A stretch of DNA of 64,000 bases from a virus, in the IMG/VR virus record IMGVR_UViG_3300027902_000008, positions 28,941 through 92,940 of that record; one strand, written 5' to 3'. The notes under the pieces are model-generated. The model had not been told where the DNA came from. It searched no databases and saw nothing but the letters and a program-made list of their open reading frames with translations. Below, one piece after another: positions 1-64,000 of this stretch (the first letter of the stretch is position 1; each line of letters starts with the position of its first letter). The translations under genes were made by a program, and so were the position numbers.

Positions 1-180
1 GAATTAACTTACTGCCTTCAAGATTATACTAAGTTTTTTGATAAAAAAACGCAACTTCATTATGGTCAGGCAACAAAGCAGATGGAGGTTAAGACTGTCA
101 AATTGAATAAAAAATCAATGAAAAAACTTAAAGAATGGGAGGATAAAAATGGAAACTCAAAGAGAAAAGATAATGGATGA
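1..180 (+). CDS. hypothetical protein, 5'-truncated
   Basis: An open frame enters from the left edge and stops at TGA 178-180, giving 59 Lys-rich residues. The last 32 bases overlap the next gene, whose ribosome site (GGGAGGA) lies inside this frame, the same overlapping arrangement seen across the window. No family is recognised. Confidence 0.55.
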   Translation, partial: ELTYCLQDYTKFFDKKTQLHYGQATKQMEVKTVKLNKKSMKKLKEWEDKNGNSKRKDNG

Positions 181-556
181 GATAGAGTTTGGGGATTTTG
201 TTTTAAAGTATGAAGAAGAGATAAATAAGATTCAAGATATGATTAGGCAGCCATTTGAAAATGAAGTTAATGCCATTGAAAAACAAATTGGTAATTTAAG
301 TGCTAAGATGGAATTTATATCTTGGTGTTTGGCACGAGCTAAAGAACTTCTTATAAATGCACAACACAGGGCATTAATACCAAAGAGAAAAGATATTACT
401 GATACTGATAGGCGTTTGGCTCTTGATTTTAGCACTTCCAAGGAAACATTGCTTGTTAACTGGCTTGAAGGTGTAGATGAGAAAATAGGCAAATATCTTG
501 ATAAATTGCAAAGTGTTCTATCAACAGAAAGAGCCATATATGAGAAGGCAGGATAA
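149..556 (+). CDS. hypothetical protein
   Basis: A 135-residue protein begins at ATG with GGGAGGA just upstream. It is rich in Glu and Lys and looks largely alpha-helical, with a possible coiled coil around residues 15-60. It has no signal peptide or membrane segment. It lies in an early-type run of small genes and is not recognised. Confidence 0.7.
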   Translation: METQREKIMDEIEFGDFVLKYEEEINKIQDMIRQPFENEVNAIEKQIGNLSAKMEFISWCLARAKELLINAQHRALIPKRKDITDTDRRLALDFSTSKETLLVNWLEGVDEKIGKYLDKLQSVLSTERAIYEKAG

Positions 557-703
557 ATGAAAAAGCATAGAATATTGTATCAGTTAAAGAAGACAAGGTT
601 TCTTAATCCAAAAGTTAGGAGGGGTGGTAATGTTAAAAATAGACGAGATGTGGAAGGAGGGGTATGCCAAGCGGAGTCTACATTAGGACTGCATATCACA
701 TAG
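557..703 (+). CDS. small basic hypothetical protein
   Basis: A 48-residue very basic frame starts directly after the preceding stop codon (TAA then ATG). Its 3' end overlaps the HNH gene by 40 bases. Inside it, ATG 630 with a strong AGGAGGGG site opens an alternative 18-codon frame to 686, so the translated product here is uncertain. No family is recognised. Confidence 0.35.
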   Translation: MKKHRILYQLKKTRFLNPKVRRGGNVKNRRDVEGGVCQAESTLGLHIT

Positions 704-1071
704 AGATAAACAGGGAAAGCCATAAAGGGATAACTTCGGCAAATAAAGGTAAGTTTGGCGATAAAAGCTCAAAATGGAAAGGGAAATTTATAAATCATAA
801 TGGTTATACTATGGTTTATTGCCCAAACCACCCATATGCTATATCATCAAGAGTGTATCAACATCGTTTAAAAATTGAGAAGTGCATTGGAAGATATTTA
901 TTACCTGAAGAAGACACGCACCACTTGAATGGAATAAAAACTGATAACAAGCTTAGAAATCTTATGGCATTTTCTAACCACTCTGCTCATATAAGATTTC
1001 ATAAAAATCCTAATAATGTTAAAGCAAGAGAAATTATTTTTAATGGGAGGAAGTATGCTAAAAATAACTGA
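664..1071 (+). CDS. HNH homing-type endonuclease
   Basis: This 135-residue protein carries the HNH_3-type core: a His in QHRLKIE, then HHLNGIKTDN and a terminal NHSAHIRFH segment at about residues 65-117. Such proteins nick or cut DNA and often behave as free-standing mobile genes in phages. The N-terminus MPSGVYIRT resembles MPIGVYKRT of the second HNH gene at 4268, so the two are paralogues and this supports both starts. GGAGG precedes the ATG. No flanking intron is visible. Confidence 0.85.
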   Translation: MPSGVYIRTAYHIEINRESHKGITSANKGKFGDKSSKWKGKFINHNGYTMVYCPNHPYAISSRVYQHRLKIEKCIGRYLLPEEDTHHLNGIKTDNKLRNLMAFSNHSAHIRFHKNPNNVKAREIIFNGRKYAKNN

Positions 1072-1303
1072 AATGTTCGCATTCATAGCGGAAAATAAAG
1101 AAGGAGAAGGAGTTATGGGTGTAGGTAGTCCAATGGGTCTTGTGCCTTTGGTTGGTGCTGATATGACAAGGATTAAGAGCCTTTATCCCATAGCCTTAGA
1201 TGTTAGCAAGATAACAGGAATACCTTTCAGGGTGGTTAAGTTTACCAATAGACAAGATATTACTGAAGAGGTTAAAAATGCGTATAGTAATGAAAAAAGG
1301 TGA
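1055..1303 (+). CDS. hypothetical protein
   Basis: The 82-residue frame starts at ATG 1055 behind GGGAGGAAG; an earlier in-frame ATG at 1016 lies inside the HNH gene and lacks a ribosome site. The middle (MGVGSPMGLVPLVGAD) is Gly- and Met-rich and the end looks like a small alpha/beta fold. Family unknown. Confidence 0.65.
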   Translation: MLKITEMFAFIAENKEGEGVMGVGSPMGLVPLVGADMTRIKSLYPIALDVSKITGIPFRVVKFTNRQDITEEVKNAYSNEKR

Positions 1304-1721
1304 TTTTAGATTTGGTAAATCACAAAACGGAGTAGTGATAGTATTCAGGAAATCTATACTTGATATAGAAAGGTCTGGATTAAAGTATGAAGACCAAGAC
1401 GTATCTACGCAGTGGTCTTGTGAAATTTTGAATGGAAAGATAGGTATGGTTCATTTGGAGGTTTGCTGGGATAAGTTTAATGAAGCTGTTATCATTCCTT
1501 TTGATGTCAAGGAGCCTGAGATAAGAGTTATATGTAGGCAGGTGGCTACTGATAAAAGGATTAACTTCGCAAATGTAGATTTTCTTGAAGAAGCAGTTGG
1601 GGGGATTAGTAAGGGATTATATGCTGAAGTTAATAGAAATCAAGTATTAGATTGGCTTGATGCTGAAGATTCTGGTGCATTTATGAATATCTGGTTTAGG
1701 AATAATCCTCAAAGCACTTAG
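1278..1721 (+). CDS. hypothetical protein
   Basis: A 147-residue protein overlaps its upstream neighbour by 26 bases, with GAGG ahead of ATG 1278; ATG 1290 is an alternative. The N-terminus (GDFRFGKSQNGVVIVF) suggests a beta-rich fold. No motif is recognised. Confidence 0.65.
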   Translation: MRIVMKKGDFRFGKSQNGVVIVFRKSILDIERSGLKYEDQDVSTQWSCEILNGKIGMVHLEVCWDKFNEAVIIPFDVKEPEIRVICRQVATDKRINFANVDFLEEAVGGISKGLYAEVNRNQVLDWLDAEDSGAFMNIWFRNNPQST

Positions 1722-1730
1722 GAGATTAAT

Positions 1731-2138
1731 ATGGAATTTACTGTTGATGATTATATTTTAGGTATGTGGTTTGCTGAGGCTCCTAATGGAGACAACTGGC
1801 AAATGACAATAATCAAGAGAGATGGTAAGTGGTTAGGAGAATATAGATTCAGATATAAGAAAGATGATAAGGTATGGCATTCAAACGATAGGAAAAGTTT
1901 CTATAACTTTAAAATACCAGAAGAAGAAACTGAAGAGGAAGTATTAAAGAAAATGGAAGTATTTTTTGATGTTATCAAAATACAATATCCAAGGGGTGAG
2001 TTTATATCAATAAAAGGAGACTTTAATAAGTTTATCTTTAGAATGGCACAAGAGCCTTGGTTTAATATAAAGAAAATATCTCAGGAAGATTTTGAAAAGG
2101 AATATGGCAAGGAAGGAGGGCAAGATGGTGAAATATAA
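1731..2138 (+). CDS. hypothetical protein
   Basis: A 135-residue soluble protein with many aromatic residues (WFAEAPNGDNWQM, then WLGEYRFRYK), consistent with a beta-sheet fold. It follows the previous stop by 9 bases. Its 3' end contains the ribosome site of the next gene. Not recognised. Confidence 0.65.
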   Translation: MEFTVDDYILGMWFAEAPNGDNWQMTIIKRDGKWLGEYRFRYKKDDKVWHSNDRKSFYNFKIPEEETEEEVLKKMEVFFDVIKIQYPRGEFISIKGDFNKFIFRMAQEPWFNIKKISQEDFEKEYGKEGGQDGEI

Positions 2139-2400
2139 ATATGTTCCATTAAAGTCTTTATTTAAATCCTATTCTAAAACTCTAATATGGATTTTAAATA
2201 CTTTGCTTCAATCATTACTTTATTCAATAGCACAAAAACAGGTAACTCTATTTTTTATGGCTTTTGGATTAGGAATGATGTTATCTGATTATATGTGCGA
2301 AAGATTGCATAGTAATGAATGGATAAGAAGGCATATTGATGATGAGTTTAATAAGGCTCTGCTTCTAATTGAGGCAGAAAAGATAAAGAATGGAGACTAA
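2125..2400 (+). CDS. predicted small membrane protein
   Basis: The start at ATG 2125 follows GGAAGGAGGG, giving 91 residues. A long hydrophobic stretch (about residues 17-55, including LIWILNTLLQSLLY and LFFMAFGLGMML) predicts two membrane segments, followed by a charged tail. Function is unknown; early phage membrane proteins can act in host takeover, but nothing here shows that. Confidence 0.65.
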   Translation: MVKYKYVPLKSLFKSYSKTLIWILNTLLQSLLYSIAQKQVTLFFMAFGLGMMLSDYMCERLHSNEWIRRHIDDEFNKALLLIEAEKIKNGD

Positions 2401-2401
2401 T

Positions 2402-2638
2402 ATGGAAACATTTCATAGTGAACACGCCTTTGAAATTAAGAAAACCAAAGAACAATTTGGCTTAACGTTTTCTAAGGGTGCTTGGGAAATGATGATGAGT
2501 GCTATAGTTCATTGGTTAGGAAAACAAGTATTTGACCACTGGGCTACAAAACATTTGAAAATAAAGATAGTTATTGATGGAGAATACAATCCAGAAGAAA
2601 AGCCCAAAAAAGGAGGGGACAATGGTAAAGAAAATTGA
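2402..2638 (+). CDS. hypothetical protein
   Basis: ATG 2402 is preferred because GGAG lies six bases upstream; ATG 2390 also opens the frame. The 78-residue product has a hydrophobic middle (MMMSAIVHWLGKQVF) that may be amphipathic, and a Lys-rich tail. It overlaps the next gene by 17 bases. Confidence 0.6.
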   Translation: METFHSEHAFEIKKTKEQFGLTFSKGAWEMMMSAIVHWLGKQVFDHWATKHLKIKIVIDGEYNPEEKPKKGGDNGKEN

Positions 2639-2879
2639 TTTTAAAAATTACATTGGAGAAGGTGCTGTTAAGATGGAGGAAGCAGATGGCACAAGGAGAT
2701 GTAGATGTGGTAATAAGATTCTCAAAGGTGAAAAACATACGGTTATTTATTCTCCAAATGGAAGATTTCAACCAAAAAGATATAACTTCTGTAGACAATG
2801 TTCTGTAGGCTTGCTTATTGCTGAGAGCCAGAGGTTATTTGATATAGAAACTAAGATGTTTGGACAAGGAGGGGCTTGA
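2622..2879 (+). CDS. small putative zinc-binding protein
   Basis: An 85-residue product starts at ATG 2622 after AGGAGGGG. The Cys pattern CRCGNKI followed by FCRQC suggests one zinc site. It is one of many small Cys-rich proteins in this phage. The stop overlaps the next ATG (ATGA-type coupling). Confidence 0.65.
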   Translation: MVKKIDFKNYIGEGAVKMEEADGTRRCRCGNKILKGEKHTVIYSPNGRFQPKRYNFCRQCSVGLLIAESQRLFDIETKMFGQGGA

Positions 2880-3082
2880 TGTCAAGAATTAAAGCCAAAA
2901 ATAGAGGAAAGTGTCCTTATTGTGGAAGTATTGGATTCTGGATGTCTAAGTCAAAACTTGCTTGTGCAATACTCAAAATGATAGGATTCGGCAGTAAGAA
3001 GTCTATTTATAGTGATGGAAACTTCTCTAAAGAAGAGATGTTTGCCATCTATGAATACTTAAGAACCATACATTCTTCATAG
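2879..3082 (+). CDS. small putative zinc-binding protein
   Basis: A 67-residue protein starts at ATG 2879, overlapping the previous TGA, with GGAGGGG upstream. It has a CPYCGS knuckle near residue 13 but only one further Cys, so a full zinc site is uncertain. Family unknown. Confidence 0.6.
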   Translation: MSRIKAKNRGKCPYCGSIGFWMSKSKLACAILKMIGFGSKKSIYSDGNFSKEEMFAIYEYLRTIHSS

Positions 3083-3089
3083 GAGAAAA

Positions 3090-3950
3090 ATGAAGACTTT
3101 TTTGTTTGAGCCTATACTTAATATACCAGAGCAGAAGATTGGTAAATGGGAAATAAAGCATAAATTAATTAAAGCAGGGGAAGAGATAACGATTGTATCT
3201 GTTCGTGATGCTATATTTAGTGGTAAGAAATCTCAAAAAGCTATTGTTGATAATCCAATTATTGTCCATCAACTTTATGGAGACGGCGGTTTATGGATGT
3301 CAGATAGCCCACAAGAAAATGAAGGGCAAAGAGATATAGTAGAGAAATGCAAAGGTAATGTTTTAATCGGTGGCTTAGGATTAGGTTATATAGCCTCTAT
3401 GCTTGATAGAAAGAAAAATGTTAAATCTATAACAGTAGTTGAGTTAGAGAAAGATGTTATAAGCCTTGTATGGAAACATTTAAATTTAAAGAAATCTGAA
3501 ATTATTCATATGGATTTATTTGATTATCTTAAAAGCACCAAAAAGAAGTTTAACTGGGTTTATTATGATATTTGGACTCCAACAGGAGAAGATATACTTT
3601 ATACTCATATTAGACCTCTGAAGACATTATCTAAGGGCAAGGTTCCATTTAAGCATATTCTTTGTTGGTCTGAAGCCACTATGTTAGGTCAGATGATGTT
3701 AAACTTACATACTACTATACAAATAGGATATGATAAACAACTGGGTATTGTAAGATTATCTGAAAAGGAGTTTCAAGATTACTACCATCTTAGTAGGACT
3801 ACTTGGGCTTATTATAATTGGTTCAGGCAAATGAAACCAGATAATGACTTTGCAGTAATAATGGCTAAACATTATGTTTCTACCTATACGGATTATGATG
3901 AGTGGATTAAGATTTGGGGTAAATGGGATAAGAAGGAGGTGAAATTATAA
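3090..3950 (+). CDS. class I SAM-dependent methyltransferase, spermidine-synthase-like
   Basis: The 286-residue protein contains a Rossmann SAM-binding region: GNVLIGGLGLGYIA at about residues 89-102, an acidic strand end (VVELEKDV) and a motif-IV-like VYYDIW near residue 158. The layout resembles spermidine synthase-fold methyltransferases found in many phages. The substrate is not shown by the sequence. It is the largest gene in this early block and is followed by an inverted repeat. Confidence 0.75.
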   Translation: MKTFLFEPILNIPEQKIGKWEIKHKLIKAGEEITIVSVRDAIFSGKKSQKAIVDNPIIVHQLYGDGGLWMSDSPQENEGQRDIVEKCKGNVLIGGLGLGYIASMLDRKKNVKSITVVELEKDVISLVWKHLNLKKSEIIHMDLFDYLKSTKKKFNWVYYDIWTPTGEDILYTHIRPLKTLSKGKVPFKHILCWSEATMLGQMMLNLHTTIQIGYDKQLGIVRLSEKEFQDYYHLSRTTWAYYNWFRQMKPDNDFAVIMAKHYVSTYTDYDEWIKIWGKWDKKEVKL

Positions 3951-3974
3951 TTTAATTAGCACTCTATTTCAGAG

Positions 3975-4030
3975 AAGGGCAGGAAACTTTAAGAACTACA
4001 TCATAATGAAAGCCACGGATTCCTGCCCTT
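3975..4030 (+). repeat. 11-bp inverted repeat, possible terminator or small RNA
   Basis: AAGGGCAGGAA at 3975-3985 is perfectly complementary to TTCCTGCCCTT at 4020-4030, leaving a 34-base loop. A weak T-rich stretch follows. It fills the gap between the methyltransferase gene and the next ribosome site. It may end upstream transcription or be a short structured RNA. Confidence 0.55.
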
Positions 4031-4050
4031 ACTAATTTTAGGAGGTTAAT

Positions 4051-4287
4051 ATGGTGAAGCCAAATGAGAAATTCCATTCCTGTGATTGTGATATGAGATA
4101 TATCAGAGAAGGAGATAGCACTGAAACCATCAAGGCATTCTTTCAGGCACATCCTTTTATGCTTGGTTTTTTAACTGGATTTATTTTTAAGAAAGGAACG
4201 GATACTTTTGCAAAGATTCTCCAAGAAGTTGCAGAAGAAAATTATAGAAAGAAAGGAGGCTGGGGTAATGCCAATAGGAGTGTATAA
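4051..4287 (+). CDS. hypothetical protein
   Basis: A 78-residue protein starts behind AGGAGGTTAAT. It has a CDCD motif near residue 11 and a short hydrophobic part (FMLGFLTGFIF). Its 3' end overlaps the second HNH gene by 20 bases. Not recognised. Confidence 0.6.
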   Translation: MVKPNEKFHSCDCDMRYIREGDSTETIKAFFQAHPFMLGFLTGFIFKKGTDTFAKILQEVAEENYRKKGGWGNANRSV

Positions 4288-4750
4288 GAGAACCAAAAAG
4301 CATTTAGCGAGATTAAAGAAGCAAATATTGAAATATAGTTTTTCAAAAAGTGGTAGAAAACTATCTTTTACTTCTCGCAAGAAACAAGCTAAAACTATGT
4401 TGGGACATACAGTTTCAATAGCCACCCGTAATAAAATCAGAAGAAAGCTTCTTTTGAAAGATGGAACAAGAAGAATCTATAATGGTTATGTTAATGTGTA
4501 TGACTCTAAGCATCCAAGAAGGAGAAGGGTGTTTGAACATCATCTTATCATAGAGAAATATATTAGAAGATTAATAAGGAAAGGTGAGGAAGGGCATCAT
4601 ATAAATGGCATTAAAACAGATAACCGTCCTCAAAATTTGATGTTATTTCGCAATAAAAGTGCACATACAAGGTTTGAAAATAAATTATTATTAAAGAAAT
4701 CACCGATTAAGAAGTCAGATATTATATTTGATGGAAGGCTATTGCCTTAA
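4268..4750 (+). CDS. HNH homing-type endonuclease
   Basis: ATG 4268 follows AAAGGAGGCTGG and gives MPIGVYKRT, matching the start of the HNH gene at 664. The 160-residue protein has a strongly basic N-terminal half, probably for DNA binding, and an HNH core (EHHLIIEKY, HHINGIKTDN, NKSAHTRF) at about residues 90-140. It is paralogous to the earlier HNH protein but has a different N-terminal linker. It sits immediately upstream of the pentanucleotide islands. Confidence 0.85.
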   Translation: MPIGVYKRTKKHLARLKKQILKYSFSKSGRKLSFTSRKKQAKTMLGHTVSIATRNKIRRKLLLKDGTRRIYNGYVNVYDSKHPRRRRVFEHHLIIEKYIRRLIRKGEEGHHINGIKTDNRPQNLMLFRNKSAHTRFENKLLLKKSPIKKSDIIFDGRLLP

Positions 4751-4805
4751 AAAGTATCCAATGAGAATTATGGTAATCCCAAAGGATGGGGAAGGAGATA
4801 GTAGG

Positions 4806-5105
4806 TTAGATTCTGTTCAGTTAGATTATGTTTTGGTAGATTAAATTGAGTTACTTTTAATTTCTTTGTGTTGAATTCTGTTATTTTGTTTTGTGTTGAG
4901 TTTAGTTAAGTTGCGTTACGTTGTATTAAATAAAGTTGGAGAAAGGGCAGGTGATAGATTATGTAAATATGTTGAGTTAATTTAAGTTGGTTTCGGTTGG
5001 ATTAGGTTAAGTTAATTTCGGTCAAGTTAATTTCAGTTCAGCTTTGTTGTGTTAGCTTAATTTCTTTTTGGTTCTGTTAAGCTAATTTTGGTTGGGTTGT
5101 GTTAT
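4806..5105 (+). repeat. pentanucleotide GTT repeat islands 1 and 2
   Basis: Two non-coding runs of a 5-bp unit built on GTTNN lie at 4806-4940 (27 units, 25 with TT in the same position) and 4971-5105 (27 units, 24 in phase). A 30-base non-repeat spacer with GGGCAGGTGAT separates them, and the phase shifts by one base across it. The two variable positions differ from unit to unit, so this is a periodic pattern rather than a simple satellite. A short frame (4761-4844) enters the region but lacks a ribosome site. Confidence 0.85.
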
Positions 5106-5124
5106 ATCTAAAGGGAGGATACAA

Positions 5125-5742
5125 ATGGTGAAGCAAAGTCCAGTAAAGGCAGTTGTTTTAAATGCAATAGATGTAAAATCTTTCAAGGTTTCAGTTGAAG
5201 GTATGACTCCATTTATCTCTCATAAATTTAGTGAGAGAAATATGAATCAAATGGAGGAGAAGCAAAGAAAGGAAAATACAAAAGAAAGGAAAGCGAGAAT
5301 ATCTATTGAAGATGAAGTTGCGGATTGTATTCATCGCTTAGATAACGGAAAAGTAGGTTATCCTACTGATGCTTTTTATAATGGTATGCGTGAAGTAGCT
5401 CCATATCTTACTAATATGGATAAAAAACTTGTTCAGGGTTCAGTTAAGGTTTCTGGTTCAGACGGTTGTCCGTTAGTAGAGATTAAACACTCTAAACAGG
5501 TAACACAAAAAGATTTTGTTAAACTATCATCTGGCGTTGCTGATGTTAGATATAGACCGAGATTTGAGGGATGGAGTTGTGAACTTTTCATTAGATACAA
5601 CGCTGCCCAAATTTCTCCTGAACAGATTATCACCCTTATAAATCTGGCTGGATTTCATAGAGGAATAGGAGACCATAGACCAGGTTCCCCAAAAAAGCCA
5701 GGAGATAACGGGATGTATAGAGTAAAAGAAACTGTAAAATAG
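5125..5742 (+). CDS. conserved phage protein, possible RAMP-like fold
   Basis: The 205-residue protein starts at ATG 5125 behind GGGAGG. It resembles a phage family with an N-terminal strand ending in GMTPFISHKFSE and a C-terminal Gly/Arg loop GIGDHRPG followed by YRV; I recall the family but not a name. The Gly-rich loop between strands is loosely like that of Cas7-type RNA-binding proteins, which is a guess to be tested by structure prediction. It is flanked on both sides by period-5 repeat islands. Confidence 0.6.
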   Translation: MVKQSPVKAVVLNAIDVKSFKVSVEGMTPFISHKFSERNMNQMEEKQRKENTKERKARISIEDEVADCIHRLDNGKVGYPTDAFYNGMREVAPYLTNMDKKLVQGSVKVSGSDGCPLVEIKHSKQVTQKDFVKLSSGVADVRYRPRFEGWSCELFIRYNAAQISPEQIITLINLAGFHRGIGDHRPGSPKKPGDNGMYRVKETVK

Positions 5743-5750
5743 GCAACTGA

Positions 5751-5905
5751 ATTTTTGTTTACATTAGGTTTTGTTCGGTTCTGTTGCTTTTGGTTGGTTT
5801 CAGTTCCATTATTTTCATTTAAGTTTTGTTGTTTTAAGTTCTGTTGGGTTGAGTTACGTTTTGTTTCGTTGGGTTACGTTCATTTCATTTGGGTTTTTTT
5901 GGGTT
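5751..5905 (+). repeat. pentanucleotide GTT repeat island 3
   Basis: Thirty-one consecutive 5-base units, all ending in TT and most ending in GTT (NNGTT), run from just after the 5125 gene to the terminator at 5910. The strand polarity is the same as in islands 1 and 2. A frame across this stretch encodes only Phe/Trp/Ser-rich nonsense and is not taken as a gene. Confidence 0.85.
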
Positions 5906-5909
5906 AAGT

Positions 5910-5950
5910 GGGCAAGGGTTCAGAGATGGACTCTTGCCCTGTTTTTAAGT
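5910..5950 (+). terminator. Rho-independent terminator
   Basis: GGGCAAG (5910-5916) pairs with CTTGCCC (5933-5939). The stem continues through wobble pairs to about 12 bp with a 6-base loop and is followed by GTTTTTAAGTTTTT. It closes repeat island 3 and lies just before the ribosome site of the next gene. Confidence 0.75.
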
Positions 5951-5966
5951 TTTTAAGGAGGTATAA

Positions 5967-6464
5967 ATGGTAAAATATAAGGCAAGAGAAGGTTCAATAT
6001 TTAATGACGAACAGGCAAATATCTATGGTAAATGTGTTGAAAAGATAGAGCAGGAAAAAGGGTCTGTTAAGCCTTTAGATGTTGTTGAGGAAGGGGAAAA
6101 GACAGAATCTCCTTTACACGAATACTTTGATTGGGATGATAAATCTGCTGCTGACAAACATAGATTACAACAAGCGAGGTATTTGCTTAATCATTTGATA
6201 GTTGAGATTACGATTGAAGGTAAATCTAAAGACCAAAATGCTTTTTTCAGCGTAGATATTGATATAGAGGGTGGTAATAAAGGTTATCTGTCTTTAGGAA
6301 AAGCTTTATCTATTCCAATATACAGAGAGCAGGTTTTGGATGTTGCTTTGCGTGAATTGCAATATTGGCAAGATAAGTATAAAGACCTTAAAGAATTAAG
6401 CCTTATATTTATAGCGATTAGGAAGATGAGACAGAAGATAAATAAGAAAAAAGGAAAGCCATAA
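5967..6464 (+). CDS. conserved phage protein of unknown function
   Basis: A 165-residue protein starts after AAGGAGGTATAA. The segment LHEYFDWDDKSAADKHRLQQAR (about residues 50-72) resembles a motif I recall from small phage proteins, followed by a helical C-terminus and a Lys-rich tail. Function is unknown. It lies between repeat islands 3 and 4. Confidence 0.65.
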   Translation: MVKYKAREGSIFNDEQANIYGKCVEKIEQEKGSVKPLDVVEEGEKTESPLHEYFDWDDKSAADKHRLQQARYLLNHLIVEITIEGKSKDQNAFFSVDIDIEGGNKGYLSLGKALSIPIYREQVLDVALRELQYWQDKYKDLKELSLIFIAIRKMRQKINKKKGKP

Positions 6465-6470
6465 TTTTGT

Positions 6471-6565
6471 AAGTTAGGTTGAGTCGTATTACGTTGGGTT
6501 TTGTTTGTATGTGTTGGTTTTGGTTATATTTAGTTCTGTTTTGTTGTGTTGGGTTTCGTTCGGTT
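6471..6565 (+). repeat. pentanucleotide GTT repeat island 4
   Basis: Nineteen units of NNGTT occupy the gap after the 5967 gene, with 17 keeping TT in phase. The unit, polarity and intergenic placement match island 3. An AGGGAGG ribosome site follows at about 6585. Confidence 0.8.
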
Positions 6566-6594
6566 ATTTAATGAAGAAATGACAGGGAGGAAAA

Positions 6595-6771
6595 ATGAAG
6601 TTCAAAAGAGAGTTTTTAATAAGTATTAAGGCAGAAGCGAAAACAGAATTTGGAATCCAGATGATAGAAGAATCAATTTCTGTAATGTTAAACGCTTGGG
6701 TATTACATCATCGTAAAGCAAGAGGAAAATCTTCTATTATAAAATTCAATATGATAAAAAAGGAATGTTAA
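6595..6771 (+). CDS. small hypothetical protein
   Basis: A 58-residue frame from ATG 6595 follows AGGGAGGAAAA directly after repeat island 4. It is basic and probably two-helical. One base separates its stop from the next start. Not recognised. Confidence 0.6.
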   Translation: MKFKREFLISIKAEAKTEFGIQMIEESISVMLNAWVLHHRKARGKSSIIKFNMIKKEC

Positions 6772-6772
6772 G

Positions 6773-7135
6773 ATGAGCTGCAAATTCAAAGACCCACAAG
6801 GCTATTGCGAACAAACCAACGGAGGTGGTTCTATAAAGTGCAAGGATAGAAGGCACTATTGCAATGAGGAGATAGATGTGCATACTTTAAAGGGTGAATG
6901 GCTAACAAGAAGGGTCTGGCTTGATGGTAAAGAACTATTCCCAGAGAGAAGCCAGAAGGTCAGAAACCATAGCCCAGATGGCTTTAATTGGAGTTACAAC
7001 GGTTCTGGACCAGCCCAGTTAGCATTGGCTATTATGCTTGAATGCACAGGCAAAGCAGAAGGCTATCAAGACTTCAAATGGAAGACAATAGCCACTTTAC
7101 CAAGAGCAGATTTTGAGATAGAATTTGAGTTATAG
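6773..7135 (+). CDS. DUF6166-like phage protein
   Basis: The 120-residue protein has four Cys in its first 30 residues, then RVWLDGKEL and the stretch HSPDGFNWSYNGSGPAQLALAIML followed by LPRADFEI. This pattern matches the small phage family I know as DUF6166, whose function is unknown. The Cys-rich N-terminus could bind zinc. Confidence 0.65.
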   Translation: MSCKFKDPQGYCEQTNGGGSIKCKDRRHYCNEEIDVHTLKGEWLTRRVWLDGKELFPERSQKVRNHSPDGFNWSYNGSGPAQLALAIMLECTGKAEGYQDFKWKTIATLPRADFEIEFEL

Positions 7136-7143
7136 GAGGATAA

Positions 7144-7239
7144 ATGAAAAGGTTTTGGATTGAGGTGTTTATAAAATTCTTATTGGTTATAACAATCACT
7201 TTTACATTGGCTATTTTAATAGTGAAACATAGTAAATAA
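7144..7239 (+). CDS. 31-residue single-pass membrane peptide
   Basis: The short frame has AGGAGGATAA upstream and encodes one uninterrupted hydrophobic segment (FIKFLLVITITFTLAILIV) between basic ends. The strong ribosome site and tight spacing to neighbours argue that it is translated. Its role is unknown. Confidence 0.55.
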   Translation: MKRFWIEVFIKFLLVITITFTLAILIVKHSK

Positions 7240-7248
7240 GGAGAATAA

Positions 7249-7572
7249 ATGAGGCTTATTAAAATACCATTCCCAGTTATGGATATGGTGCCATTTCCAG
7301 ACTCGGAAGAATTAGAAGTCTTTACTGCTGATAATGGGAAAATAGGCATATTAAAGTCAATTGATAATACTCCTAAATGGGGTAAGTTAAAGCACGTTTC
7401 TATCTCAAGGTCAGACCGCTATCCTTCTTGGGAAGAGATACTTGAGATTAAAGAGATGTTATTTGGGGATATAGATGTAATGATGGTTATGCCAAAGAAA
7501 GAGGATTATGTTAATGTGCATAAGAACTGTTTTCATCTTTGGCAAACACCTGAAAGATGGGAATTACAATAA
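7249..7572 (+). CDS. conserved phage protein (DUF7694-like)
   Basis: A 107-residue protein whose C-terminal part (HVSISRSDRYPSWEEI, then MPKKEDYVNVHKNCFHLW) resembles a phage/prophage family that I believe is DUF7694. No catalytic residues are evident. AAGGAGAATAA precedes the ATG. Confidence 0.6.
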   Translation: MRLIKIPFPVMDMVPFPDSEELEVFTADNGKIGILKSIDNTPKWGKLKHVSISRSDRYPSWEEILEIKEMLFGDIDVMMVMPKKEDYVNVHKNCFHLWQTPERWELQ

Positions 7573-7601
7573 GGAGGCTAATGTGGAATTAAGGGAAATG
7601 A

Positions 7602-23901: not shown

Positions 23902-24044
23902 AGCCTACAATTAAAAACAGGATTAAACTCTGGTGGCATTGCTTAATACATTTACATAGAGAAGTGAGGGTTGGAAAAGGAAATGCTTTTTGGTTTATTA
24001 TAACAAGTATTAGTTGTTCCGATTGTGATTATGGAAGTGAATAG
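23898..24044 (+). CDS. small hypothetical protein
   Basis: A 48-residue frame overlaps the previous stop (ATGA) and ends two bases before the tRNA-like sequence. It is His- and Trp-rich with three Cys (HCLIHLH, SCSDCDY). Short, so only moderately supported. Confidence 0.45.
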   Translation: MKPTIKNRIKLWWHCLIHLHREVRVGKGNAFWFIITSISCSDCDYGSE

Positions 24045-24046
24045 AT

Positions 24047-24118
24047 TGCGGGGTAGTGGAGTAGAACCACGCCTGCCTTATAAACAGGAAATCGTGAGTG
24101 CAAATTCCACCCCCGCTA
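24047..24118 (+). tRNA. degenerate tRNA, anticodon UAU (Ile, reads AUA)
   Basis: Seventy-two bases fold with canonical arm lengths: acceptor TGCGGGG/CCCCGCT (only 1-72 unpaired), D stem GTGG/CCAC, anticodon stem CCTGC/ACAGG with loop CTTATAA, and T arm GTGAG-TGCAAAT-TCCAC. The anticodon reads TAT. Faults are a C-A pair closing the anticodon loop, an A-C pair in the T stem, an unusual T loop (TGC in place of TTC), and a 7-base D loop lacking GG. No CCA is encoded. It may be a decaying gene or a tRNA-like element. Confidence 0.65.
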
Positions 24119-24133
24119 ATGTAAAGGAAAATA

Positions 24134-24523
24134 ATGAAACTTAAACAAAGAGAATTATGCCATAATTGCAATAAAGAAGTAGATTTTGAATTTGATGATG
24201 TTACTGTCAAGCAAGTTATTATTTGTCCTAATTGTGGACACGAACATTGGAGAGAGTTAGATGAAGGAACGATTATAAATATTAGGGCATTTATGGGAGA
24301 TAGACTTTACATTGCCGAACCCATAGACCATATTTGTATGATGCAAGAAGATGTAGTAGCTTCAACGCCAATTGAATATAAGACATTTAAAGTAATCGGA
24401 CAAACTGCTGATGGAAGACCTATCATAGAAAAGACAGAAGAAACAATAAATGGTATTTCTACCGAACAAACTAAGAGAGTGTCTGAGAGAAGGTGGGGTA
24501 GGGATAGAAAACAAGGAGGTTAA
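24134..24523 (+). CDS. zinc-ribbon protein
   Basis: A 129-residue protein with CHNCNKE (residue 9) and CPNCGHEHW (residue 31), a clear zinc ribbon, then a beta-rich acidic part. The last codons contain AAGGAGG, the ribosome site of the next gene. Confidence 0.65.
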   Translation: MKLKQRELCHNCNKEVDFEFDDVTVKQVIICPNCGHEHWRELDEGTIINIRAFMGDRLYIAEPIDHICMMQEDVVASTPIEYKTFKVIGQTADGRPIIEKTEETINGISTEQTKRVSERRWGRDRKQGG

Positions 24524-24524
24524 A

Positions 24525-24785
24525 ATGGGGCGAAGATATGCTTATTTTTGCGATGAATGTAAAAGAGATTTCGGTGATAAAAGTCATTTAAACATCAAAA
24601 CATTTAATACAAGCAGTCCTTTGTTTATATCTTTTTATGATTCCAAGCTTAAAGATTGGAAACAAAGACCAGTTACCTTTCCATCTGGAAACAGTGAATC
24701 TCATTTTTGCGATATAAACTGTTTGAAGAGTTATGTAGAAAAAAGGGTGAAGCTTATATTGGAGCAAATTAAAAAGGGGGCATAA
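24525..24785 (+). CDS. small zinc-finger protein
   Basis: ATG 24525 follows AAGGAGGTTAAA. The 86-residue protein has CDECKRDFGDKSH and later HFCDINC, a zinc-finger pair. A helix rich in Lys closes the protein, whose stop overlaps the next ATG. Confidence 0.6.
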   Translation: MGRRYAYFCDECKRDFGDKSHLNIKTFNTSSPLFISFYDSKLKDWKQRPVTFPSGNSESHFCDINCLKSYVEKRVKLILEQIKKGA

Positions 24786-25357
24786 TGGCAGAAAAGGTAT
24801 ATGTGATAGGTGCAGAGGAAAAGTTTGATTTTGGCGGAGGTAAATTAGCAAAGCTATGTAAGGATAATAGCATACTTATCAAGTGTGAACAATGTCCTAC
24901 GCAAGTATGGGTTTCCTTAAAAAACACTGATAAGACAGCTATATGCTTTCCTTGTGCCTTTAAGATGAAAAAAGAAAAAGCAGGAACTCAAGATGAGGCA
25001 AGGTTTGTTTTGTCTTCTGCGGATATGGAAGAAGCGATAGGAAGCATAGTAAAATCAGAGAAGTTAAACATTGAAAAGATAATGGAGCTTATAATAACCG
25101 CTAAAATAAAAGAATGTTCTTTAAATAATGTAAGTCCTGGCGAAGCACTGCTTGAAATAGTAGATGGTTTAATGTTCTCAACTGTAAAGTTTATGGCAGA
25201 ATTAAGTGCTTCTTCCCATATGTCCAAAGAACAGTTTGGGAGTTTCATTGATAAGATTCTAAAAGATGTCAAGTTTTTCTCTTTAGAGATATTTGATAAA
25301 TGCGTAGAGAAATTGAAGGACTTTAATAAGGAGGATGATAATGGAAAACGAATTTAA
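24785..25357 (+). CDS. hypothetical protein with zinc knuckles
   Basis: A 190-residue protein with CEQCP and CFPCAFK about 20 residues apart near the N-terminus, then an all-helical C-terminal domain. AAAAAGGGGG lies before the ATG. Function unknown. Confidence 0.6.
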   Translation: MAEKVYVIGAEEKFDFGGGKLAKLCKDNSILIKCEQCPTQVWVSLKNTDKTAICFPCAFKMKKEKAGTQDEARFVLSSADMEEAIGSIVKSEKLNIEKIMELIITAKIKECSLNNVSPGEALLEIVDGLMFSTVKFMAELSASSHMSKEQFGSFIDKILKDVKFFSLEIFDKCVEKLKDFNKEDDNGKRI

Positions 25358-25721
25358 GTTTGAAGTAGCAACATCAGTAAGATTAACATATAAGAAGAAT
25401 ACCAGAGTGTTTATTGTAGAGAGAAGTATACAGGAATGTCCTGCTGGTATTCAAAAGCATTATATAGGTAGGGTTCATTATAGTGGTAAATATGGTGGAA
25501 TAAACGATAAAAACCTTACTTCCTTCAATGAGGTAGAATTAGAGGCTATTCCAGAGCCAAGCCCTAAATTACAAGAACTAATAACTAAGAGAGATGCTTT
25601 AAATCTTGAGAAAATAACCTTAATTAAACAGCAGGATTTTGAGAAAGCATCTGCTATTAGAGATGAGGAAAGAAAACTTAACCTTGAAATAGAGCTTTTA
25701 CAAGGGCAAGAGGAGGTTTAA
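25341..25721 (+). CDS. hypothetical protein with UVR-like motif
   Basis: ATG 25341 lies six bases after AGGAGG. The N-terminal half of this 126-residue protein is beta-rich. Residues 95-120 include QQDFEKASAIRDEERKL, which closely resembles the UVR helical hairpin shared by UvrB, UvrC and McsA that mediates protein contacts. A link to repair is only suggestive. Confidence 0.55.
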   Translation: MENEFKFEVATSVRLTYKKNTRVFIVERSIQECPAGIQKHYIGRVHYSGKYGGINDKNLTSFNEVELEAIPEPSPKLQELITKRDALNLEKITLIKQQDFEKASAIRDEERKLNLEIELLQGQEEV

Positions 25722-25859
25722 ATGCCAAGAGGAGTAATGTGTGATGCCACGGGTTGTATAAACAATAGAGATGGAGAATGTGACGCAGATGAAATCACGT
25801 TAGATTATACAGGCAGTTGTGAGGTTTATGAGGAAAAAAAGGAAGTAGATAGGAGTTAA
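25722..25859 (+). CDS. DUF1540-like small Cys protein
   Basis: A 45-residue protein with MCDATGCINNRDGECDADEI and a later GSCEVY, matching the four-Cys DUF1540 pattern. AGAGGAGG precedes the ATG. These are compact metal-binding domains of unknown role. Confidence 0.6.
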   Translation: MPRGVMCDATGCINNRDGECDADEITLDYTGSCEVYEEKKEVDRS

Positions 25860-25860
25860 G

Positions 25861-26130
25861 ATGGAAAAGAAACTGATAAAGTTATGTCCAGTTTGTCAAA
25901 AATACTTTTATGCAAATATGCCACATTGGGCAAAGTCTGGTAAATGCAAAGAACCAGATAAACTTATGGAAGACTTTAGAAAACAAAATGACATACCTCC
26001 ATATGAAGTATGGCATTTTTCTTATCATACTGAGAATCATTACTGGTTTCCTCAGTATGACCAAGAAGCAACACAAAGAAACTTTATGAAGATGGTTTAC
26101 AATAAATTATTTTTGGAAGGGATAATTTGA
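25861..26130 (+). CDS. small zinc-finger-like protein
   Basis: An 89-residue protein with CPVCQKYF then HWAKSGKC, a CX2C...HX6C zinc pattern, and an aromatic C-terminal half. Its stop abuts the structured non-coding region. Confidence 0.6.
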   Translation: MEKKLIKLCPVCQKYFYANMPHWAKSGKCKEPDKLMEDFRKQNDIPPYEVWHFSYHTENHYWFPQYDQEATQRNFMKMVYNKLFLEGII

Positions 26131-26334
26131 CCCAGAGAAATAAAGACAAGCCTGTGGTTCCCACTACAGAAGAAAGTGGCGTTAAAATTGGGGATTGAGA
26201 TAACTCTGCCCAATCCGTTTTTCAATGTGAGACTGTTCCCAATTACTGAAGGTCTCAAGGACGGTAAACGGCTTAACACGAATCCGTCAGCAGGTTTTCT
26301 CTGGGAAAGTAAATAACTAAAAATGATTATTTAC
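26131..26334 (+). ncRNA. candidate structured non-coding RNA with pseudoknot
   Basis: CCCAGAGAAA (26131-26140) pairs perfectly with TTTCTCTGGG (26296-26305), enclosing several helices: CCACT/AGTGG (26161/26175), ATTGGG/CCCAAT (26187/26209) with inner GAG/CTC, CCGTTT/AAACGG (26215/26266) and TGAGAC/GTCTCA (26228/26252). GACGG (26260-26264) can pair with CCGTC (26284-26288) across the CCGTTT helix, forming a pseudoknot. A further 8-bp hairpin GTAAATAA/TTATTTAC lies at 26309-26334. It is less AT-rich than its surroundings and has no convincing gene; a TTG frame of 23 codons from 26127 is weak. No known class was recognised. Confidence 0.65.
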
Positions 26335-26361
26335 AGAAAATAACGCAAAAGGAAGACTAAA

Positions 26362-26532
26362 ATGATTAAGATGATTATTGGAATTTTATTATTCGGTATA
26401 ACTACGATTATTCCAATTTATATTACAAGTGATGATTTTCACTGCTGGGGTAAAGAGGAGTGGTTGCTGGTTTTACTTATTTTAGCTATCAACCTTTACT
26501 TCTTATTGGCTGGTTGGTTAGTATGGAGATAA
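26362..26532 (+). CDS. small two-helix membrane protein
   Basis: A 56-residue frame with two hydrophobic segments (MIIGILLFGITTIIPIYI and LLVLLILAINLYFLLAGW) separated by a short charged loop. It is holin-like in size and topology, but no lysis cassette surrounds it. AGGAAGA lies upstream. Confidence 0.5.
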   Translation: MIKMIIGILLFGITTIIPIYITSDDFHCWGKEEWLLVLLILAINLYFLLAGWLVWR

Positions 26533-26536
26533 GGAA

Positions 26537-26686
26537 ATGAAGAGTTGGAAGATTTGGAAAAGTTATAAGAATTGGAAAAGTTGGATAGAAGTAGTTCCTG
26601 ATTATGATTGGATTTATGATGTTATGGAACTTACAGGGTTTGACTATCCCACTGTAGCGTTTGCGTATTATTTATTAAACAGATGA
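26537..26686 (+). CDS. small Trp-rich protein
   Basis: A 49-residue frame behind AAGGAA, with Trp/Lys repeats at the start (SWKIWKSYKNWKSWI). It overlaps the next start by 4 bases. Function unknown. Confidence 0.45.
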   Translation: MKSWKIWKSYKNWKSWIEVVPDYDWIYDVMELTGFDYPTVAFAYYLLNR

Positions 26687-26799
26687 GTAATAAACTCAAG
26701 CCTTTTCCACAGGCAATTCTTTCTTTATTGGCTTCTATATTTTGTGTTGTGGCTGTAATCGGCATAGGTATATGGAACTTGTTTAAAAAGAGGAATTAA
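26683..26799 (+). CDS. 38-residue single-pass membrane peptide
   Basis: A short frame with one hydrophobic helix (AILSLLASIFCVVAVIGIGIW) between basic ends, coupled to the previous gene by ATGA overlap. Likely an inner-membrane peptide. Confidence 0.45.
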   Translation: MSNKLKPFPQAILSLLASIFCVVAVIGIGIWNLFKKRN

Positions 26800-26804
26800 A
26801 ATAA

Positions 26805-26978
26805 ATGCCTGAATATTTTATCCGTTATTCTAAAGCATTCCAATGTGGTGGCAAAATGATAAAAGATGAAAAATATGTCTTTATTAAGGCACGTTCAGGA
26901 GCAAAGGCTTGGGTTAAATGCACTATGCAAGAGTCTAATTTCAATGGCATACGCTTACTTGATATAAGGAGACTTTAG
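26805..26978 (+). CDS. small hypothetical protein
   Basis: A 57-residue basic protein (EYFIRYSKAFQCGGKM, then VFIKARSGAKAWVK) ending directly before the next ATG. AGGAATTAAA upstream is a weak ribosome site. Not recognised. Confidence 0.5.
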   Translation: MPEYFIRYSKAFQCGGKMIKDEKYVFIKARSGAKAWVKCTMQESNFNGIRLLDIRRL

Positions 26979-27242
26979 ATGAAGACAAGGGATTTTATTG
27001 GTTTAAAGTTTAGAGAAGCAGAAAAGAAGTTTGGTAGTAAAAACTTAGAATTGGCTTTAGAACAATTTGAATTAAACACTTGTGATAAATGCACTATGAT
27101 TGACCTTTCTTCTGATTTGGTGTGGATTACAGAAGATTTTAAGCCAAGAAAAAATGAAAAACCTGATAAAAAGTTTTATGAGTATTGGAGTGATAGTGCT
27201 TTATGTGAAAAATGTTATTTAGAAGAGATAAAGAAAAGATGA
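26979..27242 (+). CDS. small putative zinc-binding protein
   Basis: An 87-residue protein with CDKC near residue 36 and CEKC near residue 78, separated by a charged linker. ATAAGGAG precedes the ATG. Confidence 0.6.
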   Translation: MKTRDFIGLKFREAEKKFGSKNLELALEQFELNTCDKCTMIDLSSDLVWITEDFKPRKNEKPDKKFYEYWSDSALCEKCYLEEIKKR

Positions 27243-27502
27243 TAAGGCTATTAAAAAGATTATTCAAAAGAGAAAAAGATGATGGCTTTGATAAGGCAAG
27301 AGAGAATGTAGCGAAGGAATGTCTTAAGCGAGGTGGCATAATCTCTGGGAAAATGTATGAAGATGGCACTTATACAATTGATGAAGAAGGTTTTTGTAAA
27401 TGTTCAAAACCAGAGCCTTATTATAGTTATAATTTTAGTGCGGATAAGATACCTTGTAAGAATTGCGGTTTGATTATAAAACGTGATAACCTTTGCCAAT
27501 AA
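27239..27502 (+). CDS. small putative zinc-binding protein
   Basis: ATG 27239 overlaps the previous stop. The 87-residue product has a basic N-terminus (RLLKRLFKREKDDG) and CKCSKP plus CKNCGL near the end, compatible with one zinc site. A T-rich stretch follows its stop. Confidence 0.55.
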   Translation: MIRLLKRLFKREKDDGFDKARENVAKECLKRGGIISGKMYEDGTYTIDEEGFCKCSKPEPYYSYNFSADKIPCKNCGLIIKRDNLCQ

Positions 27503-27510
27503 TTTTTTTG

Positions 27511-27611
27511 CCTATTTTCCCATCCTATTCTTGAAGCTTGATTTAGGGGTAGAGGGGTGAGCCTTTGGTTGCGTTCAAGGCGTGGTGGGCTTGTCAGGAG
27601 GCAAAAATAGG
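27511..27611 (+). other. G-rich non-coding element bounded by an inverted repeat
   Basis: CCTATTTT (27511-27518) is complementary to AAAATAGG (27604-27611). The 85 bases between are unusually G-rich for this genome (GGGGTAGAGGGGTGAG, GGCGTGGTGGGC) and allow an inner AGCC/GGCT helix. The whole 160-base gap holds no gene until the peptide at 27667. A structured RNA or control region is possible. Confidence 0.4.
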
Positions 27612-27666
27612 GCTAAAAGGGGTGGTAAGGCAAGTTTTGGGGATTTTAAGCTGAAAGGAGGTGAAG

Positions 27667-27723
27667 ATGTCTCACGATAAGAATAAGGGCAAAAAAGACA
27701 AGGGTAAGAAGAAAAAGAAGTAA
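27667..27723 (+). CDS. 18-residue poly-lysine peptide
   Basis: ATG 27667 follows AAAGGAGGTGAAG, one of the best ribosome sites in the window. The frame encodes MSHDKNKGKKDKGKKKKK, then stops. A peptide this basic could bind RNA or DNA. Its shortness leaves doubt. Confidence 0.4.
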   Translation: MSHDKNKGKKDKGKKKKK

Positions 27724-27768
27724 TAAGACATAACTAACTGATACATAACCATATAAGGAGGAAATAAA

Positions 27769-28185
27769 ATGGTAAAATTTCAGAACCCATTTAGGAAACA
27801 ACCAGTTGTAGACCCAACTAAACCTCAGCCAGAAGTAGAGACAGCTATAGTGATAATCCAATATGAGAATGGCGGTCCCTCTGTAGGATTTCTTAATGTT
27901 GGAGGTATTAAGGTTAAAAGAGTGGCAACTATGAATGATATGTTCAGAATGGTTTGTGAAGTTCAGCAACAAATAAATACAATAAGTATTTGCGATAGAG
28001 TAATGAATATCCTACAGCCTAAACAACCAATCAATATCCCAGTTAATGTGCCAGGATTAAAGAGAGAAGAAGCAGAAATTAGAGGATATGGTCCAGAAGA
28101 GAAGAAAGTAGAGGATAAAGTTGAAAAGCCTGATAATGTTGTTGATAATCAAGAGGCTCCAAAAGAGCCTGAACATCCTGCTTAG
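27769..28185 (+). CDS. hypothetical protein
   Basis: A 138-residue protein behind AAGGAGGAAAT. The middle (TAIVIIQYENGGPSVGFLNVGGIKVKRVA) is a beta-meander, then a helix, and the end is a Pro/Glu/Lys-rich tail. Not recognised. Confidence 0.6.
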   Translation: MVKFQNPFRKQPVVDPTKPQPEVETAIVIIQYENGGPSVGFLNVGGIKVKRVATMNDMFRMVCEVQQQINTISICDRVMNILQPKQPINIPVNVPGLKREEAEIRGYGPEEKKVEDKVEKPDNVVDNQEAPKEPEHPA

Positions 28186-28507
28186 ACAACATTGGGCAGT
28201 ATTCGCTAAAGAACAGGAAGTTTTTGATATTCTTGTTCATAAGGAATATAGGGAAAATTGTGGCAAGCTTACTTTCAAGGGGAAGCAAGTTAAAATAATT
28301 TATACCCTGTATTTTCCAGATAAGAAACGCAGAGACTATTCCAACTATTCCCAAAAGATGCTTGATGATAGTTTAGTCAAGGAAGGGATTATAGACGATG
28401 ATAACAGCGAAGTAATAGTTGAGGAAACTGTTAGGATAAGATACGATAAAAGCAATCCAAGAACTGAGATAGCAATAAAGGAGGTAGAATTCAATACAAA
28501 TACTTGA
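28136..28507 (+). CDS. RusA-like Holliday junction resolvase
   Basis: The core VKIIYTLYFPDKKRRDYSNYSQKMLDDSL then GIIDDDNSEV matches RusA: conserved D...N..K...D.L and the DDD acidic cluster that binds metal for junction cleavage. The start is uncertain; ATG 28136 gives 123 residues but overlaps the previous gene by 50 bases with no good ribosome site, and the first 40 residues are not typical of RusA. It complements RecA and the small PD-(D/E)XK nuclease. Confidence 0.7.
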   Translation: MLLIIKRLQKSLNILLRQHWAVFAKEQEVFDILVHKEYRENCGKLTFKGKQVKIIYTLYFPDKKRRDYSNYSQKMLDDSLVKEGIIDDDNSEVIVEETVRIRYDKSNPRTEIAIKEVEFNTNT

Positions 28508-28532
28508 CAATAAACTAAAAATATGTTATGTA
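28504..28532 (+). promoter_or_regulatory. candidate promoter, TTGACA with extended -10
   Basis: TTGACA (28504-28509) is followed after 17 bases by TATGTA with an upstream TG. Bases AAATACTTGACA and, 11 bases after TTGACA, ATATGTTA are shared with the element at 41759. A start predicted near 28539 would cut off the ribosome site of the 28546 gene, so the exact start or its target is unclear. Confidence 0.45.
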
Positions 28533-28545
28533 GGAGGTGATGAAT

Positions 28546-28731
28546 ATGTTGCTGACCGTAACCGAAGTGGCTAAGTTATTAAGGCTTGATAGACAAACTA
28601 TCTACAGGAAGGTTAAGGATGGCTTGATACCACATACCAGAATTGGTAGTAGTATTAGGTTTGATAGCGAGGCTATTGACAGATGGATGCTTAATCAATC
28701 TATGGCTTTTAATAAAAAAGGAGTGATTTGA
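28546..28731 (+). CDS. excisionase-type helix-turn-helix protein
   Basis: ATG 28546 lies eight bases after AGGAGG. The 61-residue protein is a single HTH_17 domain: LLTVTEVAKLLRLDRQTIYRKV then GLIPHTRIGSSIRFD and a terminal helix AIDRWML. Such proteins are DNA-binding excisionases or regulators. It opens the ParB/radical-SAM/sugar block and may control it. No integrase is visible nearby. Confidence 0.8.
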   Translation: MLLTVTEVAKLLRLDRQTIYRKVKDGLIPHTRIGSSIRFDSEAIDRWMLNQSMAFNKKGVI

Positions 28732-29417
28732 TGGAGATAAAGCAATTTGAAACCATAGAGCTTGACATCAAGGATATTAAGAGACCATTAAAGAATCCTA
28801 ATAAGATGTCAGACTTTATGTTTATGTCTTTGGTGGAAGGTATCAAAAAAGATGGGTTTATCTATCCTTTGATACTTCGCAAGGAAGACAGCAGGATAAT
28901 TGATGGAGACCATAGGTATTTGGCTGCTATTGAAGCAGGATTAAGCAAGGTTAAATGTATCTTGCTTGATGTAACCGAAGAAGAATCCATAAAGATAGGT
29001 ATAGGTCTTAACCAAAAGAAAGGATATTTTGATTACGTTGAATTAAGAGACATCCTTACTGAAATGGAAGATAAAGACTTACCTGCTCTTTCATTGGATA
29101 CAGGTTTTACTGAAATAGAACTTCAAAGGTTGCTTGAACAAAGCACCTTTGATAATGATAAACTAATAAAACAAAAACTTGCAGAGATAGGGATACCTAC
29201 GGATAAGATAGATGCTATGGCTGATGTTTATAAGACTGGAAACTTCCAAGAACTGCCAAAATCAGACCTAAAGGGCAATCAGGAAGGAATAAGGTATCCT
29301 TTAATCTTTTTTGTTGACTCTGAAGAATCTTATAACTTTCTAAAAGACTTTTTCAAGAAAGAAGGAAGCAAAGAACCAGATACCAATAAATTGATGGAAA
29401 TGGTAAAAAATGCCTGA
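28731..29417 (+). CDS. ParB-like nuclease-domain protein
   Basis: ATG 28731 overlaps the previous TGA. The 228-residue protein has ParB N-terminal features: ELDIKDIKRPLKNPNKM, GIKKDGFIYPLILRK and the phosphate-binding IIDGDHRYLAA at about residues 60-70. The ParB fold binds CTP in partition proteins, but many phage versions are linked to DNA modification or nuclease roles. The C-terminal half is unfamiliar. It overlaps the radical-SAM gene by 8 bases, suggesting they act together. Confidence 0.8.
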   Translation: MEIKQFETIELDIKDIKRPLKNPNKMSDFMFMSLVEGIKKDGFIYPLILRKEDSRIIDGDHRYLAAIEAGLSKVKCILLDVTEEESIKIGIGLNQKKGYFDYVELRDILTEMEDKDLPALSLDTGFTEIELQRLLEQSTFDNDKLIKQKLAEIGIPTDKIDAMADVYKTGNFQELPKSDLKGNQEGIRYPLIFFVDSEESYNFLKDFFKKEGSKEPDTNKLMEMVKNA

Positions 29418-30711
29418 ACTTGAAGCAAAGAATTACCAATCTCCAAGGGCATCTTATGAGTATATGGACTGTGCTTTGCCATTGACCTTTGACCAATACT
29501 CCATCTGCTCATATAATTGTCTTTACTGCTTTGCCTTTTATCAGAGGGCTATGAATGCTCAAAGTGCAGAAGACTTCTGGAAAAGGAAAGTTTATGCCGT
29601 AGATGTTGAGTGGTTAAAGTCAATTTTCAAAGGTGAAGAAACAGATAAGGGATATCCCAAAAAGATAAAGGCAATGATAGACCAAGGCATTCCTCTTCAT
29701 TGGGGTGGCTTATCAGACCCAGCTGATGAATATGAAAAGAAATTTAAAGTAGGCTATGAGTTAATAAAATTCCTCAAAGAAATAAATTATCCCACCTTAT
29801 TCTCCATAAAAGGAGATGCTTTCCTGCTACCTGAATACCAAGAGATTTTTAAGGGTAGCAAAAACTTCAAATTCCAATTAAGCATCATTTCAGCAGATGA
29901 CAAGTTAGCACCCAAGATAGAACAGGGCGTTCCTATACCTACCAGAAGGCTGGAAGTGATGAAGTCCTTGAATGATTTGGGATGCGAGGTGATACTACGC
30001 CTGAGACCTTTCATTATAGGCTTCTCTGATAAGACAGTAGAAGAGTTAATGGTAAAGTCAAAAGAAGCAGGTGCTTCCGCAGTAAGCCTTGAGTTCTTCT
30101 GTTTGGAAAGTCGTGCTGCTGGATACTTAAAAAAGCGTTATGAACAGATGAATGAAGTCTTGGGATTTAACGTATATGACTATTACAAGTATCTAAGCAG
30201 GGGTAGTATGGGAGGATATAGAAGGCTTAACCCATATACCAAAGCAACCCACGTTGAGAAAGTGTATAAGTTAGCAAGAAAGTTAGGTATGAGGTTTGCC
30301 TGTAGCGATGCCCACTTTAAAGAACTTAATGATACGGGTTGTTGTTGTGGACTTGATAACTCTTGGAACTGGACAAGAGGTCAATTTACCAATGCCCTGA
30401 TAATAGCGAGGAAGTGCGGTCAGGTCTGTTGGAAGGATATAGAGAAAGATACTGAATGGGAAAGGTTATGGAGATTCTCTGAGGTAAGGAACTGCGGAGA
30501 CTGGAAAAGATACAGAAGGCATAAGTTATGGGATTGCCGAATAGCCAAGAAGAATATCTGGAATGACCCTAATGATATAAACTCTCCCTATAGATATTTT
30601 GAAGGCAGGATGTTGCCTGATAAGTTAGATGAGGATGGAAATGTAATATACAAATATTCAAAGTTTAGTTTAGAAGACCAAATAACCGATGAAAATAGCA
30701 TTACCAAGTAG
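29410..30711 (+). CDS. radical SAM enzyme
   Basis: The 433-residue protein carries CSYNCLYC (C33, C37, C40), the CX3CX2C ligand set for a [4Fe-4S] cluster, and TIM-barrel-like strands later (HWGGLSDPADEYE, FQLSIISADD, VILRLRPFI). It resembles spore photoproduct lyase-type radical SAM proteins. A second Cys group (DTGCCCGLDNSW) near residue 315 could hold another cluster or zinc. It is coupled to the ParB-like gene and precedes glycosyltransferases, so a role in modifying a base or a sugar is a reasonable hypothesis. Confidence 0.75.
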   Translation: MPELEAKNYQSPRASYEYMDCALPLTFDQYSICSYNCLYCFAFYQRAMNAQSAEDFWKRKVYAVDVEWLKSIFKGEETDKGYPKKIKAMIDQGIPLHWGGLSDPADEYEKKFKVGYELIKFLKEINYPTLFSIKGDAFLLPEYQEIFKGSKNFKFQLSIISADDKLAPKIEQGVPIPTRRLEVMKSLNDLGCEVILRLRPFIIGFSDKTVEELMVKSKEAGASAVSLEFFCLESRAAGYLKKRYEQMNEVLGFNVYDYYKYLSRGSMGGYRRLNPYTKATHVEKVYKLARKLGMRFACSDAHFKELNDTGCCCGLDNSWNWTRGQFTNALIIARKCGQVCWKDIEKDTEWERLWRFSEVRNCGDWKRYRRHKLWDCRIAKKNIWNDPNDINSPYRYFEGRMLPDKLDEDGNVIYKYSKFSLEDQITDENSITK

Positions 30712-31522
30712 AGGTAGAGTTAATTTTCCTGCTACATCATTTCTGCAAAGCGTAGCACAAGATGTCTATGTCTTTGTAGACCCGCCAGATACCCTCGCAT
30801 ATTCCCAAGCTAAGTTAAGTTTCAACATAGTAGATGTCCACGAAGTGAAAGGTCTTTATTATGTGATGAACTACATCCTCAATTTTATGCAATACACTTG
30901 TGATAAAGTTATGATTATAGATGATGATGTTCAGGGTATATACGTAAGACAAGGATTAACTAAAGGAGGATATCCAAAACTTGTAAAATTAAACGACCTT
31001 CAACCAATGTTTTGCGATGTGGAAAAGATAATGAATGATTTTGATTTGGCTATCTTACACCTACATCAAAACCATTATAACTGGATGAACTTAGAGCTTG
31101 AGTTAGGTAAGGTAGGAGGATACCACGTAACCTTTGTTGATAATAAGAAAATAGCCAAAATAAGATATGATGAAAGTCTCAAACTAAGAAGTGATACAGA
31201 CTTCTATATCCAGATGTGTAAGGCTGGATTAAGAATGGCTACTTATTATAAATATGCCTATGTGTCTGATTCTCTTAAAGTAGATAAGCAAGGTGGATGT
31301 TTGGCTGATAAAGATACCATAGAGAAGACTAAAGATTATTCCCAAGCAGTAGTTGACAAATGGAAAAACCCTTATATTAGAATAAAGCAGGATAAGCATA
31401 CAGGAAGATGGGGAGTAATTGTAAATTGGAGAAAGCTGTATCCTGAACCTTTTTGGGAAAGGTATGGAGAATATGCGTGTAGTAATACCAAGCAAAGCAA
31501 GACCAAAATTTCCTTCATCTAA
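30689..31522 (+). CDS. glycosyltransferase resembling the TET/JBP-associated family
   Basis: A 277-residue protein starting IALPSRGRV, with MIIDDDVQG at residues 75-83 as the metal-binding DDD of a GT-A fold, and a late QMCKAGLRM helix. The IPSRGR start and DDD pattern match what I know of TET/JBP-associated glycosyltransferases, some of which act on modified DNA bases in phages. The next gene is a shorter paralogue. It overlaps the radical-SAM gene by 23 bases. Confidence 0.6.
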   Translation: MKIALPSRGRVNFPATSFLQSVAQDVYVFVDPPDTLAYSQAKLSFNIVDVHEVKGLYYVMNYILNFMQYTCDKVMIIDDDVQGIYVRQGLTKGGYPKLVKLNDLQPMFCDVEKIMNDFDLAILHLHQNHYNWMNLELELGKVGGYHVTFVDNKKIAKIRYDESLKLRSDTDFYIQMCKAGLRMATYYKYAYVSDSLKVDKQGGCLADKDTIEKTKDYSQAVVDKWKNPYIRIKQDKHTGRWGVIVNWRKLYPEPFWERYGEYACSNTKQSKTKISFI

Positions 31523-32183
31523 AGTATTTCACAAGCCTATTGTGTTTGTTGAACCGCAGGATTGGAAAATATATGCGGAAAATAACAATGGTATTAATAT
31601 TGTTCAAATGAATGCTGATGATAAAGGAATATCATTCGCAAGAAATTATATACTTGACTTTATGAAAGACGAAATATTTTGTATGGCTGATGATGATATT
31701 ACTGCTATCTATAAAAAGGAAGGTAGTAAATTTATTAAGTTATTAGATTTATTAGATACTGAAGAATTTCTTAATGATATGGAAGGGATAATGATAAATT
31801 CCAAAATAGCAATGCTTGGATTACCTACCAAAGCATATAGCTGGTGTAAAGATAAGGTAATGGACTTTAATACTAAATTAATGAATCTGATATTTATAAA
31901 CGGAAAGTTATTATATCCGTTAAGATATGATGAAAACATTAAGCACGGAGAAGACGTGGATATGTTTATTCAGATAGTAAGAAGCGGAAGGACTAACGCA
32001 ATGTATAACTTATTTACTTATACAAATGCAAAGTCAGGCAAGTTGACAGGAGGTTGTCAGTTAATAAGAACAGACGGAGATATGATAAGAAGTCTGAGTT
32101 ATATGAACCTTAAATGGGGAGAAGGGACTGTTAAGGGCAAGATGAAAAATGGTATCTTGTGCCATACAGTAAAAATAAAATGA
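31473..32183 (+). CDS. glycosyltransferase paralogue (TET/JBP-associated-like)
   Basis: The start at ATG 31473 aligns MRVVIPSKARP with IALPSRGRV of the gene before it; ATG 31464 is an alternative. The 236-residue protein has DDKGISFARNYILDF and CMADDDITA (residues 71-79), the expected donor and metal site. The match to the family is clearer here than in its neighbour. It overlaps the previous gene by 50 bases and the next by 4. Confidence 0.65.
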   Translation: MRVVIPSKARPKFPSSKVFHKPIVFVEPQDWKIYAENNNGINIVQMNADDKGISFARNYILDFMKDEIFCMADDDITAIYKKEGSKFIKLLDLLDTEEFLNDMEGIMINSKIAMLGLPTKAYSWCKDKVMDFNTKLMNLIFINGKLLYPLRYDENIKHGEDVDMFIQIVRSGRTNAMYNLFTYTNAKSGKLTGGCQLIRTDGDMIRSLSYMNLKWGEGTVKGKMKNGILCHTVKIK

Positions 32184-33220
32184 AAATAGGAATATTGACA
32201 TTCCCAATAGGAAAAGTAGGCGGTATCATTACCAATGTGGTTAATTTTGAGAAAGGTTTGGTAAGGTTAGGACATCAAGTTGAGAAGTATTTTATTACGA
32301 CTAATCTTAGAAAGAAACCAGATAAAAATGATTTTGGTTGGGAGTGTCTTGGATATGAAAATGAGGCTTGGCATAAAGAATATCTTGAGAAAGTCAATAT
32401 CCTTGATTTAATCATTTGGGCGGTATGTTGTCCACATTTAACAAAATCTTATATCAAAGATACTTGGAAGAAATGTTATAACATAAAACCGAAACAGATG
32501 GCTTATATTCACGATAACTATTATGAAAAATATTATCCTTGGTTTATAGACATACCATTAAAATATCAGGTTAATTTGATATGTCCTTATCAATATATGT
32601 ATGATGGTATAAAGAACCTTACTGCAATGAAGGCAATCATAGATAATCCATTAGAACTTAATGAAGTAGGCTTATATACTGAGAATAAAAAAGACACAAT
32701 TGTTGACCATAATAACTGGAAAAGTATTAAGCATAAAGAGATAGTTGTTAAATATGCTGATAAAATAAACGGCAGGATAATAATGTATGGAGACCACGCT
32801 ACCAGAGAATACAGGGAAGCCGTAGCAATGCCCAACTTCAAACTAATAGAAGATAAAGGATGGGCTACCAGAGAAGCAATATATGAAGACCTTAAAAGAG
32901 CAAAGATTGTTACAGATATGTGCAAGCGTGGTAATGTTGACAGTATCTATGACTATACCATAACAGAAGCAATAGCATATGGTTGCATACCAGTTTTACA
33001 GACCAAAATATGCCCAAGGCATAAAGGTTTATTTGTAGTATATGGCGAAGGAGAAAAGTTACCCAGCGTGATAAATAACTTAATGAAGAGTTTTAATCTC
33101 TTTGATGATTTAAGGGCTAATAACCTAAAGTTTCTTGATACAATAAAGCCAGAAAAAATAGCGAAAAAGATTTTAGATTATAGCCAAATGATATATAAGA
33201 TAGGAGAAGTATATGTCTAA
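32180..33220 (+). CDS. GT-B type glycosyltransferase
   Basis: ATG 32180 overlaps the preceding stop. The 346-residue protein starts [16 protein letters not shown] (a Gly-rich acceptor-side loop), has [12 protein letters not shown] in the middle, and a C-terminal donor-side region with [16 protein letters not shown] matching the EX7E-type motif of GT4-like enzymes. It probably transfers a sugar made by the neighbouring genes. Confidence 0.65.
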
Positions 33221-34217
33221 AGTTGCTTTAATAACAGGTATCACTGGACAGGATGGCTCATATTTGGCTGAATTGTTGATGGAAAAAGGCTATGATATTC
33301 ACGGAGTAATTAGAAGGGCAAGCACATTTAACACTAAGAGAATAGAACACATTATAGATTCAGAAGATAAAAGATACTTGCATTATGGAGATTTGGCGGA
33401 CGGCTTTGATTCTTTGCTTTATGAACTACAGCCTGATGAAGTGTATAACATAGCCAGTATGAGCCACGTAAGGATATCCTTTGATATACCTGTTTATACA
33501 GGAGAAATAACTGGGATAGGAGTAACCAGAATCTTAGAAGGTATTAAAAGGGTAGGTTTAATTAAGAAGACCAAGTTTTATCAGGCATCCTCAAGTGAGA
33601 TGTTTGGTATATCTCCGCCTCCTCAAAATGAGAATACACCATTTCAACCTGTAAGTCCTTATGGTTGTGCCAAGCTATATGGCTATTGGATAACTAAAGT
33701 ATATCGGACAGGGTATGGTATGTTTGCTTCCAATGGTATCTTGTTTAATCACGAAAGCCCACGCAGAGGAGAGAACTTTGTAACCAGAAAGATAACCAGA
33801 GCAGCTGTAAGAATTAAATTAGGGGTTCAAGACAAAATCTATCTTGGCAACCTTGATGCTTTGAGAGACTGGGGATATGCCAAAGACTATATGGAAGCTA
33901 TCTGGATGATTCTGCAACAGGAAAAGCCAGATGACTTTGTAATTTCAACAGGAGAGAACCATACAGTCAAAGAGTTTGTTGAGGAAGTGTTTGGTTATCT
34001 GCACTTAGACCCTTGGAAGTATATAGAAATAAAGGACAGGTTTAGAAGACCTAATGAAGTTCCTGCCCTATGCGGAGACTCTGCTAAAGCAAGGAAGATA
34101 TTAGGGTGGGAACCGAAGGTGAAGTTTAAGGAGTTGGTAAAGATGATGGTTGACGCTGATTATAAAGAAGCCATCACAGAACTATGGGGGAGTAAAACTC
34201 AAAATGAAACTAACTAA
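33213..34217 (+). CDS. gmd: GDP-mannose 4,6-dehydratase
   Basis: The 334-residue protein is a full-length extended SDR: NAD-binding [15 protein letters not shown] at residues 8-22, RRAST-type substrate loop, SSSEMFG, and the catalytic YGCAK. Downstream [17 protein letters not shown] is characteristic of GDP-mannose dehydratase. It converts GDP-mannose to GDP-4-keto-6-deoxymannose. With the DegT gene nearby it would start a GDP-perosamine-like route. Overlap of 8 bases with the GT-B gene. Confidence 0.92.
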
Positions 34218-34584
34218 AGTCCACGAAGATTCAAGAGGAGTAACCTATTCATTAGAAGGCGATTTGGAAGCCATAATGAATTATCCAGAAGTTGCCATAT
34301 TCAAAACAAGAGCAGGAAAAGCAAGAGGCGGTTGTATTCATCATATTAATAGAGAGTTTGTCTGCGTATTGGAAGGTGAGATTGGATATGTCTTTGGAGA
34401 AGACAAGACAAGGAAGTTAATGTCTGCGGGTGATTCTTTTTGCATACCTAAATCAACGCCTCACTACTTTTATTCTATTACAGACTCTATTGTAATGGAA
34501 TGGGGTGCTACTCTTGCTGAGAAAAAGGTTAAGCATCCTGCGTTTAGGCAGGTAGTTGACAAGATAAACGAAGGAGAGTTATGA
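34204..34584 (+). CDS. cupin-fold sugar-processing protein (WxcM/FdtA-like)
   Basis: ATG 34204 gives 126 residues. The double cupin motif is visible: [24 protein letters not shown] then [17 protein letters not shown]. Small cupins like this often isomerise or epimerise keto-sugar nucleotides, which fits between a dehydratase and an aminotransferase. The precise reaction cannot be read from the sequence. Confidence 0.7.
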
Positions 34585-35672
34585 TAAAGCAATATGAGCC
34601 TTACTTTGGCAAGGAAGAAGCAGATGCTTTGACAGAGTATATGAAGTCAGGCGGTTGGATTACAGAGTTTAAGAAAACCGCTGATTTTGAAAATAAGATA
34701 AAAGACTTCTTAAAGGTAAAATATTGTTCGGTAGTTAATAACGGAACTATCAGTTTGACATTGGCACTTTTGGCAGTAGGCGTTAAGGCTGGCAATGAGG
34801 TGATAGTTCCCAATCTGACTATGATAGCCACTCCAAACGCAGTAAGGTTGATGGGTGCAAAGCCCATATTTGTAGATGTTTGCAAAGAAAATCTCTGTAT
34901 GGATTTAGAACAAGCTATCACAAAGTTCAACAAAAAGACAAAGGCAGTTATATATGTGTCTCTAAACGGCAGGTCTCACGAAGCAGAATTAGATGTCTTT
35001 AAGAAGAAGTGTGCTGATTACAAGATAGCCTTTATAGAAGATTCTGCACAATCATTTGCCTCTAAGAACTATGATGGTTCTTTTTGCGGGACTACTGCTG
35101 ATATAGGTTCATTCTCATTCAGCATACCAAAGATAATCTCAACAGGGCAAGGCGGTTGCTTAGTTACCAATAACGAAGCATACGGAGAGAAGATAAGGAA
35201 ACTCAAAGACTTCGGCAGGGAAAGTGGTGGCATAGATATTCACGATGAGTTTGGTATTAACTGCAAATTCACTGACTTACAGGCTGTGGTAGGTATAGTT
35301 CAGATATCTTATCTGCAAAGCAGAATAAACAAAAAGAAAGAAATATACAGGTCTTATCAAGATAAATTAAAGTCAGTAAAAGCCATAGAGTTCATAGACA
35401 CTGACCTTAACTATGTTACGCCTTGGTTTATAGACATTTATACCAGCAACAAACAAGAATTAAAAGAAAGTCTATCATTGAAGGGTATTGGAACAAGAGA
35501 TGTTTACCCACCTATAAGCAAACAGAAAGTATACAATTTAAAAGATTCATTCCCTATAACAGAAAGGTATTCAAGCAGGGGGTTATGGCTTCCTTCATCG
35601 TTTAGTTTGACAGAGAAAGATATAGAGTATATATGCTGTTCAATAAAGGAGATATACAATGTTAAAGATTGA
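34581..35672 (+). CDS. DegT/DnrJ/EryC1 sugar aminotransferase
   Basis: The 363-residue PLP enzyme shows IVPNLTMIATPNAV, the PLP-contacting EDSAQSF, and FSIPKIISTGQGG with the Schiff-base Lys, near the place expected for this family. It likely transaminates a 4- or 3-keto sugar nucleotide; with Gmd next door GDP-perosamine synthase activity is the simplest proposal. The Lys is present, so it is not the dehydratase (ColD-like) variant. Confidence 0.85.
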   Translation: MIKQYEPYFGKEEADALTEYMKSGGWITEFKKTADFENKIKDFLKVKYCSVVNNGTISLTLALLAVGVKAGNEVIVPNLTMIATPNAVRLMGAKPIFVDVCKENLCMDLEQAITKFNKKTKAVIYVSLNGRSHEAELDVFKKKCADYKIAFIEDSAQSFASKNYDGSFCGTTADIGSFSFSIPKIISTGQGGCLVTNNEAYGEKIRKLKDFGRESGGIDIHDEFGINCKFTDLQAVVGIVQISYLQSRINKKKEIYRSYQDKLKSVKAIEFIDTDLNYVTPWFIDIYTSNKQELKESLSLKGIGTRDVYPPISKQKVYNLKDSFPITERYSSRGLWLPSSFSLTEKDIEYICCSIKEIYNVKD

Positions 35673-36408
35673 GTTCAAGAAATCGGCAAGTATTTACGAT
35701 ATGGTATATGCAAAAAGGAATTACAAAGAAGAAGTTAATTATCTTGATGTTATAATAAAAAAGTATGGCATTAAAAGAAAACTATTAGATATAGCCTGCG
35801 GAACTGGTAAACACATATCGCTATTCTGCAAGAAAGGATATTCTGTTAAAGGTGTTGATATATCTCCAGATATGATAAAAGTTGCAAAGAAAAACTATCC
35901 TAATATAAGGTTTATCTGTTGCCCTATTGAAGAATTAAACAGAGAGATTAAGGGATGGTATGAAGTTATAACCTGCTTATTCAATGCTTTAGGCTATATT
36001 ACTCCAAATGAAGTTTTATCAATAGTGTTAAATCAGGCGTATCTTACCTTAGATGAAAAAGGTTTGTTTATATTTGATTTCAGAAATGGGATACCATACC
36101 TAAAAGAGCATAGTCCTATTACATACAATGAGAATATAATAGGGAAATATAAAGCTTCAAAACTTTCCTTTCATAAAATAGATGAACTAAAAGATTTGAC
36201 TACATCTGATAATATATTCTGTGTGAAAAAAGGTAGTAAGATAGTAAAGGAAATTAGAGAAATACACAACATTAGACATTTCTTTCCTTTAGATTTAGAA
36301 TATATGCTTTACAAGGCTGGTTTTAAAAAGGTAATAATGTTTCCTTGGCTAAAATTTACCCCATTACAATCAAATGACTTTCAGGTAACTTGCATAGCAA
36401 TCAAATGA
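35659..36408 (+). CDS. SAM-dependent methyltransferase, amino-sugar N-methyltransferase-like
   Basis: A 249-residue class I methyltransferase with IYDMVYAKRNYKEEV, LLDIACGTGKHISLF (motif I near residue 41), GVDISPDMI and CLFNALGYI. This set of motifs resembles DesVI/TylM1-type N,N-dimethyltransferases acting on nucleotide amino sugars. Its position right after the DegT aminotransferase supports methylation of the new amino group. It overlaps that gene by 14 bases. Confidence 0.75.
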   Translation: MLKIEFKKSASIYDMVYAKRNYKEEVNYLDVIIKKYGIKRKLLDIACGTGKHISLFCKKGYSVKGVDISPDMIKVAKKNYPNIRFICCPIEELNREIKGWYEVITCLFNALGYITPNEVLSIVLNQAYLTLDEKGLFIFDFRNGIPYLKEHSPITYNENIIGKYKASKLSFHKIDELKDLTTSDNIFCVKKGSKIVKEIREIHNIRHFFPLDLEYMLYKAGFKKVIMFPWLKFTPLQSNDFQVTCIAIK

Positions 36409-36680
36409 AAAAGGTAGTTAAGAGGTGGGGATACTATAAAGTTCTGGCTAAAGGTAAAGGATATAAAGTTAAGTTGTTATATCTCAAGCCTTTAGGGAAA
36501 ACGAGCCTGCAAAGACACAGATATAGGAGTGAAATATGGGTATTCTTAGACAGTGAAGAGGTAAAGATAACAGATAGATTCCAATGGCATCAATTAAACA
36601 ACCTAAGAACCAAGGGGCTAAAGTTAATAGAAGTCCAATTAGGTATATGTAAAGAGAGAGACATAGAACGGAGGAAATAG
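36405..36680 (+). CDS. mannose-6-phosphate isomerase-type cupin
   Basis: ATG 36405 overlaps the previous TGA. The 91-residue protein matches the C-terminal cupin of type II mannose-6-phosphate isomerase/GDP-mannose pyrophosphorylase: KRWGYYKVL, YKVKLLYLKP, SLQRHRYRSEIWVF. Alone it could supply mannose-6-phosphate for GDP-mannose, but no pyrophosphorylase is present. Confidence 0.75.
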   Translation: MKKVVKRWGYYKVLAKGKGYKVKLLYLKPLGKTSLQRHRYRSEIWVFLDSEEVKITDRFQWHQLNNLRTKGLKLIEVQLGICKERDIERRK

Positions 36681-37439
36681 ATGGGAGAAGAGGATAATAA
36701 ATCAAAAAATGAAGTTGTTGTGCCACAAGAGGTTAGCAAAGAGCAAGGGCAAATAACAAATCCAAGAGGTGCTGGAAGGAAATCTGTAGAGGAGAATCCA
36801 TTATTACAGAGAGAGTATCATCAGATGTATTATCTCAGGGCTGTAATGAGATGGTCTGTAGATAAGGTAGCAAATGCTTTTGATAAAAGTCCTGCAACAG
36901 TTAAGATAGCCTGTAAATATGCAAGGTCTCAAATGGAAAACTTGGATACTTCTGATGCTATTAAAGATGTGGAAGCAATATGTGATGCTGAAATAACTAA
37001 ATGTGATAAAGAAGTTACCCTATTGGAAAAGCAAGGAAACATAATCATTTTCCCAAATAGCAACATCTCAGTAAAAATAGCAGAAAAAGACGCAGATGGT
37101 AAGGATATATTAGTAGATAAGATTGCCAGCGTGCCCGTGATGGAGAAAGATACAGATGGTAATGATGTAGTCGCAAGGAGAACTGATAAGAACCAGATTA
37201 ATATAGTAAAGAGAAGAAAGATGGATTATCAAAGGATGTTGTTTGATGCCAAAGGTTTCAGTGTTAAAAACCAGATTTTTCTTTCCAAGAATACCTTTGT
37301 AGGTAACAATGGTAATGTTAACTCTGATAATAATGGTAAACTGCCGTTGATAATAGATATAATGACAGAAGAAGATAGGAAGACATTCTTAGGACTTTTG
37401 GAGAAATATGGAAGAATCCCTCTTATTACCTCTGATTGA
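36681..37439 (+). CDS. terminase small subunit
   Basis: A 252-residue protein directly upstream of the large terminase. It begins with a disordered acidic part, then GAGRKSVEENPLL and a helix-turn-helix (WSVDKVANAFDKSPATVKIACKYA at about residues 57-80) for recognising the packaging site. The C-terminal region is unfamiliar. It overlaps the large subunit gene by 32 bases. Confidence 0.75.
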   Translation: MGEEDNKSKNEVVVPQEVSKEQGQITNPRGAGRKSVEENPLLQREYHQMYYLRAVMRWSVDKVANAFDKSPATVKIACKYARSQMENLDTSDAIKDVEAICDAEITKCDKEVTLLEKQGNIIIFPNSNISVKIAEKDADGKDILVDKIASVPVMEKDTDGNDVVARRTDKNQINIVKRRKMDYQRMLFDAKGFSVKNQIFLSKNTFVGNNGNVNSDNNGKLPLIIDIMTEEDRKTFLGLLEKYGRIPLITSD

Positions 37440-39072
37440 AGAGGCTGATTACTATAACTCTTGGAATCTTGCTTGGATTAAGCAACATCCGCAGTATGAA
37501 GAAAGACCAGTTGATGTGGTTACTTTCATAGAACATCCATACTATATGGATGCCAAAGATGAGTGTTGGGATTCTGTCAAGTCGGACTTGAAAGACCTGT
37601 TTATTAACTATGATGACCCATTTATGAATTGGTTTTACAATGAAGCAGTATTTGATGAAGGTATAGGCGGTGGAAAGTCTTACAAGTCTTCTGTCATAAT
37701 TACCTATCTTGCTTACCGCACTTTAATCTTAAAAGACCCACATAAGTTTTTGCACTTGGCTCGTGGTTCAGGTATTTACTTTATGAATATGTCAATACGA
37801 GGCGACCAAGCACGCAAAGTTGTATTTGGAGAGATTAACCAAAGAATACAACATTCTCCTTGGTTTAGAAAAAAGGAATACCTGCCTAATCCCAATGTCA
37901 AGTCAGAGTTACAGTTACCAAAGAGTATCAACATAGTCCCTGGAAATAGCAAGGAGACCTTTCCTTTGGGTTTTAATCTGCTTGGTGCGGTGATGGATGA
38001 GGCAGCTTGGTATACAGAAACTGAAACCCACGATGTGGCTGAAGAGATGTATAATGCTTTACACAATAGGATTAAGAATAGGTTTGGATACAGGGGTATG
38101 CTGGTAATGATTTCCTCTCCTCGCTATGTAGATGACTTCACAGAAAAGAAGATGGCAGAAGCACAGAAGCCAAACTCAAGGATATTTTCAAGAAGAAGGA
38201 CATCTTGGGAAGCCCAACCTAAAGATAGGTTCTGCGGTAAGACATTCGCATTTGGCGGATTTGATATACCAATAGAGTATGAGAAAGAAGTAAATAGGAA
38301 CTTTGAAAGGTTCAAAAGGGATATAATGGCTATCCCTTCTCTTGCTCTTGAGCCATACTTCAGACAGTGGGAGATGGTAGAAGCAGGGGTTGATAGCACA
38401 ATACCATACCCATTGGTAAATGATATAGTAATATCAACTTCATTTAAAGGCAATCCTACGCTTAATTACTTTATGCACATAGACCTCTCCTTGACCACTG
38501 ATGCCACTGGTATAGCAATGTGCCATATGGAAGATGGAATTATAAAAATAGATTTGATGATGCGAATTAAGGCACCTAAAGGACGTGAGATAGACTTGGC
38601 AGCCATTAGGGGAATAGTGATAGGGCTTAGGGCAAAAGGTTTCAGCATTAATAAAGTTACGTATGACCAGTTCCAATCAGCCAGTAGTATTCAAGAATTG
38701 AACAAGATGGGTCTCAATGCAGAAAGGTTATCCGTAGATAAGGACTTGGCTTGTTATGAAACATTAAAAGAAGGCATATACTCAAGCAGGATTAAGTATT
38801 ACCTATATGAGCCATTTATGAATGAAATGCAAAGACTTGAGTTAGTTAATGGCAAGAAGGTTGACCATCCTACCAATGGCTCAAAGGATGTGGCAGATGC
38901 TGTAGCAGGAGCAGTGTATAACTGCGTTACCAATCAGAATAACTTCCAATTCTGGTTAGCAGGGCAGGGAAAGAAAGCCAAGACAGAAAAAGAAATAATA
39001 GAAGAATCTAAGATACTCACTGCTGATGGGCTTGTTCCCTATGGCTACTTTCGGGGTCGTCGTTCATATTGA
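37408..39072 (+). CDS. terL: terminase large subunit
   Basis: The 554-residue packaging motor has an ATPase domain with Walker A GIGGGKSYKS (residues 85-94) and Walker B LLGAVMDEAAW (residues 191-201), and a C-terminal RNase H-like nuclease domain: FMHIDLSLTTDATGIAM, VTYDQFQSAS and DVADAVAGAVYNCV with the expected acidic residues. It pumps DNA into the prohead and cuts the concatemer. Confidence 0.9.
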   Translation: MEESLLLPLIEEADYYNSWNLAWIKQHPQYEERPVDVVTFIEHPYYMDAKDECWDSVKSDLKDLFINYDDPFMNWFYNEAVFDEGIGGGKSYKSSVIITYLAYRTLILKDPHKFLHLARGSGIYFMNMSIRGDQARKVVFGEINQRIQHSPWFRKKEYLPNPNVKSELQLPKSINIVPGNSKETFPLGFNLLGAVMDEAAWYTETETHDVAEEMYNALHNRIKNRFGYRGMLVMISSPRYVDDFTEKKMAEAQKPNSRIFSRRRTSWEAQPKDRFCGKTFAFGGFDIPIEYEKEVNRNFERFKRDIMAIPSLALEPYFRQWEMVEAGVDSTIPYPLVNDIVISTSFKGNPTLNYFMHIDLSLTTDATGIAMCHMEDGIIKIDLMMRIKAPKGREIDLAAIRGIVIGLRAKGFSINKVTYDQFQSASSIQELNKMGLNAERLSVDKDLACYETLKEGIYSSRIKYYLYEPFMNEMQRLELVNGKKVDHPTNGSKDVADAVAGAVYNCVTNQNNFQFWLAGQGKKAKTEKEIIEESKILTADGLVPYGYFRGRRSY

Positions 39073-39365
39073 TGGATAAAGAAGAACAAACAAATAGTTG
39101 TATAGAAGAGATTGTAAACGAATGTAGAAGTCAACATAGGATTGACTTTAATGATATTTCATTATGCTTTGGAGTATCCAAGCCTGAGCCAACAAAGGAT
39201 AAGACATTATTCAAGAAGAAAGATTGCGTAAGGCTTTGTTTCGGACAACCAACAGGTCGTAAATTTTGGTTTAAGTGTGATGTCTGTGATGCAGAAAGAA
39301 TAGTCAGATATATGAATGCTTGTATAGAAAAGATAAGGAGGGTAGATGAGCCAAAAAACATTTGA
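39072..39365 (+). CDS. hypothetical protein
   Basis: ATG 39072 overlaps the terminase stop. The 97-residue protein has five or six scattered Cys including FKCDVCDAE, possibly one zinc site. Not recognised. Confidence 0.55.
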   Translation: MDKEEQTNSCIEEIVNECRSQHRIDFNDISLCFGVSKPEPTKDKTLFKKKDCVRLCFGQPTGRKFWFKCDVCDAERIVRYMNACIEKIRRVDEPKNI

Positions 39366-39519
39366 AGAAACTGTTATCTGCCATAAGTGCTGTGAACCAA
39401 TTACAAGATGTCCTTGCTGTCAGAAGATGGTATGCGAATGCAAAGAAAACAAGCACACAAAGGGATGCATTATAAAAGTCAAGTTTGATGAGGAAAGATA
39501 CAATGAATGCCAATCTTAG
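39346..39519 (+). CDS. small Cys-rich protein
   Basis: A 57-residue frame with AAGGAGGGTAG upstream and nine Cys (ICHKCC, RCPCCQKMVCEC), enough for two zinc sites. It overlaps its neighbours by 20 and 17 bases. Confidence 0.55.
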   Translation: MSQKTFEETVICHKCCEPITRCPCCQKMVCECKENKHTKGCIIKVKFDEERYNECQS

Positions 39520-39643
39520 TATTAACGTAGGTATAGGACTTTACTTCATTGACAAAGAGTTTAGAATCTTTCTTATTGATGATGTTGAAGAGTTAAAAGG
39601 CATTGTTGAGCAGTTGTGGGCAGAAAGCTTAGGGTTAACTTAA
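39503..39643 (+). CDS. small hypothetical protein
   Basis: A 46-residue acidic frame (INVGIGLYFIDKEFRIFLIDDVEELKG) with a beta-hairpin plus helix look. GAGGAAAG lies upstream in the previous gene. Not recognised. Confidence 0.45.
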   Translation: MNANLSINVGIGLYFIDKEFRIFLIDDVEELKGIVEQLWAESLGLT

Positions 39644-39653
39644 GGAGGATGGA

Positions 39654-40115
39654 ATGATAGAGATAAAGGCACCAAAGAGAATAGTCTGTTGTGAAGAAAG
39701 CGGTTATAAAATATTCCTTGCTGGTTCTATTGAAATGGGCAAGGCAGATAATTGGCAGAAAAGGATTGTAAGAGAGCTAAAAAAAGAGCCAGTTCTTATC
39801 TTAAACCCTCGCAGAGATGATTGGGATAGTTCTTGGGTTCAGAGCATTGATAATCCTCAGTTCAGAAAGCAAGTAGAGTGGGAGTTAAAGGCATTAGACA
39901 TTGCTGATATAATAGTCTTGTGTTTTGACCCTACTACTAAATCACCTATATCGCTATTAGAATTAGGTCTATATGCTAATTCAGGGAAACTCATTGTTCA
40001 TTGTCCTGAAGGATTCTGGAGAAAAGGCAATGTTGATATAGTTTGCCGTAAATACAAGATACCTATGATGGTAAGCGAGCAAGACTTAATACTAACTCTA
40101 AAACAAAGGATATAG
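39654..40115 (+). CDS. nucleoside 2-deoxyribosyltransferase-like protein
   Basis: A 153-residue protein with KIFLAGSIEMGKADNWQKRI, VLILNPRRDDWDSSW, IADIIVLCFD and LLELGLYA followed by VHCPEGFWRKGNVD. These motifs fit the deoxyribosyltransferase-2 family, where the Glu in LLELG is catalytic. It would swap bases on deoxynucleosides, a nucleotide salvage or modified-base supply role. AAGGAGG precedes the ATG. Confidence 0.8.
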   Translation: MIEIKAPKRIVCCEESGYKIFLAGSIEMGKADNWQKRIVRELKKEPVLILNPRRDDWDSSWVQSIDNPQFRKQVEWELKALDIADIIVLCFDPTTKSPISLLELGLYANSGKLIVHCPEGFWRKGNVDIVCRKYKIPMMVSEQDLILTLKQRI

Positions 40116-40116
40116 A

Positions 40117-40335
40117 ATGATTAAATATGAATATATTAACTTCAGATTGGTGAAACGCAACTTAAAGACTAATATGTATTATGTAGAATCTAAGAAAGGT
40201 ATCTTTCTTGGACATATCAAATGGTTTGGTAGATGGAGGCAATATGCTTTCTTTCCATTTAAAGATACCGTATTTACCTGTGGTTGCTTAGATGATATTA
40301 AAGACTTTATAAAAGGCATTAAAAGAAGGAGGTAG
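40117..40335 (+). CDS. conserved small phage protein
   Basis: A 72-residue protein with FLGHIKWFGRWRQYAFFPF and FTCGCLDDIKDFI, a pattern I recall from small conserved phage and prophage proteins of unknown function. Starts just after the previous stop. Confidence 0.65.
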   Translation: MIKYEYINFRLVKRNLKTNMYYVESKKGIFLGHIKWFGRWRQYAFFPFKDTVFTCGCLDDIKDFIKGIKRRR

Positions 40336-40337
40336 CA

Positions 40338-40682
40338 ATGATAAATAAGGTATATGATTCAATAGGACATTTATTCAAAGCAGTGCTGGCAAAGGATATA
40401 AGGTTTGATGCCGATGTTGAGTTTGGTAGTATCAACCAAATAATTGATTGTTGTATGATGGGTAAAAGTGGTTGGGGTGGAAAAAGCTGGGCTATAGCAG
40501 GTTACCTGCAAGATGAAGCAGTATTGAATACTATTTATGAAGCATTAATTATATTGCGTGATAAGGCAGAAGAAAAGTATCAGGTGATTATTAAAACTAT
40601 GCTTGAAAGAATAGATGAGCACCTACCAAATATTGAAAAATACATCAGTGATTTGGTTGCTAATGATAAATTAGAATGGTAA
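40338..40682 (+). CDS. hypothetical protein
   Basis: A 114-residue protein behind AAGGAGGTAG. It is mostly helical with a Gly-rich turn (GKSGWGGKSW) near residue 42 that is not a complete Walker A. Overlaps the next start by 7 bases. Confidence 0.55.
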   Translation: MINKVYDSIGHLFKAVLAKDIRFDADVEFGSINQIIDCCMMGKSGWGGKSWAIAGYLQDEAVLNTIYEALIILRDKAEEKYQVIIKTMLERIDEHLPNIEKYISDLVANDKLEW

Positions 40683-40888
40683 AGAAAATACGCTTTCCTA
40701 AAATTAGTTTTAATGATTACTTCTCGCACTCAGTTAAGAAGGAAAGGTCAGTTATTGATTATGAAGGTCTTCTTGTTGAGAACAGCAAGGATATTGAGAA
40801 GCACTCTTTAAAGAAGATACACAGAAGAAGTAAGATTCAACAAACACAGCAAAGACAGAAGTTGCAAGAGGAAGGCATTTTATTATAA
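40676..40888 (+). CDS. small basic hypothetical protein
   Basis: A 70-residue Lys/Gln-rich frame (KKIHRRSKIQQTQQRQKL near the end), without a strong ribosome site and probably coupled to the preceding gene. Not recognised. Confidence 0.45.
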   Translation: MVKKIRFPKISFNDYFSHSVKKERSVIDYEGLLVENSKDIEKHSLKKIHRRSKIQQTQQRQKLQEEGILL

Positions 40889-40897
40889 GGAGGGAAT

Positions 40898-41125
40898 ATG
40901 GAAGATGATATTAAATTACAAGATGTTTTAAACAGAGTAGAGATTGCAAGGAAGATAATTGAATCACAAAATTTTACAAATGAACAGGTTACTCAGTTAT
41001 GCGGTTATCTTGGTTTCAATGACACTGCTTTTAAAACCCTGCCATCTGAGAGAAAGTTAAAAGACTATTTATTAGATAAAAACTATTGGATAGAAAGGTT
41101 TAAATCTAATTCGCCAAAGGAGTAA
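40898..41125 (+). CDS. hypothetical protein
   Basis: A 75-residue helical protein behind AAGGAGGGAA. It reads as four short helices with an LCGYLGF turn in the middle. Function is unknown. Confidence 0.55.
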   Translation: MEDDIKLQDVLNRVEIARKIIESQNFTNEQVTQLCGYLGFNDTAFKTLPSERKLKDYLLDKNYWIERFKSNSPKE

Positions 41126-41127
41126 TT

Positions 41128-41256
41128 ATGCAGTGTCTTAATGAGAATGATGAAGGTAGTAAGTATGGCGAGTTCTGCAAATTAGGTTATAAGCTGTGTT
41201 TGGAAGAAAGATGTCCAGACTATAAACCAAGAGAAGGACAGTTGGAAGATGCCTGA
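41128..41256 (+). CDS. small Cys-containing protein
   Basis: A 42-residue acidic frame with AAGGAG upstream and Cys at CL, FCKLGYKLC and RCPDY, a possible DUF1540-like or metal-binding mini domain. It overlaps the next gene by 8 bases. Confidence 0.45.
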   Translation: MQCLNENDEGSKYGEFCKLGYKLCLEERCPDYKPREGQLEDA

Positions 41257-41416
41257 GAAAGAACGTAATGATGCCATAGCAGAGGTAGATTGCAAGCGTA
41301 AGCCAGAGTGTTGTAAGAATCCCAGATGGGTTAATCAGTTTGGTGATAAAGACTGCTGGTGTATTAACTGCGGTAAGAGGTGTATGGAATGTAGGGAGGA
41401 TTATTTAAGGACATAG
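41249..41416 (+). CDS. small Cys-rich protein
   Basis: A 55-residue protein with eight Cys (DCKRKPECCKN, CWCINCGKRCMEC), a dense zinc-binding pattern. GGAAG lies upstream. Family unknown. Confidence 0.55.
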   Translation: MPEKERNDAIAEVDCKRKPECCKNPRWVNQFGDKDCWCINCGKRCMECREDYLRT

Positions 41417-41418
41417 GT

Positions 41419-41610
41419 ATGAAGATTAACTGTGATAAGTGCAAGAAGCAGATATTAGAACAAGGAGCATTAATATTCTCTCCTCCATTCTATTTGACTA
41501 AGGCAATAGAGACTGAGTTTTCTAATATGGGTTATGATTGCCTAACAGTTAGGAAAATACATCTTTGTAAAGATTGTTGGAAGTTATTACTAAGGTGGTT
41601 GTTCAAATGA
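41419..41610 (+). CDS. small zinc-binding protein
   Basis: A 63-residue protein with CDKCKKQI at the start and LCKDCWK near the end, one four-Cys site. It overlaps the next gene by 4 bases. Confidence 0.55.
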   Translation: MKINCDKCKKQILEQGALIFSPPFYLTKAIETEFSNMGYDCLTVRKIHLCKDCWKLLLRWLFK

Positions 41611-41762
41611 TATATTGCCCTAATTGTGAGAAAGCTACACAAGAAAATATAAGTGTTAAAGACGAAGCAAGCTATAGAATCACTACTACAAAATGCTCTA
41701 TATGCAACTCAATCCTTGTGTTAGTAATGCGTTTAATTAAAAAAGTTGAAAAAAATACTTGA
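41607..41762 (+). CDS. small zinc-ribbon protein
   Basis: ATG 41607 gives 51 residues with CPNCEKA and CSICNS separated by about 27 residues, a compact ribbon. Its stop codon overlaps the TTGACA promoter box for the head genes. Confidence 0.6.
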   Translation: MIYCPNCEKATQENISVKDEASYRITTTKCSICNSILVLVMRLIKKVEKNT

Positions 41763-41787
41763 CACGCATATAGTAATATGTTAAGTT
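41759..41787 (+). promoter_or_regulatory. candidate late promoter (TTGACA class)
   Basis: TTGACA (41759-41764) with 17 bases to TAAGTT and an upstream TG. The block AAATACTTGACA plus AATATGTTA at identical spacing occurs at 28498-28529 too. It opens a 156-base leader before the first head-region gene. Confidence 0.55.
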
Positions 41788-41812
41788 TAAAATAGAAGTT
41801 GGGGGAAAGGTT

Positions 41813-41901
41813 ATGAGTTGTTAACTAATCCCGAAACAAAGGTATCATTCTATCTGATGCCCTTACTGTCTCTACTGACGGAGATGGCAAGGGTTTTTTG
41901 T
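41813..41901 (+). terminator. leader terminator with upstream 3-codon frame
   Basis: CCCTT-A-CTGTCTC (41860-41872) pairs with GAGATGG-C-AAGGG (41881-41893) as a stem of about 12 bp with one mismatch and an 8-base loop, followed by TTTTTTGTTT. It lies between the candidate late promoter and the first head gene. Upstream at 41813 an ATG after GGGGGAAAGG reads MSC then TAA. The arrangement resembles an attenuator or an antitermination site. Confidence 0.65.
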
Positions 41902-41918
41902 TTATAAGGAGGATTAAA

Positions 41919-42938
41919 ATGGAAAAAGTTGTAATCACTATTGAGAAGCTTAAAGAACTTTGTCCGAAGTGTGCGGATAATGCAATTAAGAAATTTAACA
42001 GTCCTAAGAATGTTAAAATCAGCAAATCTGATTATGACTGGTTAATGATGAAACAGGATGGTAGACCACCTAAAGATTGGTGGGATAGATGTGTTGAATC
42101 TGTTAGCCAAAATGAATCTGTTGATGACCCATCAGCATTATGCGGATATATTTGGCAAGAAAAGGGTGAAGATGAAGAAGCTAAAGTTCCTGATACAGAA
42201 GATTCAATGGAAGCAGTAAAGGCAAAGATGAAAGCAGATGAATGCGTTACCAAACTAAAGAAAGATATGGAAAAAGTTATGGATTGGAGAAAATGTGGTA
42301 TTCCTCTCAGTAAAGAACAAGAAGCATTCGCAGAAAGAGTTGCAGATGAGATGATTGCATTAAGGACTTCTCATCAGGCAGGAATCCAGATTATCAGTAA
42401 GTCTCACGTTAACTTTATAAAAGGTATGCAACCAGTGCTTGGTTCTGAAAGAGCAGGTGCTTGTGAGCAAGATGTAGTGGCTAATACTGGTTCAAAAAGT
42501 GGCAAGTTTCCCAGAAAAACTGAAGAGGATGAAGATGAAGTAATAAAGGTTGCCAAGCCCAGCGGAGTAAAACCTGCTGAAGTTCCTATATCTGCTCCAA
42601 CTGATGGAAACTTTCCAAGGAAAACCCCTGATGTTCAGAATATCAAATTGTCTGAACCAGACAATCAAAAAGAAGGGGAAGTAAATGACACAATAAAAGA
42701 TGAAAAGATTGGACATCAACCTAATGAACCTATGCCCAAGAAGATGGCTGAAGAGTTAATCGCCAATGCTAATTGGGGGGTTGAAGTAGGTGCCTATACC
42801 AATGTCAAAGAAGGTATTGAAAGACAGCTTGGTAGGAAAGCATATGCGGAGTTTATTGACACTGATGATAAAATGAAAGGCGTTGTTGCCTATTTAAATA
42901 GTCTTATAAAAGATACAGAAGCAGTTCCAGTTGCATAG
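41919..42938 (+). CDS. head-region structural protein, possible scaffold-like
   Basis: ATG 41919 follows AAGGAGGATTAAA. The 339-residue protein has WLMMKQDGRPPKDWWDRCVESV and DDPSALCGYIWQ (a motif I associate with phage head-gene products), LSKEQEAFAERVADEMIA near residue 127, and a long acidic/Pro-rich linker. The LSKE segment matches the last 20 residues of the prohead protease/scaffold protein at 54092. A virion role is inferred from position. Confidence 0.55.
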   Translation: MEKVVITIEKLKELCPKCADNAIKKFNSPKNVKISKSDYDWLMMKQDGRPPKDWWDRCVESVSQNESVDDPSALCGYIWQEKGEDEEAKVPDTEDSMEAVKAKMKADECVTKLKKDMEKVMDWRKCGIPLSKEQEAFAERVADEMIALRTSHQAGIQIISKSHVNFIKGMQPVLGSERAGACEQDVVANTGSKSGKFPRKTEEDEDEVIKVAKPSGVKPAEVPISAPTDGNFPRKTPDVQNIKLSEPDNQKEGEVNDTIKDEKIGHQPNEPMPKKMAEELIANANWGVEVGAYTNVKEGIERQLGRKAYAEFIDTDDKMKGVVAYLNSLIKDTEAVPVA

Positions 42939-42946
42939 GAGGATAT

Positions 42947-43066
42947 ATGAAAATAATCAGCATTATAAAGAATGGCAAAAGGGTAGACATACCCCAAGCC
43001 GAGTTTCAGAAAATGTTAGAGAAAACGAACGAATCATTAAGGAAGGAACAAAAAGATGAGGTATGA
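42947..43066 (+). CDS. 39-residue protein with shared N-terminal module
   Basis: A short frame behind TAGGAGGATAT. MKIISIIKNGKRVDIPQAEF closely matches the N-terminus of the 44662 protein and resembles that of 45809. Here the module stands almost alone with a charged tail. Confidence 0.55.
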   Translation: MKIISIIKNGKRVDIPQAEFQKMLEKTNESLRKEQKDEV

Positions 43067-43104
43067 TATTTTAGAGGAGATGCGATGAAAGAGGAAAACC
43101 CAGT

Positions 43105-43233
43105 ATGAAGATTTGTATTAATTGCGGTAATACTAATGAAGATAATTTAGACCAATGTTCTAAGTGCGGAAAGCCTATAAAGAAAGAGGAGATAGTTAAC
43201 GCACCAATACCAGAACCTAATAAGGAGATTTGA
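43105..43233 (+). CDS. small zinc-ribbon protein
   Basis: A 42-residue protein with CINCGNTNEDNLDQCSKCGKP, a textbook zinc ribbon of the kind found at the start of many bacterial proteins, and a Pro-rich tail. Its stop overlaps the next ATG. Confidence 0.6.
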   Translation: MKICINCGNTNEDNLDQCSKCGKPIKKEEIVNAPIPEPNKEI

Positions 43234-43652
43234 TGGATTCAGCAAGAGCATTGGGAAAAGCAGGTGAATTAAGAGTTCAATCTGAATTGCTCTTAAGAAA
43301 CATAAACTCTGCTGTTGTTGTATTAGATGATGGTTGTGATTTGATACTTGATAGTGGTAAGAAATTACAGGTTAAAGCTTGCCGTAAAGGTGAAAGGACT
43401 AAATATATGTTTACTTTTATGTCAGGCACATATAGAGCTAAAGATGGACATAGATTTAAAAAGCCACAAGATTTATCTAAGGTTGATTTTGTAATATGTT
43501 GGTGCGTAGAAGATAATTGGTTTCTTATCATACCTGCTGAAGAAATAACAGGAAGTAGTATGGTAATACATTGCAAAGATTTCCCAAATAAAACTAAGTC
43601 AAAATATATCAAGTATTTAAACGGTTGGGGAAAACTAAAAGGGGAGGTGTAA
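43233..43652 (+). CDS. PD-(D/E)XK endonuclease-like protein
   Basis: ATG 43233 overlaps the preceding TGA. The 139-residue protein has GKAGELRVQSELLLRNI, DDGCDLIL and KLQVKAC, the E...D...QxK arrangement of PD-(D/E)XK nucleases, and FVICWCVEDNWFLIIPAEEI. It is unusual to find a nuclease within the head region; it could be a selfish insertion or a packaging-related enzyme. Confidence 0.7.
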   Translation: MDSARALGKAGELRVQSELLLRNINSAVVVLDDGCDLILDSGKKLQVKACRKGERTKYMFTFMSGTYRAKDGHRFKKPQDLSKVDFVICWCVEDNWFLIIPAEEITGSSMVIHCKDFPNKTKSKYIKYLNGWGKLKGEV

Positions 43653-43653
43653 T

Positions 43654-44643
43654 ATGTTGAATTTAAGAGAGTCAACCCTGTTTACTGCTAATCACACAGG
43701 TGATTCAGCATTTGCAGGGCTACACTATGGATGGGTCAAATATGCTACGTCAGGTTGGAGTGGTTTCTCAGGATGGAGTGGCTGGGGACAGGATGGCGTA
43801 AACTTAGCCAGAAAGATAGCAGTTATTAACGTTGCTACTATTCCAGCTGATGGTGAAACCATAGTAGTTGGCGGAAAGACCTATACATTCAAGAATACAG
43901 CCTTGACATCAACACAGATTAAAATTGGTAACTTAGTTACAAACGGTGATTTCGCAAGCCTTACTCAAGCTTGGCTAAATATGGGAAATTGGACTATAAC
44001 AGCTGGTAAAGCAACCCATACACCCATACCTGGCACTGGAACTCCTGTTGTCGCAGAATACATACAGCCATTGAAACAGATATGGGTTCCGCAAGTGATA
44101 GTAGGATATACCTATGTAACAGGATTTACAGTTACCAACAGGTCTAAAGGTCAAGTCCAGATTAAAATAGGTGGAGTTTTAGGAACTGCAAGAACAACCA
44201 ATGCTACTTTCTCACAATCTATAGTGGCATTAACATCAGAGGATTTACAGTTTGTTCCCGATAAAGACTTTGATGGTGAAATCTCAGCTGTGACTGTTAC
44301 TGAAAGCCACGCAGACATTAAAGGTATGACAGCACAAGCAATAGCAGATAGAATCAATCTTGATACTGTTCTTGCTCTATGCACTGCCTACACAGGATTA
44401 AATGCAACTGGTGTTTCAACTTATGTAGTTTTGATTTCCAATAATGTTGGTGCCGTTGCTGCTCCTACTTTCACTGCTGACTTAACCAAGGTTGTGGCTT
44501 TGATAGCATTTACTTTGACTTTAACAGAAGCACAGTTGGAGAATGTGTTGTATTGGAAGAAAGACCCGACAGTTGAAACAGACTGTATCCCAGTTGTTCT
44601 TGTTGAGAGAAACTCTGGAACTTGGCACAACTTCCTCTATTAA
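43654..44643 (+). CDS. putative virion structural protein
   Basis: The 329-residue protein starts after GGGGAGGTG. Residues 31-49 contain YATSGWSGFSGWSGWGQDG, a short version of the Gly-X-Ser repeats in the fibre proteins. The rest is Thr/Val-rich beta-sandwich-like sequence resembling head-decoration or carbohydrate-binding modules. A surface-exposed virion role is inferred. Confidence 0.55.
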   Translation: MLNLRESTLFTANHTGDSAFAGLHYGWVKYATSGWSGFSGWSGWGQDGVNLARKIAVINVATIPADGETIVVGGKTYTFKNTALTSTQIKIGNLVTNGDFASLTQAWLNMGNWTITAGKATHTPIPGTGTPVVAEYIQPLKQIWVPQVIVGYTYVTGFTVTNRSKGQVQIKIGGVLGTARTTNATFSQSIVALTSEDLQFVPDKDFDGEISAVTVTESHADIKGMTAQAIADRINLDTVLALCTAYTGLNATGVSTYVVLISNNVGAVAAPTFTADLTKVVALIAFTLTLTEAQLENVLYWKKDPTVETDCIPVVLVERNSGTWHNFLY

Positions 44644-44661
44644 AATGGAGAGAGGAAACTG

Positions 44662-45210
44662 ATGACTAAGATAATATCAATATGCAAAGATGGAGTTAGA
44701 TACGATATTCCATTAAAAGATTACTCAAAAATTGGTATGGGTAATTCTGGTGGTGAACGTGGAGTATCAAGTTTGTCTAAACAAGAGCCTATTGCGGAAG
44801 ATAAGCCAGTAATAAGCAGGGGTGCTATTGTAACCCTGAAAGGACATAAAGGCAAAGTGCTTGATACTGAGGGCGATGAAGCTACGGTCAGTTGGGAAGA
44901 TGCTTCAATATCTAAAGTCCCAATTGCAAGCCTTCAGTATGTAGGTAGGGTTGAGAAAGGCGGTCCTGGAAGTGGGAGACATCCAGAGGGTGGTGAAACT
45001 CGTGCTGAGTCCAAGGCAGGATATGACAGATTCAAAAAACCAGGAGATAAGCCATATCCGAAAAATGTTGGAGAAGCAAAACAAAGAAGATGGATTGTAG
45101 GAAATGACCCAAAGTTAGGTGGTTCAAGTGCCAGCAGGGCAGGTCGTGTAGCAGGTGCAAGGTTTGGGGATGCTGGTGGTTTTGTGCCTAATAAAGCAAG
45201 AGGAAAATAA
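44662..45210 (+). CDS. virion-associated protein with KOW-like segment
   Basis: The 182-residue protein starts with the shared module (KIISICKDGVRYDIPLKDY), then a KOW/SH3-like strand set (GAIVTLKGHKGKVLDTEGDEATVSW), and KGGPGSGRHPEGG, a peptide I associate with head proteins. The C-terminus is Arg/Gly-rich and disordered. Its stop overlaps the next start. Confidence 0.55.
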   Translation: MTKIISICKDGVRYDIPLKDYSKIGMGNSGGERGVSSLSKQEPIAEDKPVISRGAIVTLKGHKGKVLDTEGDEATVSWEDASISKVPIASLQYVGRVEKGGPGSGRHPEGGETRAESKAGYDRFKKPGDKPYPKNVGEAKQRRWIVGNDPKLGGSSASRAGRVAGARFGDAGGFVPNKARGK

Positions 45211-45371
45211 TGATTAAGATAGTTCTACACGCAATAGGATATGCATTTTTGGCTTTCAGTGTTATAGGGTTTATTGAGACAGGTATCGGTTTAGCAACCA
45301 ATAAGTCCTATACTTTACTGAAAGTCATTATATATTGCTCTTTGTTTGGAATAGGCTTGGCTCTTTTATAG
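45210..45371 (+). CDS. small two-helix membrane protein
   Basis: A 53-residue frame with two hydrophobic helices (IVLHAIGYAFLAFSVIGFI and IIYCSLFGIGLALL) and a short loop. It is holin-like in size, but no endolysin lies beside it. It directly precedes the kissing-loop RNA region. Confidence 0.5.
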   Translation: MIKIVLHAIGYAFLAFSVIGFIETGIGLATNKSYTLLKVIIYCSLFGIGLALL

Positions 45372-45372
45372 A

Positions 45373-45572
45373 TTTGGCGGAGTTTGGCAAAAAAGGTTAG
45401 TTCTAATCTCTAAATGAGATAACTAACACACAAATTACGCTATGTAGGGGATAACGTCCTGCTTGGTTAATTCCAAGAGGCAGTCTCTACTCCGCCAAGC
45501 GATTGTGATGTGCCAGCAGAGAGGTTTAAAACAAGCTGGTTAAAGATTAGATACGCCACCTCTCAGCGTATC
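45373..45572 (+). ncRNA. candidate structured RNA with kissing-loop pair
   Basis: Domain 1 is closed by TTGGCGGAG/CTCCGCCAA (45374-45382 with 45490-45498). Inside are GTTAGTT-ATCTC/GAGAT-AACTAAC (45396-45427) and CCT-CTTGG/CCAAG-AGG (45458-45480). Domain 2 has hairpin CCAGC/GCTGG (45513-45539) whose loop holds GAGAGGT, and hairpin GATACGC/GCGTATC (45550-45572) whose loop CACCTCTCA is perfectly complementary over 7 bases, forming a kissing pair. The 288-base gap has no gene. Neither arm matches a class I know. Confidence 0.75.
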
Positions 45573-45591
45573 CGTTATATTCTTTTATACT

Positions 45592-45657
45592 CAATTCAAG
45601 CATTTAGCAATATAGCTAATTTACTAAATTAGCATAATTCACTAACTTTATGAATTG
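45592..45657 (+). repeat. nested AT-rich inverted repeats
   Basis: CAATTCA (45592-45598) pairs with TGAATTG (45651-45657) and encloses the perfect hairpin GCTAATTT-ACT-AAATTAGC (45615-45633). It continues the structured region as a possible third domain and ends two bases before the next start codon, which has no ribosome site. Confidence 0.55.
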
Positions 45658-45659
45658 CG

Positions 45660-45812
45660 ATGGAAAAGAAATTTACAATTATAACAGGACACGGAAAGAT
45701 AGATTTCATACAAAAGGCGGATGGCAAGTTAGAACTGCTATCTGTAAGCGGAAGACCTATGCCTATTAAAGCGAAGACAGGGAAGTTGGGGAAAGCCGAG
45801 GTAAAGCAATGA
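45660..45812 (+). CDS. small hypothetical protein
   Basis: A 50-residue basic frame (KFTIITGHGKIDFIQKADGK), weakly similar at its start to the shared N-terminal module. No ribosome site precedes the ATG; instead a hairpin ends just before it. Its real expression is uncertain. Confidence 0.45.
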   Translation: MEKKFTIITGHGKIDFIQKADGKLELLSVSGRPMPIKAKTGKLGKAEVKQ

Positions 45813-46453
45813 AAGTTGTTACCTATATTCACAAAGGTAAGGTGAAGACAATATCCCTTGATGACCTTCGCAAGATGAAGGTTGAGTTAACTCAGCAATG
45901 GGAGAATATATGTAAGAACTGCGGTAAGTGTTGTTTTGACAAAACCTTGAGTAGTAAGGGTGTATTGTTAATAAACTACAATAAACCCTGTCAATATCTA
46001 AAGTTTATAGGAAGGAAGGCACAATGCACAGTTTATAATAAAAGGTTTGACTTCTGTGAAAAATGCAATACAATACCAGAAGCCATACAAAAACGTTATT
46101 TACCAGCCGATTGTCCTTATGTGAAATCGGTTGTTTCATATAAAGCACCCATTGATGATGGTAATTGGTTTAAGAAAGCAAGAACAAGATTCGGTAGGTT
46201 TGATGATGAAGCACCGTCAGTAAGCGTAGATATGCCAACTGGCGGAACTCGCAATATGCCAGCACCTTTACCACCGAGAATAACCTCAATGGAGGCACAG
46301 AATCTTGCAAGAGAAGACCTTGCCAAACCTAAAGATTGGAAACGCAGGATGCTGGAAAGAAAGAAAAGGTCAGAAGGTAAGGCAGGAATGTTAGACCCAA
46401 GAGAAAAGACAGATTACAACATTAAGCCGAGTGGACACGCACTTGGGGGATAA
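45809..46453 (+). CDS. YkgJ-type Cys-cluster protein with head-region N-terminal module
   Basis: The 214-residue protein begins KVVTYIHKGKVKTISLDDL, like 42947 and 44662, then has ICKNCGKCCFDK and further Cys (PCQYL, CTVY, FCEKC, DCPY), the YkgJ/YcgN metal-binding set. The C-terminal third is Pro/Arg-rich and disordered. The fusion of the module to a metal protein suggests it may be carried in or with the virion. Overlaps the previous stop by 4 bases. Confidence 0.6.
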   Translation: MKVVTYIHKGKVKTISLDDLRKMKVELTQQWENICKNCGKCCFDKTLSSKGVLLINYNKPCQYLKFIGRKAQCTVYNKRFDFCEKCNTIPEAIQKRYLPADCPYVKSVVSYKAPIDDGNWFKKARTRFGRFDDEAPSVSVDMPTGGTRNMPAPLPPRITSMEAQNLAREDLAKPKDWKRRMLERKKRSEGKAGMLDPREKTDYNIKPSGHALGG

Positions 46454-46465
46454 GGGAGGTGAAAT

Positions 46466-46633
46466 ATGTGGGCTAAATTACCAGGATGGGTTCGTTGGTT
46501 AATCAAATTGCTCATCATCATTATCATCTGTGTGTTGTTAAAGGTAGACCTTAATCTTAATATTGGAGTTCTGAAGTTGAATGCCAATATTGGATTTAAG
46601 GGTATTAGTTTCAATCAGACATTAGTTAATTAG
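46466..46633 (+). CDS. small membrane-anchored protein
   Basis: A 55-residue protein behind AAGGGAGGTGAAA. One hydrophobic helix (WLIKLLIIIIICVLL) is followed by alternating Asn/Leu/Ile strands (VDLNLNIGVLKLNANIGFKG) resembling part of a beta-barrel or beta-roll. It is directly upstream of the outer-membrane gene. Confidence 0.5.
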   Translation: MWAKLPGWVRWLIKLLIIIIICVLLKVDLNLNIGVLKLNANIGFKGISFNQTLVN

Positions 46634-46650
46634 AAAAGGAGGATTCAAGA

Positions 46651-47475
46651 ATGAAGAAATCAGCATTAGTTGTATTGGTATTAGCATTATGCTTCAGTTT
46701 TGCTTATGCAAATGAAGCAGTTAAGGATAAGTTAGTAGTTGGGGTTGAATACAACTCAGGTAAGAAGAATATTGAAAATCTTAATGTTGTTCAATTAGGG
46801 TTAGGTGATTTTCTTGGTGCTTCACTTGTTTTAAAAACAGATGATGTAAAGGTTAATCAATATTTGACAACGATTGGCTATAAGGTTTCTGATAATCTGA
46901 TACCTTATGCAATCCTTGGTTATTCAAATATAGGTCTTGACCAAAGTCTCAATGGCTCAATTACACTCCCGTGGTTTAGTGATTCAATAGACCTTACTCA
47001 ATCTGAAATAAAACAAGGTGCACTCACCTATGGTCTTGGTGCAAATGGTAAGTTAGCGGAAATCAAGGGTATTACAATTGGTTATGACGCAAGATACCTA
47101 ATGGCTAATTTGACAGAAAAAGACCAAAGCATTCTATTGCTTTCTGATATTGCTTTAAATGACACTCAGAAACTTGATTATGCTGAATTGGATTTGTCAA
47201 TTATTGCAAGTAAAGAAATAGCAATTAAAGATAATAAAATTGTTAAGGCAATTACGCCTTACGTCGGTTATCAGTTCTCTCAAGTTAATCTCAAGAAAAA
47301 GGATAACATCACATTAGATTGTTTATCCGTAGGAACAGAGGCTAACTTAACTGGTAATACCAATAGTGCTTTAGTTGGTGCCAGTTTTAAGTTAAGTGAT
47401 AATCTATCTGTTTCAGCAGGTGCGGTAATCAACAAAAATATAGGTGTTCAGGCAAAAGCAGTTTATTCATTCTAA
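46651..47475 (+). CDS. outer-membrane beta-barrel protein with signal peptide
   Basis: The 274-residue protein has a classic signal peptide (MKKSALVVLVLALCFSFAYA, cleavage likely after AYA) and then alternating amphipathic strands with turns, ending in AVYSF: a terminal Phe preceded by alternating hydrophobic residues, the signal for outer-membrane insertion. It would sit in a Gram-negative outer membrane. AAAAGGAGGATT precedes the ATG. Its function is unknown; exclusion of other phages or change of host surface are plausible. Its setting inside the head genes is odd. Confidence 0.8.
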   Translation: MKKSALVVLVLALCFSFAYANEAVKDKLVVGVEYNSGKKNIENLNVVQLGLGDFLGASLVLKTDDVKVNQYLTTIGYKVSDNLIPYAILGYSNIGLDQSLNGSITLPWFSDSIDLTQSEIKQGALTYGLGANGKLAEIKGITIGYDARYLMANLTEKDQSILLLSDIALNDTQKLDYAELDLSIIASKEIAIKDNKIVKAITPYVGYQFSQVNLKKKDNITLDCLSVGTEANLTGNTNSALVGASFKLSDNLSVSAGAVINKNIGVQAKAVYSF

Positions 47476-47483
47476 ATAGGAGT

Positions 47484-47508
47484 GGCAGGTGGCTAATAAC
47501 TACCTGCC
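47484..47508 (+). terminator. hairpin after the beta-barrel gene
   Basis: GGCAGGT (47484-47490) pairs with ACCTGCC (47502-47508), with one further G-T pair and a loop of about 9 bases. No T-run follows, so it may stabilise the mRNA 3' end or act with other factors rather than terminate. Confidence 0.5.
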
Positions 47509-47519
47509 TCCGTAATCAT

Positions 47520-47777
47520 ATGTTAAAAACTCTTAATGCTCTTTATAAAGATAGGATAGAAAAGGTTTGGACTGAATCTGCCAGAGAAGCAAGTGCTGAA
47601 GCCAGAAGAGGTGGTAGTGCTATAATTACATCTTCAGATGCACAAAGGCACTTTGGTGTAGAACCAAAGACCCTTATACCAAGATATAAACCTATGAAAT
47701 TAAAGTCTGCTATAGATAGAAATACTTATAATGTTCATAGTTTTGGGATGGGTGCATATTTGGTAAAACCAGCTTAA
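47520..47777 (+). CDS. tandem paralogue A, virion-region helical protein
   Basis: An 85-residue protein, LKTLNALYKDRIEKVWTESAR, then Ala/Ser/Arg-rich sequence. The first 30 residues are clearly homologous to those of the next gene, so this is a tandem duplicate with a diverged C-terminus. No ribosome site is obvious. Confidence 0.55.
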   Translation: MLKTLNALYKDRIEKVWTESAREASAEARRGGSAIITSSDAQRHFGVEPKTLIPRYKPMKLKSAIDRNTYNVHSFGMGAYLVKPA

Positions 47778-47780
47778 TAA

Positions 47781-48050
47781 ATGTTTAAAACTCTGAATAC
47801 TTTATATAAAGAAAGAATAAGCAAGGCTTGGACAGAAGAAGCGAGAAGAGCCAGTGCCGAATCACGCAGTAAAGATATTGATAGAGCATCCAATAAGATA
47901 ATTGGTAGAGTTAGTAGATGGTCTGGAGTAAAACAGTTTACTCCTAACTACATTAGTAATGAGATTGCTCATCACGTTGCACAAAATCCTCATCTTAAAG
48001 GATATGAGAAAGATATATACGAATCAATAAAGACTAAGATGGGTTCATAA
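47781..48050 (+). CDS. tandem paralogue B, virion-region helical protein
   Basis: An 89-residue protein starting FKTLNTLYKERISKAWTEEAR, matching its upstream neighbour, then a unique part (GRVSRWSGVKQFTPNYISNE). It lies 3 bases after paralogue A and before the portal gene. Function unknown. Confidence 0.55.
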   Translation: MFKTLNTLYKERISKAWTEEARRASAESRSKDIDRASNKIIGRVSRWSGVKQFTPNYISNEIAHHVAQNPHLKGYEKDIYESIKTKMGS

Positions 48051-48063
48051 TAAGGAGGATAAA

Positions 48064-49857
48064 ATGGGGTTCTTTACAAGGACGTTTAGCCCAGTAATAA
48101 AAGCAATTAATAGAGAAGTTGGTATTCGTGGTGCAGACCCACGCAAAGGAAATTTCCAATGGCTTGCAGGACTGCCTTCTAAGAAGGTTCTTAAGCCTAT
48201 TGTAATAAATGCCTATACTCTAAAATCTCTATCTAATACAGACCCTATCACTTGGGCGATTAAAGCTACAAGGAAAGCACAAGTAACCCAGACTGAATGG
48301 GATATTGTTAGAGATACTGAGAACATTGAGTTAGAGCTTGATAGGTGGTTAAACGTTATAATGAGTAATCTTAATCCTTGGGGATTTGAGGAAGTTTTCC
48401 ACCCTATACTTATCAATAGAGATTTATATTTAAAGGCTTCAAATGATATTAAGAACATTTTAAAAACAACAATAGTTGCAAAAGATGACAGAAAGAAACA
48501 GTTAAAATGGTATTTTGAAAGCCTTAAGAGAAAAGTAAAGCAAGATGCTGATGAACACGCACAGATAGTAAAGCGTATCTTTGAAAGACCAAATGACAGC
48601 GAAACCAAAACCTTTAGAAGTTTTATAGAAGTATTGATAGATGATATTCTCACCTTTGATGCTGGATGCATAGTTAAGAATAAAAACTTTATGGGAGAAC
48701 TTGCTGAGTTATACTTAGTGCCTGGGCAGGATATAAAACTTTATCGCAATCCAGATAGAACTGCTCCTAAACCACCTGAACCTGCTTATGTCTGGGAAGA
48801 CCAAGGCACATTAAGGGCAGAATATAATAAAGATGAACTTGTTTACATTATGTCTAATCCGCAACAGAATGGTTATGGTATGTCGCCGTTGGAAGTTGCT
48901 GCTTACATCATAACAGCATCTCTTTATGCTGATGAATACAATATAGACTTCTTCAAGCATTCAAATGTCCCTCCTGCAATATTTAATCTCGGTAAAAACA
49001 TAACTCAAGAACAAAGAAAGCAATTTGAAACTTCTTGGGATAATGAAGTCGCTGGTAAGGGACTTCATAAGATGATGTTTTTGTCAGGAGCAGATTCTCC
49101 GCAATATGTTCCTATGCGTAATATGAGTTCCAGAGATATGCAGATGATGGAATATCTCAAGTGGACTCTTCAAATCAAATGTGCTTGTTATCAAATATCT
49201 CCTCAAGATATAGGATTTGTTGCTGACTTCCATAGAACCACTTCACAAACCCAAAGAGAAATCAGCAAGGAAAGAGGTATTAGAAATATCTTGACTTTGC
49301 TTGAAAATACTTTTAACACAGAGATAGTTAAAAGAGAATTTCCCTTTAAAGATGTTAAGTTCCAATGGATTGGTATGGATTTACAGGATGAAAAAGTCCA
49401 ATCCGAGATAGATATAAATGATATTAACTCAGGGGTTATAAGTAGAAATGATAGACGCAAAAGATTAGGTATGCCTGCCGTAGAAGGCGGAGATGCCATA
49501 CTTGTTAATGTTGGTGCTAATCAAATGGTTCCGATTGAAGAATTAGTTCCTCCTGAAGAAACTCCTGAAGCAACGCAGCCATTAGAAGTTGCTATGCAGG
49601 GTAAGGAAGCTACTGGGACTGATACTAACCTTGCAGATAAAAAGAATGTAGCAGTGGACGAAACAGTTGATAGAACTACCAAACCAGATGTAAAGCCAGC
49701 AGTTACTAATGCTAAACCAATGACAGATAAAGATAAGGTTAAGATAGTGCGTATGGTAGTTGCCTATAGCCAGCAAGACAAGATTGAGAAGGCTATGGAA
49801 ACTCTTAAGGGTCAAGGTTTGGGAGATAATGAAATAAAAATTACTCTGGAGGAATAA
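48064..49857 (+). CDS. portal protein
   Basis: The 597-residue protein follows AAGGAGGATAAA. Its middle has the HK97/SPP1-type portal features: DPITWAIKATRKAQVTQTEW, VPGQDIKLYR, LVYIMSNPQQNGYGMSPLEV, a long helix NIDFFKHSNVPPAIFNL, and GFVADFHRTTSQTQRE. It forms the dodecameric DNA gate. The C-terminal 90 residues are acidic/Pro-rich, then a small helical motif. It lies before the MuF gene as usual. Confidence 0.88.
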   Translation: MGFFTRTFSPVIKAINREVGIRGADPRKGNFQWLAGLPSKKVLKPIVINAYTLKSLSNTDPITWAIKATRKAQVTQTEWDIVRDTENIELELDRWLNVIMSNLNPWGFEEVFHPILINRDLYLKASNDIKNILKTTIVAKDDRKKQLKWYFESLKRKVKQDADEHAQIVKRIFERPNDSETKTFRSFIEVLIDDILTFDAGCIVKNKNFMGELAELYLVPGQDIKLYRNPDRTAPKPPEPAYVWEDQGTLRAEYNKDELVYIMSNPQQNGYGMSPLEVAAYIITASLYADEYNIDFFKHSNVPPAIFNLGKNITQEQRKQFETSWDNEVAGKGLHKMMFLSGADSPQYVPMRNMSSRDMQMMEYLKWTLQIKCACYQISPQDIGFVADFHRTTSQTQREISKERGIRNILTLLENTFNTEIVKREFPFKDVKFQWIGMDLQDEKVQSEIDINDINSGVISRNDRRKRLGMPAVEGGDAILVNVGANQMVPIEELVPPEETPEATQPLEVAMQGKEATGTDTNLADKKNVAVDETVDRTTKPDVKPAVTNAKPMTDKDKVKIVRMVVAYSQQDKIEKAMETLKGQGLGDNEIKITLEE

Positions 49858-50207
49858 TGGGTAAAAGATTTCTTATAAAGATGAGTGAAAAGGGCGGAGT
49901 GGTTGAAATTCCTCTTGAAAGATATACAATGTCTGGTGAGCCAAAAGAGATTACTTTAGAAGAAGTAACTAAGATAGGAGATTCTTTGGGTATTAACTGG
50001 AAAGACATTGACGCAGATGAGTTATTGGCAGGAACAAAGCACGAAGCAGAAGAACATCCGTCAGTTATAAAGAACTCAACTCAGGCAGTTCAGGTTGCTT
50101 ATGACCACTTAAAAGAGATACCAGATTACTATACAAGGTTGAAAACAATAGAAGCAGATGATGAAACAATATCTGTTTTAGGCGATAAAGGAGATTTGCC
50201 TGAATGA
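49857..50207 (+). CDS. DUF5661-like protein
   Basis: The 116-residue protein shows NWKDIDADELLAGTKHEAEEHPS and HLKEIPDYYTRL, which fits the DUF5661 pattern (GT-hE-EH...hL-e-pdYY). The N-terminus (KRFLIKMSEKGGVVEIPLERY) is loosely like the shared head-region module. Function unknown. It overlaps both neighbours. Confidence 0.65.
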   Translation: MGKRFLIKMSEKGGVVEIPLERYTMSGEPKEITLEEVTKIGDSLGINWKDIDADELLAGTKHEAEEHPSVIKNSTQAVQVAYDHLKEIPDYYTRLKTIEADDETISVLGDKGDLPE

Positions 50208-52237
50208 ATCGCATAACTTTTGATAAACCTATCCATATTGATGAAGTAAGGGAACATTATGATTTCAAGAAAGTTTCCCTGCTTACCAAGCCAAATCTCT
50301 ATCCTATGATTGAGGGTGTAGAGTTTTCGGGTAATGTTTCTTTTGTTTTAGAAAAGAGAAGGGTGTTTCCTATCAAGCGTAAGATGGATGCTCATATAGC
50401 ATCTTATGAGAATGCTATGTTAAGAGAATGGAAAAATACAAGAAGTAAATTACAAGCGATTAAAAACAAATTAAAAGATTTTAAAAAGTTAGATTATAAT
50501 AATGCACAAACTATTGATAGGATAGCAAGGATACCCTCTAAATATAAAAAGCAATTTATAGAAGTAGGAGATAAGTATAATCTTAATCTTGCTATACTTG
50601 ATAAGATAGTATTAAATCCTACTTTGTTAGTTAATGCAAGGTATGACAGCAGGAAAAATCTTATGGAGTTGAATCCTGATTATCTCAAACAGCACGGAAT
50701 GATTAGAATTGGAGATAGCGGAGAGTTAATCAGCGAAACAGCCAAGACTTTCATTCACGAATTTGGACACGCATATTGGTATAATTCATTAACAGAAGAA
50801 GATAGAAGACATTGGCAATCGTTATCTCGTTTCTTTGAAAGGAAAGAATTAACAGGTAATATGGAGCAGTATGTAGTTGGCGAAAAGAAAAGATTTGATG
50901 GCTCTACTATGTATTCTCCATATTATACGCATAGAGATGACCCATTTGTAAGCGTATATGCAAGGTTTAATGAAAGAGAAGATTGGGCAGAATGTTTTTT
51001 ATATTATAAAGTTGCACCTAAAACTCTTGCAAGAATAGACCCTAAAAAATATGCCTTTATGGAAGACAAAATTGGTAGTAAGATAGAAAAAGATATTGCC
51101 AAAGTAGAATTTGAACCTATTATTGCTGACCCACATAAGACAAGAGAACAAGTTACATCTGAATTAGATAAATTAAAGGCTAAGTTGAGCCATTCAGCAA
51201 GAGAACATATTGTGAATGTCTTTAATCTTGGAAGACAAAAGGGAGTTTATTATACGAAGGCTCCTTATGACCCAAGATTAAGTGCACAGGATAAAAAAGA
51301 CATACAGGATATATTAGACAGGAATGATGAGTTCCTTAATAGTTTTATGGATGATGTGAATGACCAATATGATGATGTCTTTTTTACCAAAACTCCGACA
51401 GGTATGATAGAATCTGAGAGGCAATATGCAGATATAAGTGAATTTGATGGTGAATTTGACGGAGTTATGGATAACGAAGAACACAGGTTAAGCATCTATG
51501 CTATCAATGGATTAACGCTTGGTTTGATGGCAGGTATGATTGGAGAGATTCAAGATGAGTTTGGCGGTGGTTATTGGCATACTTCTGCTGATGACAGAGT
51601 TTGTGATGGTTGTGATAGATTAGATGGGCAATGGATGTCTTTTGATGAGTTTGATTCTGTATATGGACAAAATGATTGCGATGGTAATTGTAGATGTGGA
51701 GAATTATTTGAACCATCAGAAGCACCTACGGGTATGCCACCGATAGAAGAAGAACCAGATATGTCTCTACCAGCATTGGCTATGGAGAGAATGGTAAAGA
51801 CAGGTCAAAATGCTTATTCTGAAACTGGCTTAGCAGGGACAACTGTTAGAGAAACTCATCCAGAGCTTGATAAACCAGATGGTTACTCAGGATATTCTGG
51901 GACAAAAGCTGCAAGATATTCTAAATCTGATAAGATTGTAGCAGTTGACTATCACGGCACTCTTATGATAGATAATAAACCCAATTTGGAATTAATAAAT
52001 AAATTAAAGGAATATAAAAATGCAGGATATCACATTATTGTGTTTACTTCTGGCATTACTCGCAACCCTTCTATCCTTAACGGAATAAATGTTTGGCTTC
52101 AAGAGAATAAAGTTCCGTATGATGAAGTTTGGCAAAGGCAAGGAAAGCCTGATGCGGATATTTACATAGATGATAAATCATTTAATCCTACTAAAGAGGA
52201 TTTAGACAGCCTTGAAGTAGAACCAAAGGAGGTCTAA
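50204..52237 (+). CDS. MuF-like head protein fused to metallopeptidase-like and HAD domains
   Basis: The 677-residue protein has a zinc-peptidase motif HEFGH at residues 185-189 in an early domain, a MuF/SPP1-gp7-like part (WHTSADDRVCDGCDRLDGQWMSFDEF near 458-483, then NCRCGE), and from about 575 a HAD-phosphatase-like domain with VDYHGTL (the second motif-I Asp is His), VFTSGI and IYIDDK. A KPDGYSGYSGT linker precedes the HAD part. The MuF part places it at the portal; the enzymatic domains may be injected or act in head maturation. Confidence 0.75.
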   Translation: MNRITFDKPIHIDEVREHYDFKKVSLLTKPNLYPMIEGVEFSGNVSFVLEKRRVFPIKRKMDAHIASYENAMLREWKNTRSKLQAIKNKLKDFKKLDYNNAQTIDRIARIPSKYKKQFIEVGDKYNLNLAILDKIVLNPTLLVNARYDSRKNLMELNPDYLKQHGMIRIGDSGELISETAKTFIHEFGHAYWYNSLTEEDRRHWQSLSRFFERKELTGNMEQYVVGEKKRFDGSTMYSPYYTHRDDPFVSVYARFNEREDWAECFLYYKVAPKTLARIDPKKYAFMEDKIGSKIEKDIAKVEFEPIIADPHKTREQVTSELDKLKAKLSHSAREHIVNVFNLGRQKGVYYTKAPYDPRLSAQDKKDIQDILDRNDEFLNSFMDDVNDQYDDVFFTKTPTGMIESERQYADISEFDGEFDGVMDNEEHRLSIYAINGLTLGLMAGMIGEIQDEFGGGYWHTSADDRVCDGCDRLDGQWMSFDEFDSVYGQNDCDGNCRCGELFEPSEAPTGMPPIEEEPDMSLPALAMERMVKTGQNAYSETGLAGTTVRETHPELDKPDGYSGYSGTKAARYSKSDKIVAVDYHGTLMIDNKPNLELINKLKEYKNAGYHIIVFTSGITRNPSILNGINVWLQENKVPYDEVWQRQGKPDADIYIDDKSFNPTKEDLDSLEVEPKEV

Positions 52238-52238
52238 G

Positions 52239-53870
52239 ATGTCATTACCAGTTTCAGTATTACAGGCAATAGCAAACGGAGATTTTAATAAACTTGTAGA
52301 GTTAATTAACGCTGGGCTTGTTCCTGAGCCTACAGACCACTCACAAAATACAGATACAGGAACTAATAAGAATGATTTTGCTGTTGGTGATGGTGTAGGC
52401 ACTTCCCATAAAAGCCTTACCGTTAATAATGGTGCTACCAATAAGCCACAGATGAGATACAATAAAGATACTCACAGATGGCAGTATACAAATGATGGGT
52501 TATCTTATTTTGACGTAGGAGTAGGTAGTGCTTCGGGATACAGCGGATATAGTGGTTTTTCTGGTTATTCAGGATTTTCTGGTTTTTCTGGATACAGCGG
52601 ATTTTCAGGAGAACAAGGTAATAGCGGTTTCAGTGGTTGTTCGGGAGAAAAAGGCTTCTCAGGATATTCTGGTTATTCGGGAGACCAAGGTAATTCAGGC
52701 TATAGTGGTTCTGTAGGCAATAGCGGTTTCTCAGGTTATAGTGGATTTTCAGGACAAGATGGAACTTCTGGATATTCAGGTCAAGATGGAATAAGCGGTT
52801 ATTCAGGATTTGATGGTTCAAGCGGATTCTCAGGTCAGGATGGATTAAGCGGATACTCAGGATATAGCGGATATTCTGGTGATGCTCCTGGCACTTCAGG
52901 ATTCTCAGGTTATAGTGGTTATAGTGGCTATGTCGGAGATAGCGGATTTAGTGGATATAGTGGATATGTAGGAGACAGCGGTTATAGTGGTTTTTCAGGA
53001 GATTCAGGTTATAGCGGTTACGTAGGTGATTCAGGATTTTCTGGCTATTCAGGATATGAAGGAACTTCTGGTTATTCTGGATATTCAGGAGATTCTGGAT
53101 TTGTAGGAATATCAGGTTTCTCAGGATATAGTGGAACATCTGGAGACCCAGGAGGAGATTCTGGTTACTCAGGTTATTCTGGACAAGACGGTTTATCAGG
53201 ATATTCTGGTTTCTCTGGGCAAGATGGTTATTCAGGGTTTGATGGACTATCAGGATACTCTGGATTTTCAGGCATAGATGGATATTCGGGATTTGATGGT
53301 TTGTCAGGCTATTCTGGATTTTCTGGACAAAATGGATTATCAGGATATTCAGGCTTTTCGGGACAAGATGGTTTATCTGGATATTCAGGATTTAGCGGAC
53401 AAAATGGGTTATCTGGATACTCTGGATATTCAGGAAAATCAGGTTATAGTGGCTACTCAGGCTACTCAGGATATTCAGGATATTCAGGTTACTCTGGGTA
53501 TAGTGGCTATTCAGGATATAGTGGCTACAGCGGATATTCAGGATACAGTGGTTACTCAGGATACAGCGGTTATTCAGGGTTTAGTGGATTAGATTTCCCT
53601 AAGACATATAATTATGTTGACAAGACAGGAGATTATGTTGCTACAACTGCTGATGATGTGATAGGTTGTCTTGGAGACCTTGCGATAACTCTTTATACTG
53701 CTGTAGGACACAAAGGGAGATGGCTTTCCATTAAAAATAAAGGAACTGGAACTACCACAATAACTCCCAATGGTGCAGAGACTATAGATGGTGCTCCAAC
53801 ATTTGCACTATCTCAATGGGATTACATCACTGTTATAAGTGATGGAGCAAATTGGTTAATTATAAATTAA
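52239..53870 (+). CDS. collagen-like Gly-X-Ser repeat fibre protein
   Basis: The 543-residue protein starts after AAAGGAGG. Residues 1-98 are a non-repetitive head. Then come about 117 Gly-X-Y triplets, mostly GYS and GFS with GQD, GEQ, GDS and GNS, with only a few prolines. Residues 455-543 form a beta-rich C-terminal domain (YVATTADDVIGCLGD, HKGRWLSIKNKG) typical of phage fibre trimerisation tips. It is likely a trimeric virion fibre. Near-pure Gly-X-Ser is unusual for collagen. Confidence 0.75.
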   Translation: MSLPVSVLQAIANGDFNKLVELINAGLVPEPTDHSQNTDTGTNKNDFAVGDGVGTSHKSLTVNNGATNKPQMRYNKDTHRWQYTNDGLSYFDVGVGSASGYSGYSGFSGYSGFSGFSGYSGFSGEQGNSGFSGCSGEKGFSGYSGYSGDQGNSGYSGSVGNSGFSGYSGFSGQDGTSGYSGQDGISGYSGFDGSSGFSGQDGLSGYSGYSGYSGDAPGTSGFSGYSGYSGYVGDSGFSGYSGYVGDSGYSGFSGDSGYSGYVGDSGFSGYSGYEGTSGYSGYSGDSGFVGISGFSGYSGTSGDPGGDSGYSGYSGQDGLSGYSGFSGQDGYSGFDGLSGYSGFSGIDGYSGFDGLSGYSGFSGQNGLSGYSGFSGQDGLSGYSGFSGQNGLSGYSGYSGKSGYSGYSGYSGYSGYSGYSGYSGYSGYSGYSGYSGYSGYSGYSGYSGFSGLDFPKTYNYVDKTGDYVATTADDVIGCLGDLAITLYTAVGHKGRWLSIKNKGTGTTTITPNGAETIDGAPTFALSQWDYITVISDGANWLIIN

Positions 53871-53879
53871 GGGAAGGTT

Positions 53880-54044
53880 ATGATATCTAAGAAGACATTA
53901 AGAAAGATGCCAGAGCCTCTGAAGCTTGAGAGAACAGGAGAAAATACTTTTGTTATCTCAACAAATGATGGTAGTAAGTTTGAGGGAAAGTTTAACTCAA
54001 AAACTCATACTGTCAATAGATATGGCAAAATAGTTCCAAGATAA
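53880..54044 (+). CDS. small hypothetical protein
   Basis: A 54-residue basic frame with GGGAAGG upstream (NTFVISTNDGSKFEGKFNSKTHTV), probably a small beta fold. Not recognised. Confidence 0.5.
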   Translation: MISKKTLRKMPEPLKLERTGENTFVISTNDGSKFEGKFNSKTHTVNRYGKIVPR

Positions 54045-54091
54045 CTCAGAATTGTATTGACAATCTAACTTAATGAGTATAAGAATAAGAT

Positions 54092-55930
54092 ATGCCTATT
54101 AAAAAATGTCCAAACAATAAATTTAGGATTGGCTCTGGAAAGTGCATATATGATACAGAAGAAAAAGCAAACAGGGCATACAGAGGATATCTTGGTTCAA
54201 AATATGGAAAGTTACTTAAAGGAGGGATTATGGACACCAAACTAAACTTTTTTGTTCCGATTAGCAAGTTAGATGAAGAGCAAAGAATGGTTTATGGTAT
54301 TGCCACTTGCTCTAAACTTGATAATCAGAATGAAATAGTAGATTATAACGCCACAAAGGAAGCATTAAAAGAATATTCTAACTGGCGTAATATCAGAGAA
54401 ATGCACAGACCAAGTGCTGTTGGGATTGCACCCGTTCTTGAATTGCGTGATAATACTGAAGAATTATTCATAGGTGCAAAGATAGTTGATGACCCTGCTT
54501 GGCTAAAGTGTAAAGAGGGTGTCTATAAGGGCTTCTCAATAGGAGGAGATAAATTAGACCAAAAGGTTGAACTCAATAAAGCTACGAACAAAACTGTTAA
54601 CCGAGTTACCAAGTATATGCTGAATGAAATATCTCTGGTTGATAGACCAGCAAATCCCGCCTGCAAGTTTCAAACTGTTAAAAGAGACACTTCTGTTCAC
54701 GTAGTTACAATAGCAGAAGACCCTCTCAGAAATGAATCAGCGAGAGTTATGGAGAAAGCAATAACACTTGCTAAGAGAGTGTTAAGCAAGGAAGACTTAG
54801 AAAAATTACCAGATGAAAACTTTGGTTTAATTAAAGTAACTGCTGATGGCGATACGCTTATCAAGACAAGAGATTATCCTATGCCTGATAAGACTCACGC
54901 TATCAATATGGTTAGAAAAATGGTAGGGGCTGATGAATTAACGCCTTTAGAAAAGGAAAGAATACATCAGAATGCCCTGCTGATATTGGGCAAGAAACAT
55001 AATGAAAACGAATGCCCTTATTGCATAAATAAAAATTTAAAAGGAGGTGTTGAAGTGGACAAGAAAGTTGAAAAAGCGGGTTCTGTGGTTATTACACACG
55101 AACCAGATAAAAAAACCGTTGAAGTAAAAGACGGAGATATGGCTCACGAGCAGGATGTAAAGCCAGCAGCTGATACTCTTAAAGAGCAACCAGCAGCTGA
55201 GAAGAAACCTGAAACAATTTCTCAAAAACCTGCTCACGAACAAAAGCCTCATATTGCAACAGAAGAAGAGGAAGATGTAAAAGATACTGGCGTTGCTACT
55301 ACTACAGACCAGAAATTAGACAGGATTATCTCTTTACTTGAAGGTGCATTAGGTGGTGGCGAAGAAACAGAGGGTGAAGAAGATATGGGTTATGAGGAAG
55401 ATGAAGAAGTAACCAAGCCTGATGTAAAACCAGCTGAGGAAGATTCTGCTGATGGTGAAGAACCTGCAAAGATTAAGGTTGAAGAGGAAGATGATGAGAC
55501 TAAACAACCAGATGCGGTTCCAGCAGTAGCAGCTGAAGAGGAAGAAGAGGATGAAACTTGCAAGGGAACAAAAGTAAAGACAATAAAGAAGGTTCTTAAG
55601 TTTAAAAAAGGTTCTCTTCTCGCAAAGATTAAGGCTATTGTAGAACCAATAGCAAAAGAAAATCAGATTCTTAGAGAAAAGATAGAGAAGTTAGAAAAAA
55701 CTCCCTTACCTCGCAAAGAGGCTAAGGCAGGAGATAAACCAGTAAAGGTAGAAAAGTATCAAGAAGTAAAATTAGAAAAGAAAGAAACAGACTTTAGTTC
55801 TGAGTTGCAAAAAGATATTGATAAAGCAAAAGAACTCAGGATGAATAAAGGCACTAACCTTAGTAAAGAAGATGAAGCATTCTGCCAGCGTGTGGCTGAA
55901 AAGATGCTTGCTGAAAAACTCTCCAAATAA
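54092..55930 (+). CDS. prohead protease fused to scaffold (XkdF/HK97-type)
   Basis: The 612-residue frame has KKCPNNKFRIGSGKCIYDTEEKA at its start, then a protease domain: LDEEQRMVYGIATC, HRPSAVGIAPVL, GAKIVDDPAWLKC, GVYKGFSIGG and LNEISLVDRPANPAC, matching the XkdF-type HK97-fold serine protease. A very acidic linker (about 320-480), a basic/coiled region and an LSKEDEAFCQRVAEKML terminus follow, as in fused scaffolds. ATG 54230 has a much stronger AAAGGAGGG site, so two products may be made. Confidence 0.8.
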   Translation: MPIKKCPNNKFRIGSGKCIYDTEEKANRAYRGYLGSKYGKLLKGGIMDTKLNFFVPISKLDEEQRMVYGIATCSKLDNQNEIVDYNATKEALKEYSNWRNIREMHRPSAVGIAPVLELRDNTEELFIGAKIVDDPAWLKCKEGVYKGFSIGGDKLDQKVELNKATNKTVNRVTKYMLNEISLVDRPANPACKFQTVKRDTSVHVVTIAEDPLRNESARVMEKAITLAKRVLSKEDLEKLPDENFGLIKVTADGDTLIKTRDYPMPDKTHAINMVRKMVGADELTPLEKERIHQNALLILGKKHNENECPYCINKNLKGGVEVDKKVEKAGSVVITHEPDKKTVEVKDGDMAHEQDVKPAADTLKEQPAAEKKPETISQKPAHEQKPHIATEEEEDVKDTGVATTTDQKLDRIISLLEGALGGGEETEGEEDMGYEEDEEVTKPDVKPAEEDSADGEEPAKIKVEEEDDETKQPDAVPAVAAEEEEEDETCKGTKVKTIKKVLKFKKGSLLAKIKAIVEPIAKENQILREKIEKLEKTPLPRKEAKAGDKPVKVEKYQEVKLEKKETDFSSELQKDIDKAKELRMNKGTNLSKEDEAFCQRVAEKMLAEKLSK

Positions 55931-55983
55931 GGGAGAGAATAGTTATAAAAATTCTATAGGGAAGGAGGTAAACACATACACAA

Positions 55984-56982
55984 ATGTTTTTCAATCCACA
56001 GGCGATAGATAAGGCAATTAGCGATATCCAGAAAACAATTGGTAGCCTTGATGTAGAAGGTCTTCTATTAGTTCGTGAAGACTTACAGGCGGAATTAGCA
56101 ATTATGGCACCCACCGATACCCCAGTCCGCAACAGATTGAACAGGATTCAGGGTAATGGTAAAGCACACGCTTGGTATCAATTAGTTCCAAATCTGGCTA
56201 CTGAAGGTTTGTTCTTAGGAACAGCACCTTCCAATGCTTTCTTTGAGAGAGGCGGATTGCCTAATGCCACCCAAGCATCATATAAGTATAAATCAGCTCC
56301 ATACACATCATTGGGAGATATGATAGTTGTATCTTTCTTTGACCAAATGGCTGGTGCAACTTATGCTGATGTTAAAAAACTGCAAACCAAGATTAAGATG
56401 ATTAACACTGCTTTAATAGAGGAGTGGGCAATCATCAATGGTAACTCTGCAAATCCTTTGCAGTTTGATGGGTTGTTAACGCAGATTTCAACGAATACCG
56501 AAGATGCAGGTGGTTATCTTTTTACTCTTAATCAGATTAACAATATTATGAGAAAGATAACCTTGCTCGGTGGTAAGCCACAAGCAGCAATTATGGGGTA
56601 TAGAGATAATCAACACTTTAGTGAATTGATTCTCTCTTCCTACTACAGATTGTTCCAAGCAGGTGCTGGAGCATTAGCAGACGTTCCTGCTGGTGTGGCT
56701 ATTACCAAATGGGTTTCTCCGTTTGGAACCATTGACATTATCGGTAGCCGTTTTCTGCCTAACGATGGAAGCACAGGCAATATCATTGTCATAGACGATA
56801 AAACCGTCTTAGATGATGGTAACGCAGTGCAGATGGTAGATTTAATGCCTATTAGTTCAATTGATTTGGCATTGCTACAGACTGCATACAGGACAATTAT
56901 CTGCGAGTTTACAGTTTTGCAGATGACCTGCGAATCCTTCCAAGGCAAATTAATAAATTGCGGTTCAACTGAAGCCCCATAA
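55984..56982 (+). CDS. major capsid protein
   Basis: The 332-residue protein follows the protease/scaffold gene, the usual place, behind GGAAGGAGGTAA. It has an HK97-like plan: a helical N-arm, AWYQLVPNLATEGLFLGTAPSNAFFERGG in the spine region, then PQAAIMGYRDNQHF and a C-terminal beta part (GTIDIIGSRFLP, NIIVIDDKTVL). A terminator-like hairpin follows, as is common for the most abundant protein. Confidence 0.82.
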   Translation: MFFNPQAIDKAISDIQKTIGSLDVEGLLLVREDLQAELAIMAPTDTPVRNRLNRIQGNGKAHAWYQLVPNLATEGLFLGTAPSNAFFERGGLPNATQASYKYKSAPYTSLGDMIVVSFFDQMAGATYADVKKLQTKIKMINTALIEEWAIINGNSANPLQFDGLLTQISTNTEDAGGYLFTLNQINNIMRKITLLGGKPQAAIMGYRDNQHFSELILSSYYRLFQAGAGALADVPAGVAITKWVSPFGTIDIIGSRFLPNDGSTGNIIVIDDKTVLDDGNAVQMVDLMPISSIDLALLQTAYRTIICEFTVLQMTCESFQGKLINCGSTEAP

Positions 56983-57003
56983 AATAACGGTTGAATCCAA
57001 GGT

Positions 57004-57053
57004 CTATAAATTTTTTGGGGAAGGCTGACCACCTTCCCTGTTCTGATTTATAG
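57004..57053 (+). terminator. long hairpin after the capsid gene
   Basis: CTATAAAT (57004-57011) pairs with ATTTATAG (57046-57053), enclosing GGGAAGG/CCTTCCC (57018-57024 with 57032-57038) around a 7-base loop. TGTTCTGATTT follows the inner stem. It ends the capsid transcript or protects it; the next ribosome site overlaps the base. Confidence 0.65.
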
Positions 57054-57064
57054 AGGAGGATATA

Positions 57065-57292
57065 GTGAAAGGTATAGTTATTTGGTTTAACGAAAAAAGA
57101 GGGTATGGTTTTATAAGACCCGAAGATAAATCAAAAGATGTTTTTGTTCATTATACAGGAATAGCAAGCGAAGATAAATTTAAGCAACTTAAGCAAAATC
57201 AACAAGTAGAATTTGATTTATTTGATAATGAAAAAGGCAGGACGGCTATAAATGTGAAAGTAATAGGAGACCAAGTAAAGGTTTCTGTATGA
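57065..57292 (+). CDS. cold-shock (CspA-like) RNA-binding protein
   Basis: A 75-residue protein with a GTG start after GAGGAGGATATA. The CSD signature is complete: GIVIWFNEKRGYGFI (RNP1) and DVFVHYTGI (RNP2), then QQVEFDL and AINVKVI. It binds single-stranded RNA or DNA as a chaperone. A phage copy may melt structured RNAs such as those found in this genome. Overlaps the next gene by 4 bases. Confidence 0.88.
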   Translation: MKGIVIWFNEKRGYGFIRPEDKSKDVFVHYTGIASEDKFKQLKQNQQVEFDLFDNEKGRTAINVKVIGDQVKVSV

Positions 57293-58557
57293 AATTGTCA
57301 GTTATAATACCGACCTATAATCACTTAGATGATTGCTTAAAGCCTTGTATTGAAAGTATAATAAAATATACAGACTTTAAGGATACGGAAGTTATTGTCT
57401 CTGCAAATGGTTGTAAGGATAACACAGATAGATATGTAAGGTCTTTAGGCTCACCTTTTAAACTAATCTGGAACGAAAAACCAGTAGGCTTCCCAAAAGC
57501 AATAAATGATGGCATAGAATCCTCAATTGGAGATTATGTCATTCTCCTCAACAATGATACTGTCTTGTTGCCACAACAGAAAAATACTTGGATAAACATT
57601 CTATTAGAACCATTTTCAGATGAAAAGGTAGGTATTTCTGGACCTGTTGCAGTATGGAATGTTCCAGCAGGTAGAAGGTTTCTGATTTTCTTCTGCACTG
57701 CTATTAAAAGAGAAGTAATTAATAAGATAGGTTTACTTGATTTGATTTTTAGTCCTGGCGGTTGTGAGGATGTAGATTATAGCGTAAAGGCTGAGGATGC
57801 TGGTTTCAAAGTTGTTCAAGTCCCTAATCAAAATGCAGTAGGATTTGGGAAAGGTATGTTTGTGGGAAATTTCCCAATATATCATAAAGGGCAGGCTACA
57901 ATACGTGATAAAAACTGCGAAAAAGATTTCCAAAAAATACAAGATAGAAACTCTCATATCTTAGCAACAAGATATAATCATCAATGGAAATTGGGGAATA
58001 ACTGGGAAAGGGCTGTATTTGATGGTAAAGAGCCTATTCCTCCAAGAGAACATCTAAGATACCAATGGGCTAAAGATAACGTTTTAGGCAAAAAGGTTTT
58101 AGATATAGGTTGTTCTTCTGGCTATGGATGGCGTTATTTAAAAGATATAGCAGGAATGGAATATCTTGGTATAGATAAAGATGTAGCAGTTATAGAATTT
58201 GCTAAGAAAAACTTTGGAGATAGGTTTGCAGTAGCAGATATTGATACTTTTGAATTTGGTCAATATGACACTATCGTAGCATTTGAGATTTTAGAGCATT
58301 TGACATACGGAAAAGAATTGGCACAAAAATTAAAGAAACATTGTAAGTGTTTGTTGGCTACAACTCCGTATAAAGAAGAACCAGGATTCTGGGGACCACA
58401 TCATAAATTACACAGGTTAAAAGAAGATGATTTCCCTGATTTTGAATATCAGTATATCAATACTACTGGAATAATATCAAGAACTCCAGATAATATTAAG
58501 GGAATGAATTTAATGTTAATGAAATGGATAAAGAATGGAGTTAAAATTGAAGCTTAA
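57289..58557 (+). CDS. bifunctional family-2 glycosyltransferase and methyltransferase
   Basis: The 422-residue protein starts with a GT2 domain (LSVIIPTYNHLDDC, VIVSANGCKDNTD, YVILLNNDTVLL as the DXD-like site, then GGCEDVDYSVKAEDAGF) and ends with a class I methyltransferase (KVLDIGCSSGYGW near residue 265, YDTIVAFEILEHL). Fusion of sugar transfer and methylation suggests it makes a capped, methylated glycan. Possible target: the nearby Ser/Tyr-rich fibres. Confidence 0.75.
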   Translation: MKLSVIIPTYNHLDDCLKPCIESIIKYTDFKDTEVIVSANGCKDNTDRYVRSLGSPFKLIWNEKPVGFPKAINDGIESSIGDYVILLNNDTVLLPQQKNTWINILLEPFSDEKVGISGPVAVWNVPAGRRFLIFFCTAIKREVINKIGLLDLIFSPGGCEDVDYSVKAEDAGFKVVQVPNQNAVGFGKGMFVGNFPIYHKGQATIRDKNCEKDFQKIQDRNSHILATRYNHQWKLGNNWERAVFDGKEPIPPREHLRYQWAKDNVLGKKVLDIGCSSGYGWRYLKDIAGMEYLGIDKDVAVIEFAKKNFGDRFAVADIDTFEFGQYDTIVAFEILEHLTYGKELAQKLKKHCKCLLATTPYKEEPGFWGPHHKLHRLKEDDFPDFEYQYINTTGIISRTPDNIKGMNLMLMKWIKNGVKIEA

Positions 58558-59017
58558 TTTGGGGTGTGGGGATAAAATTTTAGAAGGTTATGTAAATATA
58601 GATTTATATAATCCAAAGGCTAATTTAATTGCGGATGCTACTAAATTAGATTTTATAGAAAATGATTCGGTAGATGAAATACAAACCATAGCTTTTTTTG
58701 AACATATAAATCCATTTAAAGCTGGCGATACTCTTGTTGAGTGGAAAAGAGTTCTTAAGAAAGGAGGCAAGTTAATTATAGAAATGCCAGATATACTTGA
58801 ACTCTGTAAACACTTTATAGAGGGAGATAAGAAAGAGAGGTATCATTTATTAAATTGCATCTATGGGACTACTCAACCTGAACATCCACATTTATTTGGT
58901 TGGTATCCTGATATAATATCTGACCATTTAGTTGCTGTCGGATTTAAAGATATCAAGATATTACTAGCTCAGAATTATCATTGGGGATACAATTTTAGAA
59001 CGGAGGCAATAAAGTGA
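58535..59017 (+). CDS. class I SAM-dependent methyltransferase
   Basis: A 160-residue protein with KLNLGCGDKILEGYVNIDL at the start, DEIQTIAFFEHI and VLKKGGKLIIEMPDI, a compact methyltransferase of the sugar/lipid type. It overlaps the GT2 gene by 23 bases. Probably works in the same glycan pathway. Confidence 0.75.
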   Translation: MELKLKLNLGCGDKILEGYVNIDLYNPKANLIADATKLDFIENDSVDEIQTIAFFEHINPFKAGDTLVEWKRVLKKGGKLIIEMPDILELCKHFIEGDKKERYHLLNCIYGTTQPEHPHLFGWYPDIISDHLVAVGFKDIKILLAQNYHWGYNFRTEAIK

Positions 59018-60072
59018 ACAATAAAGATATAGACATTACGGCTGAAATAAGCACAGCAGGAAGATATTATTCAACGTTACCAATGGCAATTGTTTCTGTT
59101 GCTAACCAGACATATAAACCAAAGGAAATTCTTATCTATGATGATGGAGAACAAAAAGATTTAAGACAAGAACCATTATATCAGTATATTTTTGGTTTGT
59201 TGCAAGAGAAAGGTATCAAATGGAGAGTAGGATTTGGTGCAAGAATGGGACAAGTTCTTAATCATCAAAGAGCATTACAGGAAGCAGAAACAGAATGGCT
59301 TTGGAGATTAGATGATGATAATGTTGCAGAGCCAGATGTATTAGAAAAACTTATTAGGAATATTACAGATAAAACTGGTGCTGTTGCTGGGTTAGTTTTG
59401 CATCCAAATAGACCTATCTTGGAGTTGCCAAAGTTTTGGTCTATAAACAAGATAGAGGATTGTCAAGACCCATCTATGCTTAATATACAATGGTTTAAAC
59501 AGAAAGGTGTCAAGTCTGTTGACCATTTATACAGCACTTTCATATACAGGAAAGAGGCAGCCAAGCACGGATACAATATGGATTTAAGTCCTGTGGGACA
59601 TAGGGAAGAAACTTTATTAACTTATGAAATGAAAAGGAATGGTTGGGACTTAATCCTTGACCCAGAAGCAGTTACTTGGCACTTTAGATTAGGCACTGGT
59701 GGTATTAGGGGAAAATTCCATACCAAAGAAGCATTTGACCACGATGAACAGGTATTCTTAAGTAAACTAAAAGAGTGGGGAATAAAGTTAAAATACAACA
59801 AGCTTGTGGTTCTTGATTGCGGATTAGGAGACCATTTGGTATTTAGTAAAATTATACCAGAGATAAAGAAAAAATATCCCAACCAGAAATTGATTATAGC
59901 CTGTTGTTTTCCTGAAGTATTTGAAGATGAAGATGATAATGTTATCTTAATCAGCATAGCAGATGCTATAAGCCATTGTGGAGATATTAGTAGTTTTAAC
60001 ATATACAAATGGATGTGGGATAGAAATTGGAAGAAATCATTGGAAGATGCGTTTAGAGGATTATATCTTTAA
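59014..60072 (+). CDS. family-2 glycosyltransferase with GT9-like C-terminal part
   Basis: The 352-residue protein has a GTG start. Residues 1-260 are a GT2 fold: AEISTAGRYYSTLPMAI, LWRLDDDNVAEPDVL with the DDD metal site, and HREETLLTYEMKRNGWDL. From about 265, KLVVLDCGLGDHLVFSKIIPEI resembles the N-terminal Rossmann domain of heptosyltransferase-like GT9 enzymes. The matching GT9 C-domain appears to be the next gene. Confidence 0.7.
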   Translation: MNNKDIDITAEISTAGRYYSTLPMAIVSVANQTYKPKEILIYDDGEQKDLRQEPLYQYIFGLLQEKGIKWRVGFGARMGQVLNHQRALQEAETEWLWRLDDDNVAEPDVLEKLIRNITDKTGAVAGLVLHPNRPILELPKFWSINKIEDCQDPSMLNIQWFKQKGVKSVDHLYSTFIYRKEAAKHGYNMDLSPVGHREETLLTYEMKRNGWDLILDPEAVTWHFRLGTGGIRGKFHTKEAFDHDEQVFLSKLKEWGIKLKYNKLVVLDCGLGDHLVFSKIIPEIKKKYPNQKLIIACCFPEVFEDEDDNVILISIADAISHCGDISSFNIYKWMWDRNWKKSLEDAFRGLYL

Positions 60073-60084
60073 GGAGAATATAGA

Positions 60085-60552
60085 ATGAAGACAATTATTA
60101 TAAGTCCATTTTCAAGATTTATGAGAAACGGACAATTAAATCCTAAAAATTATCCTTACTGGAAAGAATTAGTAGGGATGTTAAAAGAAAAAGGTTATTA
60201 CGTTATTCAAGTTGGCATAGACGGAGAGGCAGTAATAGGAGCAGATGAATTTGTGAAAAATCCTTCCCTTAAAACATTAAAAAAGATGATTAATGAATGT
60301 TTTATTTGGTTTTCAGTTGATAATTTTTTCCAGCATTTAGCATATCTATTGAATAAGAAGGGTATTGTGATATTTGGTCAGTCAGACCCTATAATTTTTG
60401 GACATAACACAAATATAAATATGTTAAAAGACAGGAGGTTTTTAAAACCTCTTCAGTTTGACATATGGGAAAGGTCTATATTTTCAGAAGATATTTTTCC
60501 AAAACCTGAAGAAGTGATGGAATATTTTAATAAAATGGAAGGAGAAAAATGA
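60085..60552 (+). CDS. GT9-like glycosyltransferase C-terminal domain protein
   Basis: A 155-residue protein behind AAGGAGAATA: TIIISPFSRF, YVIQVGIDGE, CFIWFSVDNFFQHLAYLLNKKGIVIFGQSDP. This pattern fits the donor-binding half of heptosyltransferase-type GT9 enzymes. With the previous gene it could rebuild a complete GT9. Confidence 0.6.
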   Translation: MKTIIISPFSRFMRNGQLNPKNYPYWKELVGMLKEKGYYVIQVGIDGEAVIGADEFVKNPSLKTLKKMINECFIWFSVDNFFQHLAYLLNKKGIVIFGQSDPIIFGHNTNINMLKDRRFLKPLQFDIWERSIFSEDIFPKPEEVMEYFNKMEGEK

Positions 60553-60890
60553 TATATAATCTTACTGCTCTTAGGGGGGATACTTTAACATTAAATTTGA
60601 CCTTTACACAGAATGGAGTTCCTGTTAGTATTTCTGGCTGGGCTGTTTTCTTTACTGTTAAGATTAAAGAAGACGACCCTGACATAAGTGCTGTTATAAG
60701 TAAAAAAGTAACTACGCATACAGACCCTGCACACGGACAAACTTCTATAGTAGTTACTGCTGCTGAAACCAATGCTTTGCTTGGTCAATACTTCTACGAT
60801 ATTCAATATGTAGACACAACTGGAACTGTTAAAACGCCAGCAGAGGGCAATATAACATTTGTGAGGGATATAACAAGAAGGGTAACATAA
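60549..60890 (+). CDS. BppU N-terminal-like fibre/baseplate protein
   Basis: A 113-residue protein: LRGDTLTLNLTFTQNGVPVSISGWAVFFTVK, then GQTSIVVTAAETNALLGQYFYDIQY. This is the beta-sandwich pattern of BppU-type upper-baseplate N-domains that anchor fibres. It directly precedes the giant collagen-like gene, so it may attach that fibre. Confidence 0.7.
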   Translation: MIYNLTALRGDTLTLNLTFTQNGVPVSISGWAVFFTVKIKEDDPDISAVISKKVTTHTDPAHGQTSIVVTAAETNALLGQYFYDIQYVDTTGTVKTPAEGNITFVRDITRRVT

Positions 60891-60895
60891 GTCTG

Positions 60896-63800
60896 ATGGA
60901 AGTTGATTTAAAAATAAACTTAGATGTTTCTGCTGTAAACATAAACCTTGATAAGCAAGTTACTAAGGTTGATTTTGTTGAGAAGGATATAACTATAAAC
61001 TTAGATAAACCATCTATGGAAATAGGTGGTAAGCCAGTAGATATATCTATAGAATTTGGTTCTGTGATAGGTCTTGGTTTATCTGGGTTCTCTGGTTATA
61101 GCGGTGATAATCCTGGTTCATCTGGTTATTCTGGTTACAGCGGAATATCTGGATACTCAGGTTATTCAGGATATGGCTTGCAAGGATTAAGCGGTTATTC
61201 TGGCTACAGTGGTGAAAATCCAGGAGCATCTGGATATAGTGGTAAATCTGGTATGTCAGGGTATAGCGGATACTCAGGCAAAAGCGGATTTTCAGGATAT
61301 TCTGGTATATCAGGAGATTCAGGGTTGTCGGGATTTTCAGGATACTCTGGAAAATCTGGTATGTCAGGTGTTATAGGATATTCAGGTTTATCAGGTAGAA
61401 GTGGTTATTCTGGTATATCTGGATATTCAGGATATTCTGGCAGAATTGGAGATTCAGGCTTTAGTGGTTATTCAGGTATCTCTGGGTATAGCGGTCTTAG
61501 GGGTTATTCGGGATATTCTGGAAGAGTAGGATATTCTGGTTGGTCAGGTCTTAGCGGATATTCAGGTCAATCTGGATTAGGTCTATCTGGGTATTCTGGA
61601 TATTCAGGTGAACAGGGAACTTCTGGATATTCAGGAACGATTGGTGCAAGCGGTTATTCTGGTTATTCGGGATTTTCTGGAAGAAGTGGTTACTCAGGGA
61701 AAAGCGGTTTCTCTGGTTACAGTGGTTTCTCTGGTCTTGGATTGTCTGGTTTATCAGGTTATTCAGGAAATTTGGGGACTTCGGGAATTTCTGGATATTC
61801 GGGATATAGTGGATATTCAAGTCATTCAGGATATAGTGGTAAATCGGGGTTTAGTGGTAAATCGGGTTATAGCGGTATATCTGGATTTTCTGGATATGCA
61901 GGAGCACAAGGAGAATCAGGTTTTGTTGGCTTGTCAGGTATGAGTGGCTATTCAGGATATAGCAGTTATTCAGGTTTAAGCGGATACTCTGGTTATAGCA
62001 GTTATTCGGGGCTAAGTGGATACTCAGGCTATAGTGGTTCAAGTGGAGATATGGGATTTCCAGGATTGTCTGGATATAGTGGCATAAGTGGTTATTCTGG
62101 CATTAGCGGATATTCAGGTATGTCAGGATTTAGTGGTAAAAGTGGATTCTCTGGATATAGTAGTTTCTCAGGCATATCTGGTTATTCGGGATTTAGTGGA
62201 ATATCAGGTTATAGCGGAGAATTAGGAACTTCTGGTTACAGCGGACTTTCAGGAATTAGCGGATATTCTGGCGATAGTGGCATATCTGGATATAGTGGAA
62301 TGTCAGGATATAGTGGATTCTCAGGATATTCAGGTGAGAAGGGAGAAAGTGGATATAGTGGGATATCAGGCTTTAGCGGTTTCTCAGGATACTCTGGCTT
62401 TAGCGGTCAAGATGGTTCTATTGGTAATTCTGGTTATAGCGGTTATTCTGGTTTTTCGGGATTGAGTGGATATTCAGGTTACAGCGGAGATAGCGGTATT
62501 TCTGGCTTTAGTGGTTATAGTGGTATTTCAGGGTTTAGTGGGGAATCAGGTTTTAGTGGGTTTTCAGGATACTCAAGTTATAGCGGTTATTCAGGATATA
62601 GCGGATTTTCTGGTATGTCAGGCGATAGCGGTTATAGTGGAGTAAGCGGTTATAGTAGTTATTCTGGATTTTCAGGCATAAGTGGCTATTCTGGATATAG
62701 CGGTTATAGTGGAGATAGTGGAATAAGCGGATACTCAGGGTATTCGGGGATTTCGGGTTATAGTGGTTTTTCAGGTATAAGTGGATATAGCGGTGAATCT
62801 GGATTGAGTGGATATTCAGGCTTATCTGGATATTCAGGTTTTAGTGGATATAGTGGCTTTTCGGGATTGTCTGGTTATTCAGGTGAATCAGGTTTCTCAG
62901 GAGAGAAAGGCGATAGTGGATACTCAGGTTATAGTGGCTATAGTGGTAATTCTGGTTTTAGCGGTTATTCAGGGTTTAGCGGAATAAGTGGGTATAGTGG
63001 TTATTCAGGTTTCAGTGGTGATTCGGGAATAAGCGGTTTTTCTGGATATAGTGGAATAAGTGGCTATTCAGGATATAGCGGAGATTCTGGTATTTCTGGA
63101 TACAGCGGTGTTTCAGGTTATTCAGGATATAGCGGTTATAGTGGAACATCAGGCTTTAGCGGAATATCAGGATATTCAGGTTACTCTGGAGATAGCGGTA
63201 TATCAGGGTATTCTGGATTCAGCGGGATTAGTGGATATAGTGGTTATTCTGGCGTTAGTGGTTTTAGTGGAATGTCAGGATTTAGTGGATTTAGCGGTAT
63301 TTCTGGCTACTCAGGTTTTAGTGGGTATTCTGGTTTTAGTGGAGAATCAGGATATTCAGGATTTTCTGGTATAAGTGGATTCTCTGGATATTCAGGTGTT
63401 TCAGGATATAGTGGGCTTAGTGGTTATTCTGGTTATAGTGGCACATCAGGATACTCAGGAGATTCTGGAATAAGCGGATTTTCAGGCATAAGTGGCTTTA
63501 GTGGATTTTCTGGTTTAAGCGGTTATAGCGGTTTTAGTGGTGAATCAGGGTATAGTGGCTTTTCAGGGCTATCTGGATACTCAGGTTACTCAGGCTTTAG
63601 TGGAATTAGTGGATACTCTGGTTTCTCAGGCATAAGCGGATATAGTGGTTATAGTGGTATTTCGGGGTATAGTGGCTTCAGTGGTGTTTCAGGATATAGT
63701 GGAATTTCTGGATATTCTGGAATGTCTGGGTATAGTGGATTCAGTGGGATTTTAGGATATTCAGGTTACTCAGGTATAAGTGGATACTCTGGTTATAGCG

Positions 63801-64000
63801 GAATAAGTGGTTATTCTGGAATTAGTGGATTTAGCGGATATTCAGGACTATCTGGTTACTCTGGCTTTTCAGGATATAGTGGTTTTAGTGGCATTTCAGG
63901 ATATTCAGGTTTTAGTGGGATTAGCGGTTATAGTGGATTTAGCGGAATCTCAGGATATTCTGGAATAAGTGGATATAGTGGAATAAGCGGTTATTCAGGT
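60896..64000 (+). CDS. giant collagen-like Gly-X-Ser fibre protein, 3'-truncated by window
   Basis: The frame opens at ATG 60896 after a weak site and stays open for 1035 codons to the edge. Residues 1-60 are beta-like (VDLKINLDVSAVNINLD). From about residue 63 to the end it is almost unbroken Gly-X-Ser triplets (GYS, GFS, GIS, GMS, GLS, GKS, GDS, GES, GVS) with very few Pro. Ser codons alternate among TCA, TCT, AGC, AGT and TCG, and Gly among GGA, GGT and GGC. It should form a long trimeric virion fibre. Other-frame open readings here are artefacts. Confidence 0.78.
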   Translation, partial: MEVDLKINLDVSAVNINLDKQVTKVDFVEKDITINLDKPSMEIGGKPVDISIEFGSVIGLGLSGFSGYSGDNPGSSGYSGYSGISGYSGYSGYGLQGLSGYSGYSGENPGASGYSGKSGMSGYSGYSGKSGFSGYSGISGDSGLSGFSGYSGKSGMSGVIGYSGLSGRSGYSGISGYSGYSGRIGDSGFSGYSGISGYSGLRGYSGYSGRVGYSGWSGLSGYSGQSGLGLSGYSGYSGEQGTSGYSGTIGASGYSGYSGFSGRSGYSGKSGFSGYSGFSGLGLSGLSGYSGNLGTSGISGYSGYSGYSSHSGYSGKSGFSGKSGYSGISGFSGYAGAQGESGFVGLSGMSGYSGYSSYSGLSGYSGYSSYSGLSGYSGYSGSSGDMGFPGLSGYSGISGYSGISGYSGMSGFSGKSGFSGYSSFSGISGYSGFSGISGYSGELGTSGYSGLSGISGYSGDSGISGYSGMSGYSGFSGYSGEKGESGYSGISGFSGFSGYSGFSGQDGSIGNSGYSGYSGFSGLSGYSGYSGDSGISGFSGYSGISGFSGESGFSGFSGYSSYSGYSGYSGFSGMSGDSGYSGVSGYSSYSGFSGISGYSGYSGYSGDSGISGYSGYSGISGYSGFSGISGYSGESGLSGYSGLSGYSGFSGYSGFSGLSGYSGESGFSGEKGDSGYSGYSGYSGNSGFSGYSGFSGISGYSGYSGFSGDSGISGFSGYSGISGYSGYSGDSGISGYSGVSGYSGYSGYSGTSGFSGISGYSGYSGDSGISGYSGFSGISGYSGYSGVSGFSGMSGFSGFSGISGYSGFSGYSGFSGESGYSGFSGISGFSGYSGVSGYSGLSGYSGYSGTSGYSGDSGISGFSGISGFSGFSGLSGYSGFSGESGYSGFSGLSGYSGYSGFSGISGYSGFSGISGYSGYSGISGYSGFSGVSGYSGISGYSGMSGYSGFSGILGYSGYSGISGYSGYSGISGYSGISGFSGYSGLSGYSGFSGYSGFSGISGYSGFSGISGYSGFSGISGYSGISGYSGISGYSG

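Follow-up and report, generated by a model that had tools for sequence, protein, structure and literature searches.

VIPR, described in a preprint of 2026, is a phage-encoded system that consists of an ancestral RAMP protein (Vipr), the accessory gene vap and vrRNAs (PMC13142463). In this description, Vipr has one RRM core, a G-loop and a thumb and was experimentally shown to be an RNA-guided DNA binder, while each vrRNA comprises 9–16 GGY/NN repeats followed by a structured 3′ tail. The NN pairs define the DNA target, of which one base goes unread between one pair and the next, and the scaffold is given as GGY “or a related consensus (fig. S17)” (PMC13142463). The system is used against competing phages and satellites, and has been proposed as the ancestor of the CRISPR RAMP proteins and as the first noncontiguous RNA guide code (PMC13142463).

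Here we describe a locus in a stretch of viral DNA of 64,000 nucleotides (referred to below as the window; positions 28,941–92,940 of IMG/VR record IMGVR_UViG_3300027902_000008), in which four islands of 5-bp repeats surround two genes. Based on the repeats and their one-strand layout, the homology and predicted fold of the Vipr protein, the conserved accessory gene and the family-wide linkage of gene and repeats, we are highly confident that the islands are vrRNA arrays of a phage VIPR locus with the order I1-I2-vipr-I3-vap-I4.

The VIPR of Escherichia phage SUSP1 (type II; PDB 36pp) is likewise phage-encoded, has a Vipr homologue and an accessory gene, and carries 5-nt tandem repeats of a fixed triplet and free NN that flank the gene on the gene’s strand (PMC13142463). 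Compared with that description, the window differs in its DUU/GUU scaffold (published: GGY), in its 19–32 units per run (published: 9–16), and in having an array between vipr and vap and no recognised pseudoknot tail. The window Vipr is distant from the characterised members of the family. Its nearest named relative in the tree is encoded by the g34 locus of Cyanophage Cy-LDV1 (BK059895), an unrecognised VIPR that also has islands before and after the gene following vipr, but with a GGC scaffold and in a GC-rich genome. Class 1 CRISPR systems (Csm3/Cas7 of types III-A and VII) share the fold of the backbone subunit, which oligomerizes on a guide RNA with periodic base displacement; unlike them, the locus has no cas operon or repeat-spacer array, and it has a pitch of 5 instead of 6 and a predicted noncontiguous guide.

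Repeat Islands and Gene Content of the Locus

All four islands (Table 1) are intergenic when the vipr start is taken as ATG 5125, which is preceded by GGGAGG; the alternative in-frame start, TTG 5092, would overlap I2 by 14 bases. In the pooled islands, TT occupies the dominant phase in 97 of 105 pentamers, I3 being the most regular. Each island, its dominant phase fixed, was compared with 2,000 shuffled copies of unchanged dinucleotide content, and the phasing reached z = 10–14. The autocorrelation at lags 5, 10, and 15 is 0.5–0.6, compared with 0.34–0.39 in shuffles. A scan of the whole window found periodic stretches in the islands only, at 50 positions on the plus strand, 0 on the minus strand and 0 in 30 shuffled windows. 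GTTNN ×4 with one mismatch occurs 32 times (0.34 expected), and all ten copies of GTTNN ×5 in the entire 92,940-bp virus record fall within the islands, with 0 on the other strand. The first-pass annotation, made by eye, had thus placed the four islands almost exactly (97 of 104 units in phase), and it was right about their phase, their 5-bp repeat, their non-coding position and their single strand polarity.

Table 1. Features of the locus and of neighboring parts of the window (positions are those of the window).
Feature	Coordinates	Strand	Description
HNH endonuclease gene	664..1071
HNH endonuclease gene	4208..4750	+	Directly precedes I1
Array I1 (vrRNA-type)	4805..4939	+	27 pentamers (G/A/T)TTNN; TT in phase 25/27, z = 13.2; between HNH gene and I2
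Array I2 (vrRNA-type)	4971..5105	+	27 pentamers; TT in phase 24/27, z = 13.2; ends 20 bases 5′ of the Vipr start codon
vipr gene	5125..5742	+	205 aa, RAMP (Cas7/Csm3-like), phrog_4652 (function unassigned in phrog)
Array I3 (vrRNA-type)	5753..5912	+	32 pentamers; TT in phase 31/32, z = 13.8
Hairpin at the 3′ end of I3	5910..5939	+	Perfect 13-bp stem, then TGTTTTT
vap-like accessory gene	5967..6464	+	165 aa, phrog_15946
Array I4 (vrRNA-type)	6473..6567	+	19 pentamers; TT in phase 17/19, z = 10.0
Gene 3′ of I4	from 6595
Primase-helicase ORF	15079..17394		N-terminal half matches DNA primase, C-terminal half DnaB-like helicase
UvsX-like recombinase gene	17387..18412		Comes after the primase-helicase ORF

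The free pairs vary widely, with each of the 16 dinucleotides in use, as expected from the earlier remark that two bases change freely. The conserved GTT of the same annotation held more strictly for its TT than for its G: scaffold positions 2 and 3 are T in 96–97% of units, whereas position 1 is G in 66%, T in 21%, and A in 12%, with C nearly absent. The window scaffold is therefore DTT (GTT 61%, TTT 20%, ATT 11%) and departs from a strict GGY. The other GTT arrays have G at position 1 in 96% of units, and this difference raises the possibility of a decaying VIPR locus, in which former vrRNAs have ceased to guide and are losing their scaffold, as the ATT and TTT units would indicate; the lack of a target for the window guides (viral contigs for the cores of I1 and I3, GTDB for that of I3) points in the same direction. 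Decay should nevertheless loosen all three positions, and here positions 2 and 3 are still T, C is avoided at position 1, the TT phase is kept, both vipr and vap have intact frames, and a perfect terminator-like hairpin still follows I3. We therefore consider decay unlikely.

The hairpin after I3 has an energy of −24 kcal/mol (z = −3.8), which was matched by 0 of 200 shuffles. Judging from its sequence, it is intrinsic-terminator-like and would mark the end of the I3 transcript, of which it is possibly the 3′ tail. No strong hairpin follows I1, I2 or I4, no 3′ tail shared by the arrays could be recognised, and the Rfam search returned nothing besides tRNA.

On the plus strand, the second HNH gene, I1, I2, vipr, I3, the hairpin, the vap-like gene and I4 follow one another, and small genes come next. 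The two HNH endonucleases of the window belong to related families and are probably homing endonucleases; an HNH protein of the window may also be a VIPR-associated nuclease. Further along, the window encodes a primase-helicase, a UvsX-like recombinase, a portal, a head protease and tail fibres, and this gene content identifies the virus as a tailed phage. No cas genes or long direct repeats were seen at the locus, and PADLOC gave nothing convincing for the Vipr family.

The Vipr Protein and the Accessory Gene

Among solved proteins, the profile of the Vipr family matched one, the “SUSP1 Vipr protein” of PDB 36pp (E = 3.8e-66), and the window Vipr alone matched it with E = 8.4e-6. It was the name of this PDB entry that led to the VIPR literature; a search of the literature on 5-bp phage repeats and Cas7-like phage proteins had found nothing relevant. 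All 44 of 44 family members were assigned to phrog_4652. The Pfam search of the window Vipr gave no match, and single-protein scans of viral contigs with the window Vipr and the 57,289 gene gave no relatives, which were found by profiles alone. The AlphaFold2 model of the window Vipr has a pLDDT of 90.6, and the top Foldseek matches are Csm3 of type III-A and type VII complexes (TM about 0.5). RAMP proteins of the Cas7/Csm3 type line up along RNA. The C-terminal glycine-rich loop of the window Vipr, AGFHRGIGDHRPG, makes the G-loop visible in the sequence.

The first-pass annotation had proposed a multimeric RNA or ssDNA binder, which was correct in kind, a RAMP being encoded between the islands; its named candidates find no support, and the guide role of the NN pairs was missed. 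One of these candidates was a TRAP-type ring. In the Bacillus TRAP-RNA complex, triplets with two-nucleotide spacers are bound by a multimer, as is expected here; TRAP differs in its fold and in its NAG triplet (DUU in the window), it regulates rather than guides, and no TRAP homologue is present here. A related explanation is autoregulation, with the protein coating GUU-repeat leaders of its own operon and controlling translation or termination in a TRAP-like manner, without guiding. Islands do lie ahead of vipr, of vap and of the gene that follows, I3 runs up to the terminator-like hairpin, and a fixed triplet plus two free bases is the layout of a TRAP site. Regulation, however, has no need of all 16 NN pairs, the fold is that of a RAMP, and a gapped 22/22 target exists for a guide of the GTT class (see below). 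In addition, the homologous protein is an RNA-guided DNA binder in the experiments reported in PMC13142463. Autoregulation is thus very improbable, and the guide reading is preferred.

The gene between I3 and I4 was identified as the accessory gene on the basis of its homologues, which are present at 96 of 203 VIPR loci and mostly start at the vipr stop codon. Its protein model has a pLDDT of 93.5, and the PDB fold search gave no match better than E = 0.4.

Linkage of vipr and the Arrays in the Family

The coupling of gene and arrays was examined in both directions. When viral contigs were scanned for exact copies of GTTNN ×6, with no protein involved, at least 120 loci were returned, and 15 of those listed encode relatives of the window Vipr. 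These 15 include nearly all of the listed loci with several degenerate islands, and their vipr genes nearly always adjoin the islands on the same strand. Exceptions are L025, with islands on the strand opposite to vipr, and L013, with islands and no vipr gene within its 20.7-kb fragment. The matches also include genuine microsatellites, for example (GTTAA)n and (GGTTT)n, which lie in unrelated prophages. A simple microsatellite produced by replication slippage could accordingly be suspected in the window too; its probability is negligible, since the other two bases vary freely, four separate islands share one polarity and the family linkage is overwhelming.

In the opposite direction, profiles of three subfamilies, seeded from the GTT loci, found 185 loci, in which islands were called without reference to a motif (conservation over 14 pentamers required at three of the five phases, with no demand on the remaining two). 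Islands with a 5-bp period lie beside vipr at 121 of the 185 loci, against 0 of 185 after block shuffling; at 64 loci the caller found no island. Occurrence at syntenic sites in relatives had been set beforehand, in the first-pass annotation, as the test of the islands, and this result bears it out. The scaffold triplets of 228 of 235 islands are GGC (136), GTT (56), GGT (35), and GTC (1). As GGC, GGT, and GTC were never searched for, their emergence is independent of the GTT seeds. The islands of the family keep to the gene’s strand, nearly all of them fall between 500 bp 5′ and 1 kb 3′ of vipr, and at the level of GTTNN the test gave 34 loci on the same strand, 0 on the opposite strand and 1 in the reversed-pattern control.

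This linkage to vipr refutes in essentials a reading of the islands as a GT-rich ssDNA site for RecA/UvsX loading, a replication origin or packaging; RecA, an origin and packaging had been raised in the first-pass annotation. The GT-rich sequence, its single polarity, and the UvsX-like recombinase and primase-helicase of the phage would suit such a site; yet in relatives the islands stay with vipr while their triplet changes with genome GC (GGC, GGT, GTC), and in the window they are not near uvsX (17387) or the packaging genes (48–57 kb). Nothing points to an origin or to packaging, and we give this explanation hardly any weight.

As a positive control, the caller was applied to phiSUSP1, where it found exactly four GGT islands, one upstream and three downstream of vipr; these correspond to the four vrRNAs from small-RNA sequencing in PMC13142463. 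The same arrangement is present, unrecognised, in named phages, including Quico, the Gordonia phages UmaThurman and ODay, Cyanophage Cy-LDV1 and Felixounaviruses. In Mycobacterium phage Quico (L314:3592-3805, about 37.3–37.5 kb of the phage), some 40 near-perfect GGCNN units lie upstream of gp57, a Vipr homologue annotated as hypothetical, and the same family occurs in more than 20 mycobacteriophage records.

In many relatives (L070, L209–L231, L132, L154, L193, and others) the arrays are split by a −1 phase slip into blocks of about 10–12 units, with a conserved boundary, GGCA/GGC or GTCG/GTT. This boundary may delimit single vrRNAs, and the blocks fit the staggered arrays of PMC13142463. An 11-mer ring, considered on account of the 10–12-unit blocks, was dropped, as that source explains staggered arrays as overlapping vrRNAs.

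In L025 (950–1880), GTTNN arrays alternate with units of ~50 bp that hold GCAGGAATCGAACCTGC, on the strand opposite to vipr. This element looks like a tRNA T-arm in reverse complement, and the ~50-bp units are possible processing elements between guides.

Scaffold Triplet and Genome Composition

In the tree of 98 non-redundant family members, parsimony requires at least eight changes between G and U at the second scaffold base. Seven of the eight U-clades have GTT and one has GTC, and each has a lower genomic GC than the nearest G-clade. GTT genomes have 31–49% GC and GGC genomes 50–71%, with no overlap (U = 0, p = 2e-9, a p value that ignores phylogeny). At least seven branches, all of them of AT-rich genomes, carry the GTT scaffold. 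Probably the triplet drifted as base composition changed, and the five-base pitch was kept. A general rule of G, keto base and pyrimidine was also considered for the scaffold, and was dropped on account of two Vibrio phages that use GCA: in L490 (phiHSIC; 3637–3890) and L492 (Vibrio phage 1.266.O; 2810–3801), the Vipr homologues are flanked by 5-bp GCA arrays.

These results led us to lean, with some reserve, toward a convergent U-scaffold class (GUU; here DUU) that arose on at least seven AT-rich phage branches and uses the same code with a 1-nt skip, with unusually long guides in the window (as many as 32 units, or 64 guide bases). VIPR would then not be tied to GGY. GTT may already be among the related consensuses of fig. 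S17 in PMC13142463.

Predicted Targets of the Guides

A total of 292 non-redundant guides of the relatives, of all classes, were compared with 4.4 Mb of fetched DNA with arrays masked. At least 20 of 22 bases were matched by eight guides with a skip of 1, two with a skip of 0 and one with a skip of 2, where about 1 was expected; about 24 of 7,275 shuffled guides reached 20/22, and none exceeded it. The best match is that of a GTT-class guide of L214 to L340:6404-6436, with 22/22 bases over 11 units and a 1-nt skip. L212 has a related GTT guide that fits this site at 20/22 bases; this is one site only, and the two guides are related to each other. The reason for including L340 in the DNA set was an unrelated one, and the match is therefore unbiased. 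The site lies inside a phage ORF of 72 aa (6367–6585, minus strand, phrog_10198) that adjoins the terminase gene, and the skipped base is the wobble base of the codon. Taken by its sequence match, it is a predicted target of GTT-class guides in a gene of a competitor phage.

For the guides of the window, the 8-unit core of I3 had 2 chance matches in viral contigs and 47 in GTDB, none of which extends beyond chance, and the 7-unit core of I1 had at least 120 matches in viral contigs, with none among those listed extending beyond chance. The mean match in the flanks of the I1 and I3 core matches was 0.30 and 0.24, equal to chance. No self-targeting was found in the phage’s own record with a skip of 0, 1 or 2. 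The window guides may have targets that lie in unsampled DNA or that carry mismatches to the cores used in the search.

By analogy with the system of PMC13142463, the islands would be transcribed into guide RNAs, along which Vipr subunits would align, one per five nucleotides. Each subunit would hold the fixed triplet (here DUU, mostly GUU) and display the two variable bases, and successive NN pairs would base-pair with double-stranded DNA, one target base remaining unread between pairs (NN.NN.NN). Such loading and binding would silence the DNA of a competitor, most likely a gene of a competing phage, satellite or prophage.

Conclusion

The VIPR kind of system is already known; what is added here is the GUU/DUU scaffold, its GC-linked convergent evolution and a first, predicted target for the GUU class. 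The fixed triplet is not universal: U repeatedly replaces G at position 2, only in AT-rich genomes, at a constant pitch. The locus and its relatives therefore separate what the protein must hold, namely the pitch and a triplet, from what drifts. The sequence signature for finding VIPR loci is thereby widened, and natural scaffold variants are available for testing scaffold recognition by Vipr. If the U-scaffold class is true, the scaffold pocket of Vipr would be evolvable, and the code separable from the GG contact.

Follow-up and report, generated by a model that had tools for sequence, protein, structure and literature searches.

A GC-rich gap between two small phage genes, closed by one long stem, is a weak candidate for a structured RNA

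In an uncultured tailed phage, a GC-rich element flanked by two small genes is a weak RNA candidate only. Its 10-bp closing stem (P1) and the MFE of the element as a whole are above chance, while its interior helices and its pseudoknot are not. At a probability of roughly 0.38, we favor reading it as a segment between cistrons that is left untranslated in a long co-directional phage mRNA, would act in cis, and carries one long closing stem. The rarity of P1, the MFE, the shift in G+C, the balance of G and C, and the codon usage in all six frames argue for this reading, while the chance-level interior, the number of such stems expected by chance, the lack of a homologue, and an open, protein-like frame argue against it. 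A protein gene, either small or decayed, comes close to the untranslated segment in probability, and the element may or may not be a discrete pseudoknotted RNA. The drawing of helices and pseudoknot looks convincing, yet apart from one stem it is at the level of chance.

The window, by which we mean the whole 64,000-base stretch analysed, comprises bases 28941-92940 of a 92,940-base IMG/VR virus record. The terminase of this phage shares ~ 30% identity with phages that include Gordonia phage Jumbo. A simple gene call placed 115 of the 115 called genes in the window on the + strand and left ~ 19 gaps of at least 120 bases; the gap holding the element spans 232 bases, which is long for a dense genome. 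The two neighboring proteins had no usable family in the domain and family libraries, and no sigma-70-like promoter or terminator-like site was found near the element on the + strand. Because all genes lie on the + strand and no promoter or terminator is nearby, an element acting in cis is favored over a free small RNA. Coordinates of the features are given in Table 1; the bases past 26305 and up to 26334 fall outside the paired element.

Table 1. Candidate element, its helices, the flanking genes, and possible reading frames (window coordinates)
Feature	Position	Strand	Description
Upstream gene	25861-26130	+	89 aa; CxxC motif; no family; TGA stop at 26128-26130
Candidate element	26131-26305	+	GC-rich; 175 bases; 10-bp closing stem P1
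P1 5' arm	26131-26140	+	CCCAGAGAAA; starts directly after the upstream TGA
P2 hairpin	26152-26169	+	CTGTGGT-TCCC-ACTACAG; arms 26152-26158/26163-26169; in the MFE fold
P3 hairpin	26187-26214	+	ATTGGG...CCCAAT; arms 26187-26192/26209-26214; inner GAG/CTC
P4 hairpin	26228-26257	+	TGAGAC...GTCTCA; arms 26228-26233/26252-26257
P5 hairpin	26260-26288	+	GACGG...CCGTC; arms 26260-26264/26284-26288
P1 3' arm	26296-26305	+	TTTCTCTGGG; 10 perfect pairs with the 5' arm
Possible 23-aa ORF	26127-26198	+	starts with TTG, which overlaps the upstream stop (TTGA); GGAAGGG lies before it
Possible 46-aa ORF	26176-26316	+	GTG start; part of the frame open from the upstream TGA
Downstream gene	26362-26532	+	56-aa hydrophobic protein

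The closing stem described in an earlier note on this DNA is present where that note placed it, with all 10 of its 10 pairs perfect. We compared it with dinucleotide-preserving shuffles of the 232-base gap. An inverted repeat of at least 10 bp was found in 2.6% of these shuffles, or in 1.2% when the arms had to lie at least 100 bases apart, and the MFE of the whole element had a z of -2.5 (p = 0.014). With P1 taken out, the interior folded no better than shuffles (z = -0.68, p = 0.25), and the element's number of stems of at least 5 bp was reached by 35% of shuffles. The four internal helices that the earlier note mentioned are all in place, at chance level as a set. Its pseudoknot of GACGG/CCGTC with a crossing helix fares similarly: the crossing pairing can form, and 76% of shuffles contain one or more pairs of crossing stems of this size (6 bp with 5 bp). 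P5 is crossed by CCGTTT/AAACGG (26215-26220/26266-26271) and by 26181-26185/26273-26277, so that its loop (AAACGGCTTAAC) is able to pair instead with CCGTTT (26215-26220) and GTTAA (26181-26185); P3 has an alternative pairing as well, GGATTG/CAATCC. The element holds 17 crossing combinations, a number reached by 1.4% of shuffles, although these combinations are not independent of one another. A forced nested alternative with the crossing pairing came to -51.9 kcal/mol, against an MFE of -52.7 kcal/mol. Because this alternative lies only ~ 1 kcal/mol above the minimum, the fold model has no dominant fold.

The base composition of the element is distinct, as had been claimed for it. Its G+C of 45.7% compares with 33% and 32% in the flanks and 35.7% in the whole window, and a G+C this high is seen in only 0.8% of 175-base windows, a C content this high in 1.0%. 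G and C are near-equal (24% and 22%); the phage's own tRNA is also balanced, with 19 G and 19 C. A second GC-rich gap (27503-27680), with a core G+C of ~ 50% that exceeds the element's, carries an inverted repeat of the TTTGCCTATTTT/AAAATAGGGC type and folds at chance (z = -0.57). In GC-IGR analysis, bacterial structured RNAs are sought in gaps that are long and rich in GC within compact, AT-rich genomes (PMC6429828), and the gap of the element fits that description. The pipeline of that study, however, proceeds to homologue alignments and consensus structures, whereas the element has no found homologue.

As an untranslated segment, the element would be transcribed within the long co-directional mRNA and would act in cis, without a promoter or terminator of its own. 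Its ends would pair through P1, giving a hairpin-bearing domain between the 89-aa and 56-aa genes. A ribosome terminating at the UGA (26128-26130) would cover the first bases of P1, and the domain may close only while no ribosome is completing the upstream gene; such gating of P1 by a ribosome at the adjacent UGA is suggested by anatomy alone. Once closed, the domain could shield the two halves of the message or keep them apart, for example through RNase processing or as a stability barrier. If it is a structured RNA, the element would be one more unclassified phage RNA without a known relative.

Almost equally likely is a protein gene, small or decayed, that came in recently from a genome whose codon preferences differ. 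In one version, the 46-aa ORF would be translated from GTG 26176; in the other, TTG 26127 would be the start of a 62-aa gene that is broken or +1-shifted near GGGGATTGA (26190-26198). The + strand frame that continues the 89-aa gene past its TGA is stop-free for 61 codons, up to a TAA at 26316, and the amino-acid composition of its last 46 codons ranks at the 66th percentile when compared with segments of real genes. Scores this high are reached by only 0.7% of off-frame gene segments, and an open run of at least 46 codons with so protein-like a composition turns up in 1.0% of shuffles, a case equal in strength to that for P1. GGAAGGG precedes the TTG that overlaps the upstream stop, and the 23 codons of the ORF opened there have gene-like scores; a +1 shift near 26198 would join this 23-aa ORF to the frame ending at 26316. 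A foreign origin would also account for the higher G+C. Against a gene, codon usage in the open frame after 26194 falls under the 1st percentile of real genes, and an open frame of at least 60 codons has by itself a p of 0.11. No protein homologue was found by tblastn against phages and plasmids, by IMG/VR patterns, or in Pfam and PHROGs, and PDB sequences gave a non-significant match to VEGFR1 (E 0.17). An AlphaFold model of the +1-shifted product had a pLDDT of 52, which is uninformative for a single sequence. The earlier statement that the region is non-coding is not secured: codon usage across all six frames is unlike that of the phage's genes, but a frame with protein-like residues is open to 26316. 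That note had named a confirmed protein through the whole region as grounds for refutation; an open, protein-like frame spans the region, and no protein is confirmed. Should the element be a gene remnant, it would caution that, in AT-rich phages, a gap full of stems and rich in G+C can be a small gene of foreign origin or one that has broken.

A plain spacer, or degraded DNA that carries no selected structure, is less likely. P1 would then be an inverted repeat that a long window yields by chance. The window contains 12 perfect 10-bp inverted repeats with arms 100-220 bases apart, P1 among them, and a stem as rare as P1 (p = 0.012-0.026) has a chance expectation of ~ 0.2-0.5 among 19 gaps of at least 120 bases. 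With ~ 19 such gaps in the window, one stem at this level is therefore unsurprising. On a GC-corrected sliding scale, the element lies at -2.0 sd, and at least 15 other windows lie lower. The chance-level fold of the interior and the lack of a found homologue also suit a spacer, while the strong, local shift in G+C and the length of the gap in so dense a genome speak against one.

More specific schemes have far lower probabilities. It is a long shot that the element is a new phage RNA with a single member to date, in which P1 forms directly behind the terminating ribosome and P5 switches with P6/P7, coupling upstream translation to the fate of the message and possibly allowing UGA readthrough; the P5 hairpin and the P6/P7 crossing pairing are ~ 1 kcal/mol apart. 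Somewhat more improbable still is a leaky stop, with readthrough of UGA-C (26128-26131) into a 61-codon extension, helped by the stem after the stop. The extension continues the frame of the upstream gene and stays open up to 26316, its composition is protein-like, and P1 starts at the base after the stop, but a frame of this length is not rare in shuffles (p = 0.11), its codon usage is foreign, and no relative was found. The AlphaFold model of the 151-aa readthrough product had an uninformative pLDDT of 38.

The least probable reading is an independent phage small RNA (6S-like, retron-like, or of a new class) with its own promoter, which has only size and paired ends in its favor, against the lack of an Rfam family, of a reverse transcriptase, and of a nearby + strand sigma-70-like promoter or terminator. 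In an Rfam search of the window with cmscan at gathering thresholds, only tRNA was matched; the window's sole RNA family match is a tRNA-Ile with anticodon TAT at 24046-24119. For the element itself, the best matches at a relaxed E of at most 10 were snR83 (13.6 bits, E 0.76) and the hatchet ribozyme (13.6 bits, E 6.5). The Rfam and retron model search proposed earlier thus gave no family at gathering score in the element and no msr match. The PF00078 reverse transcriptase was absent from the whole 92,940-base record, while control genomes gave matches, which extends to the entire record the remark that the window has no reverse transcriptase. We rejected a retron msr-msd: the element is like one in its ~ 175-base length and paired ends, but no msr family matches and its record has no PF00078. 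We also rejected 6S RNA, which the element resembles in length and closed ends, since no 6S covariance model matched and there is no central bubble between two long arms, as had been noted; the element consists of several separate hairpins. The parallels once drawn to retrons and 6S RNAs are accordingly unsupported. Group I and II introns, ribozymes, and riboswitches gave no Rfam score at gathering, and we rejected the intron and riboswitch readings as well. The phi29 pRNA is a paired-end phage RNA of a size similar to the element's; the element differs in having no Rfam match and in its place among small accessory genes, with the terminase gene 11 kb away. A miniature transposon (MITE) was rejected too, with no direct repeat seen by eye at the ends and a single copy in the record; the lack of a target-site duplication and of further copies speaks against it.

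Covariation, which would be the discriminating test of a discrete pseudoknotted RNA, depends on homologues, and searches for homologues of the DNA, of the RNA model, and of the translations, in which not every query was run against every set, returned none. With blastn, INPHARED phages gave short chance matches only and plasmids gave no match. Two 16-base patterns were scanned in IMG/VR, and the matched records share little beyond the word itself; exact-word scans of this kind would miss diverged homologues. The structure model matched only the element itself in 49 terminase-related records plus its own record, and in the window only the self-match had an E below 0.3. No homologue was found by blastn in 40 terminase-related records, nor did the neighboring proteins, used as bait, find syntenic relatives. 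The absence of relatives is a limit of the collections searched. With the terminase as bait, we retrieved a set of more distant phages and an identical 15-kb contig, L002 (IMG/VR, sample 3300003861). The terminase of L002 is 100% identical to that of the window, and by this sequence L002 appears to represent, in a separate record, either the same phage or a nearly identical one; it stops short of the element region.

Other regions of the window were also annotated. A Fic/DOC family protein is encoded at 22733-23203 (Pfam E 3.5e-12). The region 28728-31522 encodes a ParB-like protein, a 433-aa protein weakly matching phrog_13321, and a third protein with a glucosyltransferase-family match, to a family named beta-glucosyl-HMC-alpha-glucosyltransferase; it is possibly a DNA or surface modification cluster. 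A long, low-complexity GYSG/FSG repeat protein lies at 52239-53870, and a similar repeat may be present in the 3.1-kb window end (60891-64000), which has no called gene. Outside this phage, the P1 arms were searched in GTDB, with 84,980 species represented by a single genome each, and gave five unrelated chance matches on genome contigs that have nothing else in common. Among what was met through the P1 arms is a 185-base stretch of a Myxococcales genome (L136:6835-7019) that starts with CCCAGAGAAAG and ends with CTTTCTCTGGG. It has further complementary sequence inside these arms and looks like a hairpin or a miniature element.
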